Origin: Aeromicrobium camelliae
GTDB taxonomy: Bacteria > Actinomycetota > Actinomycetes > Propionibacteriales > Nocardioidaceae
Direction of reading: 5' to 3'
Length of the DNA: 64,000 nt
Assembly (NCBI RefSeq): GCF_003850045.1
Contig: NZ_RQJX01000009.1
Span: 1-64,000, forward strand
Position numbers and translations under genes: made by a program. Shown here piece after piece: positions 1-64,000 of this stretch. The notes under the pieces are model-generated. The model saw nothing but the letters and a program-made list of their open reading frames with translations, ran no database searches and had not been told where the DNA came from. Numbering within the stretch: the first letter of the stretch is position 1; every line of letters begins with the position of its first letter.

Positions 1-83
1 GGTGCGAAACGGAACCTAGACAGCTCCACTCTCACCCGGAGGCCTTCACCTATCCAGAGAAACAACGTCCCTGGACATCACAG

Positions 84-899
84 CTAGACCGCGTCTCCTG
101 GCTCCGGCGACTGCTCCTCGTCCGGACCGGGCAACGGCACGGACGGGCCCCCGCGACCGACGGGGGCGACCCCGGCGATCGCGGCCTCCACACGGGACCG
201 TAGCTGGGCCTCATACTCCAGGACGGGCCGCAGGGCCTCCTGATACTGAGCGCCGTACGTGAAGGACGCGGCGCGGCCGGCATCGAGCTCCTGAGCGGCC
301 ACGGTGGCCGCATCGATGACGTGCTGCAGCGCTCCGCTCACTCCGGCCGCGAGTTGCTCCTGGCCCGGCGGCACCGTGACGGCCTCGAACTGCGCCTTGA
401 CCTGCTCCATGAGCGGGATGAGCTCGGCACGCACCGGGTCACCGCTGGCGACCGGGCCGGACACGACGCTCTGCGGGATGTCGGCGTCCAGCGCATCCTG
501 TGCTGCCGCGACGAACGGTGCCGCGGTCGCCCACTCCTCCAAGACGTCGACCGCGACGCCGAACCGCTCCTCGATCGCCACCCGACGATCCAACGCCGCC
601 CGGTACGCGCTGGAGTTCTCAGCGCCGTAGGCGCCCACGTCAGCGGGTCGCGGCAGCTCGTCGCGCAGGCGAGTGGCGGTCTCGACGAGTGCTCCGCCCT
701 CCCCCTGTGCCGCAAGCATCGCCAGTTCGGCGTGAGCCTCGTCCTGGTAGGTGGCGAGGTCCTCGCTGTAGCGGAGCGCAGCCGCGTCGGCCTGCTCGAC
801 CTCGGTCGACTTCTGGTGCCGGTCGACGAGGTAGATGCCGGCCCCGGCGACCAGCAGGAGGACGAGCGTGAGCCCGCCGACGGTGGGACGCAGCTTCAT
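84..899 (-). CDS. membrane-anchored hypothetical protein
   Basis: I do not recognise this 271-residue protein. It has one hydrophobic N-terminal segment (about residues 8-25, no lipobox cysteine), followed by a soluble, Ala/Glu-rich and probably helical domain, and a Pro/Glu-rich tail. This fits a protein anchored in the membrane with its bulk outside the cell. The ATG at 899 overlaps the TGA of cimA by 4 nt, so the two are probably translationally coupled. The same frame stays open far upstream, but that part is a shadow of cimA. The coupling gives no functional clue, because nothing in the sequence suggests a role in isoleucine synthesis. Confidence 0.8.
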   Translation of the reverse strand: MKLRPTVGGLTLVLLLVAGAGIYLVDRHQKSTEVEQADAAALRYSEDLATYQDEAHAELAMLAAQGEGGALVETATRLRDELPRPADVGAYGAENSSAYRAALDRRVAIEERFGVAVDVLEEWATAAPFVAAAQDALDADIPQSVVSGPVASGDPVRAELIPLMEQVKAQFEAVTVPPGQEQLAAGVSGALQHVIDAATVAAQELDAGRAASFTYGAQYQEALRPVLEYEAQLRSRVEAAIAGVAPVGRGGPSVPLPGPDEEQSPEPGDAV

Positions 900-2521
900 C
901 GCAGCGGCGTCACCTGGTGGAGCCGGAGCCCGTAGGTCACCGCATCGACGAGGGCCTCCCACGAGGCCTCGATCATGTTCGCGCCGACCCCGACCGTCAC
1001 CCACGCGTCCTTGCCGTCGCTCGTCTCGATGAGCACTCGGGTGACCGCATCGGTGCCGTGGCCTTGGTCGAGGATGCGCACACGGAAGTCGATGAGGTGG
1101 AAGCGGGCGACGTCCGGATAGACCTGCTCGATCGCGAGCCGCAGGGCGTGGTCGAGAGCGTTGACGGGGCCGTTGCCCTCGCCGATGACAGCCAACCGGC
1201 GTCCGCCCGCGGTGATCTTGACGGTGGCCTCGGCCAGCGCGCCCCCCGCGGACGCCGAGCCGACGGACTCCGCGATGACCCGCCACGACTCGATGTCGAA
1301 GTACGTGGGCCGGGCCCCTTCGACCTCCTCCAGGAGCAACAGCTCGAAGGAGGCGTCGGCCGCCTCGAAGGTGTAGCCCTCCTGCTCCATGCTCTTGACC
1401 CGGTCGGTCACCCGGGCCAGCGTGGCCGGGTCCCCGGAGAGGTCGATGCCCAGTTCGCGGCCCTTGAGCTCGATCGTGGCGCGACCGGCCATCTCCGAGA
1501 CGAGCAGCCGCATGTCGTTGCCCACGAGCGCCGGGTCCATGTGCTGGTAGAGGTCCGGATCCACACGGATCGCGCTGGCGTGGAGGCCGGCCTTGTGCGC
1601 GAACGCCGAGACGCCGGTGTACGGCTGCCGGGCCGACGGCGGGTAGTTGGTGATCTCGCTGATCGCATGCGAGATGCGGGTCGCGTCGCGCAACGCCCCC
1701 TCCGGCATGACGTTCATGCCGAGCTTGAACTCCAGGTTCGCAACGCACGTGACGAGGTCGGCGTTGCCCGTGCGCTCGCCGTAGCCGTTGATGCACCCCT
1801 GCAAGTGCGTCGCCCCGGCCTGCACCGCCGCGATGGAGTTCGCGACGGCGCAGCCGGTGTCGTTGTGGGCATGGATGCCCAGCCGCGCCCCGGTCGCGTC
1901 CGCGACCTCGGCGACGATGTCGGCCACCCAGTGCGGCAGCATCCCGCCGTTGGTGTCGCACAGCACCGCGACCTCGGCTCCCGCTTCGGCCGCTGTCCTC
2001 ACGACCTCGAGCGCGTACGCCTTGTTGTCGAGGAACCCGTTGAAGAAGTGCTCGCAGTCGAGGAAGACGCGCTGCCCCTCCCCGCGCAGGTGAGAGACGG
2101 TGTCGCGGACCATCGCGAGGTTCTCCGCCAACGTGGTGCGCAGCGCGAGCTCGACATGCCGGTCGTGGCTCTTGGCGACGAGCGTCACGACCGAGGCGCC
2201 GCTGTCGCGCAGGGCCGCGACAAGCGGGTCGTCGGCCGCGGCGACGCCGGCGCGTCGCGTCGCGCCGAAGGCGGCGAGGGTCGAGCGGCGCAGGTCGAGT
2301 TCCTTGGACGCGAGGGCGAAGAACTCGGTGTCCTTGGGATTGGACCCGGGCCAGCCACCTTCGATGTAGCCGACACCGAGTTCGTCGAGGTGGCGCGCGA
2401 TCGTCAGTTTGTCCTGGACCGAGAGGTTCAGGCCCTCCTGCTGGGCGCCGTCACGCATCGTCGTGTCGTAGACGTGGAAGTCGCCCGGAGTGAGGGTGCC
2501 GGAGGCGGGGATGCTGCTCAT
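896..2521 (-). CDS. cimA: citramalate synthase (CimA family)
   Basis: This 541-residue protein belongs to the isopropylmalate/citramalate synthase (DRE-TIM metallolyase) family. CimA condenses pyruvate with acetyl-CoA to give (R)-citramalate, a threonine-independent route to 2-ketobutyrate and isoleucine. The N-terminal barrel opens with YDTTMRDGAQQEG (residues 18-30, with the catalytic Arg and metal-binding Asp), and the metal-binding HAHND motif follows around residue 210. A C-terminal LeuA-type regulatory domain completes the usual length. The opening TMRDGAQQEG and overall form fit the CimA subgroup better than LeuA, but 2-isopropylmalate synthase activity cannot be excluded by eye. An Ile-rich leader peptide and terminator lie directly upstream, supporting control by isoleucine. 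The downstream membrane protein overlaps by 4 nt. Confidence 0.93.
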   Translation of the reverse strand: MSSIPASGTLTPGDFHVYDTTMRDGAQQEGLNLSVQDKLTIARHLDELGVGYIEGGWPGSNPKDTEFFALASKELDLRRSTLAAFGATRRAGVAAADDPLVAALRDSGASVVTLVAKSHDRHVELALRTTLAENLAMVRDTVSHLRGEGQRVFLDCEHFFNGFLDNKAYALEVVRTAAEAGAEVAVLCDTNGGMLPHWVADIVAEVADATGARLGIHAHNDTGCAVANSIAAVQAGATHLQGCINGYGERTGNADLVTCVANLEFKLGMNVMPEGALRDATRISHAISEITNYPPSARQPYTGVSAFAHKAGLHASAIRVDPDLYQHMDPALVGNDMRLLVSEMAGRATIELKGRELGIDLSGDPATLARVTDRVKSMEQEGYTFEAADASFELLLLEEVEGARPTYFDIESWRVIAESVGSASAGGALAEATVKITAGGRRLAVIGEGNGPVNALDHALRLAIEQVYPDVARFHLIDFRVRILDQGHGTDAVTRVLIETSDGKDAWVTVGVGANMIEASWEALVDAVTYGLRLHQVTPLR

Positions 2522-2568
2522 CGGTTCGTTCGGTCCTTCGTGTTCGTGCGATCGTGCCCATCGACAAC

Positions 2569-2594
2569 AAAAAAGCCCCCCGGGGTCGGGAGGC
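2569..2594 (-). terminator. cimA attenuator terminator hairpin
   Basis: On the minus strand a 7-bp stem (GCCTCCC pairing with GGGGGGC, one G-U pair, 6-nt loop) is followed at once by six T residues. It lies between the Ile-rich leader peptide and cimA, about 50 nt before the cimA start. It therefore terminates early transcription rather than the end of a gene, which is the layout of a transcription attenuator. Confidence 0.82.
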
Positions 2595-2620
2595 GGCGCG
2601 TCGAGTGGGTACCCGGCGCG

Positions 2621-2650
2621 CTAGGCGATAATGATCGCGGTGATGGTCAC
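2621..2650 (-). CDS. cimA leader peptide, MTITAIIIA
   Basis: A nine-codon ORF starts with GTG at 2650 and ends with TAG at 2621. It encodes M-T-I-T-A-I-I-I-A: four of nine residues are Ile, three of them consecutive. A terminator hairpin with a T-run follows 26 nt downstream, then cimA. Ribosome stalling at the Ile codons when charged tRNA-Ile is scarce would be expected to favour an antiterminator and let cimA be read; this mechanism is inferred from known branched-chain attenuators in Actinobacteria. No Shine-Dalgarno precedes the GTG, but a TAGACT -10-like box lies 8 nt upstream, so the leader is probably read from a leaderless or near-leaderless transcript. Confidence 0.82.
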   Translation of the reverse strand: MTITAIIIA

Positions 2651-2658
2651 GAGACAAA

Positions 2659-2667
2659 GTCTAGACT
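2659..2667. promoter_or_regulatory. divergent overlapping -10 boxes
   Basis: The palindromic core AGTCTAGACT supplies TAGACT on both strands. On the minus strand (2664-2659) it lies 8 nt before the cimA leader GTG. On the plus strand (2662-2667) it lies 10 nt before the ATG at 2678. No convincing -35 box is visible for either. Both transcripts would have almost no 5' untranslated region, and the two promoters would compete for the same DNA. Confidence 0.5.
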
Positions 2668-2677
2668 GAAGCTCACC

Positions 2678-3367
2678 ATGACCACCACAGCCGTCCCACG
2701 CCCCGGACACGTCGACATCATGTACGCCGTCGTGACGGCTGAGGCGCTCGACCGTGACGACCCCCTGCCGGAGGGCCTCGAACCGCTGCTCCGGCGCAAC
2801 GGGGCGTCGGAGGAACTGATGGCGATGTGGCGCGAGCGTCCGCACGCCCAGGTACTCGTCCAGGTCGCGCCGCTCGCCGGGGCGGGCGAGGCGCACGTGC
2901 AGATGCGCTCGGCCGCGTTCTCGCTGGCCGCTGAGCACGACGGTCTCGTCGTCGACCTCGCGCTCCCGCGGTTGCTGGAACCGCCGACGGGTGCCGTGCG
3001 GCTGGAGTACGCGGACGCGTGGGTGCTGGTGCACTACGACGTCGCGTCCCGCGGCGTGCTCGGCACCCGCGGTCTGGAGTCCTTCGGACTGCCCGAGCTG
3101 TGCGTGAAGGTGCCTGAGGGCGCGGAGGCGGCGATGGTCGGGGCCGTCACCAGCGGTCTGACGCATCGCCTGCTGACCGAGTGGCCGCATGTCGACCCGG
3201 TGGGCCCGGCGGTCGTCACATTGCGTGACATCGCCTACGGGCTCGGCGATCCGCAGGCCGATACGATCGGCACGGAGCGCCGCGTGCGGGTCGAGATGGG
3301 CTACGACGACGTCGCGCACGAACTCGACGTCACGCTCCTCGACAACCCCGCGGTCTTGTTCCGCTGA
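2678..3367 (+). CDS. hypothetical protein, 229 aa
   Basis: I do not recognise this protein. It is soluble, with no signal peptide, membrane segment or obvious catalytic motif, and reads as an alternating alpha/beta domain. The same frame is open far upstream, but that part is antisense to cimA. The ATG at 2678, just behind the divergent -10 box, is the natural start. It is the only plus-strand gene in the first 7 kb and separates the cimA transcript from the leuB-ilvE-aspA run. Confidence 0.75.
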   Translation: MTTTAVPRPGHVDIMYAVVTAEALDRDDPLPEGLEPLLRRNGASEELMAMWRERPHAQVLVQVAPLAGAGEAHVQMRSAAFSLAAEHDGLVVDLALPRLLEPPTGAVRLEYADAWVLVHYDVASRGVLGTRGLESFGLPELCVKVPEGAEAAMVGAVTSGLTHRLLTEWPHVDPVGPAVVTLRDIAYGLGDPQADTIGTERRVRVEMGYDDVAHELDVTLLDNPAVLFR

Positions 3368-3439
3368 GCCGCGTCGCACGAAGACCGCCCGCAGCCGCAC
3401 GCATGACCGTGCTGCCCGGGCGGCCCCCATGGGTGTTCG

Positions 3440-4870
3440 TCACTCGTCGACGTGCGGTGGCTCGGGGCGTGGAGCGAGGTTCGCCAGCGACTCCGGACGC
3501 AGGATCTCCTCGAGGCGCTCGGGCGGGAGCAGACCGCGCTCCAGCACGAGCTCGGCCACCCCGCGGCCGCTCGCGAGTGCCTCCTTGGCCACCTCGGTCG
3601 CCGCCTGGTAGCCGATGTACGGGTTGAGCGCCGTGACGAGACCGATCGAGTTGGCCACCTCGGCGCGCAACAGCTCGCGGTTGGCGGTGATCCCGTCGAC
3701 GCAGCGCCGCGCGAGCACCAGGATCGCCTCGCGCAGGCGTGCCAGGCCGGCGGACAACGAGTAGCAGATGACCGGCTCGAAGGCGTTCAGCTGCAGCTGG
3801 CCGGACTCGGCTGCCATCGAGACGGTGACGTCGTGCCCGATGATCTGGAACGCGACCTGGTTGACGACCTCGGGGATGACCGGGTTGACCTTGCCCGGCA
3901 TGATGCTCGACCCGGCCTGGACGGCCGGCAGGTTGATCTCGTTCAGACCGGCCCGAGGACCGGACGAGAGCAACCGCAGGTCGTTGCACATCTTCGACAG
4001 CTTCACCGCGACCCGCTTGAGGGTGCCGGACAACTGCACGAAGGCGCCGCAGTCCTGCGTCGCCTCGATGAGGTCGATCGCCGGCACGAGGGGCAGGTTC
4101 GTGATCTCCGCCAGATGCGAGCAGGCCGACTGGACATAGCCGGCCGGCGCATTGAGCTGGGTGCCGATGGCGGTGGCGCCGAGGTTGATCTCGTGCAGCA
4201 GCATGACCGCCTCGGAGAGCCGGGCTCGGTCCTCGGCGATCATCAGGCTGTAGGTGCGGAACTCCTGGCCCAAGGTCATCGGAACCGCGTCCTGCAGCTG
4301 AGTCCGGCCCATCTTCAGCACGTCGTGGAACTCGGTCGCCTTGCGAGCGAACGACTCCTCGAGCACCTCCATCGCCTCGAGCAGGGACTTGGTGGCGAGG
4401 ATGACCGCGATCTTGATGGCCGTCGGGTACACGTCGTTGGTCGACTGGCTGAGGTTGACGTGCTCGTTGGGGTGCAGGTAGGCGTAGTCGCCCTTCTCGC
4501 GGCCCAGCAACTCAAGCGCGCGGTTGGCGATGACCTCATTGGCGTTCATGTTGGTGGACGTGCCCGCGCCCCCTTGGATGACGTCCACCACGAACTGATC
4601 GGTGAGTGCCCCGCCGCGGATCTCCTCGCACGCATCGCGGATCGCGCGGAACCGCTCGTCGTCGAGCAGGCCGAGCTCGTGGTTGGCGGTCGCGGCCGCC
4701 TCCTTGACGGCCGCGAGCGCCTCCACGAGGTACGGACTCTGGGCGATGGGGATACCGGTGATCGGGAAGTTCTCCAAGGCGCGCAACGAATGCACACCCC
4801 AGTAGACGTCGGCGGGAACCTCGCGGTCGCCGATGAGGTCATGCTCCTGGCGCATGGGCTGGTCATCCAT
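3440..4870 (-). CDS. aspA: aspartate ammonia-lyase
   Basis: This 476-residue enzyme of the fumarase/aspartase superfamily reversibly deaminates L-aspartate to fumarate and ammonia. The expected length is about 470-480. Three conserved regions are visible: GGAGTSTNMNANEV (100-113), NVSxSTND-like NLSQSTNDVYP (139-149), and the signature GSSIMPGKVNP (320-330) carrying the catalytic serine loop. The family also contains class II fumarase; GTSTNMN together with the GREVPADVYWGVHS-like N terminus favours aspartase. The chosen ATG at 4870 has a weak ribosome binding site, and an ATG at 4855 is an alternative. It follows ilvE by 47 nt and is probably cotranscribed with leuB and ilvE. Confidence 0.9.
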   Translation of the reverse strand: MDDQPMRQEHDLIGDREVPADVYWGVHSLRALENFPITGIPIAQSPYLVEALAAVKEAAATANHELGLLDDERFRAIRDACEEIRGGALTDQFVVDVIQGGAGTSTNMNANEVIANRALELLGREKGDYAYLHPNEHVNLSQSTNDVYPTAIKIAVILATKSLLEAMEVLEESFARKATEFHDVLKMGRTQLQDAVPMTLGQEFRTYSLMIAEDRARLSEAVMLLHEINLGATAIGTQLNAPAGYVQSACSHLAEITNLPLVPAIDLIEATQDCGAFVQLSGTLKRVAVKLSKMCNDLRLLSSGPRAGLNEINLPAVQAGSSIMPGKVNPVIPEVVNQVAFQIIGHDVTVSMAAESGQLQLNAFEPVICYSLSAGLARLREAILVLARRCVDGITANRELLRAEVANSIGLVTALNPYIGYQAATEVAKEALASGRGVAELVLERGLLPPERLEEILRPESLANLAPRPEPPHVDE

Positions 4871-4917
4871 ACGACCAATCCAATCACCGACGCCGCGGCG
4901 ACCGGTGGGTAGCCCGA

Positions 4918-6021
4918 TCAGAGCACGCGTGTCATCCAGCCGAAGCGATCCTCGGCCCGTCCGTACTGGATGTCGACCAGGGCCTGGCGGATCTCGGCGG
5001 TGACCTTGCCCAGGCCGCCATCGCCCGCGGTCACCTCGCCGCCGCGCCACTTGAGGGTGCCGACGGGGGTCACGACTGCCGCCGTGCCGCAGGCGAACAC
5101 CTCGGTGATCGTCCCGTCCGCAGCGCCTTCGCGCCACTCGTCGATGCTGACCTTGCGCTCGACGACCTGGTGGCCGAGTTCGGCGGCGAGTCGCAGGATC
5201 GAGTCACGGGTGACACCCTCGAGGATCGAGCCGCTGAGCTCCGGGGTGACGATCGAGCCGTCGGCCTGCACGAAGTACAGGTTCATGCCTCCGAGTTCCT
5301 CGACCCAGCGGTGCTCCACCGCGTCGAGGAACGCCACCTGGGCGCAGCCCTCGGCCGCGGCCTCCTGCTGCGGCAACAGGCTCGCGGCGTAATTGCCGCC
5401 GCACTTCGCGGCGCCGGTGCCGCCGGCGCCGGCGCGGCTGTACTGCTCGGACAGCCAGATCGAGACCGGCTTGATGCCGCCTGTGAAGTACGCTCCCGCG
5501 GGCGACGCGATCACCGAGTAGGTCACGTGCTGGCTCGGACGGACGCCGAGGAACGCCTCCGACGCGAACATGAACGGACGCAGGTAGAGGCTCTTCTCCT
5601 CGCCACGCGGCACCCAGGCGCGGTCGGTCTCGATGAGCGCGCGCACGGATCCGAGGAACCACTCGAGCGGGAGTTCGGGCAACGCCAGACGGTGCGCCGA
5701 GCGCTGAAGCCGCTCGCCGTTCGCGTCGGGGCGGAACAGCCACACCGAACCGTCGGCGTGGCCGTAGGCCTTGAGCCCCTCGAAGATCTCCTGCGCGTAG
5801 TGCAGGACGGCCGTGGCCGGGTCGAGCGAGAGCGGCCCGTACGGGACGACGCGCGCATCGTGCCAGCCGTGGTCGGGCGTCCACTCGGCGAGGAACATGT
5901 GGTCGGTGAAGTGATTACCGAAGCCGGGATTCTCCAGAATCGCGGCGCGTTCGGGCTCGCTGCGGGCGTGCTGATTCTGCTCGATGCGCGGCGCGAACGC
6001 GGTGGGGGTCATAGAAGTCAC
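4918..6021 (-). CDS. ilvE: branched-chain amino acid aminotransferase
   Basis: This PLP-dependent fold-IV aminotransferase (367 residues) makes the last step of Ile, Val and Leu synthesis, moving an amino group from glutamate to the 2-keto acids. The Schiff-base lysine is K206 in AAKCGGNYAAS. The PLP phosphate region GGMNLYFV and the C-terminal EVFACGTAAVVTPVG are also clear, and the length is that of the class-II branched-chain enzymes. The GTG at 6021 is chosen because GGAAAG sits 7 nt before it; the ATG at 6012 is an in-frame alternative. leuB ends 34 nt upstream and aspA begins 47 nt downstream, all in the same direction. Confidence 0.95.
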   Translation of the reverse strand: MTSMTPTAFAPRIEQNQHARSEPERAAILENPGFGNHFTDHMFLAEWTPDHGWHDARVVPYGPLSLDPATAVLHYAQEIFEGLKAYGHADGSVWLFRPDANGERLQRSAHRLALPELPLEWFLGSVRALIETDRAWVPRGEEKSLYLRPFMFASEAFLGVRPSQHVTYSVIASPAGAYFTGGIKPVSIWLSEQYSRAGAGGTGAAKCGGNYAASLLPQQEAAAEGCAQVAFLDAVEHRWVEELGGMNLYFVQADGSIVTPELSGSILEGVTRDSILRLAAELGHQVVERKVSIDEWREGAADGTITEVFACGTAAVVTPVGTLKWRGGEVTAGDGGLGKVTAEIRQALVDIQYGRAEDRFGWMTRVL

Positions 6022-6055
6022 GGTACTGCTTTCCGGGGTCGAAGGGGGTATGCGG

Positions 6056-7120
6056 TCAGGAGACCGTCGATACCTCTCCGGCCACGCGTGACGCGATGGC
6101 CTCCCCCACCTCCTCAGTGCGGCGAGCGCCGGAGCGCTCGGCGATGTCGGCCTCGACGGCCTGCGTGATCTGGCCGGCCGCCTCAGGCAGTCCGAGGTGG
6201 TCGAGCAGGAGTGCAGCCGACAGGATCGCAGCCGTCGGGTCGGCCTTGCTCTGACCGGCGATGTCCGGCGCTGACCCGTGCACAGGCTCGAACATGCTCG
6301 GCGCGGTGCGGTCGGGGTTGACGTTGCCGCTCGCAGCCAGGCCGATGCCGCCGGTGATCGCTGCGGCGAGGTCGGTCAGGATGTCGCCGAACAGGTTGTC
6401 GGTCACGATGACGTCGAACCGGGCCGGATCGGTCGCCAGGAAGATCGTGGCCGCGTCGACATGCAGGTAGTCCACCGTCACGTCCGGGTACTCGGCCCCG
6501 ACGGCCTCGACGGTGCGGCTCCACAGATGCCCGGCGTGCACGAGCACGTTGTTCTTGTGCACGAGGGTGAGCTTGCGGCGCGGGCGGGCCTGAGCCCGGG
6601 CGAAGGCGTCACGGACCACACGCTCGACACCGAAGGCCGTGTTGAGGCTGACCTCGGTGGCGACCTCCTGCGGCGTGCCGACGCGGATCGCACCCCCGTT
6701 GCCGACGTAGGGCCCCTCCGTGCCTTCACGCACGACGACGAAGTCGATGTCGCCGGGCGCGGCCAGCGGGGTGGGAACGCCCGAGAAGAGCTTGCTCGGG
6801 CGCAGGTTCACGTAGTGGTCCAGTTCGAAGCGCAGCTTGAGCAGCAGGCCGCGTTCGAGCACGCCCGAGGGCACAGTCGGATCGCCGACGGCGCCGAGCA
6901 GGATCGCGTCGTGCTGACGGATCTCCTCGAGCACCGATTCCGGCAACGTCTCACCCGTCGCGTGCCAGCGCCGGGCGCCGAGGTCATACTCGGTGCGCTC
7001 GAACGCGACGCCGTGCTGGGGCGCGAGAACGTCGAGCACGCGGAGCGCTTGAGCGGTGACTTCGGGGCCGATGCCGTCGCCGGGGACGACGGCCAGGGAG
7101 AACGGGCGAGTGGACGTCAT
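6056..7120 (-). CDS. leuB: 3-isopropylmalate dehydrogenase
   Basis: LeuB oxidatively decarboxylates 3-isopropylmalate to 2-ketoisocaproate using NAD+, the third leucine-specific step. The 354-residue protein shows the isocitrate/isopropylmalate dehydrogenase pattern: GDGIGPEV near the N terminus, the substrate-binding [17 protein letters not shown] region, the Tyr of the EGPYVGNGG segment, VHKNN, and [15 protein letters not shown], which supplies the metal-binding Asp residues. The GSAPDIAG segment near residue 285 is also present. It heads the leuB-ilvE-aspA run. A TAGGAT box lies 7 nt before the ATG, so it may have its own leaderless promoter. leuA and leuCD are not in the window. Confidence 0.95.
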
Positions 7121-7177
7121 GCCACCGATCCTAAGAGAGGCGATCTCATGATGTGAAACCGGGATCTCGAAAGGTGG

Positions 7178-7270
7178 TCAGTTGTCGTCGGGTCGGTCGG
7201 CCGCGTCGGCGAACTCGTCCTCACGCAGGTGTGCTGGTCCCCATTCGATCACTGGATCGAGAATCATCAT
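7178..7270 (-). CDS. candidate small acidic protein, 30 aa
   Basis: An ATG at 7270 is preceded by AAGGA with 5-nt spacing, one of the better ribosome binding sites in the area. It opens a 30-codon ORF beginning MMILDPVIEWGP and ending in an Asp/Arg-rich tail (DRPDDN). I do not recognise it. It has no Cys, Ser or Thr and no membrane segment, so a lanthipeptide or toxin-like peptide is unlikely. It lies 57 nt upstream of leuB on the same strand and could be a leader-type or free small protein. It has no run of Leu/Ile/Val codons and no following terminator, so it is not an attenuator like those of cimA and ilvB. Confidence 0.4.
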   Translation of the reverse strand: MMILDPVIEWGPAHLREDEFADAADRPDDN

Positions 7271-7660
7271 GGTCTTCCTTCGAGCTTCGAGTTGATGGAG
7301 GTGGAACGCGGGATTCGGGTGAACCGGCGATTCCACGGGGCCACAGACTCGACGTGTGTGCTCTCGAGCTCGATACAGAAAGGGGACCAGATCGTGGTCA
7401 GGACATCTGCTGCGGAATCGTCGGGCCAACGCCGAAACGCCGCGGCAGGTGTGGCCCTAAGAGGTCCTGCCGCGGCAAGCGATGGCTACGAGCTGCTTCC
7501 GCATGCCGACCACTGTAACGGCTCGTGAAGGATTTCGCGAGCACCTCGGCGCGGATTTTTCGCGCTATTTCGTCGTCCGCTCCGATTGTGAAGCGGACGG
7601 CGGTGCGGCACTCTCGGGCGGGAACGGCGCCCATGACCCACTTCACCTGCGGAGTTGATG
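7271..7660. other. gene-poor intergenic stretch
   Basis: About 390 nt with no supportable gene. Local base composition is less GC-rich than the flanking genes, and the overlapping short ORFs on both strands lack ribosome binding sites and the third-position GC bias of real genes. It must contain the promoters of the plus-strand permease and of the minus-strand small ORF, but I see no clear -10/-35 pair. It could be the eroded remains of a gene. Confidence 0.5.
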
Positions 7661-9040
7661 ATGGAACCCATTGAGCCGGTATTCGGTGCCAGGACTCTCC
7701 TGCTGATCGCTGCGGTCGCGGTGGCGCTGCTGCTCTTCCTCATCATGAAGGTGCGGCTGCACGCCTTCATCGCACTCGTGCTGGTCAGCCTCCTCACCGC
7801 GATCGCGGCAGGGATTCCGCTCGCAGACGTCCCGGCAGCGCTCACGTTCGGGTTCGCGGACACCCTGGGGTCGGTGGCGCTCCTCGTCGGCTTCGGCGTG
7901 ATGCTCGGCCGGCTGCTCGAGGTGACCGGCGGGGCGCAGGTGCTGGCCGACACGCTGATCAACCGGTTCGGGGAGAAGCGCGCTCCGTTCGCGCTCGGCG
8001 TGGCCGCGCTGATCTTCGGTCTGCCGATCTTCTTCGACGCCGGCCTCGTCATCTTCCTGCCCATCATCCTGACCGTGGCGCGGCGATTCGGCGGCTCGGT
8101 CCTCTACTACGCGTTGCCGGCGGCGGGCGCTTTCGCCGCGATGCACGCCCTGGTCCCGCCGCATCCGGGGCCGGTCGCGGCGGGGACGTCCCTCGGCGGC
8201 GATATCGGCCTCATCCTCGTCATCAACCTGCCCATCGCGATCATCGCCTGGTACGTCGGTGTGTACCTCGTGTCGAAAGTCCTCGGTCGGCGGATCGACG
8301 TGGCCGTGACGGACCTGTTGTTCGGTCCGGTGAACGGCGGCGGGACCGCGACCAAAGTCGCGGCACCGAGCTTCGCCGTCGTGCTCGGTCTGCTGCTGAT
8401 CCCGCTCGTGCTGATCGGCATCAACACGGTGCTGACCACCCTGATCGCGGCCGGGAACCTCGAGGAGAGCACCGTCGCCGACGCGTTCATCCTGCTCGGC
8501 AACACCCCGGTGGCGCTGCTGATCGCCCTGCTGGCGGCGATCGTCCTGCTCGGCACGCGCGGACGGACGCTGAACGACACGATGTCGTTGCTGGACGAGT
8601 CGCTCGGCCCGATCTGCTCGATCATCCTCATCACCGGCGCGGGCGGCATGTTCGGCGGGGTGCTCGAACTCAGCGGCATCGGCGCCGCCCTGACCTCCTC
8701 CCTGTCGGGGGTCGGCATCCCCCTCCTGCTGCAGGCTTTCGTCATCTCGACGGCTCTCCGCGTCGCCCAGGGCTCGGCGACGGTTGCCTTGACGACGACC
8801 GCAGGGCTCATCGCCAGCCAGGCCGGCGAGCTCGGTGACGTGCAGATCGCACTGCTGGTCACCGCGATCGCCGCCGGTGCCACCGTGCTCTCCCACGTCA
8901 ACGACTCGGGCTTCTGGCTCGTCAGCCGGTTCTTCGGCATGGACGTGAAGACGACGCTGAAGACGTGGACGGTCATGGAGACCACGCTGGGTGTCACGGC
9001 CTTCGTCGTGGCCGCCATGGTGTGGCCTCTCGTCAGCTGA
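7661..9040 (+). CDS. GntP-family gluconate/organic acid permease
   Basis: This 459-residue integral membrane protein is almost continuously hydrophobic, with about 12 transmembrane segments. It matches the GntP family of proton symporters for gluconate and related hydroxy acids. The loop ALVPPHPGPVAAG (about residues 165-177), GLPIFFDAGLVIFLPI and the late SHVNDSGFW motif are typical of the family. ATG codons at 7658 and 7661 follow a TTG; GGAG ends at 7654, so 7661 has the better spacing. No gluconate kinase or sugar-acid catabolic gene is adjacent, so the true substrate is uncertain. Confidence 0.9.
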   Translation: MEPIEPVFGARTLLLIAAVAVALLLFLIMKVRLHAFIALVLVSLLTAIAAGIPLADVPAALTFGFADTLGSVALLVGFGVMLGRLLEVTGGAQVLADTLINRFGEKRAPFALGVAALIFGLPIFFDAGLVIFLPIILTVARRFGGSVLYYALPAAGAFAAMHALVPPHPGPVAAGTSLGGDIGLILVINLPIAIIAWYVGVYLVSKVLGRRIDVAVTDLLFGPVNGGGTATKVAAPSFAVVLGLLLIPLVLIGINTVLTTLIAAGNLEESTVADAFILLGNTPVALLIALLAAIVLLGTRGRTLNDTMSLLDESLGPICSIILITGAGGMFGGVLELSGIGAALTSSLSGVGIPLLLQAFVISTALRVAQGSATVALTTTAGLIASQAGELGDVQIALLVTAIAAGATVLSHVNDSGFWLVSRFFGMDVKTTLKTWTVMETTLGVTAFVVAAMVWPLVS

Positions 9041-9107
9041 TCGACAGCGTCTCACCTGACGACCCACTGCGGCCGTCGGCCCGCGCCGGGCGTGCCAGAC
9101 TGGGCAG

Positions 9108-9671
9108 GTGAGCGCCCCCGTCGAAGTTCCCGATCTCGTCGCCCGCACTCTCGATCTGTCGCGGCGGCGCGGCTTCATCACGTCGACACGCCACGAGACC
9201 GGTCGACTGCTCGCGACGCTCGCCGCGTCTCGCGAAGGGACGCTGGCCGAGCTCGGGACCGGATGCGGCGTCGGGTCGGCATGGCTGCACAGCGGCGCCC
9301 CGAAGGAAGCGCGCATCGTCACCGCCGAACTCGACCCCGAGCTGGCGAAGGACGTTCAGGAGATCTTCGCAAGCGCCGAGAACGTCACCGTCCTCGCCGG
9401 CGACTGGTCGGCCCTTGAGCAGTACGCCCCGTTCTCGCTGCTGTTCGTCGACGTGCGCGACGTGATGGCCGATATGGACGTGCTTGCCGGTCTGCTCGCA
9501 CCGGGCGGCATCGCCGTGCTCGACGACTTCGTGCCCTCGAGCTTCTGGCCGCCGATCGTCGACGGTCAGGTCGACACGGTGCGCGAGCAATGGCTGACCG
9601 ACGAGCGCTTCGTCGCCGTCGAGATGCTCATCGACCCCGACGCCAGCCTCATCATCGCCACGCGGCGCTGA
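9108..9671 (+). CDS. class I SAM-dependent methyltransferase
   Basis: This 187-residue protein has the Rossmann-type SAM-binding motif LGTGCGVGSAWL (about residues 49-60), an acidic residue ending strand 2 (TAELDPEL), then LLFVDVRD and a post-motif GGIAVLDDF. It resembles short O-methyltransferase-type enzymes. The substrate cannot be told from sequence. The start is GTG at 9108. It is transcribed towards the glycosyltransferase-like gene, with only 6 nt between the two stop codons. Confidence 0.8.
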   Translation: MSAPVEVPDLVARTLDLSRRRGFITSTRHETGRLLATLAASREGTLAELGTGCGVGSAWLHSGAPKEARIVTAELDPELAKDVQEIFASAENVTVLAGDWSALEQYAPFSLLFVDVRDVMADMDVLAGLLAPGGIAVLDDFVPSSFWPPIVDGQVDTVREQWLTDERFVAVEMLIDPDASLIIATRR

Positions 9672-9677
9672 GCCGCG

Positions 9678-10940
9678 TCAGCGCCGGAGGAGGCGCCGCG
9701 CCACCGCAGCGAGCGGTGCCACGATGCGACGCCCGACGCGGAAACTCCACGAGCTTCGGAGCTGCTCCAGTTCCGATCGCTGCACAGCGTGGTCGGCCTC
9801 CAACTCCTCGATGCGCCGCCGCGCTGCCTCGAGCTCCGTCGACAGTCGCGACCGGTCCGCATCCGCATTCCGCAGGTGGCCCCAATGCTGGTAGGCGCGG
9901 CTGGCGAAATGCTGAGCACTCGCACTCGCGCACACCAGACTGGTTTCCAGCGGTGCCCCGCGGTGGTCGCCGTCTGCGAGGAGCATCACCCGGTCGACAA
10001 CGTGGTCGAGAGAGTAGGTCCGTCGAAACTCCTCGAGCCGCTCAGCGTGAAAACGAGAAGCATCGGAGTAATTCGCGAGGATGTCTTCGACGAGTTCTTC
10101 AGGACCGAGTTGCCATCCGCCACGGCCGGAGAAGTTCCGGTGCTGGGCGGAATCGAAATTCTCGGCGGAGAGATAGCCGTAGCCGCCGAAGTGGTCATAG
10201 ACGTACACCGGGACTCCGGCCACGAGGCAGTACTGCACGGTCTTCCCGATCGTGATGACCAGGTCAGCGCCGGCGAGATGCGCCGGGCTGACGAGCTCGT
10301 ACGTGTCGCCGCTAGAACCGAAATGACGCACCCGGCACCCTCGTTCCCGCAGAACGTCGGCCGCCTTCTCCACCTCGCCGACGGCGTGGTTCGAGACGAT
10401 GACGATGTCGCGAGGGGCGGCAGGAGCGCTTCCGCGCCGTACGCCGCGCCACTCGACGGGCGCCGGATTCGGATACAGCGCGGTCGGCGGAACGTTCGCG
10501 TAGTAGGGCAGGAGCTTCTCGCGGGTCATCGGAGAGATGAACAACGACAGGGAGGCCAGCCGTTCTTCGAGCCCCCACATGTAGGGATGCTCATCGGGGG
10601 CGTACTCGATCGCGGACATGTGGTGGAAGATGAACCGCGGTCGATCGGTCGGCGACATCTCACCGAGCTGACGGATCCAGGACTCGGGCAGCACTTGGCT
10701 GTGCACCCAGACGATCTCGAAATCGTCGATTTCCAGTGCGTTTTCGTCGCTTTCGAGGGTGATGCCACGATCGAGAAACAACGATTTCAGCGGATCGTCG
10801 ATAAACGACGCATACACCGTGACGTGCGCCTGACGTTCGGTCAGATGTGTGGCGAGCTCGAGCGCAGCGACCGTCGATCCCATAATGCGATGGATCATCG
10901 TGTGCGTGATGAGGAGCTTCCGCCCGGCGAGTTCGACCAT
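9678..10940 (-). CDS. glycosyltransferase-like protein with C-terminal coiled coil
   Basis: This 420-residue protein looks like a GT-B fold glycosyltransferase: two Rossmann-like halves, the second carrying IVIVSNHAVGEVEKAADVLRER (about 193-214) and a GKTVQYCLVAGVPVYVYDHFGGYGY segment like the donor-binding half of GT4 enzymes. Residues about 355-400 form a predicted coiled coil. The end (SWSFRVGRRIVAPL..ARRLLRR) is a basic amphipathic helix of the kind found on cell-surface polysaccharide glycosyltransferases at the membrane. No other envelope genes are nearby, so this is an isolated gene. The ATG at 10940 has GGAAGG just upstream. Substrate unknown. Confidence 0.72.
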   Translation of the reverse strand: MVELAGRKLLITHTMIHRIMGSTVAALELATHLTERQAHVTVYASFIDDPLKSLFLDRGITLESDENALEIDDFEIVWVHSQVLPESWIRQLGEMSPTDRPRFIFHHMSAIEYAPDEHPYMWGLEERLASLSLFISPMTREKLLPYYANVPPTALYPNPAPVEWRGVRRGSAPAAPRDIVIVSNHAVGEVEKAADVLRERGCRVRHFGSSGDTYELVSPAHLAGADLVITIGKTVQYCLVAGVPVYVYDHFGGYGYLSAENFDSAQHRNFSGRGGWQLGPEELVEDILANYSDASRFHAERLEEFRRTYSLDHVVDRVMLLADGDHRGAPLETSLVCASASAQHFASRAYQHWGHLRNADADRSRLSTELEAARRRIEELEADHAVQRSELEQLRSSWSFRVGRRIVAPLAAVARRLLRR

Positions 10941-11035
10941 GGACCTTCCAGATAACTACGCGAGATGAGTTTCATGTCGCCAGCGGAAGGCGACGCACAG
11001 GACGCCAGGCATGAAATGCCCGCGAGCAAACCCCG

Positions 11036-11671
11036 CTAAAGTACCGCATCCCGCCAGGCCGTGTCCCAGAATCGCCACTCGTAACGCACGGCGCGTGCGT
11101 ACGCCTCCCGCATCGCCGGCACTGAGGAAGGATCGCCCGCAGCCCAACGGTCGGCGAGCGCTTCGCAGCGACGGCTGGCGTCGGCGAAGGACGGGTCGGC
11201 ATAGGTCTCGATCCAGTCCCGGTACGGATGATCATCCCGCTGCCGCTCCTGGAGGCGGCGACCCACCTCGGCGTACACCGTGAAGCACGGCAGGACGGCG
11301 GCGAGGCCCACCGCAGCGGACGCGCTCGTGGCGCGCGACCACAAGAAGCCTGTGTAGGCGTCGCAGGTCGGGCTCGGCGTCGAGGACGCGATCGCGTCCC
11401 CGAGGCGCCCCTCGTGCAGGGCGCGCTCGGCGACTGCGGCGCCGGCAGCGAACTCGGCCAGGACTCCGACATCGGCGATGACCGGGGCCTTCGCGGCCAG
11501 GAGCGAAAGCACCCGCGCGTACCGGTCGAGGTAGTGCGCGTCGTCGCACAGGTAGCGTTCGAAGGTCGCCCACGGAAGTGTGCCGTCGGCGAGCCCCCGG
11601 ACGAACGGATGCTCGAGGATGCGAGTGATGTCGTCCCCGGCGTCTGCCCAGGCCTGCTCGGCGAAGGTCAT
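11036..11671 (-). CDS. tenA: TenA-family thiaminase II / aminopyrimidine hydrolase
   Basis: TenA hydrolyses aminomethyl- or formamidopyrimidine degradation products so that HMP can be salvaged for thiamine synthesis. The 211-residue protein has the family pattern: an N-terminal helix ending HPFVRGLADGTLP, YLCDDAHYLDRYARVL, PSPTCDAYTGFL, and the active-site cysteine in LPCFTVYAEVG (about residue 134). The C terminus YEWRFWDTAW carries the conserved Glu and aromatic residues. It is the last gene of thiM-thiE-thiD-tenA and overlaps thiD by 4 nt, so it falls under the upstream TPP riboswitch. Confidence 0.93.
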   Translation of the reverse strand: MTFAEQAWADAGDDITRILEHPFVRGLADGTLPWATFERYLCDDAHYLDRYARVLSLLAAKAPVIADVGVLAEFAAGAAVAERALHEGRLGDAIASSTPSPTCDAYTGFLWSRATSASAAVGLAAVLPCFTVYAEVGRRLQERQRDDHPYRDWIETYADPSFADASRRCEALADRWAAGDPSSVPAMREAYARAVRYEWRFWDTAWRDAVL

Positions 11672-12483
11672 CGCTCGTTCCTCCGCTGGTCGACCAGGTG
11701 GTCCACGGGACCGTGTCCAGCACCGTACCGGCGATCGGCGCCGCCCACGAGGGCACGCTGCAGGTACCCGCGGGCCGACGCGACCGCCTCCTCCACCTCG
11801 TCACCGAGCGCCATGCGGGACGCGATCGCCGCCGACAGCGTGCATCCCGTCCCGTGTGTGTTCACCGACGCGATCCGCCGATGGACGAAGCGTTGCGTTC
11901 CGGCCGCCGACACGAGGACATCGATCACCTCATCGCCCTCCAGGTGTCCGCCCTTGACGAGCACGTGATCGGCGCCCTCGCCGAGCAGCGCCCGTCCGGC
12001 CGCTTCGAAGCCGTGCTCGTTCTCGACCGGCATCGACGTGAGCACCCGGGTCTCGGGCAGGTTCGGCGTCACCACCGTCGCCTTCGGCACGAGCACCGAT
12101 CGGATCGCATCCACCGCGGACTCCGGGATGAGCCGGTCCCCCGACGTCGCGACCATGACCGGGTCCAGCACCACGGCGATTTCCGAGCGTTCTGCGAGCC
12201 GGCGCCCGATCGCCTCGATGACGTCGGGATCGCCCAGCATGCCGATCTTGATGGCGCGCACGTCGAGATCTTCCAGCACCGCCCGCAGTTGCGCATCGAC
12301 GAAGTCGGCCGGGATGGGGTGGATGCCGGTGACCCCTCGAGTGTTCTGCGCGGTGAGCGCGGTGAGCACACTCGCCCCGTAGATCCCGAGGGCGCTCGCC
12401 GTCTTGAGGTCAGCTTGGATGCCGGCACCTCCCGACGGATCGGAGCCCGCGATCGTGAGCATGACGGGTTCGCGCGTGGTCAT
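11668..12483 (-). CDS. thiD: hydroxymethylpyrimidine / phosphomethylpyrimidine kinase
   Basis: ThiD phosphorylates HMP and then HMP-P to HMP-PP, the pyrimidine partner of thiamine synthesis. The 271-residue ribokinase-fold protein begins with TIAGSDPSGGAGIQADLKT (residues 10-28), the substrate and glycine-rich region. It ends with the anion-hole motif THGTGCTLSAAI, whose Asp/Cys position is Cys as in the ThiD family. The coding region overlaps thiE upstream and tenA downstream by 4 nt each, so expression is tightly coupled. Confidence 0.96.
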   Translation of the reverse strand: MTTREPVMLTIAGSDPSGGAGIQADLKTASALGIYGASVLTALTAQNTRGVTGIHPIPADFVDAQLRAVLEDLDVRAIKIGMLGDPDVIEAIGRRLAERSEIAVVLDPVMVATSGDRLIPESAVDAIRSVLVPKATVVTPNLPETRVLTSMPVENEHGFEAAGRALLGEGADHVLVKGGHLEGDEVIDVLVSAAGTQRFVHRRIASVNTHGTGCTLSAAIASRMALGDEVEEAVASARGYLQRALVGGADRRYGAGHGPVDHLVDQRRNER

Positions 12484-13094
12484 CGCTGCTCCCGCCCTTC
12501 ACGGACCGCCGCGACGAGGTCCGCTGCGGCTGAGCGCGGATCGCCCGCACGCGTGATCGCGGTGACGACGGCGACGGCGTCCGCGCCCGCTGCGACGACC
12601 TCGAAGGCGCGGGCCGCGTCGATGCCCCCGATGGCGACGACCGGCCGGTCCGTACGTCGCGCGACGGCCCGGACGCCGTCGACGCCGAGTGGCGGCTGAT
12701 GGTCGGGTTTCGTCCTCGTCGCCCACACGGGGCTCACCGCCACGTAGTCGCACGCCGCGACCTCCTCGACCTCGTCGAGCTGAACCGGGTCGTTGACCGA
12801 CCACCCCACGATCGCTCGCGGTCCGAGCACGCGCCGGGCCTGCGAGGGTGGCAGGTCGTCGACCCCCACGTGGATGCCGTCCGCGCGCACCGCTGCGTCG
12901 AGGTCATCGTTCACGACGATCGGCACAGTGGCGTGGCGTCGCAGGTCGTGGACGGCGTCGATCAAGGATGCGGTGTCGGCGGTCTTGTCGCGCACCTGGA
13001 CGAGGTCGACCCCGCCCGCGACGGCCTCGGCGACGATCGTCCCAAGATCGGCGAGCGGTTCGGTCACCAGGTAGACGCCGTGGTGGAACGTCAT
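12480..13094 (-). CDS. thiE: thiamine-phosphate synthase
   Basis: ThiE joins HMP-PP and thiazole phosphate to give thiamine phosphate. The 204-residue TIM barrel shows LVQVRDKTAD (Arg/Lys for pyrophosphate), VNDDLDAAVRADGIHVGVDDLP (metal-binding Asp), YVAVSPVWATRTKPD and VAIGGI. The frame is open further upstream, but the ATG at 13094 overlaps the thiM stop in the usual ATGA form and gives the normal family length. It is the second gene of the thiamine operon. Confidence 0.95.
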   Translation of the reverse strand: MTFHHGVYLVTEPLADLGTIVAEAVAGGVDLVQVRDKTADTASLIDAVHDLRRHATVPIVVNDDLDAAVRADGIHVGVDDLPPSQARRVLGPRAIVGWSVNDPVQLDEVEEVAACDYVAVSPVWATRTKPDHQPPLGVDGVRAVARRTDRPVVAIGGIDAARAFEVVAAGADAVAVVTAITRAGDPRSAAADLVAAVREGREQR

Positions 13095-13891
13095 CGCAGC
13101 ACCACGTCCCTCAGGTCCTCGGGCCGTTGCGCCCACAGGGCGTCGAGCAGCGCGGGACGCAGCGTGCCCGGCCCCTGCGCGGAGCGGCCGGCGCGTTCGC
13201 CCGCGTTCGCGAGCATGGCCATCGCCGCAACCGCTCCCAGCAGCGGCGTCGGAGCCACGGCAGCGGCCCCGCCCACGAGCGCCGTCGCCGCGCATCCGAG
13301 CGCGGAGATGAGCGGCATCCGCGGGTCGCCGCCGTCGACGATCACCGTGGTGACACTGTCAGTGACGACATCCGAGGCTCCGCTCACCACCACGACACTC
13401 CCGGTCGCCGAGGCGAGCGCCTGCGCCTGCTCGACGACGGCCGTGGAGTCGTGCGTGCTGTCCACGCCACGTCCGGCGCCCTGAGCGGTGGCGAGCGCGA
13501 CGATCTCGCTCGCGTTCGCCCGGATGACGGCGGGCCGGTGGGTCAGCAGCGCGTTCGTCGTCTCACGTCGGTACGCCGTAGCGCCGACCGCCACAGGGTC
13601 GAGCACCCACGGGATGCCGCGCTCCGCAGCGACGCTCGCGGCCTCGTGCATGCCGGTGACCCACGGTGGGCTGAGCGTGCCGATGTTGACGACGACGGCG
13701 GAGGCGAGTCTCGCCATCTCGGCGGCCTCGCGCTCGTCGTGCACCATCGCCGGCGAGGCATGCGCCGCGTTGAGCACGTTGGCGGCCAGATCCATCGAGA
13801 CGTAGTTCGTGATGCACTGCACCAACGGCGTCTGCTCGTGGAGGCGGTGGACGGTGTCGACGACGTGGTCGACGGAAATATCCGCGGACAT
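13091..13891 (-). CDS. thiM: hydroxyethylthiazole kinase
   Basis: ThiM phosphorylates 4-methyl-5-(2-hydroxyethyl)thiazole for thiamine salvage. The 266-residue ribokinase-like protein has TPLVQCITNYVSMDLAANVL at residues 21-40, PAMVHDEREAAEMA, WVLDPVAVGAT, IRANASEI and the late SALGCAATAL segment holding the catalytic cysteine. The ATG at 13891 is preceded by AAGGGAG at 5 nt; that ribosome binding site is also the 3' strand of the TPP riboswitch. With thiE, thiD and tenA it forms a salvage-oriented operon; thiC and thiG are not here. Confidence 0.95.
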   Translation of the reverse strand: MSADISVDHVVDTVHRLHEQTPLVQCITNYVSMDLAANVLNAAHASPAMVHDEREAAEMARLASAVVVNIGTLSPPWVTGMHEAASVAAERGIPWVLDPVAVGATAYRRETTNALLTHRPAVIRANASEIVALATAQGAGRGVDSTHDSTAVVEQAQALASATGSVVVVSGASDVVTDSVTTVIVDGGDPRMPLISALGCAATALVGGAAAVAPTPLLGAVAAMAMLANAGERAGRSAQGPGTLRPALLDALWAQRPEDLRDVVLR

Positions 13892-13895
13892 GTGG

Positions 13896-13970
13896 GCTCC
13901 CTTGCGCCGGTACTAACCGGATCAGGTTCGGCGGGTGTGATCTCAGCCCTTCGCGGGCACCCCGGCCAAT
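13896..13970 (-). ncRNA. TPP riboswitch (THI box)
   Basis: On the minus strand, directly before thiM, the sequence contains the conserved THI-box core: GGGGTGCCC, then GGGCTGAGATCACACCC, then GAACCTGATCCGGTTAGTACCGGCG, then AAGGGAG. The CTGAGA and ACCTGATC..GTTAGTACCGGCG elements form the pyrimidine and pyrophosphate sensing arms of the TPP aptamer. The 3' end of the aptamer contains the ribosome binding site of thiM and there is no T-run. Control is therefore most likely by hiding the ribosome binding site when TPP is bound. Confidence 0.95.
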
Positions 13971-14044
13971 GTTCAGTTGACGCCCCGACCGTACCACCCA
14001 TGCCAGGTACCCCCGGCGCCCCGGAACGCCGCCGCTCGCAAAAT

Positions 14045-14097
14045 GTGGCCGGTTGTGGCCCATTTTCGGCACCGAAACCGGCCACAAGTGGCCACAA
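14045..14097. repeat. nested inverted repeat, possible operator or cruciform
   Basis: A symmetric block lies between the thiM riboswitch and the lipoprotein gene. Outer and inner GTGGCC arms (14045-14050 and 14055-14060) are mirrored by GGCCAC arms (14080-14085 and 14090-14095) around a perfect TTTCGG-CA-CCGAAA palindrome (14064-14077). The arms repeat every 10 nt, about one helical turn, as expected for two protein dimers side by side. There is no T-run. The remaining intergenic DNA on either side (13971-14271) shows nothing else I can name. Confidence 0.6.
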
Positions 14098-14271
14098 GTT
14101 GGGAGCGGAGCGGCGAGCGTTCCACCTGTTGAGACCGCCGGCACGGTTCGAGGCTCGCTGTCGGCGGGCGACCGCTTCTCGGGTGGCGGAGTCCGTCCAC
14201 AGGGTGAGCGCGGGATGCTGACAAACGGACGGAGGCGCGTTACTTTCGTGGGCACGACGACGGGGGTGACG

Positions 14272-14772
14272 ATGATCCGACGACTCGCGACTGCGATGGC
14301 CGTGACTTCTCTCCTACTGGCCGGGTGCTCGAGTTCGCCCTCTGAGGAGAAGCCGTCTCCGACCGCCACAGACTCCCCCACCGACGCGCCGCCGACGATG
14401 CCCGAACTCGCCCTCGACGACTCCCCCGCCGGCGCCGAAGCCTTCGTCCGTCACTGGATCGGAGTTTTCAACGCCTCAGCGCGACATGGAAATCAGGAAT
14501 GGCTTGGGGCCACGTCATCGCCTGACTGTTCGCCCTGCAGCAGCTACGCACGCGAGTTCAAGAGGCTTGCCGCCGAAGGCAAGTCTCCGACGAGCGACAT
14601 TTGGACGCTAAGAGAGGACCAACTCGAGACGTTTGAGGACCAGTCGCGGATAGCGGTCCGTGCGGCTGTTGACGTCAGGGAAGGTGCCTCCACAAACAGC
14701 TACCTCTTCGTCTTCTACGTGGGCGAGGAAGGTCCTCGACGAATGCTGGACATCACGATGGAGCCGCAATGA
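14272..14772 (+). CDS. secreted lipoprotein, DUF6318-like
   Basis: This 166-residue protein starts with a lipoprotein signal peptide: MIRRL, a hydrophobic stretch, then LLLAGC (lipobox Cys about residue 19) and a Ser/Pro-rich linker. The mature domain has AFVRHWIGVFNASARHGN, a CSPC pair (about residues 86-89) and a beta-rich end. This layout resembles DUF6318 lipoproteins of actinobacteria; I recognise the pattern but cannot confirm the family. Function unknown. The ATG at 14272 is used; a GTG at 14266 is an alternative. It overlaps the next gene by 4 nt, so the two exported proteins are cotranslated. Confidence 0.78.
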   Translation: MIRRLATAMAVTSLLLAGCSSSPSEEKPSPTATDSPTDAPPTMPELALDDSPAGAEAFVRHWIGVFNASARHGNQEWLGATSSPDCSPCSSYAREFKRLAAEGKSPTSDIWTLREDQLETFEDQSRIAVRAAVDVREGASTNSYLFVFYVGEEGPRRMLDITMEPQ

Positions 14773-15527
14773 AACCAGTCGCCGCGATTGTCGGCAGTGT
14801 GCTGTTGACGGTGCCGACGTCGATCGACGTGGTGCCCGATTCCTTAGCTCCACGACTACACGTACGAGCCGAACGTTTCATTCCCCCGGCCCACCCCTCC
14901 GCCCCTCGCCCTGTCTCCCCTGCCCCGGCGAACCGGCCGGTGCTCGATCCCGTCGCACGCCAGCGCGCGTTGATCGAGGAGACGCTCAGAGCCGTCTGCC
15001 CGATCAGGACCTCCATCGTCGGCGTGCCGTGCATCTTCGCTCCAGAGCAGCCCGCCACGGCAGTCGCCGCGCCCGCGGCTCCCGTCGCACCGAGCGAGGG
15101 CGACGTCCTGCGCGCCGTCCGCGAACTCGGGCTCCCGTCGCTTCGCGTCCACATCGAACCGGCGACCACCACCCTCGTGAACGTTCCCACCAACCTGTAC
15201 GCCGAGCCCGAACCGTTCGAACGGACGCTGGACCTGCTCGGCACTCCGGTCCGGGTCCGGGCGACACCGTCGTCGTTCACGTGGCATCACGGCGACGGAA
15301 CCTCACAGCGCACCACCTCCGCAGGTCGCCCGTATCCCCACCTGGACGTCACCCATCGCTACCAAGGACCCGCCGAGGCGCTCGAGGTGCGGGTGGACGT
15401 GATCTACGTCGTCGAGTACGCCGTCGGCGACGAGCCCTGGCAGCCACTCGACGCCGTGATCACCGCCGAGGGCGCGCCCTCGGCCCTCACGGTGCGCGAA
15501 GCGGCCCCGGTGCTCGTTCAGCCGTGA
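14769..15527 (+). CDS. exported hypothetical protein with PKD-like domain
   Basis: This 252-residue protein has a weak N-terminal hydrophobic segment (residues 3-16), a Pro/Ala-rich linker, and a C-terminal segment SFTWHHGDGTS...HLDVTHRYQ. That spacing of W..GDG and H.Y is typical of PKD-type beta-sandwich domains. Such tandem lipoprotein/PKD-like pairs occur in actinobacteria without known function. Its last 41 nt overlap the 3' end of the convergent yczE-like gene. Confidence 0.7.
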   Translation: MKPVAAIVGSVLLTVPTSIDVVPDSLAPRLHVRAERFIPPAHPSAPRPVSPAPANRPVLDPVARQRALIEETLRAVCPIRTSIVGVPCIFAPEQPATAVAAPAAPVAPSEGDVLRAVRELGLPSLRVHIEPATTTLVNVPTNLYAEPEPFERTLDLLGTPVRVRATPSSFTWHHGDGTSQRTTSAGRPYPHLDVTHRYQGPAEALEVRVDVIYVVEYAVGDEPWQPLDAVITAEGAPSALTVREAAPVLVQP

Positions 15528-16113
15528 CAGGCGGCGCGGATCCGGACCAGCGCAGCGATCGCAAGAACCGCTGCGCCAAAGGTCCGACCGCGAGCGCGTA
15601 GGCGACAGTTCCGATCCCGACGGTCCCGCCGAGGACCCAGCCCAGGGCCAGGACGGAGAGTTCGAGGCAGGTCCGTACGACTCGCACGCTTCGTCCGGTC
15701 CGCGCGACCAGCGCCACCCAGAGCCCGTCGCGCGGTCCGGGTCCGAGATCGGCACTCACGTAGAGCGCACCAGCGAATGCGTTGCCGACCACGCCGCCTG
15801 CCAGCAGCACCGCCGAGGGAAGCAACGTCCCCGGCTCCGGCAGCATCGCCAGCGTGACGTCGACGGCAACGCCGATGACGAGGACGTTGAGCACTGTCCC
15901 GACGCCCGGACGTTGTCGCAGCGGGATCCACGCCAGCAGGACGAGGACGCCCACCACCGCGGTCACGACCCCGAAGGACACCGGCACGTGGTGCGTGATG
16001 CCCTCGTGGAGCACGTCCCAGGGATTCAGGCCCAGCCCGGCGCGGACCATCATCGCCATGGTGGCCCCGTACAGCCAGAGGCCGATGAGCAGCCTCAGCA
16101 GCCGGCCGGTCAC
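15487..16113 (-). CDS. YczE-type integral membrane protein
   Basis: This 208-residue hydrophobic protein has about five or six transmembrane segments. Its opening RLLIGLWLYGATMAMMVRAGLGLNPWDVLHEGI and later SADLGPGPRDGLWVAL match the YczE family of membrane proteins. In Bacillus and many actinobacteria these genes sit beside a MocR-type regulator (YczR), as here. Function is not established; transport is plausible. The 3' end overlaps the convergent gene by 41 nt, and the ATG overlaps the stop of the small upstream membrane protein by 4 nt. Confidence 0.85.
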   Translation of the reverse strand: MTGRLLRLLIGLWLYGATMAMMVRAGLGLNPWDVLHEGITHHVPVSFGVVTAVVGVLVLLAWIPLRQRPGVGTVLNVLVIGVAVDVTLAMLPEPGTLLPSAVLLAGGVVGNAFAGALYVSADLGPGPRDGLWVALVARTGRSVRVVRTCLELSVLALGWVLGGTVGIGTVAYALAVGPLAQRFLRSLRWSGSAPPVTAERAPGPLRAP

Positions 16114-16223
16114 GGACGGCGCCCGCGGGTCGGCTGACGGCGGTACCCATCAAGCACGATGGCCCGTAACGTCGCGAGAACGCCGACGACCGCAATGCCA
16201 ATCAAGAGGATCACCCAGAACAT
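16110..16223 (-). CDS. small single-pass membrane protein, 37 aa
   Basis: A short ORF encodes one hydrophobic helix (MFWVILLIGIAVVGVLATL) followed by a basic tail. Its stop overlaps the ATG of the yczE-like gene in the ATGA arrangement, strong evidence that it is translated. An in-frame ATG at 16259 would add 12 polar residues, but that region contains the MocR operator repeats, so the ATG at 16223 is preferred. The basic C terminus predicts a cytoplasmic tail. It probably forms a pair with the YczE-type protein. Confidence 0.65.
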   Translation of the reverse strand: MFWVILLIGIAVVGVLATLRAIVLDGYRRQPTRGRRP

Positions 16224-16240
16224 ACGATCACTGTGTCCCG

Positions 16241-16280
16241 AAGTGGCCTTGTGATCCATAGCCACTTGCTCCAGAGTGGC
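16241..16280. promoter_or_regulatory. predicted MocR/YczR operator repeats
   Basis: AAGTGGC (16241-16247) is mirrored by GCCACTT (16261-16267), and AGTGGC recurs at 16275-16280. The first two arms are 20 nt apart. The block lies between the divergent MocR gene (ATG 16284) and the small membrane protein, ending 3 nt before the MocR start. MocR regulators are known to bind paired direct and inverted repeats in such divergent regions. This suggests autoregulation together with control of the membrane gene pair. Confidence 0.6.
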
Positions 16281-16283
16281 GTC

Positions 16284-17720
16284 ATGAACCTGAGCGCACG
16301 CGCCCTCGTGACGATGGTCGGACAGCCCACCACGACCGGCGGCGGACCGGCCTACCGTCAGTGGTCGACCGCGATCGTGGCGGCCATCCTCGACGGCCGG
16401 CTTCCGGACGGAACGCGCCTGCCCAGCGAGCGCTCCTTCGCGGAGGCGGCCGGGCTGAGTCGCACCACGACGACGCGGATCTACGCGTCGTTGCGCGAGC
16501 GCGGCCTGGTCACCTCCCGGCACGGGTCCGGCACGACCGTCCGGGTCCCGGTGAGTGGGCGCGCCGCGGCGAGCATGCTCGCGGTCCCCGAGCAACCGGG
16601 CGTCATCGCCCTCACCAGCGCGGCCATGACCGCCCCGCCGGAACTCGCGCACCTCGTGCAACGCGCGCTTGATGGACTGCCCAGCCTGCTCGCCACGAAC
16701 GGCTACCTGCCGGACGGCTTGCCACTCCTGCGCGAGCGGTTGGCGCAGCGCTACAGCGAGCAGGGCCTCCCCACCGATCCCGAGCAGATCATCGTCACCA
16801 ACGGCGCCCAGGGCGCGCTCGCCCTGCTCACCCGGACCCTGCTCCGCCCGGGCGACCGCGTCCTCACCGAGGCGTGCAGCTATCCGCACGCCTTCGACAC
16901 GCTCGGCCACGCCGGGGCGCGGTTCCTGCCGCTGCCGTTCGGCACGACCCCTTGGCCCCTCGAGGACTTCCACCGGCTCGTCCCCGCAGCACGGGCTGCC
17001 TACCTCATCCCCGACTTCCACAACCCCACCGGGGCCGTGATGAGCGAGGAGCAGCGCGCGGCCATCGGGACGGCGCTGCGCCGGCACGAGGTCGTCACCG
17101 TCATCGACGAGACGATGCGCGATATCCGCATCGATCAGGAGGCGCCGCTCCCCCACCTCGCCACCTGGCATCGCGACTCCATCACCCTGGGTTCGGCGTC
17201 GAAGTCACTCTGGGGTGGGCTCCGCATCGGCTGGCTGCGCGCACCCCGATCGCTCGTGCCACGGCTCGTGCAAGCTCGCATGCATCACGACCTCGGTTCG
17301 TCGAGCTTCGATCAGCTGGTCGTGGCCGAGGCGGTCGCCGAAGGGCTGCTGGACCGTCCCCCGCACCGCGAGACCATCCGCACCCGGCGCGACGCACTGA
17401 TCGACGCAGTGCGGCGCGAACTGCCTGGCTGGAACGTCAACCGCCCGCGCGGCGGCCTCAGCGCCTGGATCGAGCTACCCCGCCGGGCTTCCAGCGCACT
17501 GGTCATCGCCGCGGAGGACGAAGGCGTGCGTCTGACGCCCGGTCCGCGGTTCTTCGGCGCGCAGCCGAGCGCCGGGGAGGGCTGGCTGCGCGTACCCTTC
17601 GTTCACGAGTCCGCCGCGCTCGACGACGCCGTGGCCCGGCTGGCCCGCGCCTGGCGTTCGCTCGGCCCGGAGGCGGAGAGCGCCGTGCGCGATCCCGACG
17701 CGATCGACCTCATTGCATGA
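16284..17720 (+). CDS. MocR/YczR-type transcriptional regulator
   Basis: This 478-residue protein fuses an N-terminal GntR winged helix (about residues 20-90: LPSERSFAEAAGLSRTTTTRIYASLRERGLV) to a fold-I PLP aminotransferase-like domain. The PLP lysine lies in GSASKSLWGGLRIGW (about residue 305), and PDFHNPTGAVMS and DETMRDI complete the cofactor site. MocR proteins sense PLP-linked ligands rather than act as transaminases. The frame is open upstream, but the ATG at 16284 directly follows the operator repeats. Its divergent neighbour is a YczE-type membrane protein, the usual partner. Confidence 0.9.
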   Translation: MNLSARALVTMVGQPTTTGGGPAYRQWSTAIVAAILDGRLPDGTRLPSERSFAEAAGLSRTTTTRIYASLRERGLVTSRHGSGTTVRVPVSGRAAASMLAVPEQPGVIALTSAAMTAPPELAHLVQRALDGLPSLLATNGYLPDGLPLLRERLAQRYSEQGLPTDPEQIIVTNGAQGALALLTRTLLRPGDRVLTEACSYPHAFDTLGHAGARFLPLPFGTTPWPLEDFHRLVPAARAAYLIPDFHNPTGAVMSEEQRAAIGTALRRHEVVTVIDETMRDIRIDQEAPLPHLATWHRDSITLGSASKSLWGGLRIGWLRAPRSLVPRLVQARMHHDLGSSSFDQLVVAEAVAEGLLDRPPHRETIRTRRDALIDAVRRELPGWNVNRPRGGLSAWIELPRRASSALVIAAEDEGVRLTPGPRFFGAQPSAGEGWLRVPFVHESAALDDAVARLARAWRSLGPEAESAVRDPDAIDLIA

Positions 17721-17724
17721 CGAA

Positions 17725-17793
17725 ACCCGCCGAGCGCGACGTTCCGGTCCCCGAATCGCCTGATTCGGATGCGCGACGTCACACTCGGCGGGT
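17725..17793. terminator. bidirectional hairpin between mocR-like gene and ilvC
   Basis: ACCCGCCGAG (17725-17734) pairs with CTCGGCGGGT (17784-17793). Inside, CCGAATC (17751-17757) pairs with GATTCGG (17762-17768) around a 4-nt loop. It fills the gap between two convergent stop codons (17720 and 17809). No T-run is present, so it may be a weak or Rho-assisted terminator serving both strands. Confidence 0.6.
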
Positions 17794-17808
17794 CGGTGAC
17801 ACGTCAGG

Positions 17809-18840
<1,032 letters not shown>

Positions 18841-18890
18841 GAGTGGATTCTCCTTGGGTTGAGGGGTGGACGTCTGGTGGTCGGGAGGGT

Positions 18891-19421
18891 TCACCCGGCC
18901 TGGGTGCCCGGAACGGTGCGCAGGGTGCGGTCGGTGATGGACCGCGAGCCGCGACCGATGGCGACCCGTCCGGACTGGGCGATCTCACGGATGCCGAACG
19001 GCTCGAGGACGTTCAGCATGGCAGCGAGCTTGCCCGCGTCGCCGGTGGCCTCGATCGTGACCGAGTCCTGGGCGACGTCGACGACCTTGGCGCGGAACAG
19101 CTGGACGGTCTCCAGCACCTGTCCGCGCGTCTGAAGGTCCGTCTTGACCTTGATCAACATGAGCTCGCGCTCGACGGCGCTGGTGGAGTCCAGCTCCACG
19201 ATCTTGAGCACGTTGACGAGTTTGTTGAGTTGCTTGGTGACCTGCTCGAGCGGCAGGCTCTCGACGTTGACGACGATCGTCATGCGCGAGATCTCGGGGA
19301 TCTCGGTCGGGCCGACGGCGAGGCTCTCGATGTTGAAGCCTCGGCGCATGAACAGGCTCGACACCCGGGCCAGGACGCCGGGCGTGTTCTCGACGAGCAC
19401 GCTCAGGGTATGGCTGCTCAT
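18891..19421 (-). CDS. ilvN: acetolactate synthase small (regulatory) subunit
   Basis: IlvN binds the catalytic subunit and confers feedback inhibition, usually by valine. The 176-residue protein starts with the ACT domain ([21 protein letters not shown], then [14 protein letters not shown]) and continues with the C-terminal IlvN domain ([14 protein letters not shown] [11 protein letters not shown]). GGAGG lies just before the ATG at 19421. It sits 70 nt after ilvB and 50 nt before ilvC, all in one direction. Confidence 0.96.
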
Positions 19422-19491
19422 GCCGCACCTCCGGAAGAATGGGGACGAAGACTCGGCATCAGTGCCGGTCGGTTCACTCGGGAACGCTCAG

Positions 19492-21279
19492 TCACAGGTC
19501 GTCGTCCTCCCACTCCGGCGCGAGGTCCCGCGCGATCTTGATGTCGTCGTTGCTGGTGCCGGCGGCCACCATGGGCCACACCATCGCGTCGCGCTCGACC
19601 ACGAAGTCGATGACGACTGGAACGTCGTTGATGCTCATCGCCTTGGCGATGACGTCGTCGAGTTCGTCCTCGCTCTCGCAACGCAACCCGACACAACCGT
19701 ACGCGTCGGCGAGCTTGACGAAGTCGGGGAGCCGTCGCGCGCCGATGGCTTCGGGTCCGGTATGCAGGTCGGTGTTGGAGTAGCGGCCCTCGTAGAAGAG
19801 GGTCTGCCACTGCCGCACCATGCCCAGCGAGGAGTTGTTGATGACGGCCACCTTGATCGGGATGCCCTCGATCGCGCAGGTCGCCAGCTCCTGGTTGGTC
19901 ATCTGGAAGCAGCCGTCGCCGTCGATGGCCCACACCACGCGGTCCGGATTGCCGGCCTTCGCGCCCATGGCCGCGGGCACGGCGTAGCCCATCGTGCCGG
20001 CGCCACCGGAGTTGAGCCACTGGCGCGGACGCTCGAAGTCGACGTAGTGCGCCGACCACATCTGGTGCTGGCCCACGCCGGCGACGTAGGTGGCGTCGGG
20101 ACCGGCGATCGCACTCAGCCGCTCGATCACGGTCTGGGGCGCGAGCCCCTTCTCCGGCTTGTCGTACGAGGGCTGGAACTTCTGCTTCAGCCCCAGCACG
20201 TACTGACGCCACGCGCCGTACTCACCGGTGAGGCCGTCCTCCTCCGTCTGCTTCTGCAGCGCCCGGATGAGGTCGGCGATCACCTCGCGGGCGTCGCCGA
20301 CGATCGGCACGTCGGCCGTACGGTTCTTGGAGATCTCGGCCGGGTCGATGTCAGCGTGGATGACCTTCGCGTGAGGCGCGAAGGACTCGAGCGTGCCGGT
20401 CACCCGGTCGTCGAACCGGGCACCGAGCGTGATCAGCAGGTCGCTGCGCTGCAACGCGCCCACGGCGGCGACCGTGCCGTGCATGCCGGGCATACCGAGG
20501 TGGAGCTCGTGCGAGTCCGGGAAGGCGCCGCGAGCCATCAGCGTGGTGACGACCGGGATCTGGGTGAGCTCGGCGAGCATCTTCAGCTCTGCCGCCGCGT
20601 CGGACTTGATGACGCCGCCACCGACATACAGCACCGGCTTCGTGGCCTCGGCGATGAGCCGGGCAGCCTCGCGGATCTGCTTGTTGTGCGGACGCGCGGT
20701 CGGCCGGTAGCCGGGCAGAGCCAGTTCGCTCGGCCAGCGGAACGTCGTGCTCGCCTGCAACGCGTCCTTGCTGATGTCGACGAGGACGGGGCCGGGACGG
20801 CCCGTGCTGGCGATGTGGAACGCCTCGGCGATGACGCCGGGGATCTCGTCGGCGTCGGTGACGAGGTAGCTGTGCTTGGTGATGGGCATCGTGATGCCGC
20901 GGATGTCAGCCTCCTGGAAGGCGTCCGAACCGATGACTCCACTCGCCACCTGACCGGTCACGGCCACGATCGGCACGGAGTCGAGGTAGGCGTCGGCGAT
21001 CGCCGTCACGAGGTTGGTAGCGCCGGGACCCGAAGTCGCCATGCAGACGCCGACCTTCCCGGTTTCCAGCGCGTAGCCCTCGGCCGCGTGCCCGGCACCC
21101 TGCTCGTGACGTACGAGGACGTGACGGATCGAGGAGTCGAACAACGGATCGTAGGCCGGGAGGATCGCGCCTCCCGGAATTCCGAAGATCGTGTCGACGC
21201 CCGCGCGCTCCAGCGCCCGGACGAGGCTCTGGGCCCCGGTGATGGTCTCGGCCGGCGGTTCGGTCATCTCGCGGTCCAT
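19492..21279 (-). CDS. ilvB: acetolactate synthase large (catalytic) subunit
   Basis: IlvB uses TPP and FAD to condense pyruvate with pyruvate or 2-ketobutyrate, the first common step to Val, Leu and Ile. With the start at 21279 the protein has 595 residues. It shows [14 protein letters not shown], the catalytic Glu region [21 protein letters not shown], the FAD domain, and the TPP motif [14 protein letters not shown]...NNSSLGMV. The ORF is open up to an ATG at 21345, but that lies beyond the attenuator terminator. The ATG at 21279 has AAGGA upstream, and one at 21267 is an alternative. Control is by the upstream leader peptide. Confidence 0.95.
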
Positions 21280-21319
21280 CTCTTGTCGGTCCTTCTGTGG
21301 GTCGTCATGCCGTCTGCAT

Positions 21320-21360
21320 AAAAAAAACCCCCGGCCCGAAGGCATTCGAGGGAGACGCTG
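21320..21360 (-). terminator. ilvB attenuator terminator
   Basis: On the minus strand a GC-rich hairpin (CGAA-TGCC-TTCG at its centre, extended by CTCCC against GGGGG) ends in eight T residues (21327-21320). It lies between the leader peptide and the ilvB start, so it is an attenuator. The exact pairing of the alternative antiterminator is not resolved by eye. Confidence 0.8.
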
Positions 21361-21377
21361 CGTCGAGGACGAAGCGT

Positions 21378-21407
21378 CTAGTGACGTACGAGAATCAGGG
21401 CATGCAC
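21378..21407 (-). CDS. ilvB leader peptide, MHALILVRH
   Basis: A GTG at 21407 opens a nine-codon [12 protein letters not shown] ending in TAG. The run Leu-Ile-Leu-Val contains all three branched-chain residues, as expected if the operon must respond to any of them. A terminator with a T-run follows, then ilvB. Attenuation of ilvBNC by such peptides is established in Corynebacterium and predicted widely in actinobacteria; here it is inferred from the layout. There is no ribosome binding site, and the inferred transcription start coincides with the GTG. Confidence 0.85.
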
Positions 21408-21413
21408 GCGATC

Positions 21414-21443
21414 AGTGTGCTCCCGAGGTAGCGCGCGTGTCAA
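21414..21443 (-). promoter_or_regulatory. ilvBNC promoter
   Basis: A perfect TTGACA (21443-21438) lies 18 nt before a weak CACACT (-10, 21419-21414). A start site about 7 nt downstream would fall on the leader GTG at 21407, giving a leaderless leader transcript. Upstream, 21444-21584 shows nothing else recognisable; it also holds the promoter of the plus-strand lipoprotein. Confidence 0.5.
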
Positions 21444-21584
21444 CTTCTGAGACAACTCCTTCCATCATGTGGACGCGAGACGGACGACATCGGACCCCGC
21501 GAGCGCACGCGAAAAACGGACCCGATTGAATACTCGCGGAGCGCTTCATCACAAGGGGGGCGCCAGATCATTTGAGGATGCACG

Positions 21585-21910
21585 ATGAAGTTGCTCAAGA
21601 ACGTCGCCGCCGCCGGTGCCGCCCTCACGCTGACGCTCGGTCTGAGCGCCTGCGGTGGGGAGACTCGCGCCCGAGCGTGGATGAGCTCTCCAAGTCCCTG
21701 CAGAGCGAGGACTCCGTCATTCCAGTCCCGGAGTCCGCCGCCGACTGCTTCGCCCAGGTCTTCCACGACTCCGACCTCTCCAACGAGACCCTGCAGGCCA
21801 TGGTCGATCAGGACGAGGACTACGAGGGCTCCAAGAAGGACGAAGAGGCGCTCGACGGCCTTCAGGACACGCTGATCGAGGAGTGCTCGGACGCTGTCAC
21901 CCAGCAGTAA
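21585..21910 (+). pseudogene. lipoprotein gene with a single frameshift
   Basis: The ATG at 21585 (GAGG at 7 nt) gives a textbook lipoprotein signal: MKLLKNVAAAGAALTLTLGL then SACGG. The frame then turns into Arg/Pro/Ser-rich nonsense. The next frame, starting within the same G-run (about 21653-21662), continues as a sensible acidic domain (RPSVDELSKSLQSED ... ECSDAVTQQ) to the stop at 21910. Adding one G to the GGTGGGGAG run restores a continuous protein of about 108 residues, reading SACGGGDSRPSVDEL. It is therefore a one-base deletion, either real inactivation or a sequence error in a homopolymer. The function is unknown; the domain has two cysteines. Confidence 0.82.
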
Positions 21911-21921
21911 GACCTCCGCTC

Positions 21922-21956
21922 CGACCGCCCCGCACCAGCTCGGTGCGGGGCGGTCG
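21922..21956 (+). terminator. perfect 15-bp hairpin after the lipoprotein gene
   Basis: CGACCGCCCCGCACC (21922-21936) pairs exactly with GGTGCGGGGCGGTCG (21942-21956) around a 5-nt loop, 11 nt after the stop at 21910. There is no T-run. In this genome type such perfect GC hairpins usually mark transcript ends. Confidence 0.7.
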
Positions 21957-22039
21957 TGCGTTCTGAGGAGAGCTGCACAGCGGTGCGCCGAGCTGCTCGG
22001 GCGGCTGCGTGGAAGTGGTCCCACAGGGAGCGGAAGATC

Positions 22040-22087
22040 GTGCGTGATGACCCACCGCCCGCCCGACCGGTGCGTGACAGCTCACCG
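22040..22087. repeat. intergenic palindromic repeat, copy A
   Basis: Two related 18-20 nt units lie just after the SDR gene: a degenerate one (22040-22057) and CGGTGCGTGACAGCTCACCG (22068-22087). The second is the exact reverse complement of a unit at 50831-50850, nearly 29 kb away. It carries no coding potential and lies between two genes whose 3' ends converge. Confidence 0.65.
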
Positions 22088-22102
22088 CTCGGAGCGGGGC
22101 GG

Positions 22103-23539
22103 TTACCAGGGGGCGGGCCGGTAGTCCTTGAGGAAGACGCCGTAGAGGTCCTCGCCGGCTTCACCGCGCACGATCGGGTCGTAGACGCGGGCCGCGCCGT
22201 CGACGAGGTCGAGCGGGGCTTTGAAGCCCTCCTCAGCGAGCCGCACCTTGGTGGTGTGCGGCCGCTCGTCGGTGATCCATCCCGTGTCGACGGCCGTCAT
22301 GAGGATCTTGTCCGACTCGAACATCTCCCCCGCGCTCGTGCGGGTGAGCATGTTGAGCGCGGCTTTGGCCATGTTCGTGTGCGGGTGGCCCGGACCCTTG
22401 TAGCCGCGACCGAACTGCCCTTCCATCGCCGACACGTTCACGACGTAGGCGCGATGCGCGCCGGCCTCGACCGCCGCTGCCATCGCCGGCCGAAGCCGAC
22501 TCACGAGGATGAACGGCGCGACGCTGTTGCAGAGTTGCACCTCGAGCAGTTCGAGGGCGTCCACCTGTCCGACGTGCTGGACCCAGCTGTTGGTGTCGAC
22601 CACGTCCGGCAGCAGACCGCCGGCGTCGATCCGGGTCAGGTCCGCAGACCCCGCAGTGAGCGCCACCGCGGTCAGCGCGTCGGCGGTCGCCGCGTCACCG
22701 GCCAGAACCGGATGAGCCGCGACCGACCCGACGAGCGCCTCGGGGTGGGCATCGCTGGTGTGACCGAACGTCACGAGTTCGGGCACTCGACCCTCCGGCA
22801 GCGGTGCGGCCTCAGCCTCGATGAGTGACTGGTAGGCGCCCGGCGACCGTTTGACGGTCTGCGCGGCGTTGTTGATGAGGATGTCCAGCGGGCCTGCCGC
22901 TGCGACGTCGTCCGCGAGGCCGATGACTTGTGCCGGGTCGCGCAGGTCGATCCCCACGATCTTGAGCCGATCGATCCAGTCGCCGCTGTCGGGCATCGAC
23001 TGGAAGCGGCGGACGGCGTCGCGCGGGAAGCGGGTCGTGATCGTCGTGTGCGCGCCGTCGCGCAGCAGCCGCAGCGCGATGTACATGCCGATCTTGGCCC
23101 GCCCGCCCGTGAGCAGGGCGCGCCTGCCCGTGAGGTCGGTCCGCGCATCGCGCTTGGCGTGGCTCGTGGCTGCGCACTCGGGGCAGAGCTGATGGTAGAA
23201 CGCGTCCACCACGGTGTAGTCCTGCTTGCAGATGTAGCAGGGCCTCGGCACGATCAGCGTCCCCGCCGTGGCACCGCGAGCACTCGACACGAGCGGGAGC
23301 CCGGCGGTCTCGTCGTCGATGCGCCGCGGGGAGCCGGTCGCCGTCGCCTCGATCACCGCGCGGTCCGCGGCCGCGATGGCCTCGCGTTTGGCCTTGCGGC
23401 GCTGCTTCTTGACGTCCTTGTAGAACTTGCCGCACGCCCGGCGCAGCGCGACGTACGCCTCGTCCTCGTCGCCGAGGTACTGCGCGGCGTCGAGCACCTT
23501 CAGGGCGATGGCGAGCTCGTCGGGGTCGATGTCAGACAC
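22103..23539 (-). CDS. SDR-family oxidoreductase with zinc-ribbon-like N domain
   Basis: This 478-residue protein is much longer than a classical SDR. Residues 1-90 are helical and basic. Then comes a Cys4 pattern, CYICKQ...LCPEC (about 100-123), like a zinc ribbon. The SDR core follows: TGGRAKIGMYIALRLL (nucleotide-binding loop, variant of TGxxxGIG), DLRDPAQV, NNAAQTV, VNVSAMEGQFG, and MAKAALNML with the catalytic Lys. The usual YxxxK Tyr is replaced or shifted (HTNMAKAAL), so activity is uncertain. Similar long SDRs occur in actinobacteria and fungi without assigned substrates. The start is GTG at 23539. It stands alone. Confidence 0.78.
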   Translation of the reverse strand: MSDIDPDELAIALKVLDAAQYLGDEDEAYVALRRACGKFYKDVKKQRRKAKREAIAAADRAVIEATATGSPRRIDDETAGLPLVSSARGATAGTLIVPRPCYICKQDYTVVDAFYHQLCPECAATSHAKRDARTDLTGRRALLTGGRAKIGMYIALRLLRDGAHTTITTRFPRDAVRRFQSMPDSGDWIDRLKIVGIDLRDPAQVIGLADDVAAAGPLDILINNAAQTVKRSPGAYQSLIEAEAAPLPEGRVPELVTFGHTSDAHPEALVGSVAAHPVLAGDAATADALTAVALTAGSADLTRIDAGGLLPDVVDTNSWVQHVGQVDALELLEVQLCNSVAPFILVSRLRPAMAAAVEAGAHRAYVVNVSAMEGQFGRGYKGPGHPHTNMAKAALNMLTRTSAGEMFESDKILMTAVDTGWITDERPHTTKVRLAEEGFKAPLDLVDGAARVYDPIVRGEAGEDLYGVFLKDYRPAPW

Positions 23540-23569
23540 CGCGCGATTCTACCGGTCGCTCCCCCACCC

Positions 23570-25102
23570 TCAGCGGGCCCGGAGCACCAGCACCGCGACG
23601 TCGTCCTCGGCGTCGGCTGCGAACGTCGCGATGAGGTCGCACAGCGCATCCGAGCTCAGGTGGGTGTACCCCTGCAGCAGCGTGAGGAGCTCGTCCATGC
23701 CTTCATCCACGCCCCGGTCGCGGCGCTCCACGAGGCCGTCGGTGTAACAGACGATGGCGTCACCGGGCGCCAGCGGCGTGACGTGGTCGCGGCGTGGGGA
23801 CGATCCGTCCACGCCGAGCATCAGTTCGGGTGCCGTCTCCAGCAGCTGCGCGCTGCCGTCCGCACACAACAGGATCGGCGCCGGGTGGCCGGCATTGCTC
23901 CATCGCATCTCGATGCCGTCCGGCTGCTCCTCCAATCGGGCGAACAGTGCCGTCGCTACGGCGCCCACGCCGAGGCCCTCGAGCGCCCGATCGAGCGCCT
24001 GCATGACGAGCCCGGGCGAGCCCGGCTGGGTGAACGAGATCCCGCGCAGCAGATTGCGCACCTGCGCCATGGCCGCTGCGGCCTCGCGGTCGTGGCCGGA
24101 GACATCCCCCACGGCGAAGGCCAGCGACCCGTCCGAGAGCGGGAAGACGTCGTACCAGTCACCACCGATCTGCGCCTGCTCGGCGGCCGCCTGGTAGCGG
24201 ACCGCCATCTCGAACCGCTCCGGCGACCGCACCTCCGGCAGCAGACTGCGCTGCAACGTCTCGGCCAGTTGGCGCGTCAGCTCTCCGGCATGACGTTCGG
24301 CCTCCATCGCGGCGACGCGGTCGAGGGCCCGTCCGATCGTGTCGGCGACGACCTTGATGAACGCGGTCGTGTGATCGTCGATGACGAGGCCCGGGCTGAG
24401 GACCACGTCGAGCGCCAGTCGCGCCTCACCGCGCGCGGCACCGAGGTCCATGACGAGGTGTCGAGCGTCCCCCGGATCGACACTGGTGGACTCCAGAGGC
24501 ACGATCGCGGCTGACGCCATGTCGGTGTCGGTCTGCGTCAGCACCTCGATGGCACGACGCACGGCGTCCGCGCGGCTCTGCGCAGGCAGCAACGCGTCAG
24601 CGAGCTGGACGATGAGCTCGCTGCGCCGGCTGATCGCCATCTCGCGCGTCGTCTCGACCATGACGTCGATGACGCCCTCGATCTCCCCGGAGGGACCGCG
24701 CACCGGCGAGTAGGAGTAGCTGAAGAAGCAGTCCTCGAGGAAACCGCGCCGGAAGAGCGGCAGTTTCTGATCGATGACGTGCGTCGCCACCCCGGTCTCC
24801 CGGGCCTGCCGCATGAGCGGCCCGATGACGTCCCACGCCTCGGGGAAGGCCTCGCGCGCCGGTCGGCCGAGGGCCGAGGGGTGCTTGTCGCCGATCACCG
24901 GCACGTACGCCTCGTTGTAGACCAGGACGTACTCCGGCCCCCACAGCAAGGTCATCGCGAACTTGCTGTGCAGCATCAGATCGACGGTGTCGCGTAACGT
25001 CACGCTCCACGTGGACGGATCACCGAGCGGCGTCGCCGCCCAGTCGATCTCGTCGTACGCCGGGCGGATCCGCCCGGCGGCGGTGAACACGTCACGATTC
25101 AC
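23570..25102 (-). CDS. PAS domain PP2C (SpoIIE-type) phosphatase
   Basis: This 510-residue soluble protein has an N-terminal PAS domain (about 20-160: WGPEYVLVYNEAYVPVIG..., FSYSYSPVRGPSGEIEGVIDV). A short GAF-like middle follows, then a C-terminal SpoIIE/PP2C domain: GGDWYDVFPLSDG, GDVSGHDREAAAAMAQVR, MRWSNAGHPAPIL, CYTDGLVERRD and the final DDVAVLVLR. These carry the metal-binding Asp residues. Such proteins dephosphorylate anti-anti-sigma factors in stress signalling. No sigma or anti-sigma gene is adjacent, so the partner is elsewhere. The start is GTG at 25102, 6 nt behind a TATACT box, so the message is probably leaderless. Confidence 0.88.
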   Translation of the reverse strand: MNRDVFTAAGRIRPAYDEIDWAATPLGDPSTWSVTLRDTVDLMLHSKFAMTLLWGPEYVLVYNEAYVPVIGDKHPSALGRPAREAFPEAWDVIGPLMRQARETGVATHVIDQKLPLFRRGFLEDCFFSYSYSPVRGPSGEIEGVIDVMVETTREMAISRRSELIVQLADALLPAQSRADAVRRAIEVLTQTDTDMASAAIVPLESTSVDPGDARHLVMDLGAARGEARLALDVVLSPGLVIDDHTTAFIKVVADTIGRALDRVAAMEAERHAGELTRQLAETLQRSLLPEVRSPERFEMAVRYQAAAEQAQIGGDWYDVFPLSDGSLAFAVGDVSGHDREAAAAMAQVRNLLRGISFTQPGSPGLVMQALDRALEGLGVGAVATALFARLEEQPDGIEMRWSNAGHPAPILLCADGSAQLLETAPELMLGVDGSSPRRDHVTPLAPGDAIVCYTDGLVERRDRGVDEGMDELLTLLQGYTHLSSDALCDLIATFAADAEDDVAVLVLRAR

Positions 25103-25108
25103 CCCCGA

Positions 25109-25114
25109 AGTATA
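25109..25114 (-). promoter_or_regulatory. -10 box of the PAS-PP2C gene
   Basis: TATACT on the minus strand lies exactly 6 nt before the GTG start at 25102, matching a leaderless transcript. No ribosome binding site is present in the gap and no consensus -35 box is seen. Confidence 0.55.
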
Positions 25115-25125
25115 GGTCTCCGGGA

Positions 25126-25147
25126 CGTTCTCAGCGCGCCGAGAACG
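25126..25147 (-). terminator. hairpin after ilvD
   Basis: CGTTCTC (25126-25132) pairs perfectly with GAGAACG (25141-25147) over an 8-nt loop, 35 nt past the ilvD stop and before the next gene. There is no T-run, so it is probably a weak terminator or mRNA end. Confidence 0.5.
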
Positions 25148-25181
25148 CCGGCGGCGCAGGCGCCGTCAGCGTCCGGAACGC

Positions 25182-26885
25182 TCAGCCGCAGACCGCGCCG
25201 TCGGCAGCCGACGACACGAGCTTGCGGTACTTGGCCAGCACGCCGGTCGTGTACTTCGGCGGCAGCGGGCTCCAGCCCTCCTTGCGACGCTCGAGCTCCT
25301 CGGCGTCGATCTCCACCTCGAGGGTGCGGTTGGCCATGTCGAGCTCGATGATGTCGCCGGTCCGGACGAACGCGATCGGACCACCGTCGACCGCCTCAGG
25401 CGCGACGTGGCCGACGCACAGGCCGGTCGTTCCGCCGGAGAAGCGGCCGTCAGTGAGGAGCAGCACGTCCTTGCCGAGCCCCGCGCCCTTGATGGCGCCG
25501 GTGATCTTGAGCATTTCGCGCATGCCGGGGCCGCCCTTCGGGCCCTCGTACCGGATGACCACGACGTCGCCGGGCACGATGGTGCCGTCCTCGAGCGCGT
25601 CCATCGCGGCGCGCTCGCCGTCGAACACCCGAGCGGTGCCGCGGAAGACGTCGGAGTCGAAGCCGGCGCTCTTGACCACGGCGCCTTCGGGCGCCAGCGA
25701 CCCGTGCAGGACGGTGATGCCGCCCGTGCGGTGGATCGGCTGATCGAGCGGGCGGATGACGCTGCCGTCGACGCCGCCGTCGAGGCCGAGGTCCGCGAGG
25801 TTCTCGGCCATGGTCTTCCCGGTGACCGTGAGGGTGTCGCCGTGCATGAGGCCGGCGTCGAGCAGCGCCTTCATCACGACCGGGATGCCGCCGACCTGGT
25901 CGACGTCGTACATGACGTACTTGCCGAACGGCTTGAGGTCGCCCAGGTGCGGAACCTTGTCACCGATGCGGTTGAAGTCGTCGAGGGTCAGCGGGACCTG
26001 CGCCTCGCGCGCGATCGCCAGCAGGTGCAGGACGGCGTTGGTCGATCCGCCGAGGGCCATGACGACGGCGATGGCGTTCTCGAAGGCCTCGAGCGTCATG
26101 ATGTCGCGGGCGGTGATCCCCTTGCGGAGCAGGTTCACCACGGCCTCGCCGGAGGCCTTGGCGTAGCCGTCGCGGCGACGGTCGATCGCCGGCGGCGCGG
26201 CCGAGCCGGGAAGGCTCATGCCGATCGCCTCGGCGACCGAGGCCATGGTGTTGGCGGTGTACATGCCGCCGCACGCGCCCTCGCCGGGGCAGATGTTGCG
26301 CTCGATCTTGTCGAGCTGCTCGCGGGAGATGAGCCCCTTCATGCACGCGCCGACACCCTCGAAGCCGTCGATGAGGGTGACGTCCTCGCCGTCGACCTTG
26401 CCCGGCATGATCGTGCCGGCGTACAGGAAGACGCTGGCGAGATCGAGGCGCGCGGCCGCCATGAGCATGCCGGGCAGGCTCTTGTCGCATCCGGCCAACA
26501 GGACGGAGCCGTCGAGGCGCTCAGCCATCATCACGGTCTCGACCGAGTCGGCGATGACCTCGCGGCTCACCAGCGAGAAGTGCATGCCCTCGTGGCCCAT
26601 CGAGATGCCGTCGGACACGCTGATGGTGCCGAACTCCAAGGGATACCCGCCGCCGGCGTGAACGCCTTCCTTCGACGCCTTGGCCAGGCGGTCCAGCGAG
26701 AGGTTGCACGGCGTGATCTCGTTCCAGCTCGAGGCGACGCCGATCTGGGGCTTCTCCCAGTCGTCGTCACCCATGCCGACGGCACGGAGCATGCCGCGCG
26801 ACGCGGTGGCCTCGATGCCGTCGGTGACCGGCCGGCTGCGCGGCTTGATGTCGATCTGGTCGGAGGTGCGGTCCGCGGGGGTCAT
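25182..26885 (-). CDS. ilvD: dihydroxy-acid dehydratase
   Basis: IlvD dehydrates 2,3-dihydroxy acids to the keto acids that precede Val, Leu and Ile, using an iron-sulfur cluster. The 567-residue protein has the cluster/metal cysteines in [27 protein letters not shown] (signature) and [17 protein letters not shown], and the C-terminal [20 protein letters not shown]. The ATG at 26885 is chosen because TACTCT lies 7 nt before it; the ORF extends 7 codons further without support. It stands apart from ilvBNC, as in many actinobacteria, and has no leader peptide of its own. Confidence 0.96.
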
Positions 26886-26927
26886 GGGCAAAAGAGTACG
26901 CCGCACATCCGGCGACTCGGTTGCGGG

Positions 26928-27617
26928 TCAGAACAATGGGACGGCGGCAAAGGCCAGTGCCCAGCTCACGAAACTGCCGACGAGGACGTATTCGGCCCTG
27001 CTCCCACCGGCCGCATCGCGGGAGATCTCGGGGAATCGCAGCACCCCTTTCGCCGCCATGACGGCGGCCACCGCCGCGTACTGCCCGGCCAGCGCCATCG
27101 CGAAGATGAACACGCGCTCGATCGGCCCGAGGATCCGCCCACCCTGGAGTTCCTGCTCTTCCTCGAGCACAGCGGGGCCGGCCTTGCGCAGAACCGCCCT
27201 GACCACGACGTTGGCCGACTGCACGAGGAACACCACGACGGCGAGTCCGAGCACGGCTGCGTCCAGCGGGACCGACTGCAAGGCGGGGATCTCGAGGCTG
27301 TCGTACCAAGGCTCGATGGGGGGTTCGTGACGCGGCACGTGTTGTCCGAACAGCAGCGCGGCGGCCACCGCTGCCGCGCCTGTGATCAGCCCGTACAACC
27401 GCGCGGCGGTCTGCGCCGACAACCATGCCACCACCACGGCCATTGCCGGGACCGCGACCCAGATGCCCTCGCGACCGAATCCCAGCGCCGCCGCGCCCAG
27501 CACGAAGACGGCCAGCGCAGTGAGGAACGGGACCTCCAGCACGTGAGTGCGGCCGCCGGGACGACGGACGAGGTCGGCGGCGCCGAGAGCTGCGAGCAGG
27601 AGGGCGGCGAGCATCAT
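26928..27617 (-). CDS. SatD-associated membrane protein
   Basis: This 229-residue hydrophobic protein has about six or seven membrane segments. The C-terminal part, GRILGPIERVFIFAMALAGQY, then AAKGVLRFPE and AEYVLVGSFVSWALAF, is the recognisable pattern of membrane proteins encoded beside SatD. Its function is not established. Tandem ATGs (27617 and 27614) overlap the satD stop, so translation is coupled. The longer open frame upstream is a shadow of satD. Confidence 0.75.
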   Translation of the reverse strand: MMLAALLLAALGAADLVRRPGGRTHVLEVPFLTALAVFVLGAAALGFGREGIWVAVPAMAVVVAWLSAQTAARLYGLITGAAAVAAALLFGQHVPRHEPPIEPWYDSLEIPALQSVPLDAAVLGLAVVVFLVQSANVVVRAVLRKAGPAVLEEEQELQGGRILGPIERVFIFAMALAGQYAAVAAVMAAKGVLRFPEISRDAAGGSRAEYVLVGSFVSWALAFAAVPLF

Positions 27618-28228
27618 GCGCGGGTCCAGAGTTCCTTCAGCACGAGGGCGCCGCTCTTGCGCAGGCTCTGGGACACGGCCGAACGGGTGATGCCCTCGGA
27701 CTCGGCGAGCTCCGCCTGGGTCCGGCCGTCGAGCGCACCCAGGGCGAGGCGACGCTGGCGGGCGTCGAATCCGCTGACGATGTGGTCGCGGCATGCGGCG
27801 TAGCCGTTCACGTACTCCTCCTTCGCCTGATCCTCAGCCCACTGCACGGACGTGCGGACCCCCGGAACGCGTCGTTCGCGTGCTTCGAGCGACTCCAAGG
27901 CGGCTCGCGCCGCCCACCAGGCCGATCCGTCCTGCGTCAGACCGTACGAGGTCGCACCGACGACCGCGACGTCTCCCACGCCGATGCCCACGCGACAGTC
28001 GGCCGGATGCGGCAACGCCAGCCGTAGCACGAGGACGGCGTCGACGGCATCGGCGAGGTCGGCGTAGACTGCCTGGAACTCGTCGCCGATCGTCGGCTCA
28101 GGCGGTTGTTCGGCCCCCGGGATGCGCTGATTCGCCGCGTCGCACGCGGCCAGCAGCGCACGCTGCAATGCAGCACGGTCGTCCCAGCTGCGGGAGTTGA
28201 CGAGATCCCCGATCAAAGCGACAGCCAT
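27614..28228 (-). CDS. SatD family protein
   Basis: This 204-residue protein opens MAVALIGDLVNSRSW and contains PTIGDEFQAVY (about residues 45-55), a pattern of the SatD family. The C terminus (about 145-195) is a helix-turn-helix-like unit: RQRRLALGALDGRTQAELAESEGITRSAVSQSLRKSG, resembling sigma-factor region 4. It could therefore bind DNA and act as a regulator of the coupled membrane protein; that is inference. The ATG at 28228 has AAGG upstream. Confidence 0.78.
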   Translation of the reverse strand: MAVALIGDLVNSRSWDDRAALQRALLAACDAANQRIPGAEQPPEPTIGDEFQAVYADLADAVDAVLVLRLALPHPADCRVGIGVGDVAVVGATSYGLTQDGSAWWAARAALESLEARERRVPGVRTSVQWAEDQAKEEYVNGYAACRDHIVSGFDARQRRLALGALDGRTQAELAESEGITRSAVSQSLRKSGALVLKELWTRA

Positions 28229-28272
28229 ATGCTTACCTTCTCACAAATCAAGCTATACGGTTGACACGTGTT

Positions 28273-29268
28273 TCACGACAAGACCGGGCGCGACAGTCGC
28301 GGACCGTCGGGATGCTTCGCGATCCATCGCCGTGCCGCGGTGTGACCGGCCTCGAAAAGACTCTGCTGCTGGTCCGGTGTGAGGTCGAAATCGGTCCAGC
28401 GCACTCCCCGCGGCTTGGCGAAGATGCTCCGGTCGACGTCCACCGGATCGCTGACATGACGGATCTGTGTGGAGTCCACGGTGGTGAAGATCAGGTTCAT
28501 CAGCAACGAGACCGGACCGGTGACGGGCTTGGCCTTGGCCCGCTCTCCTGCGGGCGAACTGAGCCTCACTCCGATCGTGGGCCACCGGCTCGGCAGACCA
28601 TCGGTGCGGTCGAAGATCTCGATCGGATAACTGCGCAGCAGCGAACCGTCCGCGAGGGTCGACACGCCGAACGACGATTTCATGCGCACGGGCTCGAACA
28701 GGAACGGGATGGCCGCTGATGCACGCACCGCGCGAGCCACCGGGAACGAGTCCGACTCGCGCCCGTACGCGGCCAGATCCCACGGCAGGTACATGACCCG
28801 CTGCCGCGAAAGATCGCTCGTGGTGATCACGAGCCGGTACGACAGATCCGGCGCCAGCGACGTTCCGGGGTCGTCGAACCGCAGATCGGCGAACGTCCGC
28901 ACCCCCAGATCGCCGAGGACGCCGTCCAGCCAGCGCTGAAGGTGCGAGCCTTGGTACGCCCCGAGGTGGAACAGGACGCCCCAGGCGTCGGCCGCCCGCG
29001 GCCACCAGCGCAGCAGCCGACCACCGCGGCGGCGATCCAGCATCCCGCGGTAGTCGACGGTGCGCATGATGTCGTCGACACGATCCATCGATTCGCCGCG
29101 CTGCTGCATCGCTGCCATGATGGCGCCCACCAGCGCGCCCGCGGAGGATCCGGCGATCCGCTCGAACCGGTAGCCGTGCTCGGCCAACGCGACCGCGGCT
29201 CCCACAAGGGCGATGCCCTTGACTCCTCCCCCTTCGAGGACGAGATCGGCGCTGCGCTGAATCGTCAC
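28273..29268 (-). CDS. patatin-like phospholipase
   Basis: This 331-residue serine hydrolase of the patatin family cleaves acyl chains from lipids through a Ser-Asp dyad. The oxyanion loop is LEGGGVKGIALVGA (residues 11-24), the nucleophile S42 lies in GSSAGALVGA, and the catalytic Asp is in TLADGSLLRS. No signal peptide is seen, so it acts in the cytoplasm or at the inner membrane face. The start is GTG at 29268. It is flanked by satD and gatB, neither functionally linked. Confidence 0.87.
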   Translation of the reverse strand: MTIQRSADLVLEGGGVKGIALVGAAVALAEHGYRFERIAGSSAGALVGAIMAAMQQRGESMDRVDDIMRTVDYRGMLDRRRGGRLLRWWPRAADAWGVLFHLGAYQGSHLQRWLDGVLGDLGVRTFADLRFDDPGTSLAPDLSYRLVITTSDLSRQRVMYLPWDLAAYGRESDSFPVARAVRASAAIPFLFEPVRMKSSFGVSTLADGSLLRSYPIEIFDRTDGLPSRWPTIGVRLSSPAGERAKAKPVTGPVSLLMNLIFTTVDSTQIRHVSDPVDVDRSIFAKPRGVRWTDFDLTPDQQQSLFEAGHTAARRWIAKHPDGPRLSRPVLS

Positions 29269-29306
29269 GCGCCCAATCTAGGCGGCTCCCTGGTGGTCCG
29301 CGAGCC

Positions 29307-30806
29307 TCAGCTGAGCTTCTCGAGGATGAGCTCGCGTACCCGAGCCGCGTCGGCTTGACCGCGCATCTGCTTCATGACAGCTCCGATGAGCGCACCGGCA
29401 GCCTGCACCTTGCCACCGCGGATCTTCTCGGCGACGTCCGGGTTGTCGGCGATCGCCTGGTCCACAGCGGCACTCAACGCGCCGTCGTCGGACACGACCT
29501 CGAGGCCACGAGCGGCGACGACCTCCTCCGCGCTCCCCTCGCCGGCGAGCACGCCGTCGAAGACCGAGCGAGCGAGCTTGTCGTTGATCCGGCCCGCGTC
29601 GATGAGCGACTGGATCTGCGCCACCTGCTGGGGCGTGATCGGCAGCTCGGCGATGTCGACGCCCTGCTCGTTGGAACGGCGCGCCAGTTCACCGAGCCAC
29701 CACTTCTTCGCGGCAGCCGGCGAGGTGCCGGCCTCGATCGTCGCCGCGACGAGGTCGAGCGCACCCGCGCCGACCGTGTCGCGCATGTCCAGGTCGGAGA
29801 AGCCCCACTCGCTCTGCAGCCGCTTGCGCCGTTCAGCCGGGGGCTCCGGCAGGGTCGCCCGAAGCTCCTCGACCCACTCCCGCGACGGCGCGACGGGCGC
29901 GAGATCCGGCTCGGGGAAGTAGCGGTAGTCCTCGGCGTCGGACTTCTCGCGGCCCGCGGACGTGCTGCCGTCGGACTCGTGGAAGTGGCGCGTCTCCTGC
30001 ACGACCGAACCCCCCGCGTCGAGGATGCCGGCGTGGCGGCTGACCTCGTAGCGGACGGCGCGTTCGACGGACCGGAACGAGTTGACGTTCTTGGTCTCGC
30101 TGCGGGTACCGAAGGTCGTGGTGCCGACCGGCCGCAGGGACAGGTTGACGTCGGCGCGCAACGATCCCTGGTCCATGCGCGCGTCGGACACGCCGAGCGC
30201 GAGCATGAGGTCGCGCAGGTGGTTGACGTAGGCACGGGCGACCGAGGGAGCCTTGTCGCCGGGCACCTCGATCGGCTTCGTGACGATCTCGATCAGCGGA
30301 ATCCCCGCGCGGTTGTAGTCCAGCAGCGAGTGGGATGCGCCATGGATGCGACCGGTCGAACCGCCCACGTGCAGCGACTTGCCGGTGTCCTCCTCCATGT
30401 GCGCGCGCTCGATCTCGATGCGGAAGACCTCACCGTCGACCTCGACCTCGGTCCAGCCGTTGTACGCGATGGGCTCGTCGTACTGGGATGTCTGGAAGTT
30501 CTTCGGCATGTCCGGGTAGAAGTAGTTCTTCCGGGCGAACCGGCACCAGTCAGCGATCTCGCAGTTGAGCGCGAGGCCGATGCGGATGGCTGACTCGACG
30601 GCCTTCTCGTTGACCACCGGCAGAGCGCCGGGCAACCCGAGGCAGACGGGACAGACCTGCGTGTTGGGCTCGGCACCGAACGTGGTCGCGCAACCGCAGA
30701 ACATCTTGGTAGCCGTGTTCAGCTCCACGTGGACCTCGAGGCCCATGACCGGCTCGTACCGGGTCAGGGCGTCCTCGAAGGGGACGAGGGTCGTCGTCGT
30801 GCTCAT
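29307..30806 (-). CDS. gatB: Asp-tRNA(Asn)/Glu-tRNA(Gln) amidotransferase subunit B
   Basis: GatB binds the misacylated tRNA and phosphorylates the acyl group before amidation. The 499-residue protein shows [31 protein letters not shown] (the zinc cysteines), [34 protein letters not shown] and RxxxKNVNSF motifs, followed by the C-terminal GatB/YqeY domain ([19 protein letters not shown] tail). The ATG at 30806 gives the family length; the open frame upstream is a shadow of gatA. It is the last gene of gatC-gatA-gatB, set off from gatA by a 79-nt gap with a hairpin. Confidence 0.97.
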
Positions 30807-30825
30807 GCCGTCACCTGCCTGAGAA

Positions 30826-30850
30826 TGCCGGCGGTCGGCAGACGCCGGCA
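30826..30850 (-). terminator. intra-operon hairpin between gatA and gatB
   Basis: TGCCGGCG (30826-30833) pairs perfectly with CGCCGGCA (30843-30850) over a 9-nt loop. It lies in the only sizeable gap of the gatCAB operon and lacks a T-run. It may stabilise or process the mRNA rather than end it. Confidence 0.45.
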
Positions 30851-30885
30851 GGAAAGGGTCCTGTTGGTTCGCTCGCTGAGCTCGC

Positions 30886-32364
30886 TCACGTGATCTCCTC
30901 CAGCCGCGGCATGTCCACGAGTCGTTCGAGGGCGGCGGCCGCGTTGTACAGGCGGTCGTCGGCCATCGCCGGCGCCAGGAACTGCACGCCCACCGGCAGC
31001 CCGGAGTCCTCGGCCAGGCCCACGGGCAGGCTGAGCCCGGGCACGCCTGCAAGGTTGGCCGGGATGGTGGCGACGTCCTCGAGGTACATCGACAGCGGAT
31101 CGTCGGACTTCTCCCCCAGCTTCCACGCGGTGGTGGGAGCGGTGGGCGAGACGAGCACATCGACCTGCTCGAACGCGGCCTCGAAGTCGCGGGCGATGAG
31201 CGTGCGTACCTTCTGGGCCGAGCCGTAGTAGGCGTCGTAGTAGCCGCTCGAGAGTGCGTACGTGCCGAGCACGATGCGGCGCTTGACCTCGTCGCCGAAG
31301 CCGGCGTCACGGCTCGCCGCCATGACCTGCTCGGCGCTGGCACCCTCGTGCGGCATCACGCGCAGGCCGTACCGCATCGCGTCGAAGCGGGCGAGGTTGC
31401 TGCTGACCTCGCTCGGCATGACCAGGTAGTAGGCCGCGATGCCGTGCGAGAAATGCGGGCAGCTGACCTCGACGACCTCGGCTCCGGCCTTGGCGAGCAG
31501 CTCCACGGCGCGGTCGAACGCGGCGCGCACCCCGGGCTGGAAGCCCTCCCCGCCGAACTCGCGGACGACACCGATCCGAAGACCGGACACGTCGCCGCGG
31601 CGAGCGGCCTCGACGACGGCCGGCACCGGGCGCTCGATGCTGGTGGAGTCGAGCGGATCGTGCCCGGCGACCACCTCGTGGACCAGAGCGGCGTCCAACA
31701 CCGTGCGGGCCATGGGGCCGACCTGATCGAGGCTGCTGGCCATCGCAATGACGCCGTGGCGCGACACGCCGCCGTAGGTGGGCTTGACCCCGACGATGCC
31801 GGTCATCGCCGCGGGCTGGCGGATGGAGCCGCCCGTGTCGGTGCCCAGCGCGAGCGGCGCCTCGAACGCGGCGACGGCCGCAGCGGAGCCGCCACTCGAA
31901 CCGCCGGGAATGCGCGTGGTGTCCCAGGGGTTGCGGGCGGGACCGTACGCGGAGTGCTCGTTGGAGGATCCCATGGCGAACTCGTCGAGGTTGGTTTTGC
32001 CCAGGATCGGCAGGCCCGCCTCGCGCAGCCGGGTGACGACGGTGGCGTCGTACGGCGGGACCCAGCCTTCGAGCATCTTGGAGCCTGCCGTGGTCGGCTG
32101 GCCCGTCGTGACGATGAGGTCCTTGACCGCGATCGGGACGCCGGCCAGCGTGGCAAGCTGCTCACCTGCCGCTCGGCGTGCGTCGACGTCGCGCGCCGTG
32201 GCGAGCGCGCCCTCGGCGTCGACGTGCAAGAACGCGTTCAGTCGTTCGTCGCTGCCGGCGATCCGGTCCAGATAGGCCTGCGTGACCTCGACCGAGGAGG
32301 TCGAGCCGTCGGCGAGCGCCTCAGCGAGCGATGCCGCGGTGGCTGTGGTGACATCGATGCTCAT
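30886..32364 (-). CDS. gatA: Asp-tRNA(Asn)/Glu-tRNA(Gln) amidotransferase subunit A
   Basis: GatA is the amidase that releases ammonia from glutamine and feeds it to GatB. The 492-residue amidase-signature protein has the complete Ser-cisSer-Lys triad: K81 (VPIAVKDLI), S156 ([16 protein letters not shown]) and nucleophile S180 ([11 protein letters not shown]). The genome therefore probably lacks GlnRS and/or AsnRS, as is usual in actinobacteria. It overlaps gatC by 4 nt. Confidence 0.97.
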
Positions 32365-32663
32365 TCTTCTCCCAGGATCTGCGGCACGAGGAAGCGCTGC
32401 TCCTCGCTCTCCGGCGCGCCGGCCAACGCCTCCTGCGGGGTGAGGCCGGGTCGGGGGACGTCGGCACGGAAGACGTTCGCCACCGGGATGGGGTGGCTCA
32501 TGGGCGGGACATCGTCGCCGGCCACCTGCTGGACGACCTTGACGTGCTCGAGGATCGCGGGCAGTTCCGCGCCCAGACGGTCGAGCTCGTCGTCGGACAG
32601 GTCGATGCGAGCGAGGCTCGCGAGGTGGGCGACGTCGTCACGGGAGATCGCAGAAGACGACAT
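32361..32663 (-). CDS. gatC: Asp-tRNA(Asn)/Glu-tRNA(Gln) amidotransferase subunit C
   Basis: GatC is the small stabilising subunit of the amidotransferase. The 100-residue protein has the family pattern: [22 protein letters not shown], then [11 protein letters not shown], then [16 protein letters not shown], ending in FLVPQIL. The ATG at 32663 is preferred because a TAGGAT box lies 7 nt upstream; an ATG at 32672 would add three residues. It ends in a 4-nt overlap with gatA. Confidence 0.95.
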
Positions 32664-32673
32664 GCCCTCCATC

Positions 32674-33729
32674 CTAGTGAGTGGGCACGATGCCGGGCCC
32701 CTCGCCTTCGCCGTTCACCGCGGCGGGGCCGAGGTCGGCCACGATGCGCTCGATCAGCGTGTCGAAGACCTCCTGGTTGCGCGACACTGTCGAGTGGGTG
32801 GCCTCCTGCGCCTTCGAGGACGTGGAGTAGAGGTCAGGCAGCTTGGACCACTCTTCGGTCTCGCGTCCGGGCGCCAGGGACGCGAGATAATGCGCCGCTA
32901 CCAGACCCGGCCAGGACACCACGTCCTTGTCGGAGCGACGTTGGTGCCTGCGCATCGCTCGTTCGTTGTACATGTCGACGATGCCGTCGACGAGCGTCAC
33001 CCGGTCGCGGTCGTAGCGGTCGACGTGACGATGCGTGCTCGACGCCTTCAGCTGCACGCCGCGCACCCGCCACCCGTCGCGCGGCTGGACGACGATGAGG
33101 TCCGCGTTGGCGGGGCCCGCCATGTTCTCGAACTGCGGGGGCGCTGGGATCACGAACGTTCCAGGGATGCGCCGGCACAGCTCCATCAGCGCGACCATGC
33201 CGTCCATCTCGGTCAGCGCGCCGATCATCCACCCGCGGAACTCCTCGAAATCGTCCGTGAAATACAGGTCGCGCTCGACCAGCTGGTCACGCGACCGCAC
33301 GACCGTCAGCGCCGTCTTGGAGAGCTCGAAGCGGGCGCGGGTGACCTGCGAACCGGACAAGCTGGCCGTGCCGCCGTCGTACAGCAGCGTCTCCCACCAG
33401 CTGGCCACCGGAGCATTGAGCCGATGGAAGTTCAGCTCCATGAACAGCCGGGTGAAGTCCTGCGAGGAGGACAGACCCTCCAGCAGAGCGTCGAACTCGC
33501 GTTCCAGACCGCCCATGCCCCGATTGAGCCAACTCGTGTACCTGGTGGCCCACGTGCGGAATTGGAAACGCTGCGGCAGCGGTCGTCCGGTCAGCGCGTC
33601 GTGCAGGATACGCCCGAAACCGTGGGAGAAGCTGCGGGAGTCGACGAGCAGCTTGTCGATCCGGGGGCCGTACGACCGCGGCGAGACGGGGTCGCGCGGG
33701 TAGGCCAACGCGAACGTGCGCGGATCCAT
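32674..33729 (-). CDS. unrecognised protein with nuclease-like D...QxK signature
   Basis: I do not recognise this 351-residue soluble protein. Residues 201-228 contain [20 protein letters not shown] followed by RVRGVQLKA. The E201, D210, Q226-x-K228 spacing, with two beta strands around it, matches the core of PD-(D/E)xK nucleases in which Glu is replaced by Gln. The N-terminal 120 residues are rich in Arg and aromatics; the C-terminal third is helical. It has its own AT-richer upstream region with a TGTATGGT extended -10 box and AGGGGAG before the ATG at 33729. It lies alone between ligA and gatC, suggesting an inserted accessory gene, perhaps a nuclease for DNA repair or defence. This is inference only. 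Confidence 0.7.
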
Positions 33730-33793
33730 CAGAGCTCTCCCCTCGTCGACATACCCTCACCATACAAAAATGAGCTGCGACTTCGGGGCTTTT

Positions 33794-36900
<3,107 letters not shown>

Positions 36901-36946
36901 AGGCCGATTCTCCCAGCTCTCCCTCGCCCGCCCGCCCGGGGACGCC

Positions 36947-37027
36947 GAGTGGTGCAGATTCGCGGTCCGACCCCGGCCGTCGTCGCGCATTCGCACCACT
37001 CGCGGACAGGTCTGCACCACTCGCGGA
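36947..37027. repeat. intergenic three-copy repeat block
   Basis: GAGTGGTGCAGA (36947-36958) is mirrored exactly by TCTGCACCACTC (37011-37022). GCACCACTCGCGGA occurs twice in direct orientation (36993-37006 and 37014-37027). The block fills the divergent gap between the MetE-like gene and the acetyltransferase gene. It could be an operator or a mobile-repeat remnant. Confidence 0.65.
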
Positions 37028-37057
37028 GCGGCGATGCGTGCTCGCTACGCTCGCTGC

Positions 37058-37585
37058 GTGACGATCCGGCGCGCTGAACCTGCGGACCTGTCCGAACTGG
37101 CTGCCCTCGCGGCCCTGACCTTCCCGCTCGCGTGTCCCCCGCACCTCTCGCAGGCCGACATGGACGCGTTCGTCGCCGAGCACCTGTCCGCCGAACGCTT
37201 CGCCGACTATCTCGCCGATGCCGGCCGCGCGGTGTTCGTGGCCGAGGACGCGGGGCGACTCACCGGCTACACGATGGCCGTCACCGGCGAGCCGTACGAC
37301 CCGGACCTGGCCCGCCTCGTCCGGCACCGCCCCACGGTCGAGCTGAGCAAGTGCTATGCCGATCCGGCGGCGCACGGCACGGGCACCGCCGCGGCACTCC
37401 TCACGCACACGATCGACTGGGCCGCCGCCGAGGGCGCGGCCAGCGTGTGGCTCGGCGTGAACGGGCTGAATCAGCGCGCCCAGCGCTTCTACGCCAAGCA
37501 CGGCTTCGCGGTCGTCGGCGAGCGCCGCTTCCAGGTCGGTGAGCGGGTCGAGGACGACCTCGTGCTCGAGAAGCCGCTCGCCTGA
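37058..37585 (+). CDS. GNAT-family N-acetyltransferase
   Basis: This 175-residue protein has the GNAT fold: N-terminal TIRRAEPADLSELAALAA, a central strand VFVAEDAGRLTGYTMAV, ELSKCYADPAAHGTGTAAALL (the acetyl-CoA pyrophosphate loop, a variant of Q/RxxGxG/A), and the C-terminal LGVNGLNQRAQRFYAKHGFAVVGER. The acceptor is unknown. The GTG at 37058 is chosen because TACGCT lies 6 nt before it; an ATG at 37034 is an alternative. It is transcribed towards mnmA. Confidence 0.85.
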   Translation: MTIRRAEPADLSELAALAALTFPLACPPHLSQADMDAFVAEHLSAERFADYLADAGRAVFVAEDAGRLTGYTMAVTGEPYDPDLARLVRHRPTVELSKCYADPAAHGTGTAAALLTHTIDWAAAEGAASVWLGVNGLNQRAQRFYAKHGFAVVGERRFQVGERVEDDLVLEKPLA

Positions 37586-37594
37586 CGGACGGCG

Positions 37595-38692
37595 TCAGGA
37601 CCGGGCTGCGGCGATGCGCTCGGTGCGGCTGATCGTGCCGGAACCGACGACGCGAGTGCCGTCGTAGATCACGCACGCCTGGCCGGGGGCGATGCCGTCG
37701 GCCGGATCGAGCAAGTCCACGCGCAGCCGCTCGTCGTCGAGCACGGTGACCCGGGCCCGATGCTCGGCTCCGTGAGCTCGCAGCTGCACCGTGCACTCGA
37801 GTGTCTCGGTCGGTGCCGCGCCGCACCACAACGGACGGACGCACTCCAGCGTGTCGACGAGGAGGTGCTCGCGAGGGCCGACGGTGACGGTGCCGCTCAC
37901 CGGTTCGATGTCGAGGACGAAGCGAGGCTTGCCGTCGTCGGCCGGCACGCCGAGCCGCAGTCCCCGGCGCTGACCGATGGTGAACTGGTAGGCGCCGTCG
38001 TGCTCGCGCAGCACGCGCCCGTCCTCGTCGACGATCCGCCCCGGCTTGGGACCGAGCTTCTCGCTGAGCCATCCGGCGTTGTCGCCGTCGGCGATGAAAC
38101 AGATGTCGTGGCTGTCGGGCTTATGCGCGACCTGGAGGCCGCGCCGCTCCGCCTCGGCGCGGACGACGTCCTTCGTGTCGCCGCCGAGCGGGAACAGCGA
38201 ACGCTGCAACTGCTCCTGGGTCAGCACGCCCAGCACGTACGACTGGTCCTTGCCGTGATCGAGCGCCCGGTGCATCTCGATGGTCCCGTCCGCAGCGGTG
38301 CGCAGCTGGGCGTAGTGCCCCGTCGCCACGGCGTCGAAGCCGAGCGCGAGGGCACGGTCGAGGACGGCGGCGAACTTGATCTTCTCGTTGCAGCGCAGGC
38401 AGGGATTGGGGGTGCGACCGGCGGTGTACTCGGCGATGAAGTCCTCGACGACCTCGTCGGCGAACTCGTCGCTCATGTCCCACACGTAGAACGGGATGCC
38501 GATCGCGTCTGCGGCACGACGAGCATCGCCGGCGTCCTCGATCGAGCAGCACCCGCGCGCTCCGGAGCGGTACGAGCGCGGATTGCGGCTCAACGCGAGA
38601 TGCACGCCGGTGACGTCGTGTCCGGCCTCCACCGCGCGAGCGGCGGCCACTGCCGAGTCGACTCCGCCCGACATGGCGGCGATGACCCTCAT
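37595..38692 (-). CDS. mnmA: tRNA-specific 2-thiouridylase
   Basis: MnmA adenylates and thiolates U34 of Glu, Gln and Lys tRNAs. The 365-residue protein starts with the PP-loop [13 protein letters not shown] (residues 5-17). It has [12 protein letters not shown] and [10 protein letters not shown], which supply the two catalytic cysteines, and the central GHYAQLR and QSYVLGVL segments. The C-terminal beta-barrel is present ([18 protein letters not shown]). The ATG at 38692 overlaps the stop of the cysteine desulfurase gene by 4 nt, tying it to its sulfur donor. Confidence 0.96.
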
Positions 38693-39885
38693 CGCGTCCC
38701 TCCGCGCACCAGCCGCGCGGCTCGCGCGCGTTCGTGGACGGCGGGAAGCACCTCGAGGACGCGGTCGACGTCGGCGTCGGTCGAGGAATGACCGAGGCTG
38801 AAGCGCAGCGATCCGCGCGCGGCGACCTCGTCGAAGCCCATGGCAAGTAGCACGTGGCTCGGCTGCGGCACTCCGGCCGCGCACGCCGACCCGGTCGACA
38901 CCTCGACGCCCTGCGCGTCGAAGAGCATCAGCATCGCATCGCCTTCGCAGCCGGGGAACGTCACGTGGGCGATGTTGGGCAGGCGGTGATCCTGCCCGGC
39001 GTGCGGATCGCCGTTCACGACGGCATCGGGCACGATCCGGGTGATCCCGTCGACGAGCCGCTGGCGCAACCGCTCGATGCGGTCCGCCTGCTCAGCCTGA
39101 CGCGCGACGGTCAGGTCGAGCGCCGTGGCGAACGCGGCGATCAGCGCGACGCCGACGGTTCCGGACCGCAGGTCGCGCTCCTGCCCCCCGCCGTGCAGCA
39201 GCGGCGTGGGGGCGACGTCGCGCTTGATGACGAGGGCGCCGACGCCCACCGGTCCGCCGAGCTTGTGCGCGGTGACGGTCATGGCATCGAGTTCGCTGCC
39301 GGCGAAGTCCAGCGGCACGTAACCCGCCGCCTGCACGGCGTCAGAGTGCACGGGGATGCCGTGCCGACCTGCGAGCTCGACCACCTCGCGGATCGGCTGG
39401 ATCGTGCCCATCTCGTTGTTCGCCCACATCGTGGTGAGCACCGTGATGTCGTCGGGGTTCTGCTCGACCGACGCGTGCAACGCATCGAGCTGGATGCGAC
39501 CCTGCCGGTCGACCGGGGTCACGTCGATGCGGGCGCCCTCGTGAGCGGCAAGCCAGGTGACCGGGTCCAGCAGCGCGTGGTGCTCGATGGAGCTGAAGAG
39601 GATGCGCTGGCGTTCTGGCGAGCGACGCGCCCAGAACAGTCCCTTGATGGCCAGGTTGTTGGCCTCGGTGCCGCCGGACGTGAACACGACCTCGGAGGGA
39701 CGGGCGCCCAGCCGCTCCGCGATCAGTTCGCGCGACTCCTCCACGACCCGGCGAGCGGCGCGTCCGGAGGCGTGCAATGAGGAGGCGTTGCCCACGCGTC
39801 CCAGCTCGCGTGACATCACCTCGACGGCCTCGGGCAGCATCGGGGTGGTCGCGGCGTGATCGAGATACGAACGGGCGGCGTCCAT
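38689..39885 (-). CDS. cysteine desulfurase (tRNA thiolation partner)
   Basis: This 398-residue fold-I PLP enzyme removes sulfur from cysteine as a persulfide. It shows [18 protein letters not shown], the PLP contacts ([14 protein letters not shown]), [14 protein letters not shown], the Schiff-base lysine in [14 protein letters not shown], and the catalytic cysteine in [22 protein letters not shown]. The Cys loop is that of group I (IscS/NifS) enzymes. The 4-nt overlap with mnmA makes tRNA thiolation the likely job. The ATG at 39885 with GGAAA upstream is used; a GTG at 39906 is possible. Confidence 0.93.
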
Positions 39886-40049
39886 GGCGTTTCCAGCGTA
39901 CGTCACCGACCCGCAGCAACCGGAACAGGCGCGGACGCCTCGGCCGCTGGCGAGGGAGCACTCGCCCAGGCGACTTCTTCCGGTGCCGTCAGCAAACCGA
40001 GGACGCCGTCCGCTCCTGGTAGCCTCGACGGGAACTTCCGGGGGTGAGG

Positions 40050-40580
40050 ATGCCTGAGCACAGAACCGTCGCCGGTACGTCGCTCGCGGTGTGGTGGACG
40101 ACGGTGTCGATCATCGTCCTCTCCGCGTGCGGCCTCTGGCAGGCACCGTACGAGGAACAGACGGCCTGCTCGGTTCCCGCGTCGACGGCTGAGAAGGTCA
40201 TGGGGACGAATCGCTTCACGGCGACGAGCCCCGAACTCGAGGACGCGCCCCTCGCGGAGCCCGATCCCGCACGGCGCGAGCCCAGCCTCCCAGCGTGCCG
40301 CATCCACACCGACGACGCATCGCTGCTGATTCTCGCTCGCCTGTACTCAGACGACGTCACCGAGGACCGCGCGGCCTTCGTCTCTGATCAGGACGGTGCC
40401 TTCGAGCTCGCTTCAGGACAGGCACATGTCAATGCGCGCGGCGGCACGTGAGTGTGCGGCAACGTGTTCGTCAACGCCGCCTTCGAGGAACCCTTCGACG
40501 CCGATCCGGCCGACATGCGCGCTGCTCTCGAAGCCCTCGCCGACACCGTCGGCTGCTTCGACTTCGACGACCGACCGTGA
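40050..40580 (+). pseudogene. DUF3558-like lipoprotein gene with an in-frame TGA
   Basis: The ATG at 40050 follows GGGGGTGAGG and opens a lipoprotein signal ending IIVLSACG. The mature part has the cysteine spacing of small extracytoplasmic lipoproteins (TACSVP..., PACRIHTDD). The frame meets TGA at 40449 after ARGGT. It then continues, without shift, for 43 codons that still look like protein (VCGNVFVNAAFEEPFDADPADM...CFDFDDRP) and stops at 40578. A single change such as CGA or TGG to TGA explains this. The DUF3558-like label is a guess from size and cysteine pattern. No SECIS-like or readthrough signal is recognised, so inactivation or a sequence error is most likely. Confidence 0.75.
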
Positions 40581-40620
40581 CTCGCCGACGCGGGCGGTGA
40601 CGCCGAACGAACGTGACGCG

Positions 40621-41736
40621 TCAGACCGTCGCCGCGTGACGCAACGCGTCCACGGTTGCCGCCAACTCCTCGTCGCTGACACCCGTTCCGAAGGTGAACC
40701 GCACGGCGGTCTGCGCGACGGCAGGCTCATAACCCATCGCGGTCAGCACGTGGCTCGGCTCGTCCTCACCCGCCGCGCAGGCCGAGCCGCTGGAGCAGTA
40801 GATCCCGCGTTGCTCGAGGTCGAGCAGGATCGACTCGCCGCTGCGGCCGGGGAAGACGAACGAGGCGTTGCCGGGCAGCCGCCGACTCAGGTGACCGGTG
40901 AGCCGGGCCGTGGGGACGGCGGAAAGCACCTCCGCCACGAACCGGTCGCGACGCGACGACAGCGCTGACATCGACGCGGAATCGGCATTCGTCTCGAGCG
41001 CGACCGCCATCGCGACCGCGGCGGCGACGTTCTCCGTGCCCGAACGACGTCCTCGCTGCTGTCCGCCCCCGTGGACGAGCGGCTCGAACGGCACCCTGCG
41101 CCGAAGATAGAGCGCACCGATGCCTTTGGGAGTTCCGATCTTGTGCCCGGCGAGACTCATCGCCTGCACGCCGAGTCGCTCGACATCGAGATCGAGGGAT
41201 CCGGCAGCCTGCACGGCGTCGGTGTGGAACGGGACCTGATGCTCCGCGGCCACCTCGGCGAGGGCCGCGATGTCCTGGACCGTGCCCACCTCGTTGTTCG
41301 CGTACTGGATGCTCACGAGCGTCGTGTCCGGCCGGATGAGTTCGCGCAGGGACTGCGGCGACACCACGCCCTCGCGATCGACCGGGATCTCCTCGAGCTC
41401 GAAGCCCCACCGCTTCAGCCAACCCGCGGACTCGAGCACCGCCGGATGCTCGACGGCGCTGACCAGCACGTGCCGGCCCCGTGGCGCCGCGAGCGCGACG
41501 CCTTTGATGGCCGCGTTGTCGGCCTCGGTGCCGCCCGACGTGAACACGATCTCCGAGGGCCGGGCCCCGAGGCGGGCGGCCACCCTCGCCCGGGCATCCT
41601 CCAGCGCGCGGGCGGCGAGCTTGCCCGGCTCGTGCTGGCTGGCCGGATTGGCGAACTGCTGCGTGAGGTACGGCCACATCGCCTCGAGAACCTCGCGGCG
41701 GACCGGAGCTGTGGCCGCCTCGTCGAGGTAGCTCAC
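40621..41736 (-). CDS. nifS: cysteine desulfurase of the NAD operon
   Basis: This 371-residue PLP enzyme is a second, divergent cysteine desulfurase. It has YLDEAATAPVRREVLEAM, TSGGTEADNAAIKG, HTDAVQAAGSLDLD, the Schiff-base lysine in SLAGHKIGTPKGIG, and the catalytic cysteine in YCSSGSACAAGEDEPSHVLTAMG. In Bacillus and actinobacteria a NifS-like gene beside nadBCA supplies sulfur for the NadA [4Fe-4S] cluster, and the context here fits. It overlaps nadC by 4 nt and ends the nad operon. Confidence 0.92.
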   Translation of the reverse strand: MSYLDEAATAPVRREVLEAMWPYLTQQFANPASQHEPGKLAARALEDARARVAARLGARPSEIVFTSGGTEADNAAIKGVALAAPRGRHVLVSAVEHPAVLESAGWLKRWGFELEEIPVDREGVVSPQSLRELIRPDTTLVSIQYANNEVGTVQDIAALAEVAAEHQVPFHTDAVQAAGSLDLDVERLGVQAMSLAGHKIGTPKGIGALYLRRRVPFEPLVHGGGQQRGRRSGTENVAAAVAMAVALETNADSASMSALSSRRDRFVAEVLSAVPTARLTGHLSRRLPGNASFVFPGRSGESILLDLEQRGIYCSSGSACAAGEDEPSHVLTAMGYEPAVAQTAVRFTFGTGVSDEELAATVDALRHAATV

Positions 41737-42575
41737 TGCCGCACCCGGACGTCGAGCCCGAGATCGAGGGCGCGGACGCCGTGGGTCAGCGCGCCGACGC
41801 TGATGACGTCGACGCCGGTCTTCGCGATGTCGCCGATGGTGTCGAGCGTGACGCCGCCGCTCGCCTCGACGATGGCTCGACCGGCCACCAGCTCGACGCC
41901 ACGACGCAAGTCGTCGAGCGAGAAGTTGTCCAGCATGATCGTGTCGACGCCGCCCTTCAGCACCGGCTCGATCTGGTCCAGCCGGTCCACCTCGACCTCG
42001 ATATGCGTGGTGTGCGGAAGTGCAGCCCGCGCAGCACGGATCGCCTCGGTGATGTCGTCGACGAGGGCCAGGTGGTTGTCCTTGGCCATCACCGCGTCCG
42101 ACAGCGAGAACCGGTGATTGTGCCCACCGCCGCAGCGCACGGCGTGACGCTCGAGGACGCGCAGGCCGGGCGTCGTCTTGCGCGTGTCCACCACGCGCGC
42201 ACGGGTGCCTTCGACGGCGCCCACGTACTGCGCCGTCAGCGTCGCGATGCCGCTCATCCGCTGCGTGAGGTTGAGCGCGACCCGCTCGGCCCGCAGGACC
42301 GAACGGGCGGAACCCTCGACCGACGCGAGCACGTCACCGGCGGCGAAGCGCTCCCCTTCATCCCACAGCCCATGCACCTCGACCGTGCCGTCGAGGGCCG
42401 TCATCGCGACCGCGAACACCTCTCCGCCGCTGAACACGCCCGGCTCGCGTGCGACGAGATCGGCGCGAGCCACCGCGTCCGCGGGGATGAACGCCTGCGA
42501 GGTGAGGTCGCCGAACGGCGCGTCCTCCTCCAGCGCGAGGCGGACGACGCGGTCGATGTGGTCAGGGGTGAGCAT
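41733..42575 (-). CDS. nadC: nicotinate-nucleotide pyrophosphorylase (carboxylating)
   Basis: NadC converts quinolinate and PRPP to nicotinate mononucleotide with loss of CO2. The 280-residue protein shows LALEEDAPFGDLTSQAFIP, LNLTQRMSGIATLTAQYV, RVVDTRKTTPGLRVLERHAVRCGGGHNHRFSLSD split over the active site, and DTIMLDNFSLDDL. The ATG at 42575 shares one base with the nadB stop (TGATG); an upstream in-frame ATG at 42587 lies inside nadB. Third gene of the nad operon. Confidence 0.96.
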   Translation of the reverse strand: MLTPDHIDRVVRLALEEDAPFGDLTSQAFIPADAVARADLVAREPGVFSGGEVFAVAMTALDGTVEVHGLWDEGERFAAGDVLASVEGSARSVLRAERVALNLTQRMSGIATLTAQYVGAVEGTRARVVDTRKTTPGLRVLERHAVRCGGGHNHRFSLSDAVMAKDNHLALVDDITEAIRAARAALPHTTHIEVEVDRLDQIEPVLKGGVDTIMLDNFSLDDLRRGVELVAGRAIVEASGGVTLDTIGDIAKTGVDVISVGALTHGVRALDLGLDVRVRQ

Positions 42576-44080
42576 CAGGCCTCCCAACGCACGAACGAGT
42601 GCCGAACCGATCGTGCGACATCCGGGGCGTCGGTACGCCAGTGAGCACCACGCGACTCCTCGCGGGCGAGCGCGGCGGCAGCGACCGCGCGTGCGACGAG
42701 GAGCAGGTTGGCGTCCTCGGCGGACTTCACATCCGTGGGGCTCGCCACCTGCCAGGTGGTGAGGGTCTGCAGGGCGCGGTCGAGCAGGGCGCCCTCGCGC
42801 TCGAGGCCGAGCGCCTCCCAGGCGAGCTGCTGGATGTCATCGCGACCGCACCACCGGTCGGCACCGGCGGCGCGGAGCACGATCGGCTCCTCACCCGACG
42901 TCAGGGTCGGCGTTGACGACGCGCTTTGCTCGATGAGGCCGTCGACCACGCGGCGGCCGAAGACCGCACCTTCCAGCAACGAGTTCGAGGCGAGGCGGTT
43001 GGCTCCGTGCAGCCCCGTCCACGCGACCTCGCCGACGGCCAGCAGACCGGGCACGCTCGTGCGTCCCCACAGATCCGTGGCGACGCCTCCCATGACGTAG
43101 TGGGCGGCGGGGGTGACGGGCACCGGTTCCACGGACCAGTCGATTCCCCGACCGCGGACCGTCGCGTCGATCGTGGGGAACCGACGGGCGAGGAAGTCGG
43201 CGCCGAGAGCCGTCGCATCCAGATGGACGGGCGCTCCGTTCTGCACCGCCATCTGGCGGGCGATGGCCCGGGCGACGACGTCACGGGGAGCCAGCTCGGC
43301 GTCGGGGTGGACGTCGAGCATGAAGCGGTGACCGTGCACGTCCCGCAGGACGGCGCCCTCCCCTCGCACCGCCTCCGAGACGAGGACGTTGCCGCCGACG
43401 GCGAGCGAGGTGGGGTGGAATTGCACGAATTCGACGTCGGCGAGGACCGCGCCCGCGCGAAGTGCGAGGGCGAGACCGTCGCCGGTCGCCACCGCGGGGT
43501 TGGTCGTGTACGGGTACAGATGTCCGGCGCCCCCGGTGGCGAGGACGACGGCGTCGGTGTCGAGTTGCTCGCCGTCGAGGAGGTGCACACCGTGCACCCG
43601 GCCGTCCCGCACGAGCAGGTCGGCGACCATCGTGTGCTCGCGGACGTCGATTCCTGCCTCGAGCGCGCGGGCGACGAGCGCGCCGACGATGGCCGCGCCC
43701 GTGGCGTCGCCGTCCGCATGCAGGATGCGGGCACGCGAGTGCGCGGCTTCCAGACCGCGGGCGAGCCGGCCGTCGCTGACGTCGAAACGCACGCCCGCCG
43801 CGATGAGCTCGGCGACGGTCTCCGTCCCCGCGGCGCAGACTGCTTCGGCGGACGTCGGTTCGCTCAGACCCGCACCCGCGCGCAGGGTGTCGGCGACGTG
43901 GCTGCTGACCGAGTCGTCGTCAGCGGTCACGGCCGCGATCCCGCCTTGCGCATAGCGCGTGTTGCTCTCGGTGAGCAGCGACTTGGTGATCACCGTGACG
44001 TCGAGGCCACGCGCGTGGGCCGCGAGGGCCGCGGTGAGTCCCGCCACCCCGCTCCCCACCACGATGAGACGCTCGGTCAT
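42575..44080 (-). CDS. nadB: L-aspartate oxidase
   Basis: NadB oxidises L-aspartate to iminoaspartate, the substrate of NadA. The 501-residue flavoprotein begins with the dinucleotide-binding VGSGVAGLTAALAA. It has TRYAQGGIAAV, ATGGAGHLYPYTTNP, FVQFHPTSL, the active-site HYVMGGVATDLWGRTSVPGLLAVGE segment, and a helical C-terminal domain as in the fumarate reductase/succinate dehydrogenase family. It lies 12 nt after nadA. Confidence 0.96.
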   Translation of the reverse strand: MTERLIVVGSGVAGLTAALAAHARGLDVTVITKSLLTESNTRYAQGGIAAVTADDDSVSSHVADTLRAGAGLSEPTSAEAVCAAGTETVAELIAAGVRFDVSDGRLARGLEAAHSRARILHADGDATGAAIVGALVARALEAGIDVREHTMVADLLVRDGRVHGVHLLDGEQLDTDAVVLATGGAGHLYPYTTNPAVATGDGLALALRAGAVLADVEFVQFHPTSLAVGGNVLVSEAVRGEGAVLRDVHGHRFMLDVHPDAELAPRDVVARAIARQMAVQNGAPVHLDATALGADFLARRFPTIDATVRGRGIDWSVEPVPVTPAAHYVMGGVATDLWGRTSVPGLLAVGEVAWTGLHGANRLASNSLLEGAVFGRRVVDGLIEQSASSTPTLTSGEEPIVLRAAGADRWCGRDDIQQLAWEALGLEREGALLDRALQTLTTWQVASPTDVKSAEDANLLLVARAVAAAALAREESRGAHWRTDAPDVARSVRHSFVRWEA

Positions 44081-44092
44081 GTCATCCTCCGC

Positions 44093-45352
44093 TCAGCGCG
44101 GCTTGGCCGCCAGCATGCGTTCCAGAGCGACTTTGGCGTCGCGCGCGACGTCCTCGTCCACGCTGATCTGGTTGCGGACCTCACCGTCCACGAGGCCGTC
44201 GAGCACCCACGCGAGATACCCGGGGTGAATCCGGTACATCGTCGAGCACGGGCACACCACCGGGTCGAGGCAGAAGATCGTCCGATCGGGGTACTGCGCC
44301 GCGAGCCGGTTCACGAGGTTGATCTCGGTGCCGATGGCGATGACGTCGCCGGGCTCGCTGGCCTCGACGAAGGTCCGGATCGCGTCCGTGGAACCGGCGG
44401 CGTCGGCCGCATCGACGACGGGCTTGGGGCACTCCGGGTGCACGATCACCTTGCAGCCCTCGTACTGTGCGCGCGCCTGCTCGATCTGCTCCACGGTGAA
44501 GCGCTTGTGCACGGAGCAGAAGCCGTGCCAGAGCAGCACCTTCGCATCGCGCAGCGTCTCCTCGGTCTGCCCCAGCCCGGGCTTGTGGACATTGATCATG
44601 GGGATCTGCTCGAGCGGGATGCCCATCGCCGACGCCGTGTTGCGTCCCAGGTGCTGGTCGGGGAAGAACAACACGCGCTGAGCCCGTTCGAACGCCCACT
44701 CGAGGACCGTCGCGGCGTTCGAGGACGTGCACACGATGCCACCGTGCCGCCCGCAGAAGGCCTTCAGCGCCGCCGACGAGTTCATGTAGGTGACCGGCAT
44801 CAACGGCATCCGCCCCTCGGCGTCCGGCTCGGTGCCGTACAGCTCGACGAGCTCCTCCCACGCCGTCTCGACCGCGTCCTCGTCGGCCATATCGGCCATC
44901 GAGCAGCCGGCCGCGAGGTTCGGCAGGATGACGCGCTGCTCGGTTCCGGCGAGGATGTCCGCCGTCTCAGCCATGAAGTGCACGCCGCAGAACACGATCG
45001 ACTCGGCCTCCGGACGCGTCAGCGCAGCGTTGGCCAACTGGAACGAGTCGCCCACGAAGTCGGCGTACTGCACGACCTCGTCGCGCTGGTAGAAGTGCCC
45101 CAGGATCACGAGCTTGTCGCCCAGCGTCGCCTTGGCGGACCGGATGCGCGCGTGCAGCTCCTCGTCGCTCATCCGCTGGTAGGCCGCAGGAAGCTGGCCG
45201 GGGCGCACCACCGGCAGCGGGTTCGCGTCCGAGCTGGACGCGCCCGGACCGTAGCCGGGCATCGCGTCGAACTCCCACGGTCCCTTGGCCAGCTCGACGT
45301 CGCAGCTCTGCGACGGGCTGCCTTCGATCCGGTCGGTGACGGACAGAGTCAT
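44093..45352 (-). CDS. nadA: quinolinate synthase
   Basis: NadA condenses iminoaspartate with dihydroxyacetone phosphate to quinolinate, using a [4Fe-4S] cluster. The 419-residue protein is the long type. The cluster cysteines can be read in IVFCGVHFMAETADIL, AALKAFCGRHGGI and VVCPCSTMYRI. YQRDEVVQYADFVGDS, HPECP and GTEINLVNRL are also conserved. The ATG at 45352 overlaps the stop of the regulator gene by 4 nt; the frame upstream is a shadow. Confidence 0.96.
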   Translation of the reverse strand: MTLSVTDRIEGSPSQSCDVELAKGPWEFDAMPGYGPGASSSDANPLPVVRPGQLPAAYQRMSDEELHARIRSAKATLGDKLVILGHFYQRDEVVQYADFVGDSFQLANAALTRPEAESIVFCGVHFMAETADILAGTEQRVILPNLAAGCSMADMADEDAVETAWEELVELYGTEPDAEGRMPLMPVTYMNSSAALKAFCGRHGGIVCTSSNAATVLEWAFERAQRVLFFPDQHLGRNTASAMGIPLEQIPMINVHKPGLGQTEETLRDAKVLLWHGFCSVHKRFTVEQIEQARAQYEGCKVIVHPECPKPVVDAADAAGSTDAIRTFVEASEPGDVIAIGTEINLVNRLAAQYPDRTIFCLDPVVCPCSTMYRIHPGYLAWVLDGLVDGEVRNQISVDEDVARDAKVALERMLAAKPR

Positions 45353-46041
45353 GCTGTCTCCTCGATGGTGAGGGTGGCGCGCGGGCGCGCCAGGTTGGAT
45401 CGGTAGAGCGCAGGGGGTCGGTGACTGGTGCCGGTGAGGTGGCGACCGGTCGGCTCGACAGTGCCTTGGGCGAGGATCTGGCGACGGAAATTGGCCGGGT
45501 CGAGCCGTCGTCCGAGCACCGCCTCGTAGACCTCGCGCAGCTGGGCGAGCGTGAACTCGTCGGTGAGAAAGGCGTGGGCGATCGGCGAGTAGGTGATCTT
45601 GGCGCGCAGCCGGTCGAGCGCGTACCGCACGATCACGTCGTGGTCGAAGGCCAACCCGCGCACCTCGTCCGCCGGGAACCACTCGACGTTCTCCCCGTCG
45701 ATGGCCTGTGCGTCCTCGTCCGGACGTACGAGAGTCCAGTACACGATCGAGACGACGCGATCGCCTGGGGACCTGTCCACGTCACCGAAGGCGTAGAGCT
45801 GCTCGAGGTAGCGAGGGGCGAGACCGGTGGTCCGCGCCAAGGTCGCGCGCGCGGAGGCGGCGAGGTCCTGGTCGTCCTCCAGCGGGCCGCCGGGCAGAGC
45901 CCACAGGCCCTCGTAGGGCTCGCGGATGCGACGGACGAGCGGGAGCCACACCGTCGGCCGTCCCGTTCGGAGGTGGGGACGCAGGGCGAACACCACGGTC
46001 GAGACGGCCAACGAGAGCCGCTGCTGGGTGGTGTCGGACAT
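45349..46041 (-). CDS. nrtR: NrtR-type Nudix-related regulator of NAD synthesis
   Basis: This 230-residue protein has an N-terminal Nudix fold (LWALPGGPLEDDQDLAASARATLARTTGL at about 50-79) in which the catalytic REUXEE core is replaced by ARATLAR. Hydrolysis is therefore unlikely. Residues about 150-205 (YSPIAHAFLTDEFTLAQLREVYEAVLGRRLDPANFRRQIL) are the winged helix of the NrtR family, which senses ADP-ribose or NAD-related ligands and represses NAD genes. It is the first gene of the operon with nadA, so it most likely autoregulates. AAGGAAG lies 6 nt before the ATG at 46041. Confidence 0.93.
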   Translation of the reverse strand: MSDTTQQRLSLAVSTVVFALRPHLRTGRPTVWLPLVRRIREPYEGLWALPGGPLEDDQDLAASARATLARTTGLAPRYLEQLYAFGDVDRSPGDRVVSIVYWTLVRPDEDAQAIDGENVEWFPADEVRGLAFDHDVIVRYALDRLRAKITYSPIAHAFLTDEFTLAQLREVYEAVLGRRLDPANFRRQILAQGTVEPTGRHLTGTSHRPPALYRSNLARPRATLTIEETA

Positions 46042-46052
46042 GAGCCACTTCC

Positions 46053-46098
46053 TTAAGGTGCTTCCGACACTATGCACCCGGGCTTTTTGTCACGTCAA
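46053..46098 (-). promoter_or_regulatory. nrtR-nadABC promoter and putative operator
   Basis: TTGACG (46098-46093) and CATAGT (46074-46069) are 18 nt apart on the minus strand, a good -35/-10 pair. Overlapping and following the -10 box, TTAAGGTG and GACACTA (46053-46073) form an imperfect inverted repeat that could be the regulator binding site. The repeat is weak, so only the promoter is well supported. Confidence 0.6.
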
Positions 46099-46100
46099 CC

Positions 46101-47663
46101 CTAAGTCCGGAGCGTGATCGACTCCGGCGTTTCAGGAGTCGCTCCGAAGCCTGATTGCGGGTCCAGGCCCGTGCGCATACGCCACGCCACCAGAGCGAGC
46201 GACAGCGCCGCGACGTGGTCGCTGCGGTTCAGGTCCACGCCGAGGAGCCGTTCGATGCGCGCGAGCCGGGCGTACAGCGATTGGCGGCGGATGCCCAGCA
46301 GGTCGGCGGCCTCGCGCTTCGAGCCGCGGCATGCCACGAACGCGTCCAACGTCCTGACGAGCTGCGACGCGTGCGCGCGGTCATGGTCGATCAGTTCACC
46401 CATCTGCTCCGTCACGAAATCGCTCACGGCAGCCGAGTCGACGCGGGCCAGGAGCCGCTGAAGCCCCACATCGCGTTGCAGGAGGGTGCCCGTCTGCTGA
46501 CCGATCGTGCGGGCGAAACGGACGACCTCACGGGCGCTGCGAATCGCGTCGGACAGGTCGCCAGGCTCGGTGACCGGCCGCCCGAAACCGAGCAGTGGCG
46601 CACTCGCGCGGAGCGTCGCCAGCCGGGACGCCACCTCTGCCGCATGCTCCCGTAGCCGGTGCGGTGCCGGAGCGCCCCGGCCGAGCACGACGACATGCGT
46701 GCTGATCGACCCCACCAGCACCCTGCCCCAGGTCGGTGCGAACGCCTCCTCGGCGGCGGCCACCTCGTCGACGATCGGCCGGCGCGGATCGGCGTCGACG
46801 ACGGCGACCGTCGCGCCCTGCCACCGTTCCCCGGCGGCCCAGCCGGCCTCCGTCAGGCGACGGAGAACGTCGCCGGACGAGAGCAAGGTCCCGGCGGCCA
46901 GGTCCGCGACGAGCGACTGCGCCAGCGAAGGACGCGCGACGGCGCCCGTGTAGCGCGACAACTCCAACGCCACCGCGACGGCGCCCCGTTCGGCGACCGC
47001 TTGACGGTGCCGCGTCTGCTGCCCGCGCAGGATGAGCGTTCCCAGCGGCCCGGTGGCGCCACGGACCTGCGCGGCGACGTGCTGCGTCGCAGAGACGGTG
47101 GACGAGATCCGGCTACGTTCGACGAGTTGGCCTTCGAGGCCGAGGAACTCGACCTCGCAACCGGCGGAGCGGGAGACGGCGTCCAGGAGCGATCGCAGGC
47201 CCTCCCCCGCGAGCACGACGGCCAGCAGGTCGTCCCACGAGTGCTCCCCGTAACGGTAAGCCCCGAGTTTGCGTTGCAGGACCAGATCGTGAAAGTCCTC
47301 CACCATCCGCTCGAACGGCACGACGGAGTGCAGCGTCACGAACACGAGGCCCTGTCGTCGCGCCTCGTCGAGCATCGAGTCGGGGACGGAGAAGAACGAA
47401 CGGCCCATTTCCATCACCACGGCGACGCACCCCGCCTCGGCGACCTCTCGCACGTACGACGCCAGTTGTTCCGACGTCCGTCCGTGCAGGCCGAGGCCGC
47501 TGGTGAGCAGCACCTCGCCCCCGGCCAGCAACGAGCCCATCTCGAAGACCTCGGACGAGTGCACCCACCGCACCATGGCCCTTTCCGGGTCCCCGGTGTG
47601 CACGACCGGATCGGCAGCGCGGAACGCCGGCATCTGGAGCACTTCGGCGAGCGGGATCAGCAT
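46101..47663 (-). CDS. PucR-family transcriptional regulator
   Basis: This 520-residue regulator has an N-terminal PucR purine-catabolism domain (about 10-130: AGGEVLLTSGLGL...VAVVMEMGRSFFSVPDSML), a GGDEF-like middle region, and a C-terminal PucR helix-turn-helix (about 450-500: LDAFVACRGSKREAADLLGIRRQSLYARLARIERLLGVDL). PucR proteins activate purine or amine catabolic genes in response to a metabolite. The divergent neighbours are cytosine deaminase and its permease, the likely targets. AGGAGG is 5 nt before the ATG at 47663. Confidence 0.92.
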   Translation of the reverse strand: MLIPLAEVLQMPAFRAADPVVHTGDPERAMVRWVHSSEVFEMGSLLAGGEVLLTSGLGLHGRTSEQLASYVREVAEAGCVAVVMEMGRSFFSVPDSMLDEARRQGLVFVTLHSVVPFERMVEDFHDLVLQRKLGAYRYGEHSWDDLLAVVLAGEGLRSLLDAVSRSAGCEVEFLGLEGQLVERSRISSTVSATQHVAAQVRGATGPLGTLILRGQQTRHRQAVAERGAVAVALELSRYTGAVARPSLAQSLVADLAAGTLLSSGDVLRRLTEAGWAAGERWQGATVAVVDADPRRPIVDEVAAAEEAFAPTWGRVLVGSISTHVVVLGRGAPAPHRLREHAAEVASRLATLRASAPLLGFGRPVTEPGDLSDAIRSAREVVRFARTIGQQTGTLLQRDVGLQRLLARVDSAAVSDFVTEQMGELIDHDRAHASQLVRTLDAFVACRGSKREAADLLGIRRQSLYARLARIERLLGVDLNRSDHVAALSLALVAWRMRTGLDPQSGFGATPETPESITLRT

Positions 47664-47722
47664 CGAGACCTCCTGGTACGACCGCAGGCCGAACGCGATG
47701 TCAGGCAGATCGGCCGTGGATG

Positions 47723-47737
47723 GGGACAGTATGTCCC
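47723..47737. promoter_or_regulatory. palindrome in the pucR-codA intergenic region
   Basis: GGGAC-AGTAT-GTCCC is a perfect 5-bp inverted repeat over a 5-nt centre, located midway in the 139-nt divergent gap between the regulator and cytosine deaminase genes. It is a candidate operator. No clear -35/-10 pairs can be assigned in this gap. Confidence 0.45.
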
Positions 47738-47802
47738 TTTACCGTCGCGGCTGGACATGGTGCAGTGGCGTACATCACATCCTTTCTGTTCAGGAGCACT
47801 CC

Positions 47803-48264
47803 ATGACCATCCAGCAGTCACACCGCACGTTCCTCGACCTGGCCATCGAGCAGGCCCAGATCGGCTGGGACGAGGGCGGCATCCCGATCGGGGCAGCGCT
47901 CGTGCGTGGCGACGAGGTCCTCGCCGTCGGACGCAACCGCCGGGTGCAGATGGACAGCGCGATCCGTCACGGCGAGACCGACTGCATCGAGAACGCGGGC
48001 CGGCTCCCCGCCAGCGTCTATCGCGAGTGCGTTCTCTACACGACGTTGTCGCCCTGCACGATGTGCGCAGGGACCGCGGTGCTCTACGGCATTCCCCGCA
48101 TCGTCATCGGCGAGAACCGCAACTTCGAGGCCTCGGAGGCCTGGCTGCGCTCCAACGGCGTCGAGGTCGAGGTCGTGGACGACCCGGCATGCCGCGCCCT
48201 CATGGACCGCATGATCGCCGAGCGCCCGCAGCTGTGGGCCGAGGACATCGGCGAGGAGGCCTGA
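47803..48264 (+). CDS. yeast-type cytosine deaminase
   Basis: This 153-residue zinc deaminase converts cytosine to uracil. It is the small fungal-type (FCY1) enzyme, not the 400-residue bacterial CodA amidohydrolase. The zinc ligands and proton shuttle are H56 and E58 in IRHGETDCIENAG, C85 and C88 in TLSPCTMCAG; then GIPRIVIGEN and an RPQLWAEDIGEE end that closely follows the yeast protein. AGGAG is 6 nt before the ATG at 47803. The permease gene begins 2 nt after its stop. Confidence 0.93.
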   Translation: MTIQQSHRTFLDLAIEQAQIGWDEGGIPIGAALVRGDEVLAVGRNRRVQMDSAIRHGETDCIENAGRLPASVYRECVLYTTLSPCTMCAGTAVLYGIPRIVIGENRNFEASEAWLRSNGVEVEVVDDPACRALMDRMIAERPQLWAEDIGEEA

Positions 48265-48266
48265 GC

Positions 48267-49586
48267 ATGGTGAGACGCGACGACTCCCCCGCCACCGGGG
48301 TCGATACCGGCGTCGAGGCCGAGGCCATCGACCCCGACTACCCGGTCACGCCGGTTCCCGCCCACGCCCGGAAGACCTTCTTCTCGCTCGCGGTCGTCCT
48401 GCTGGGGTTCACGGTCTTCACACCGACGATGCTCGCCGGCGCGGCCCTCGGCACCGCCTTCAGCTTCGGCGATCTCCTGCTCGTCGTCCTCGTGGGATCG
48501 TTGATCCTCGCCGGGTACGTCTGCGCACTCGGCTACATCGGCGCGCGCACCGGGCTGACCACCGTCGTCATGGCGCGGTACACGCTCGGCACACGGGGAT
48601 CGAAGCTCGCGTCGATCCTGCTCGGCGGGACCCAGATCGGGTGGTACGGCGTCATCATCGGCACGATCGGCACCTTGACGGCGCAGGCGTTCTCCTGGGA
48701 CTCGTACGCGGCTGAAGCCGCGGTGATGATCGCCGCAAGCGTCCTCATGTGCCTGACCGCGTGCTACGGCTACCGCGGCATGTACTGGGTCTCGCTCATC
48801 TCCACGCCCCTCATCCTCATCCTCGCCTTCTGGGTGGTCGCGCGATCGCTCGAGGAAGTGGGCGGATGGTCCGGGCTCGCGAGCGCAGAACCGGCGGCAT
48901 CGATGACGTCGGCGATCGCGATCACGACGGTGGTGGGCACCTTCGTGTCGGCGGGCACGCAAGCGCCGAACTGGACCCGCTTCGCCCGGACCGGCCGACA
49001 CGCGATCCTCGCGTGCATCGTGGGCTTCCTCATCGGCAACGCCCTGATGATCCTGTTCGGCGCCATCGGCGCGATCACCTTCGGCGAGGGCGACTTCGTG
49101 CTCGTGCTCTACCAGCTCGGACTCGTGGGCTGGGGCCTGCTGCTGTTGTTCGGCAACCTCTGGAAGAGCAACGCCGACACCGCCTACGCGTTCGGCGTCG
49201 CGGGAGCGGAGCTGTTCGAGAAGCCGAGCAAGACGCCGTTCGTCATCGGCGGATCGGTCATCGGCACTGTGCTGGCGCTCGTCGGTATGCACCATCACCT
49301 CGAGGGCTACCTCGTCATGCTGGGCATCTTCATCCCGCCGCTTGGCGGCGTCATCATCGGCGACTGGATCGCACGGTGGCGGGCCGGGATGCCCGAAGGC
49401 GCTTCCTTGCCGATGGTGAACGGCGTCAATCTCGCCGTGTACGCCGTGGCCAGCCTGCTGGCCTGGCTCTCCGATCACTGCGGCGTGGGCATCCCACCGC
49501 TGATCGGCATCGTCACCGCCATCGTCCTCGCCCTGGTCGCGAGCCGGGTGAGCGGCACGGCCCGCCCGAGGTCAGCGGCGTCGTAG
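48267..49586 (+). CDS. codB: cytosine/purine permease (NCS1, CodB-like)
   Basis: This 439-residue protein has about 12 transmembrane segments and belongs to the NCS1 nucleobase:cation symporters. Supporting motifs are GGTQIGWYGVIIGTIGTLTA, ASVLMCLTACYGYRGMYWVS, SAGTQAPNWTRFARTGRHA and GIFIPPLGGVIIGDWIARWR. It follows cytosine deaminase directly, with GAGGAGG before the ATG at 48267, so import and deamination are coupled. The paired enzyme supports cytosine as substrate. Confidence 0.93.
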   Translation: MVRRDDSPATGVDTGVEAEAIDPDYPVTPVPAHARKTFFSLAVVLLGFTVFTPTMLAGAALGTAFSFGDLLLVVLVGSLILAGYVCALGYIGARTGLTTVVMARYTLGTRGSKLASILLGGTQIGWYGVIIGTIGTLTAQAFSWDSYAAEAAVMIAASVLMCLTACYGYRGMYWVSLISTPLILILAFWVVARSLEEVGGWSGLASAEPAASMTSAIAITTVVGTFVSAGTQAPNWTRFARTGRHAILACIVGFLIGNALMILFGAIGAITFGEGDFVLVLYQLGLVGWGLLLLFGNLWKSNADTAYAFGVAGAELFEKPSKTPFVIGGSVIGTVLALVGMHHHLEGYLVMLGIFIPPLGGVIIGDWIARWRAGMPEGASLPMVNGVNLAVYAVASLLAWLSDHCGVGIPPLIGIVTAIVLALVASRVSGTARPRSAAS

Positions 49587-49594
49587 CCAGTGTC

Positions 49595-49635
49595 GGCGCG
49601 CGGTGGGTGACGAGACCCGTCGCCCACCGCGCGCC
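49595..49635 (+). terminator. 18-bp hairpin after codB
   Basis: Positions 49595-49612 pair with 49618-49635 over a 5-nt loop (AGACC), 18 bp with a single G-U pair, starting 9 nt after the codB stop. No T-run follows. It probably ends the deaminase-permease transcript. Its GCGGTGGGTGACG arm resembles the intergenic repeat units at 22.05 and 50.85 kb. Confidence 0.75.
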
Positions 49636-49664
49636 ACCTGGTGGTGTCACGACAGACTGAGCAC

Positions 49665-50822
49665 ATGACGGTGGACATTCGCCCGACGACCGAGGACGAT
49701 CACGACCAGATCAAGGCGCTGCTGACCGAGGCGTTCGGCTCGTCCGACGGCACGACGTGGGAGGGACTGACTCGAGCAGGACAGGAACGCTGGGGCGCGT
49801 TCGTCGACGGCCGGTTGGTGGCCAGCATCAACCATCGCGCGTTCGCCTCGTGGTTCCGGGGCGTGGAGGTCCAGACGGCCGGCGTGACCGGCGTCGCGGT
49901 CGCCACCGAGTTCCGGGGCCAGCAGCTCCTCGCTCCGCTCATGGACGAGTTGCTGCGACACGCGCGCGGCCGCGGCGATCATGTGGCGACGCTCTTTGCC
50001 ACCGCCAGCGGCATCTACCGCGCTCGCGGCTTTGCCCGCATTCTGCAGATCGCCAACGTCCAGCTGCCGCTCGCCTCACTCGCCCGCGTCCGGGGGAGCT
50101 TGTCGATGCGGCGAGCCACCGACGCGGACGAGCCGCTGCTGGACGATCTCTACACGCAGTGGGCGCGACGACACGACGGCCCGCTGACGCGACACGGCGA
50201 GGCCTTCGCCCGGCCGGCCCCGCACCTCAAGGACCTGAGCGGTATCACCATCGTCGAGAGTGATGACGGCCCTCGAGGTTATGTCGCCTGGAAACGCGGC
50301 CAGTCCGGAGACTGGGCCGATTCGGTCATCGAGGTGCCGGAGCTCATCGCGCTCGACGACGACGCCGCCCGCACCGCGCTGTCGGCCATCGCCAGTTTCG
50401 ACTCTGTCGCCTCCCAGGTGCGGCTCTACACTCCGGGCGACGTGGACCCGATCCGTTGGCTGCTGCCGCAGAACGCGTGGTCGCCGCTCACCGATGCCGA
50501 GCCGTACATGCTGCGTGTGGTGGACCCGTCGGCCCTCGCCGTCTTGCCGGCACCTGCGGGCGTGACCGCGACGCTCCCGTTCACGGCGGACGGGCAAGGT
50601 TGGGTGGCGCACGTGGCGGACGGACGGACCGACGTCGAGCAGGACGCGGCCGCTCGGGGCCGACAGTTCGCCCTCGGCGGGCTCGCCGTGACCTTCGCCG
50701 GCGCCCTCCCCAGCCGCGGCCAGCGGGCCGTCGGCCTGCTGTCCGGCGACGACCGCGACGACGACCTGTGGGATCTCGTCTTCACGAGCGGTCGCCAGCT
50801 CGCCATCCGCGACTCGTTCTGA
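49665..50822 (+). CDS. Eis-like N-acetyltransferase
   Basis: This 385-residue protein has the layout of Eis: an N-terminal GNAT domain (FGSSDGTTWEGLTRAGQERW; VTGVAVATEFRGQQLLAPLMDELL with the acetyl-CoA loop; ATASGIYRARGFARI), a second degenerate GNAT domain, and a C-terminal SCP2-like domain. It ends in Phe, whose carboxylate is the general base in Eis. Eis enzymes acetylate amines such as aminoglycosides, but that activity cannot be read from sequence. The ATG at 49665 is used. It lies between two intergenic palindromes. Confidence 0.88.
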   Translation: MTVDIRPTTEDDHDQIKALLTEAFGSSDGTTWEGLTRAGQERWGAFVDGRLVASINHRAFASWFRGVEVQTAGVTGVAVATEFRGQQLLAPLMDELLRHARGRGDHVATLFATASGIYRARGFARILQIANVQLPLASLARVRGSLSMRRATDADEPLLDDLYTQWARRHDGPLTRHGEAFARPAPHLKDLSGITIVESDDGPRGYVAWKRGQSGDWADSVIEVPELIALDDDAARTALSAIASFDSVASQVRLYTPGDVDPIRWLLPQNAWSPLTDAEPYMLRVVDPSALAVLPAPAGVTATLPFTADGQGWVAHVADGRTDVEQDAAARGRQFALGGLAVTFAGALPSRGQRAVGLLSGDDRDDDLWDLVFTSGRQLAIRDSF

Positions 50823-50830
50823 GGCCAGGT

Positions 50831-50908
50831 CGGTGAGCTGTCACGCACCGCGTGCGCGAGCGGTGAGTGATCACACACCTCGCGCCGAAAGTGCGGGACA
50901 GCTCACCG
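50831..50908. repeat. intergenic palindromic repeat, copy B
   Basis: Three related units lie between the convergent acetyltransferase and dnaE2 genes: CGGTGAGCTGTCACGCACCG (50831-50850), a degenerate direct copy (50861-50880), and an inverted copy GTGCGGGACAGCTCACCG (50891-50908). The first is the exact reverse complement of the unit at 22068-22087. The first and third can pair into a long hairpin. Confidence 0.7.
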
Positions 50909-50914
50909 CCGGCA

Positions 50915-53900
50915 TCAGCGGAAGTCGCGCGCTCGGTGCTTGGCGGGAAGCGCCGCAGCGGCCTGCGGATAGAGACTCTCGATGCGTTCGAGGGTCTCAG
51001 CTTTGAGGTTGACCGCACCGTCGCTGTGCTCGAGGACGCCCCGGATCACCACCCCCGCCGCGCCTCGCGCCACCCGCCGGTGCCGCTGCCAGACCGACTC
51101 GAACACCACGACGTTGAGCATGCCGGTCTCGTCCTCCAGATTGAGGAAGGTGACCCCGCCGGCCGTGTACGGGCGTTGCCGATGCGTGATGAGCCCCGCC
51201 ACCCGGACGCGTCGCTGCGGCTCATGGGTGGCGAGCTCGCTCACCGCGAGGACGCCGTGCTCGCGCAGCAACGGCCGCAGGTGCTGCAGCGGGTGCTCGC
51301 CCGGTGAGATGCCCGTAGCCCACAGGTCCGCCGTGGTGACCTCGACCGCGCTCATGCCCGGCAGCATGTCCGGCGGCGGAGCATCGACACCGGAGCCTTC
51401 GAGGTGGTCCAGCCGATCGACGTACCCGGCGTTCCACAACGCCTGGCGACGGCTGAGACCGAAGCCGTCGAACGCCCCCGCCGTCGCGAGCGACTCCATC
51501 TGCGCCACCGACAACTCCGCCCGGCGCGCCACATCCGCCATGTTCCGGAACGGCCGTTCACGACGCGCCGCGACGATGCGTTCCGCGTCGGCCTCGCCGA
51601 TCTGCTGCACGCTCGCCAGACCGAGACGGACCGCATGATGGCCGTCGCGCCGATGCTCGCCCAGCCGATGGTCCGCAGCCGGATCGAACGGCGGCACCTC
51701 GGGCTGGTCATGCTCGCGGCAGCTGTCGAGTCCGGTCGGGCCCGTCCTGCCGGCCGCGACAGCTTCGAGACCGGCCTGGGCCTGCGACAGCTGGATGTCC
51801 GGCCGTCGTACCTCGACACCGTGACGGCGCGCGTCGGCGACCAGGGACTGCGGGGAGTAGAACCCCATGGGCTGGGCGCGCAGCAGTCCGGCGAGGAACG
51901 CCGCCGGATAGTGCAGTTTGAGCCAGGAACTGGCGTAGACCAGCAGCGCGAAGCTGATCGCATGACTCTCGGCGAAACCGAAGTTGGCGAACGCCTGGAT
52001 GCGCGCGTAGATGTCGTCGGCCAGCTGTCCGGTGATCCCGTGCTCGGCCATGCCCGCGTACAGCTTGGCTTCGAGCCGCTCGATCTTCTCGACGCCGCGC
52101 TTGGAGCCCATGGCCCTTCGCAGCAGATCCGCGTCATCGCCGGTGCACCCGCCGACCGCCATGGCGATCTGCATGAGCTGCTCCTGGAACAGCGGCACCC
52201 CCATCGTGCGCTCCAGGACCGGCTTCAGGGCCGGATGCAGATAGTCGACCTTCTCGGTGCCCAGCCGCCGGCGGATGTAGGGGTGGACCGCTCCGCCCTG
52301 GATCGGACCGGGCCGGATGAGCGCGATCTCGATGACGAGGTCATAGAAGCAGCGGGGACGCAACCGCGGCAACGTGCCGATCTGGGCGCGGCTCTCCACC
52401 TGGAAGACGCCGATGGAGTCGGCGCGGCACAGCATGTCGTAGACCGCGGCCTCCTCCTTCGGCAGCGTCGCGAGCTCCCACCGCTCCCCCGTGTGCGCCG
52501 CGATCAGATCGAAGGTGTGCTGCATCGCACCGAGCATGCCCAGACCGAGCAGGTCGAACTTGACCAGGCCCATCCAGGCGCAATCGTCCTTGTCCCACTG
52601 CAGGACCGTGCGGCCCTCCATGCGCGCCCGCTCGATCGGGACGACCTCCCCCACCGGCCGCGCCGTCAGCACCATGCCCCCGGAGTGGATGCCCAGATGC
52701 CGCGGGGCTCCGAGCGCTTGCCCGGCCAGCTCGATGACCGGCTGGGGCGGCGCGCCGGCGTCCTGCGGATCCTCCACCGTCACCTCGGACCACGAGTCGA
52801 TCCGTTTGCTCCAGGCATCCTGCTGGCCCGGCGAGTACCCGAGCGCCTTGGCCATGTCGCGCACCGCCGACTTGGGCCGGTAGCTGATGACGTTGGCGAC
52901 CTGCGCGGCGTTGCGGCGCCCGTAGCGTTCATAGACCCACTGGATGACCTCCTCACGACGATCGGAATCGAAATCGACATCGATGTCGGGCTCCTCGTCT
53001 CGAGTCGCGGACAGGAAGCGCTCGAACGGCAGACCGAACTTGATCGAGTCGACCGCCGTGATCCCCAGGGCGTAGCAGACCGCGGAGTTGGCCGCCGACC
53101 CTCGCCCCTGGCACAGGATGCCGCGGCTCTTCGCGTACTGGACGATGTCGTGGACGATGAGGAAATAGCCGGGGAAGTCCTTGGCCTCGATGACGGCGAG
53201 CTCGCGCTGCAGCCGTTCCTCGGCCTCCTCGCGATGGTGGGCGTAGAGCCGGTCAGCGCCCTGACGAACCAGCTCGCGCAGCCAGGTCATCGGAGTATGC
53301 CCCTCCGGGACGGGGAACCGCGGCAGGTCCGGCGAGGCTCGCCGCAGATCGAAACCGATCTCCTCGGCGATCAGCACCGAGCGTTCCACCGCCCCGGGAT
53401 ACCGGTCGAAGCGCTGGCGCATCTCGGCACCGGACCGCAGGTACCCCACCGACCCGAGCCAGCCGTGCATCTCGGCCAGGCTGCGTCGTGCCCGCACTGC
53501 GGCGAAGGCCTGGGCGAGGCGGACGTCGCGGGGCCGCGCCGCGTGGACGTTGCCGGTGGCCACGACAGGCAGCCCGTGCTCGCGAGCCAGCGCAGCGAGC
53601 GTGTCGTTGACGGCGCTGTCCTGCGGATAGCCGTGGTCGGTGAGTTCGACGACGACGTTGTCGGCGCCGAATCGTTCGACCAGGGCGACGAGCTCACGAC
53701 CGGCCGCCGGGGCCCCGTGGTCCGCGAGCGCCTGACGGACCGCCCCCTTCCGGCATCCCGTCAGCACCACGACGCGGTCGCGCAGGTGGCCGGCGAGGGC
53801 GTCGAGGTCGTACAGCGGCCGGCCCTTCTCGTCCCCGGCGAGTTGCGCGTCGGTGATCGCCCCGGACAGCGCGTGGTAACCCTCGACGCCGCGGGCGAGG

Positions 53901-54328
53901 AGCAGCAGATGCGTGCCTTCGGGATCCGGACGGCCGTTCTGCGGCGAGGTGAGGCCGAGGGAGAGCTCGGCTCCGTAGACCGTCGACATCCCGTGCAGCG
54001 TCGCCGCCTCGGAGAACCGGGCAGCCCCGTAGAAGCCGTCATGGTCGGTGAGCGCCACCGCGGACAGCCCGAGACGCACCGCCTCCTCCACGATCTCCTC
54101 GGGTCCACTGGCCCCGTCGAGGAAACTGAAGTCGCTGTGACAGTGCAGCTCGGCGTACGGCACGACGTCCCCGGAAGGGCGTGCGAGGCCCTCCGGCGCG
54201 TCATAGGCGTCGCGCTTGCGCGACCAGGCGGGGCCGTCACCGCCGTCCGGTTCGTGCCGGTGCGGGACCCGGCCGGACAGCCGCGCCTCGAGCTCGCGCC
54301 ACGAGATATCCGGGTTGTGCCATCCCAT
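50915..54328 (-). CDS. dnaE2: error-prone DNA polymerase III alpha (DnaE2)
   Basis: DnaE2 is the translesion polymerase of the actinobacterial mutasome. The 1137-residue protein has an N-terminal PHP domain (H62 and H64 in AELHCHSDFSFLDGAS; TDHDGFYG), the polymerase core with the catalytic acidic cluster PDIDVDFDSDRREEVIQWV, GRGSAANSAVCYALGI, and a C-terminal OB fold (RVRVAGLITHRQRPYTAGGVTFLNLED). The replicative DnaE tau-binding tail is absent. It lies 31 nt after imuB and is the last gene of the SOS cassette. Confidence 0.95.
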   Translation of the reverse strand: MGWHNPDISWRELEARLSGRVPHRHEPDGGDGPAWSRKRDAYDAPEGLARPSGDVVPYAELHCHSDFSFLDGASGPEEIVEEAVRLGLSAVALTDHDGFYGAARFSEAATLHGMSTVYGAELSLGLTSPQNGRPDPEGTHLLLLARGVEGYHALSGAITDAQLAGDEKGRPLYDLDALAGHLRDRVVVLTGCRKGAVRQALADHGAPAAGRELVALVERFGADNVVVELTDHGYPQDSAVNDTLAALAREHGLPVVATGNVHAARPRDVRLAQAFAAVRARRSLAEMHGWLGSVGYLRSGAEMRQRFDRYPGAVERSVLIAEEIGFDLRRASPDLPRFPVPEGHTPMTWLRELVRQGADRLYAHHREEAEERLQRELAVIEAKDFPGYFLIVHDIVQYAKSRGILCQGRGSAANSAVCYALGITAVDSIKFGLPFERFLSATRDEEPDIDVDFDSDRREEVIQWVYERYGRRNAAQVANVISYRPKSAVRDMAKALGYSPGQQDAWSKRIDSWSEVTVEDPQDAGAPPQPVIELAGQALGAPRHLGIHSGGMVLTARPVGEVVPIERARMEGRTVLQWDKDDCAWMGLVKFDLLGLGMLGAMQHTFDLIAAHTGERWELATLPKEEAAVYDMLCRADSIGVFQVESRAQIGTLPRLRPRCFYDLVIEIALIRPGPIQGGAVHPYIRRRLGTEKVDYLHPALKPVLERTMGVPLFQEQLMQIAMAVGGCTGDDADLLRRAMGSKRGVEKIERLEAKLYAGMAEHGITGQLADDIYARIQAFANFGFAESHAISFALLVYASSWLKLHYPAAFLAGLLRAQPMGFYSPQSLVADARRHGVEVRRPDIQLSQAQAGLEAVAAGRTGPTGLDSCREHDQPEVPPFDPAADHRLGEHRRDGHHAVRLGLASVQQIGEADAERIVAARRERPFRNMADVARRAELSVAQMESLATAGAFDGFGLSRRQALWNAGYVDRLDHLEGSGVDAPPPDMLPGMSAVEVTTADLWATGISPGEHPLQHLRPLLREHGVLAVSELATHEPQRRVRVAGLITHRQRPYTAGGVTFLNLEDETGMLNVVVFESVWQRHRRVARGAAGVVIRGVLEHSDGAVNLKAETLERIESLYPQAAAALPAKHRARDFR

Positions 54329-54359
54329 CGCTCTCCTCCTCCCTCGCTACGGGACCCGG

Positions 54360-55880
54360 TCAGTCGTAACGGGCCTCGGTCCACCAGTGGCCGTTCTCGA
54401 CGCACATGAGCCAGGCGCTGCCGTCGACGCCGACGACCTGGAAGCGGGCGACCCGGCGCGCGGCGTGCTCGTCCCACCAGAGGTCGTCGATCGGCCAAGG
54501 GCCGGCCCAGGCCGCGACGGGCTGCCAGGCCTCGTCCGGACGAGGGCGGAACCGGGCGGGTTCTCCGGTCAGACCGCCGCGTCCGGTGACCACGACGCTC
54601 TGCCCCTCGGCGCCCACGACCTGCGCCGGCACCGGCTCGGGCAGGACACGGGCCGGGGCAGGAGCCGACGGGATCGCTCCGGGCCATGGCGCGTCCGTGG
54701 CCCGGACGCCGACCGGTCGATCGCCCCACGGCGCGGTCAGCTGGCGCTCGCGCGGATCCCGCCCACCCTGCACGCCCGCCGAACGCACCGCCTCGGGCCC
54801 GACGAGGCTCTGGACCCGGGCCACCCCCCGCTCCACCTGCTCGTCGACGCCGCCCCCGAACAGGCTCTCAGCGTGCTCGCCGAGGGTGGCGAGGGCTTCG
54901 GGGACGATGCGGACTTCGTCGACGGGGTGCGCGATCACCCCCGGCACCTGCAGCTGCCAGCGCACCCGGTCGATCAGATCAGCCGAGGAGAACCATCGCG
55001 GATGCCTCCAGGCACGCTCGTGGGCGAGAGCGCCGTCGGCATCGATCTCGATCCGCACGGCCGTGGCCACCTCACCGCGCCCGGCCAACGCGGCCACGAA
55101 GGACTCGGCCGCGGTGCGCAGGCTGAACGCGATCGCCTCGCTGCTGGTGAGCGGCGGCTCGAACACGGCGCGTCCGATGAGGTCGGGCGGCACCTCGCGA
55201 CGGGCGACGAGACGGTGATCCTCGCCCCGGGCGAGCCGGTGGGCCATCGCACCGAGCGGACCGAAGCGGGTGTGGACGTCACGGGACGGCAACCGCGCGA
55301 AGTCGCCCAGGGTGCGCAGGCCGAGCCGCCGCAGCAGATCGACCATCTCGGCGTCGTCGAGCACGTCGAGCGGCAGTTCGCGGACGAAGTCGGGCGAGCC
55401 ACCGGCCGGGACGACGAGCGCCTCCTGCACCGGTGCGCGACGAGCGGCCTGCTCAGCGGTGAAGAGATCGTCGGCGATGCCGCACCGCACGTCCCACAGC
55501 CCGTGCTCGACGAGCTGCTCGGTGATGACCGCTGCCGCCTCGATCTCACCGCCGTAGTAGCGCGCGGGGACGCCCAGCGCACACAGACCCGGACGCAACG
55601 GGGCCACGCCGGGGCTCAACGACTCGATGAGGGCGAGGATGGGCTCGAAGGCGCGGGCGTCGGCATCGGCGTCGTGGTCGCGGAGCACGAGTTCGGGGCA
55701 GCGCGCTTGGGCGTCGCGACGTCGCATGCCGCGACGCACCCCCTCCTCCCGCGCCCGGGGCGAGCAGGCCAGGACGGTGCCGCCCCGCTCCAGCACGGCC
55801 GTCGGGGTATCGGGCGGCAGGTCGGACAGCTGCGCCACGACCGGCCAGTCGGGGCACCAGAGCACCAGGATGCGCGCCAT
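54360..55880 (-). CDS. imuB: ImuB, inactive Y-family polymerase homologue
   Basis: ImuB bridges DnaE2 to the sliding clamp. The 506-residue protein starts MARILVLWCPDWPV, where active Y-family enzymes have DxDxF. The second acidic site (SxDE) is also missing (APLRPGLCALGV, about 93-104), so it cannot polymerise. The helix-hairpin-helix region (LGLRTLGDFARLP, 186-198) and little-finger-like part are kept. QLTAPWG (380-386) is a plausible clamp-binding motif like that of mycobacterial ImuB. The ATG at 55880 is separated by 1 nt from the imuA' stop. Confidence 0.92.
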   Translation of the reverse strand: MARILVLWCPDWPVVAQLSDLPPDTPTAVLERGGTVLACSPRAREEGVRRGMRRRDAQARCPELVLRDHDADADARAFEPILALIESLSPGVAPLRPGLCALGVPARYYGGEIEAAAVITEQLVEHGLWDVRCGIADDLFTAEQAARRAPVQEALVVPAGGSPDFVRELPLDVLDDAEMVDLLRRLGLRTLGDFARLPSRDVHTRFGPLGAMAHRLARGEDHRLVARREVPPDLIGRAVFEPPLTSSEAIAFSLRTAAESFVAALAGRGEVATAVRIEIDADGALAHERAWRHPRWFSSADLIDRVRWQLQVPGVIAHPVDEVRIVPEALATLGEHAESLFGGGVDEQVERGVARVQSLVGPEAVRSAGVQGGRDPRERQLTAPWGDRPVGVRATDAPWPGAIPSAPAPARVLPEPVPAQVVGAEGQSVVVTGRGGLTGEPARFRPRPDEAWQPVAAWAGPWPIDDLWWDEHAARRVARFQVVGVDGSAWLMCVENGHWWTEARYD

Positions 55881-55881
55881 G

Positions 55882-56529
55882 TCAGCCCACGCTCCGCAGG
55901 CGGGGCGCGAGCGACTCGACCGCCCGGACCTGCTGATCGCCGTCGGGCAGCCAGAAGCGCCGCCGCGCCGCCGGCCGGCCGACCTGCTGCACCTCGATCG
56001 TCGCCTGCCGCGACTGCAGATGCCCGCTCCCGCGCTCGACCCCGTGCCAGACGACGTCGGTGAGCCGCACGTGGGCGCGCGCCCGGGGCCAGGCACCGTC
56101 CCACGCGATGATGATGCTCTGTCGTTCGTAGAGCCGAGCGGCCATGCGCTGCGCGTCGCGCGCGGAGATGTCGCGCCCGGCCACGACCACGACGGAGACC
56201 ACGTCGACGAGGGCCGCGACGACGGCGAGCCAGTCCTCGCCCGGATCGGGGACGAGCACGGTGCGCTCGAGGTCGACGCCGAAGGACTGCGCGGCCTCCA
56301 TGCCGAAGTCGTCGGCCCCGACTACCGCGCACCAGGCTCCATCGTGGGAGGACGGGCCGGCCATGACGAGCATCGCGAGCGTGGCCGAGTCGACGGTGTA
56401 GGCGTGGCCGACTTGCAGGTCGAGCATGCCGGACAAGGCCGGGTGAACGGTCAGGGACGCGACCTGCGGGCGCCCCTCGAGCTGGCGCACCTTGGCGCGC
56501 AGATCATCGATCAGAGCAGCACGGGACAC
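55882..56529 (-). CDS. imuA: ImuA' mutasome protein
   Basis: This 215-residue RecA-related protein is the actinobacterial ImuA', an accessory factor needed for DnaE2-dependent mutagenesis. No intact Walker A motif is visible; the segments SGMLDLQVGHAYTV, VVGADDFGMEAAQSFG and LERTVLVPDPGEDWLAVVAAL follow the expected fold. The GTG at 56529 is chosen: a GATACT -10-like box lies 6 nt before it, and an upstream GTG at 56547 is inside the LexA box. First gene of imuA'-imuB-dnaE2. Confidence 0.85.
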   Translation of the reverse strand: MSRAALIDDLRAKVRQLEGRPQVASLTVHPALSGMLDLQVGHAYTVDSATLAMLVMAGPSSHDGAWCAVVGADDFGMEAAQSFGVDLERTVLVPDPGEDWLAVVAALVDVVSVVVVAGRDISARDAQRMAARLYERQSIIIAWDGAWPRARAHVRLTDVVWHGVERGSGHLQSRQATIEVQQVGRPAARRRFWLPDGDQQVRAVESLAPRLRSVG

Positions 56530-56539
56530 CCTCCCAGTA

Positions 56540-56555
56540 TCGAACACCTGTTCGA
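56540..56555 (-). promoter_or_regulatory. LexA (SOS) box of imuA'-imuB-dnaE2
   Basis: TCGAACACCTGTTCGA is a symmetric match to the actinobacterial/Bacillus-type SOS box (CGAAC-N4-GTTCG). It ends 10 nt before the inferred imuA' start and lies next to the -10-like GATACT, so LexA bound here would block transcription. This marks the mutagenesis cassette as DNA-damage inducible. Confidence 0.93.
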
Positions 56556-56585
56556 ACAGGTCAATCCGGAGGAACCCTCGCCATG

Positions 56586-56634
56586 CCAGTGGGGAGCTCC
56601 GCTGTCACCTCGCGACAGCGAAACTCCCCACTGG
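56586..56634. terminator. two-part hairpin between the ABC importer and imuA'
   Basis: CCAGTGGGGAG (56586-56596) pairs with CTCCCCACTGG (56624-56634), and inside it CGCTGTC (56600-56606) pairs with GACAGCG (56614-56620). It follows the ABC importer stop (56666) on the minus strand and precedes the SOS promoter. It would insulate the mutasome cassette from read-through. No T-run. Confidence 0.65.
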
Positions 56635-56665
56635 TGTCAGACGTCCTACGTCTCCTGGTAAACCG

Positions 56666-58372
56666 TCAGCTTGCGAGTTCGATCGAGCCGCCGGGGATGG
56701 CGTCGAGGAGTTTGCGGGTGTACTCCTCGCGCGGGCGGTCGAAGACCTCGGTCACCGTCGCCTGCTCCACGACCTTGCCGTTCTGCATCACCAGGACGTC
56801 GTCGGCGATCTGACGGACCACCGCGAGATCGTGGGTGATGAACAGGTAGCTCAGGCCCAACTCGGCCTGCAGGTCGTTGAGCAACGTGAGGATCTGCGCC
56901 TGCACGAGCACGTCGAGCGCGGAGACCGCCTCGTCGAGGATGACCACCTCGGGATCGAGCGCCAGCGCACGGGCGATCGCCACGCGCTGCCGCTGGCCAC
57001 CGGACAGCTCGCTGGGGAACCGGCGCATCACCGCCGACGGGAGCGAGACCTTGTCGAGCAGGTCGCGGATCTTGGCCTCGCGCTCCTTGTCGCTACCGAT
57101 CTTGTGGGTGCGCAGCGGCTCCTCGATCGAGCGGTAGATCGAGTACATCGGGTCCAGCGAGGCGTAGGGGTTCTGGAACACCGGCTGCACCCGGCGCCGG
57201 AACGCCAGCTGCTGCTTCTTGTCGCGCAGCGAGGTGATGTCGATGCCGTCGAACTCCACCGAGCCGCTGGTCGGCTCCAGCAGGTCCAGGACCATGCGGG
57301 CCACCGTGGACTTGCCCGACCCGGACTCCCCCACGATCGCCGTCGTCGTTCCGCGCCGCAGGCGGAACGACACGTCGTCGACGGCGGTGAAGTCGATCGA
57401 GCGGCCCGGTGCACCACCGGGGAGCTTGAACACCTTGGTGAGGTTCTTGGCCTCGACCACGGCAGTCGTGACCTCGCCGCCGAGCAACTCGTCCTCCGCG
57501 ACGACCTCCGCCGCGATCTCGCCGGCGGTCTTGACCGAGCTTTCGCGCACCTCCGCCCGCAACTGCGAGGTCAGCCGCTGCGACGCCAATGACGGCGCGG
57601 ACGAGATGAGCCGCTTCGAGTAGGGGTGCTGCGGGTTCTTGAGGATCTGCAGCGCCGGGCCGGATTCCACGACCTGCCCCTTGTACATCACCACGAGGTG
57701 GTCGGCTCGCTCCGCGGCCAGGCCCAGGTCGTGGGTGATCAGCAGCACCGCGACGCCCAGATCGGCGGTCAACGTCTCCAGGTGGTCGAGGATCTGCTTC
57801 TGCACCGTGACGTCGAGCGCCGAGGTGGGCTCGTCGGCGATGAGCAGCTTCGGACGTGCCGCCAGGCCCATCGCGATGAGGGCGCGCTGGCGCATACCGC
57901 CGGAGTACTCGTGCGGGAACTGCCGGGCACGGCTGGCCGCATCGGGAAGCCCGGCCTCCTCGAGCAACTCCACCACGCGCTTGTCGGCGGCCTTGCCCTT
58001 GGCGATGCCGTTGGCTTCCAGCGACTCCTTGATCTGCGACCCGACCCGCACGAGCGGGTTGAGGTTCGACATCGGGTCTTGCGGAACCAAGCCGATCTGG
58101 CTGCCCCGGATCGCCTCACGCTCGCGGCGCTTGAGATGCGTGATGTCGCGCCCGTCGAACACGATCGAGCCGCCGGTGACGTGGCCCGTACCGGGCAGCA
58201 GGTCGATGATCGCGTGCGCGGTGGTGGACTTGCCCGAGCCGGACTCACCCACGATGGCGACGGTCTGCCCCGGGTAGACGGTCAGACTCGCCCCGCGGAC
58301 CGCGGGGATATCCGTCTTGCCGGCGCGGAAGGCGACCTGCAGGTCGGTGATCTGCAACAGAGGTTCGGTCAT
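56666..58372 (-). CDS. oligopeptide ABC transporter, fused double ATPase
   Basis: This 568-residue protein joins two ATP-binding domains of the peptide/nickel (Dpp/Opp) type. Domain 1 has Walker A GESGSGKSTTAHAI (about 38-51) and signature SGGMRQRALIAMGL; domain 2 has GESGSGKSTVARMV and LSGGQRQRVAIARAL, each with its Walker B (LLIADEPTSALD; VVILDEAVSALD). In most relatives these are two genes (DppD and DppF); here they are one chain. It energises import by the two permeases upstream and overlaps the second permease by 4 nt. Confidence 0.94.
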   Translation of the reverse strand: MTEPLLQITDLQVAFRAGKTDIPAVRGASLTVYPGQTVAIVGESGSGKSTTAHAIIDLLPGTGHVTGGSIVFDGRDITHLKRREREAIRGSQIGLVPQDPMSNLNPLVRVGSQIKESLEANGIAKGKAADKRVVELLEEAGLPDAASRARQFPHEYSGGMRQRALIAMGLAARPKLLIADEPTSALDVTVQKQILDHLETLTADLGVAVLLITHDLGLAAERADHLVVMYKGQVVESGPALQILKNPQHPYSKRLISSAPSLASQRLTSQLRAEVRESSVKTAGEIAAEVVAEDELLGGEVTTAVVEAKNLTKVFKLPGGAPGRSIDFTAVDDVSFRLRRGTTTAIVGESGSGKSTVARMVLDLLEPTSGSVEFDGIDITSLRDKKQQLAFRRRVQPVFQNPYASLDPMYSIYRSIEEPLRTHKIGSDKEREAKIRDLLDKVSLPSAVMRRFPSELSGGQRQRVAIARALALDPEVVILDEAVSALDVLVQAQILTLLNDLQAELGLSYLFITHDLAVVRQIADDVLVMQNGKVVEQATVTEVFDRPREEYTRKLLDAIPGGSIELAS

Positions 58373-59346
58373 GACTTCTTGGCCTTCGGATCGAGGGCGT
58401 CGCGCACAGCGTCACCGAGCAGCATGAAGCTCAGGACCGTGATGGCGAGGGCGCCGGCGGGGAAGAACAGGACGTGCAGGTTGCTGCCCGAACGCACCTG
58501 GCTCTGAGCGGCGGCGATGTCGTTGCCCCACGAGACGACGCTCGGGGGCAGTCCGATGCCGAGGAACGACAGCGTGGCCTCCGCGACGATGTACACACCG
58601 AGGGAGACAGTCGCGGTGACGATCACCGGGGCCAGCGAGTTGGGGATCACGTGACGCCACAGGTTGCTGCGCCGGGTGGCGCCGATGGCCCGTGCGGCGT
58701 CGATGAACTCCAGCGACTTGATCTCGAGCACCGCACCACGAGCGATACGCGTCATCTGCGGCCAGCCGAACACCGCCAGCACCAGCACCACGGCCAGCAC
58801 ACCGCCCCAGTAGCCCCGGTTCGACCAGACGTTGTTGAGCGACGAGAGCAGCACGATCGCGCCGAGGATCAGCGGGATGGCGAAGAAGACGTCGGCGATG
58901 CGCGAGATGATCGTGTCGGTCCACTTGCCGTAGAAGCCGGCGATCGCTCCCGTCAGCAGCCCGACGAACGTCACGAACAGCATCGTCAAAATGCCCACCG
59001 TGACGGAGGCACGCGCCCCGTAAATCACCCGCGAGAACACGTCATAACCCTGGCGGTCGAAGCCGAACCAGTGGCCCGCTGACGGCCCTTCCAGGCTGCG
59101 CGACAGCTGGGCTTGGCGCGGGTTGATGTCAGTGAACAGCCCCGGGAAGAGGACGACGATGAAGATGAAGACCAGCAGCACCGCGGAGACCCAGAAGATC
59201 CAGTTGCTGCGCAACTGCTTCCAGGCCTCCTTCCACTGGCCCTCCGGCGGCGCGCTCGTGTCGACCGTCCCGGTCTCCTCGAGCGGCGTATCGGCCGCGG
59301 GGGCGACGTAGATCGTCTGACCAGGCAAAGGAGTCATGTCAGGCAT
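58369..59346 (-). CDS. peptide ABC transporter permease (DppC type)
   Basis: This 325-residue permease has about six transmembrane segments. Residues 1-45 form a long cytoplasmic N tail before the first membrane segment, typical of DppC/OppC. The coupling motif is DAARAIGATRRSNLWRHVIPNSLAPVIV (EAA loop), contacting the ATPase. It overlaps the first permease by 8 nt and the ATPase by 4 nt. Confidence 0.93.
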   Translation of the reverse strand: MPDMTPLPGQTIYVAPAADTPLEETGTVDTSAPPEGQWKEAWKQLRSNWIFWVSAVLLVFIFIVVLFPGLFTDINPRQAQLSRSLEGPSAGHWFGFDRQGYDVFSRVIYGARASVTVGILTMLFVTFVGLLTGAIAGFYGKWTDTIISRIADVFFAIPLILGAIVLLSSLNNVWSNRGYWGGVLAVVLVLAVFGWPQMTRIARGAVLEIKSLEFIDAARAIGATRRSNLWRHVIPNSLAPVIVTATVSLGVYIVAEATLSFLGIGLPPSVVSWGNDIAAAQSQVRSGSNLHVLFFPAGALAITVLSFMLLGDAVRDALDPKAKKS

Positions 59347-60265
59347 AGCGAATCCTCGGGTCGAGAGCGGCGTACAGCAGGTCGACGAGCAGGCTCATGA
59401 CGACGTAGACGAGCACCATGACGGTGACCACCGAGACCACCGTCGGCCCTTCGCCTCGCAGCACGGCCTGATACGCGAGATTGCCGATGCCGGGAATGTT
59501 GAAGATGCCCTCGGTCACGATCGCGCCGGCCATGAGAGTGCCGAGATCGGCGCCGAGGAAGGTGACGACGGGGATCAGCGAGTTGCGCAGCACGTGCCTG
59601 CGGTTGACCTCGCTCTCGCTCAGGCCCTTGGCCCGGGCGGTACGCACGTGGTCCGCGGTGAGGTTCTCGACGACCGAGGTGCGCGTCAGGCGCAGCACGT
59701 AGGCGAAGGACACCAGGCCGAGCACGGTGGCTGGGAGGATGAGGCGGGTGATCGAGGCGTCGCCGCCGACCGTCGCCGGCGCCCACTGCAACTGGACGCC
59801 GAACACCAGCTGCAGCATGAAGCCGAGGACGAAGATCGGCACGGCGATGACGAGCAGCGAGACCACGAGCATCGTGGAGTCGAACAGCTTGCCGCGGCGA
59901 AGACCGGCGTAGAAGCCGGCGATGATGCCGAGCACGGCCTCGATCACGAGGGCCATCAGGGCGAGCTTGAGGGTGACCGGGAACGCGCGGCCGATGAGGT
60001 CGGCGACGGGCTGGCCGGAGTACGAGAGGCCGAAGTCACCGGTGAGGGCGCCGCCGAGGAAGAGCAGCCACTGGACGATGAACGGCTGGTCGAGGTTGTA
60101 CTGCGCCTCGAGTTGCGCCTTGACGGACTCGGAGACCGGCTTTTCTCCGAACAGCGCCAAGATGGGGTCGCCGGGCTGCAGGAACACCATCGCGTAGATG
60201 AGCAACGTGGCGCCCAACACCACGGGAATCGCCTGCAGCAGGCGTTTGCCGACATACCACCACAT
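59339..60265 (-). CDS. peptide ABC transporter permease (DppB type)
   Basis: This 308-residue permease begins WWYVGKRLLQAIPVVLGATL, the N-terminal helix of the DppB/OppB type, and has about six transmembrane segments. The EAA-like loop is VRTARAKGLSESEVNRRHVLRNSLIP. It forms the translocation pore with the DppC-type subunit, whose start overlaps its end by 8 nt. Confidence 0.93.
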   Translation of the reverse strand: MWWYVGKRLLQAIPVVLGATLLIYAMVFLQPGDPILALFGEKPVSESVKAQLEAQYNLDQPFIVQWLLFLGGALTGDFGLSYSGQPVADLIGRAFPVTLKLALMALVIEAVLGIIAGFYAGLRRGKLFDSTMLVVSLLVIAVPIFVLGFMLQLVFGVQLQWAPATVGGDASITRLILPATVLGLVSFAYVLRLTRTSVVENLTADHVRTARAKGLSESEVNRRHVLRNSLIPVVTFLGADLGTLMAGAIVTEGIFNIPGIGNLAYQAVLRGEGPTVVSVVTVMVLVYVVMSLLVDLLYAALDPRIRYA

Positions 60266-60350
60266 GGGCAGGACCTCCTGATCGAGGGATCAATCTACTC
60301 CCCTGCGGTGGGTCGCACCGGCGCGCGGGGGGAGGGTGGGTTCACACACG

Positions 60351-60384
60351 GGTGGGGCGACACCCCGAGAGGTGTCGCCCCACC
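60351..60384 (-). terminator. perfect 14-bp hairpin between binding protein and permease genes
   Basis: Positions 60351-60364 (GGTGGGGCGACACC) pair exactly with 60371-60384 over a 6-nt loop, 10 nt after the binding-protein stop. No T-run follows on the minus strand. Hairpins here are a known way to keep binding-protein mRNA more abundant than the rest of the operon, which is the likely role. Confidence 0.75.
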
Positions 60385-60394
60385 ACAGTGGTGA

Positions 60395-62008
60395 TTACTT
60401 GGTGACGCGCTGGAGCTCCGGCTTGTTCTGCCAGTTGAACTCCACGTTGTTGACACCCTCTGCCGCCGCGGCGGAGATGTTGGTGTTCCACAGCGGGATC
60501 GCGGGCAGATCCTCCATGAGGATCGCCTGCGCGTCAGCAAGCGCCTGATAGCGCTCCTCGTCGTTCTGCGCGCTCGAGGCCTTGACCAGCAGCTCGTCGA
60601 ACTCCGGGTTGCTGTAGTCGCCGTCGTTCGAGCCGGCGCCCGTGCCGAAGACCGGGCCGAGGTAGTTGTAGATCGACGGGTAGTCAGGCTGCCAGCCGGT
60701 ACGGAACGCCGTGCCGATGGTGCGGTTGGTCACGAGCTCGCGCAACTCGGCGAACGTCGGGAACGCCTTCGGCTCCGCCTCGATCTCGAGGTTGGTGCGC
60801 CACTGGTTGACGACCGCCTCGACCCATTCCTTGTTGCCCGCGCCGTCGGCGTTGTACGACAGCTCGAACGTGCCCTCGAAGGGGCTGATGGCGTCGGCCT
60901 GGGCCCAGAGATCCTTGGCCTTGTCGGCGTCGAACTCGAGGACCTCGTTGCCCTCGACATCCTCGGTGTAACCGGGCATCAGCGGCGAGCTGAAGTCGGT
61001 CGAGGGCGAACGCGAGTCGTCGAAGATCTTGGAGGTGATCTCCTCGCGGTCGATCGCCATCGAGAGGGCCTGACGACGCAGCTTGCCCTCCTCGTCCTCA
61101 CCGAAATGCGGGAGCGAGGACGGGATGGTGATGGTCGAGTTGACCGAACCGGGCTCGGAGAACGCCTGCACCGAGTCGTCGTTCTCGTAGGTGGTCAGCG
61201 CGCTCGGCGGCACCTGGTCGAGCACGTCGAGGTTGCCCGACTGGACGTCGGTGTACGCGGCGTCGGGATCCTGGTAGAACTTGTAGGTGATGCCGTCGTT
61301 CTGCGCCTTGCGGTTGCCGTCGTAGTCCTCGTTCGGGACGAGCACGGCCTCGACGTCGTGCTCCCACGTCTCGAGCGTGTAGGGGCCGTTGCTGATCGGC
61401 TTCTCGCCGAAGGCCTCCATGTCCTCGAACGCGACCTCCGGCAGCGGGAAGTACGCCGAGTAGCCCAGGCGGCCCGGGAAGTCGGCCTCGGCGTTCTTGA
61501 GCTTGATCGTGAAGGTCAGGTCGTCGACGACGTTGAGACCGGAGATCGTGTCACCGCTCTCGATCGTGCCGTCGGCCGTGGTGCCCTCGATCGGGTAGTA
61601 GAAGTACGCGCCGAGCTGAGCGTTCTCGGGGTTGGCGCCGTAGTTCCACGCGTCCACGAAGGAGTTGGCCGTGACGGGGCTGCCGTCGGAGAACGTCCAG
61701 CCGTCCTTGAGCTTGACGGTCCAGGTGACGTTGTCCTCGGACTCGATCGACTCGGCGACCTCCATCTCGGTCTCGCCATCGGTCGTGTACGACACGAGGC
61801 CGGCGAAGATGAGGTCGATGATGTTGCCGCCGCCCACCTCGTTGGTGTTGCTCGGCACGAGGGGGTTCTGGGGCTCGATGCTGTTCGACGTGATGACGTT
61901 GTTGGCGCTGTCGCCGCCACCGTCTCCACCGCCGCAGGCAGCCAGGGTCAGGCTGCCGGCCGCGACCAGCGCGATGCCCGCCAGGCGTGTCCGCCGAGTG
62001 AGTCGCAT
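60395..62008 (-). CDS. peptide ABC transporter substrate-binding lipoprotein
   Basis: This 537-residue lipoprotein (SBP family 5, DppA/OppA type) captures peptides outside the cell. The signal peptide is MRLTRRTRLAGIALVAAGSL then TLAACGGG, with a Gly/Asp-rich linker after the lipobox Cys. The mature part has the family pattern GLVSYTTDGETEMEVAESIE, DGWTFSDGSPVTANSFVDAW and a C-terminal LPAIPLWNT. The ATG at 62008 is chosen: AGGAGG lies 8 nt upstream. The preceding 198 nt must hold the operon promoter, but I cannot assign a clear box. Confidence 0.94.
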   Translation of the reverse strand: MRLTRRTRLAGIALVAAGSLTLAACGGGDGGGDSANNVITSNSIEPQNPLVPSNTNEVGGGNIIDLIFAGLVSYTTDGETEMEVAESIESEDNVTWTVKLKDGWTFSDGSPVTANSFVDAWNYGANPENAQLGAYFYYPIEGTTADGTIESGDTISGLNVVDDLTFTIKLKNAEADFPGRLGYSAYFPLPEVAFEDMEAFGEKPISNGPYTLETWEHDVEAVLVPNEDYDGNRKAQNDGITYKFYQDPDAAYTDVQSGNLDVLDQVPPSALTTYENDDSVQAFSEPGSVNSTITIPSSLPHFGEDEEGKLRRQALSMAIDREEITSKIFDDSRSPSTDFSSPLMPGYTEDVEGNEVLEFDADKAKDLWAQADAISPFEGTFELSYNADGAGNKEWVEAVVNQWRTNLEIEAEPKAFPTFAELRELVTNRTIGTAFRTGWQPDYPSIYNYLGPVFGTGAGSNDGDYSNPEFDELLVKASSAQNDEERYQALADAQAILMEDLPAIPLWNTNISAAAAEGVNNVEFNWQNKPELQRVTK

Positions 62009-62206
62009 GGGGTTTTCCTCCTGTACATGGGTACGCCAGATCAGGCGCAACCTCATTGCTATCACTCAGGACGGGTGCTCCGACAGAGGGCGACAGGCAC
62101 CTTAATCAAAGTGTTACCGAACCGATGAGCCATCGCGAAGGGTTCACGCGAGCTATGGACAACCCGATCATCGGAGGCCGTATCGCGATCGCGGCGCGGC
62201 GAGTCC

Positions 62207-63091
62207 CTAGCGGCGGCGGAGGTTCCGGAGCCGCGGGAGGGCGAGGTCGCCGTCGTAGTACGCCCAGACGATGTACGCGAAGGGTCCCAGCTCTCGCGCC
62301 TGCTCGACGACGGCGGGCTCGACGGAGCCGTCGAGATCGTCGAGGACCCGCGCCCAGGATCGCTCGAGCTCACCAGGACGTCGCGGGGTGTACGACAACT
62401 CGCGTGCAAGTCGTTGCGCGCGCCGCCGCGCCTCCCGCACCCCGTCTTGCGCCCGCGTCCGGGGACGAGCGGGCTTCCCGCCCGTCGCGTGGCGACGCCC
62501 GGCGAGGACGCCGCTCGCCACGAGCAACGCCGCGACGCTGAGCGACCACGACAGTACGGGCCGTGCGCCGACCGCCTCGACCATCGCCCCGTATCGCAGG
62601 CTCATGAGGAGGCCCGCCAGCACCGCGACGACCGCGACGAGCACCGCGGCCGGCAGCATCGACGGCGACTGGCGGACGGCAGCAGGAAGCGGCAGCATCG
62701 CGAGGAGCAGCAGGACGCCCGCGCCGACGACGACCGCCGGCTCCGCGATCGTCATCATCAGCACCGGGTCCTGGGTGTCGCGCCCCTTCGGCGGCAGCGT
62801 GACCGCGGTGCCGACGAATCCGGCGACGACGCCGACGATGTAGACGGTCCACCACAGCGGCGGCTGCCGGGGCGCGGACGAGGTCACCGCCGAACGCTCC
62901 CCTCGACCCTCAGCCGCCATGCGGCGCACGATCTCGGCGCGGAGCAGGGCGAGGTCGATGACGCGGTCGACCCACGCCCGCTCACTCCCGTGCCGGGCGG
63001 CCCGACCCGCCGGGATCAGCGCGCTCGCCCGTGACACCACCGTCGCGATCGCCGTGTCGTCGCCGGCGAGCCGCACGACCGATGACCTCAT
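62207..63091 (-). CDS. hypothetical membrane protein
   Basis: I do not recognise this 294-residue protein. Residues 1-75 are soluble and basic; four transmembrane segments follow (about 80-102, 113-135, 145-165, 178-198), and the C-terminal 90 residues are charged and helical ([15 protein letters not shown]...). This suggests both ends are cytoplasmic. It follows etfA on the minus strand after a strong hairpin. Confidence 0.75.
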
Positions 63092-63113
63092 CGGCGCCTC
63101 CTCCCTTCAGTGG

Positions 63114-63150
63114 CGAAGGCCCCCGGATGAGCATCATCCAGGGGCCTTCG
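63114..63150. terminator. hairpin after etfA
   Basis: CGAAGGCCCC (63114-63123) pairs exactly with GGGGCCTTCG (63141-63150), and GGATG (63125-63129) with CATCC (63135-63139) extends the stem inside. It sits 17 nt past the etfA stop and before the next gene. No T-run, but position and stability make it the likely etfA terminator. Confidence 0.72.
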
Positions 63151-63166
63151 TCCAGCGCGCGGGCGA

Positions 63167-64000
63167 TCAGCCCTTGCGCTTCTTGATCTCCTCGGTGGCC
63201 TGCGGCAGCACCTGCTTCAGGTCGCCCACGACGCCGAAGTCGACGAGCTCGAAGATCGGCGCCTCGTCGTCCTTGTTGACCGCGACGATCGTCTTCGAGG
63301 TCTGCATGCCGGCCCGGTGCTGGATGGCGCCGGAGATGCCGTTGGCGATGTAGAGCTGCGGCGAGACGGTCTTGCCGGTCTGGCCCACCTGGAAGGTGTG
63401 GGGGTACCAGCCGGAGTCCACCGCGGCGCGCGAGGCGCCGACGGCGGCACCGAGAGCGTCGGCGAGCGCCTCGACGTCGGAGAAGTCGCCACCCGTGCCA
63501 CGGCCGCCGGAGACGACGATCGCGGCCTCGGTGAGCTCGGGACGACCCGAGGTCTCCTTGGGCTTGTTCGAGGTGATCTTGGCGGTCTTCGACACCTCGG
63601 CCACCTCGGCGGAGACCGCCTCGACGGCGCCGGCACCGGAAGCCTGCTCCGGCGCTGCCGAGTTCGGCTTGACCGCGATGATCGGCGTGCCCTTGGTGAC
63701 CTGCGCGGCGACCGTGAAGTTGCCGGCGAACACCGACTGGGTCGTGGTGATCGTGCCGCCATCGACGGTGACGTCCACGGCGTCGGTGATCAGACCGGAC
63801 TCGGTCCGCAGCGCGACGCGAGCGGCGACCTCCTTGCCCTCGGTGGTGGAGGGGACGAGGACCGCGGCCGGGCTCTTCTCCTTGACCAGCTGCGTCACGC
63901 CGTCGGCCTTGGGGGCGACGAGGTACTCGCTGTAGGCGGCGTCGTCGAAGGTGTAGATCTTCTCGGCGCCGTACTCGGCCAGCACGCCGGTGTCGGCTGC
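63167..64000 (-). CDS. etfA: electron transfer flavoprotein alpha subunit (partial)
   Basis: EtfA binds FAD and, with EtfB, carries electrons from acyl-CoA and other dehydrogenases to the respiratory chain. The window ends inside the gene, so the N terminus is missing; 277 codons remain. The C-terminal FAD domain is clear: [14 protein letters not shown], then [44 protein letters not shown] and [23 protein letters not shown]. The reading frame continues unbroken to the edge. etfB is expected just beyond the window. Confidence 0.96.

Follow-up and report, generated by a model that had tools for sequence, protein, structure and literature searches.

Transcription attenuators of the enteric trp, his and ilvGMEDA operons join regulatory codons to a terminator under the control of ribosome position, and the same logic is proposed here for an element ahead of an actinobacterial citramalate synthase gene (cimA), whereas the enteric leaders differ in having a ribosome-binding site before them and in forming overlapping 1:2, 2:3 and 3:4 helices. 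Closer counterparts exist in actinobacteria, where attenuators of ilvB, leuS and trp, plus the LEU element of leuA, have already been published (PMC1262725); the accessible text of that paper also covers candidates for tryptophan, cysteine and leucine metabolism and ileS T-boxes, and contains neither cimA nor citramalate. In Streptomyces, the IlvL leader of ilvBHC and the LeuL2 leader of leuS resemble the cimA element in that branched-chain codons stand close to a hairpin which is followed by an intrinsic terminator, and their uORFs are leaderless by RNA-seq, whereas the cimA leader is leaderless by prediction (PMC8079986, PMC1262725, accessible portions). These leaders precede ilvB or leuS and carry Leu/Val/Ile or Leu codons, while the cimA leader carries Ile. 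The main text of PMC8079986, which names the IlvL and LeuL2 peptides and counts eight leaders, mentions neither cimA nor citramalate in its accessible part, and in that of PMC12452182 citramalate is mentioned beside the T-boxes of Bacillota leuA.

The Corynebacterium ilvB-II and ilvBNC leaders share with the cimA element a first hairpin (P1), a second hairpin (P2) that is the terminator, and a uORF running into P1 (PMC10272879, PMC11857589). In the available portions of these papers, the C. ulcerans ilvB-II element represses a reporter in rich medium (PMC10272879), terminator mutations raise ilvB expression in C. glutamicum, and the antiterminator hairpin of C. glutamicum ilvBNC adjoins the terminator with a three-base overlap (both PMC11857589). 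The M. tuberculosis ilvB1NC leader of 166 nt holds four mixed sensor codons, LVVI, as against the Ile sensor of cimA, and its short terminated transcript has been mapped; a ribosome at the stop codon is described as masking the antiterminator or ON structure and a stalled ribosome as permitting it, a ribosome footprint of 26 nt being used (PMC13236596, in part). Mutually exclusive structures were predicted for that leader (PMC13236596), and an antiterminator pairing forms part of the Corynebacterium models, depicted in one way by PMC10272879 and in another by PMC11857589, whereas folding yielded none for cimA. Sensor codons a few nt before P1, and a P1 flush with the P2 terminator, are common to the cimA element and the actinobacterial ilvB and leuS attenuators. 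A literature search, with most subscription papers outside its scope, found no leader peptide tied to an actinobacterial citramalate synthase, and in Rfam no family matched the cimA element; as far as these searches reach, the cimA attenuator is new, and its ilvB and leuS sisters were already known.

Leader, hairpins and cimA in the window

The window, that is, the whole stretch of 64,000 nucleotides that was analysed, belongs to a genome of 3.06 Mb (G000), probably of an Aeromicrobium to judge by its nearest named cimA relatives (its own record aside), and carries at 896..2521 on the minus strand the gene cimA for a citramalate synthase of 541 aa, which scores 624 bits against the equivalog TIGR00977, above the curated cut-off of 450. 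The leader ORF MTITAIIIA* was present ahead of it, as the first-pass annotation had read, at 2621..2650 (minus), with a GTG start, the TAG stop at 2623-2621 and, from 2650 to 2621, the codons GTG-ACC-ATC-ACC-GCG-ATC-ATT-ATC-GCC-TAG. The sensor codons ATC ATT ATC (Ile-Ile-Ile) occupy 2627..2635 (minus), the last one ending 5 nt ahead of P1, a GC hairpin at 2596..2621 (minus; GCGCG-C-CGGGU...ACUCG-A-CGCGC) that was recognised from the minimum-energy fold (z -2.01; 5 of 200 shuffles equally low) and from covariation, and whose first base in the window is the final base of the leader stop codon. The P2 terminator stem-loop (GCCTCCC-gacccc-GGGGGGC) follows at 2575..2594 (minus), and a U-tract of six T, read from the sequence and also recovered by the terminator search, at 2569..2574 (minus), so that the whole terminator spans 2594-2569; the search of 501 bases returned three overlapping versions of it, where shuffled sequence gave 0.2 on average. 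The terminator described earlier was thus borne out in its stem and its six T, and its stem was corrected from 7 bp to 8 pairs, 7 of them GC. The cimA ATG at 2521 (minus) lies downstream of both P2 and the U-tract. A -10-like hexamer, TAGACT, was read from the sequence at 2658..2663 (minus), 7 nt before the leader GTG; neither this motif (2663-2658) nor P1 (2621-2596) had appeared in the first-pass annotation.

The same layout was observed a second time in the window, where an ilvB leader, MHALILVRH*, with Leu, Ile and Val codons, lies at 21378..21407 (minus) and has its own hairpin and terminator, as recognised by eye. The longest ilvB ORF of the window starts at 21345, inside the terminator of this leader, and that start is therefore probably too far upstream. 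On the other side of the cimA leader promoter, a divergent gene (MTTTAVPRPGHVDIMYAVV...), at about 2678-3367 on the plus strand of the window, starts some 15 nt away, and in some relatives aspA is found directly upstream of the cimA leader in place of the divergent gene. A role of CimA as a stand-in for a missing threonine deaminase was ruled out, a TIGR01127 protein above cut-off being encoded at G000:C7:94737-95864.

Conservation, spacing and covariation of the element

Matches resembling cimA, with weak matches to related synthases included, were detected in 143 of 148 genomes, and upstream regions were examined for 110 of the 124 full-length cimA matches, the window's own included, the 14 left out all belonging to genus g28. 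Of the 110 regions, window included, 92 carry the leader, P1 and P2 ahead of cimA; the other 18 were dropped, the search pattern having found no terminator in them. Conservation of the Ile codons and the terminator in close relatives, which had been named beforehand as the test able to refute an Ile-tuned attenuator, was found in most members sampled at the levels of genus, family, order and class. Because the nearest Ile codon sets the reading frame, codon -1 is Ile by construction, and codon -2 is Ile in 84 of the 92 elements. The last Ile codon stands 5 nt from P1 in 71 elements and 6 nt in 19, so that 90 of 92 share one of these two distances; the position of the leader stop relative to P1, by contrast, varies from -3 to +19, which indicates that the position of the Ile codon, not that of the stop, is held fixed. 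The spacer between P1 and P2 measures 2-3 nt in 89 of these 92 elements and in 95 of 96 in a second alignment, the P1 loop ranges in length from 2 to 58 nt, and the P2 core offers 6 of 6 complementary pairs in some register in 90 of 92 elements and 5 in the other two. Very long P1 loops, of up to 58 nt, were observed at L146, L148 and loci like them (f22, probably Streptomyces); the cimA leader MLSFAMIIGSRRAGPQ* extends into P1 there, and the short P1-P2 spacing is retained nonetheless.

The P1 and P2 helices covary. In alignment A1 (MAFFT, 92 elements), 91.0% of cells are paired, compared with 38-62% when the 3' partners are slid, and both partners have changed in 100 cells, where shuffling gave 32.2 on average. 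Paired cells reach 96.1% in alignment A2 (96 matches, 100 other loci, aligned to the model), none of whose rows has its last 60 nt in common with any row of A1, and 94.8% in alignment A4 (66 elements of cimA, ilvB and one leuA). A conserved paired RNA ahead of a biosynthetic gene is also what a metabolite riboswitch or T-box controlling cimA would present, with the ORF being incidental; such control is very improbable and was rejected on the Rfam results, since against Rfam 15 the element gave no match even at E<=10, the sole match in 801 bases being a chance sRNA elsewhere, and nine related loci gave none at the gathering score. The conserved columns, moreover, are mainly codons, the stop and the stems rather than loops.

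In 82 of the 92 elements, the chosen leader start is preceded at a distance of 6-8 nt by an xAxxxT motif of -10 type, compared with 34 of 665 background start-like codons further upstream, the choice of leader start having favoured starts with such a motif. The spacing of the motif to the GTG suggests that the leader mRNA is probably leaderless. A pattern search of the upstream regions found no element before cimA in four Aeromicrobium genomes (L041, L044, L046 and L047). The same -10 motif lies there 7 nt before the apparent GTG of cimA itself, and these loci look like cases in which the entire leader was lost and cimA became leaderless, transcribed from the same promoter; their lack of the element counts against the attenuator.

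Sensor codons and downstream genes across class and phylum

The covariance model R1, whose E-values are rough like those of model R2 below, matched 240 of 394 genomes of the class, which widens the local observation to a class-level element. In a sample of the same size and handles, TIGR00977 was found at E<=1e-90 in 310 of 394 class genomes; when the two lists were compared by hand, 236 genomes had both an R1 match and cimA, and 74 of the 310 cimA-bearing genomes had no R1 match, which counts as evidence against the attenuator. The four genomes with an R1 match and no cimA are G157, G180, G197 and G505, and the element of G197 (L169) precedes ilvB. CimA lies downstream at all of the 30 top-ranking R1 loci, the window among them, and at 38 of 40 further loci picked from the list, the two exceptions being this ilvB leader L169 and L154, which has no gene label. 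The leader of L154 (G324) reads MFALVIIM*, with no CimA in the fetched stretch and a downstream ORF that had no NCBIfam match. In a phylum-wide sample, R1 matched 40 of 296 genomes, and 29 of these loci, window aside, comprised 12 before cimA, 14 before ilvB, 1 before leuA and 2 without a gene label; the leuA leader found in this way ends in ...NLLLT*, and its LeuA is TIGR00973 (712 bits vs 598.7). Weak R1 matches elsewhere in the window's own genome (E about 5) were disregarded.

Model R2 consists of P1 and P2 only, from the stop codon on, and holds no sensor codons; it matched 134 of 396 phylum genomes, and this one model matches leaders of cimA, ilvB, leuA and leuS. The known Streptomyces leader peptides IlvL MRTRILVLGKRVG (L399) and LeuL2 MRAVRLLLSEPR (L401) were recovered by it as positive controls. 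None of 15 checked loci (leuS, leuA, L373 and Streptomyces-type leaders) is part of the R2 training alignment. Seventy R2 loci were inspected, 30 fetched with the search and 40 picked by hand with a preference for matches not already known; 67 of the 70 gave a leader and three gave none, 14 had no gene within 420 nt, several of them with IlvB farther on, and the set includes one place twice (L348 and L394), the window itself (L344) and places already met in earlier steps of the analysis. A few query proteins, run in tblastn, supplied the gene labels, and NCBIfam confirmed part of them: leuS in five of six cases, leuA at six loci and cimA at L373.

The leucine tRNA ligase gene leuS carries the same element with Leu codons at L375, L383, L398, L401 and L407, and also at L369, whose label is based on a tblastn match of 34%. 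The two-hairpin element with Leu-only sensor codons was observed before leuA at L321, L378, L381, L388, L389, L394 and L395, with leaders such as NLLLT*, LTLLLLS* and EELLLR*, and these elements precede two LeuA types, TIGR00973-like and TIGR00970-like. The best NCBIfam match was 2-isopropylmalate synthase for L378, L381, L388, L389 and L395 (partial proteins) and for L321, which is the same place as L339; the leuA label of L394/L348 comes from tblastn at 80-81%, and the ORF submitted from there to NCBIfam matched nothing. Several R2 or R1 matches lie away from branched-chain genes and were taken as chance or unexplained, such as L408 (ribosomal protein L10), L392 (isocitrate lyase) and L376 (an aminotransferase), and likewise L372, L386, L387 and L403 (without gene label), L336 and L325. 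The leader of L325 reads ...RVLLIT*, and the long ORF closest downstream is a phenylalanine gene, that of a prephenate dehydratase.

Differential codon usage was observed within the roughly seven codons before P1 at the R2 loci. The cimA leaders (n=12) contain 28 Ile, 0 Leu and 2 Val codons; the leuA leaders (n=8, one place twice) 29 Leu, 1 Val and 0 Ile; the leuS leaders (n=6) 17 Leu, 1 Val and 1 Ile; and the ilvB leaders (n=27) 19 Ile, 48 Leu and 65 Val. Within the genus Aeromicrobium, 40 of 45 cimA leaders were counted, leaving out L015, L016, L018 and L019 (start ambiguous or unusually distant) and L011 (another genus), and gave 137 Ile, 24 Val and 8 Leu, with Ile-Ile in 39. The ilvB leaders of the genus (the best 30 of 88 genomes searched) gave 12 Ile, 60 Leu and 61 Val, with Ile-Ile in none, the script having kept the candidate densest in I, L and V, which biases these counts toward the three together and not between them. 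The Ile specificity of the cimA leaders is supported by the contrast with the sensor codons of ilvB, leuA and leuS. The earlier reading of a leader tuned to Ile alone fits the window leader and is not strictly true of others, as Val often stands before the Ile run in relatives.

On a simpler reading, the uORF would be a plain one whose Ile codons sense nothing, and P2, as a constitutive partial terminator, would simply reduce the expression of cimA. A terminator between promoter and gene reduces expression by itself, and the four Aeromicrobium genomes described above manage without the element; this reading nevertheless leaves unexplained both the fixed distance from Ile to P1 and the match of codon to gene, seen in I28 L0 V2 for cimA, 29 of 30 Leu for leuA and 17 of 19 Leu for leuS, and it is regarded as improbable.

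Proposed mechanism and its meaning

The element is read, with a probability of roughly 80%, as a translation-dependent transcription attenuator of cimA that would sense charged tRNA-Ile. RNA polymerase would start at or near the leader GTG and, given the -10 spacing, a ribosome would load on the leaderless 5' end. With ample Ile-tRNA, the ribosome would pass ATC-ATT-ATC and reach the stop at or inside the P1 foot, where its footprint would hold P1 open, so that P2 would form and transcription end before cimA. Under a shortage of Ile-tRNA, the ribosome would stall at the Ile codons, 5-6 nt short of P1, and allow P1 to fold ahead of it; P2 would then fail and cimA would be transcribed. By usual footprint lengths, a ribosome at the stop would cover the P1 5' arm and one on the first Ile codons would leave P1 free. 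P1 would thus be an ON hairpin, as suggested by the ON/OFF scheme of M. tuberculosis ilvB1 and by the abutting hairpins of C. glutamicum ilvBNC; the direction of the switch we infer from the published ilvB leaders, and cimA transcription would be expected to rise on Ile starvation. Two mutational results speak against the sensor: mutation of the ilvB leader codons in S. coelicolor is reported to have left regulation unchanged (PMC1262725), and in the C. ulcerans ilvB-II reporter a single codon mutation was tried, likewise without effect (PMC10272879), which makes a sensor role of single codons tentative also in the known relatives.

The mutually exclusive antiterminator that the first-pass annotation had proposed to look for was the part that failed to appear, as folding yielded no conserved alternative pairing. 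In folds of RNA truncated ahead of the P2 right arm, upstream pairing of the P2 left arm has a mean probability of 0.25-0.33 in three ribosome states, and this probability exceeds 0.5 in 20 of 92 sequences without a ribosome, in 5 of 92 with the ribosome at the last Ile codon and in 3 of 92 with it at the stop. Folding across the 92 sequences gave no consistent upstream partner of the P2 left arm, equilibrium folding being blind to kinetic and steric exclusion. Complementarity between the P1 loop and the P2 right arm was no higher than with shuffled loops (mean z 0.11 over 85 sequences, 5 below -1.5), and a GCAAG/CUUGC contact from P1 loop to P2, noticed by eye in some relatives, was dropped as absent from others. 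P1 and P2 coexist in the full-length folds of 15 sequences.

A classical three-part attenuator, in which a conserved antiterminator pairs with one arm of P2 and is short, variable or tertiary enough to have been missed by folding, would be in line with the antiterminators described for known ilvB leaders (PMC10272879, PMC11857589, PMC13236596, available portions), with the 20 sequences whose left arm pairs upstream, and with some single P1 loops that by eye can pair with the P2 right arm. Set against the absence of a consistent left-arm partner, the lack of surplus loop complementarity and the joint presence of both hairpins in full-length folds, it appears rather unlikely. The preferred, tentative explanation of how P1 would disable P2 is a steric one, since in free RNA the two hairpins are compatible and nearly all spacers measure 2-3 nt: the P1 helix, flush against the 5' base of P2, would stop P2 from zipping up in the exit channel of the polymerase.

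Across the Actinomycetota, the same arrangement may represent a re-addressable switch, in which a codon cassette lies 5-6 nt before a hairpin that is itself 2-3 nt from a terminator, with Ile for cimA, Leu for leuA and leuS, and Val/Leu/Ile for ilvB, and in which, with no base-paired antiterminator, the ribosome would decide on P1 and P1 would sterically block the closing of P2; this phylum-wide picture is put forward tentatively, at somewhat below even odds. A common module with exchangeable codons and no visible antiterminator could be more novel than the cimA attenuator itself. The family would also be informative on the blocking of a terminator without a competing helix, and the same hairpins with different codons offer natural experiments on the re-addressing of attenuators between amino acids. 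The earlier interpretation of an Ile-tuned leader-peptide attenuator and of a CimA that serves isoleucine is supported by these sequence comparisons. The isoleucine role of the CimA-type enzyme is upheld by sensor codons that match the gene product across cimA, leuA, leuS and ilvB: the control RNA of cimA appears to read Ile codons, and the leucine and shared-pathway genes their own codons, which provides regulatory evidence, separate from enzyme homology, that the actinobacterial TIGR00977 enzyme serves isoleucine.
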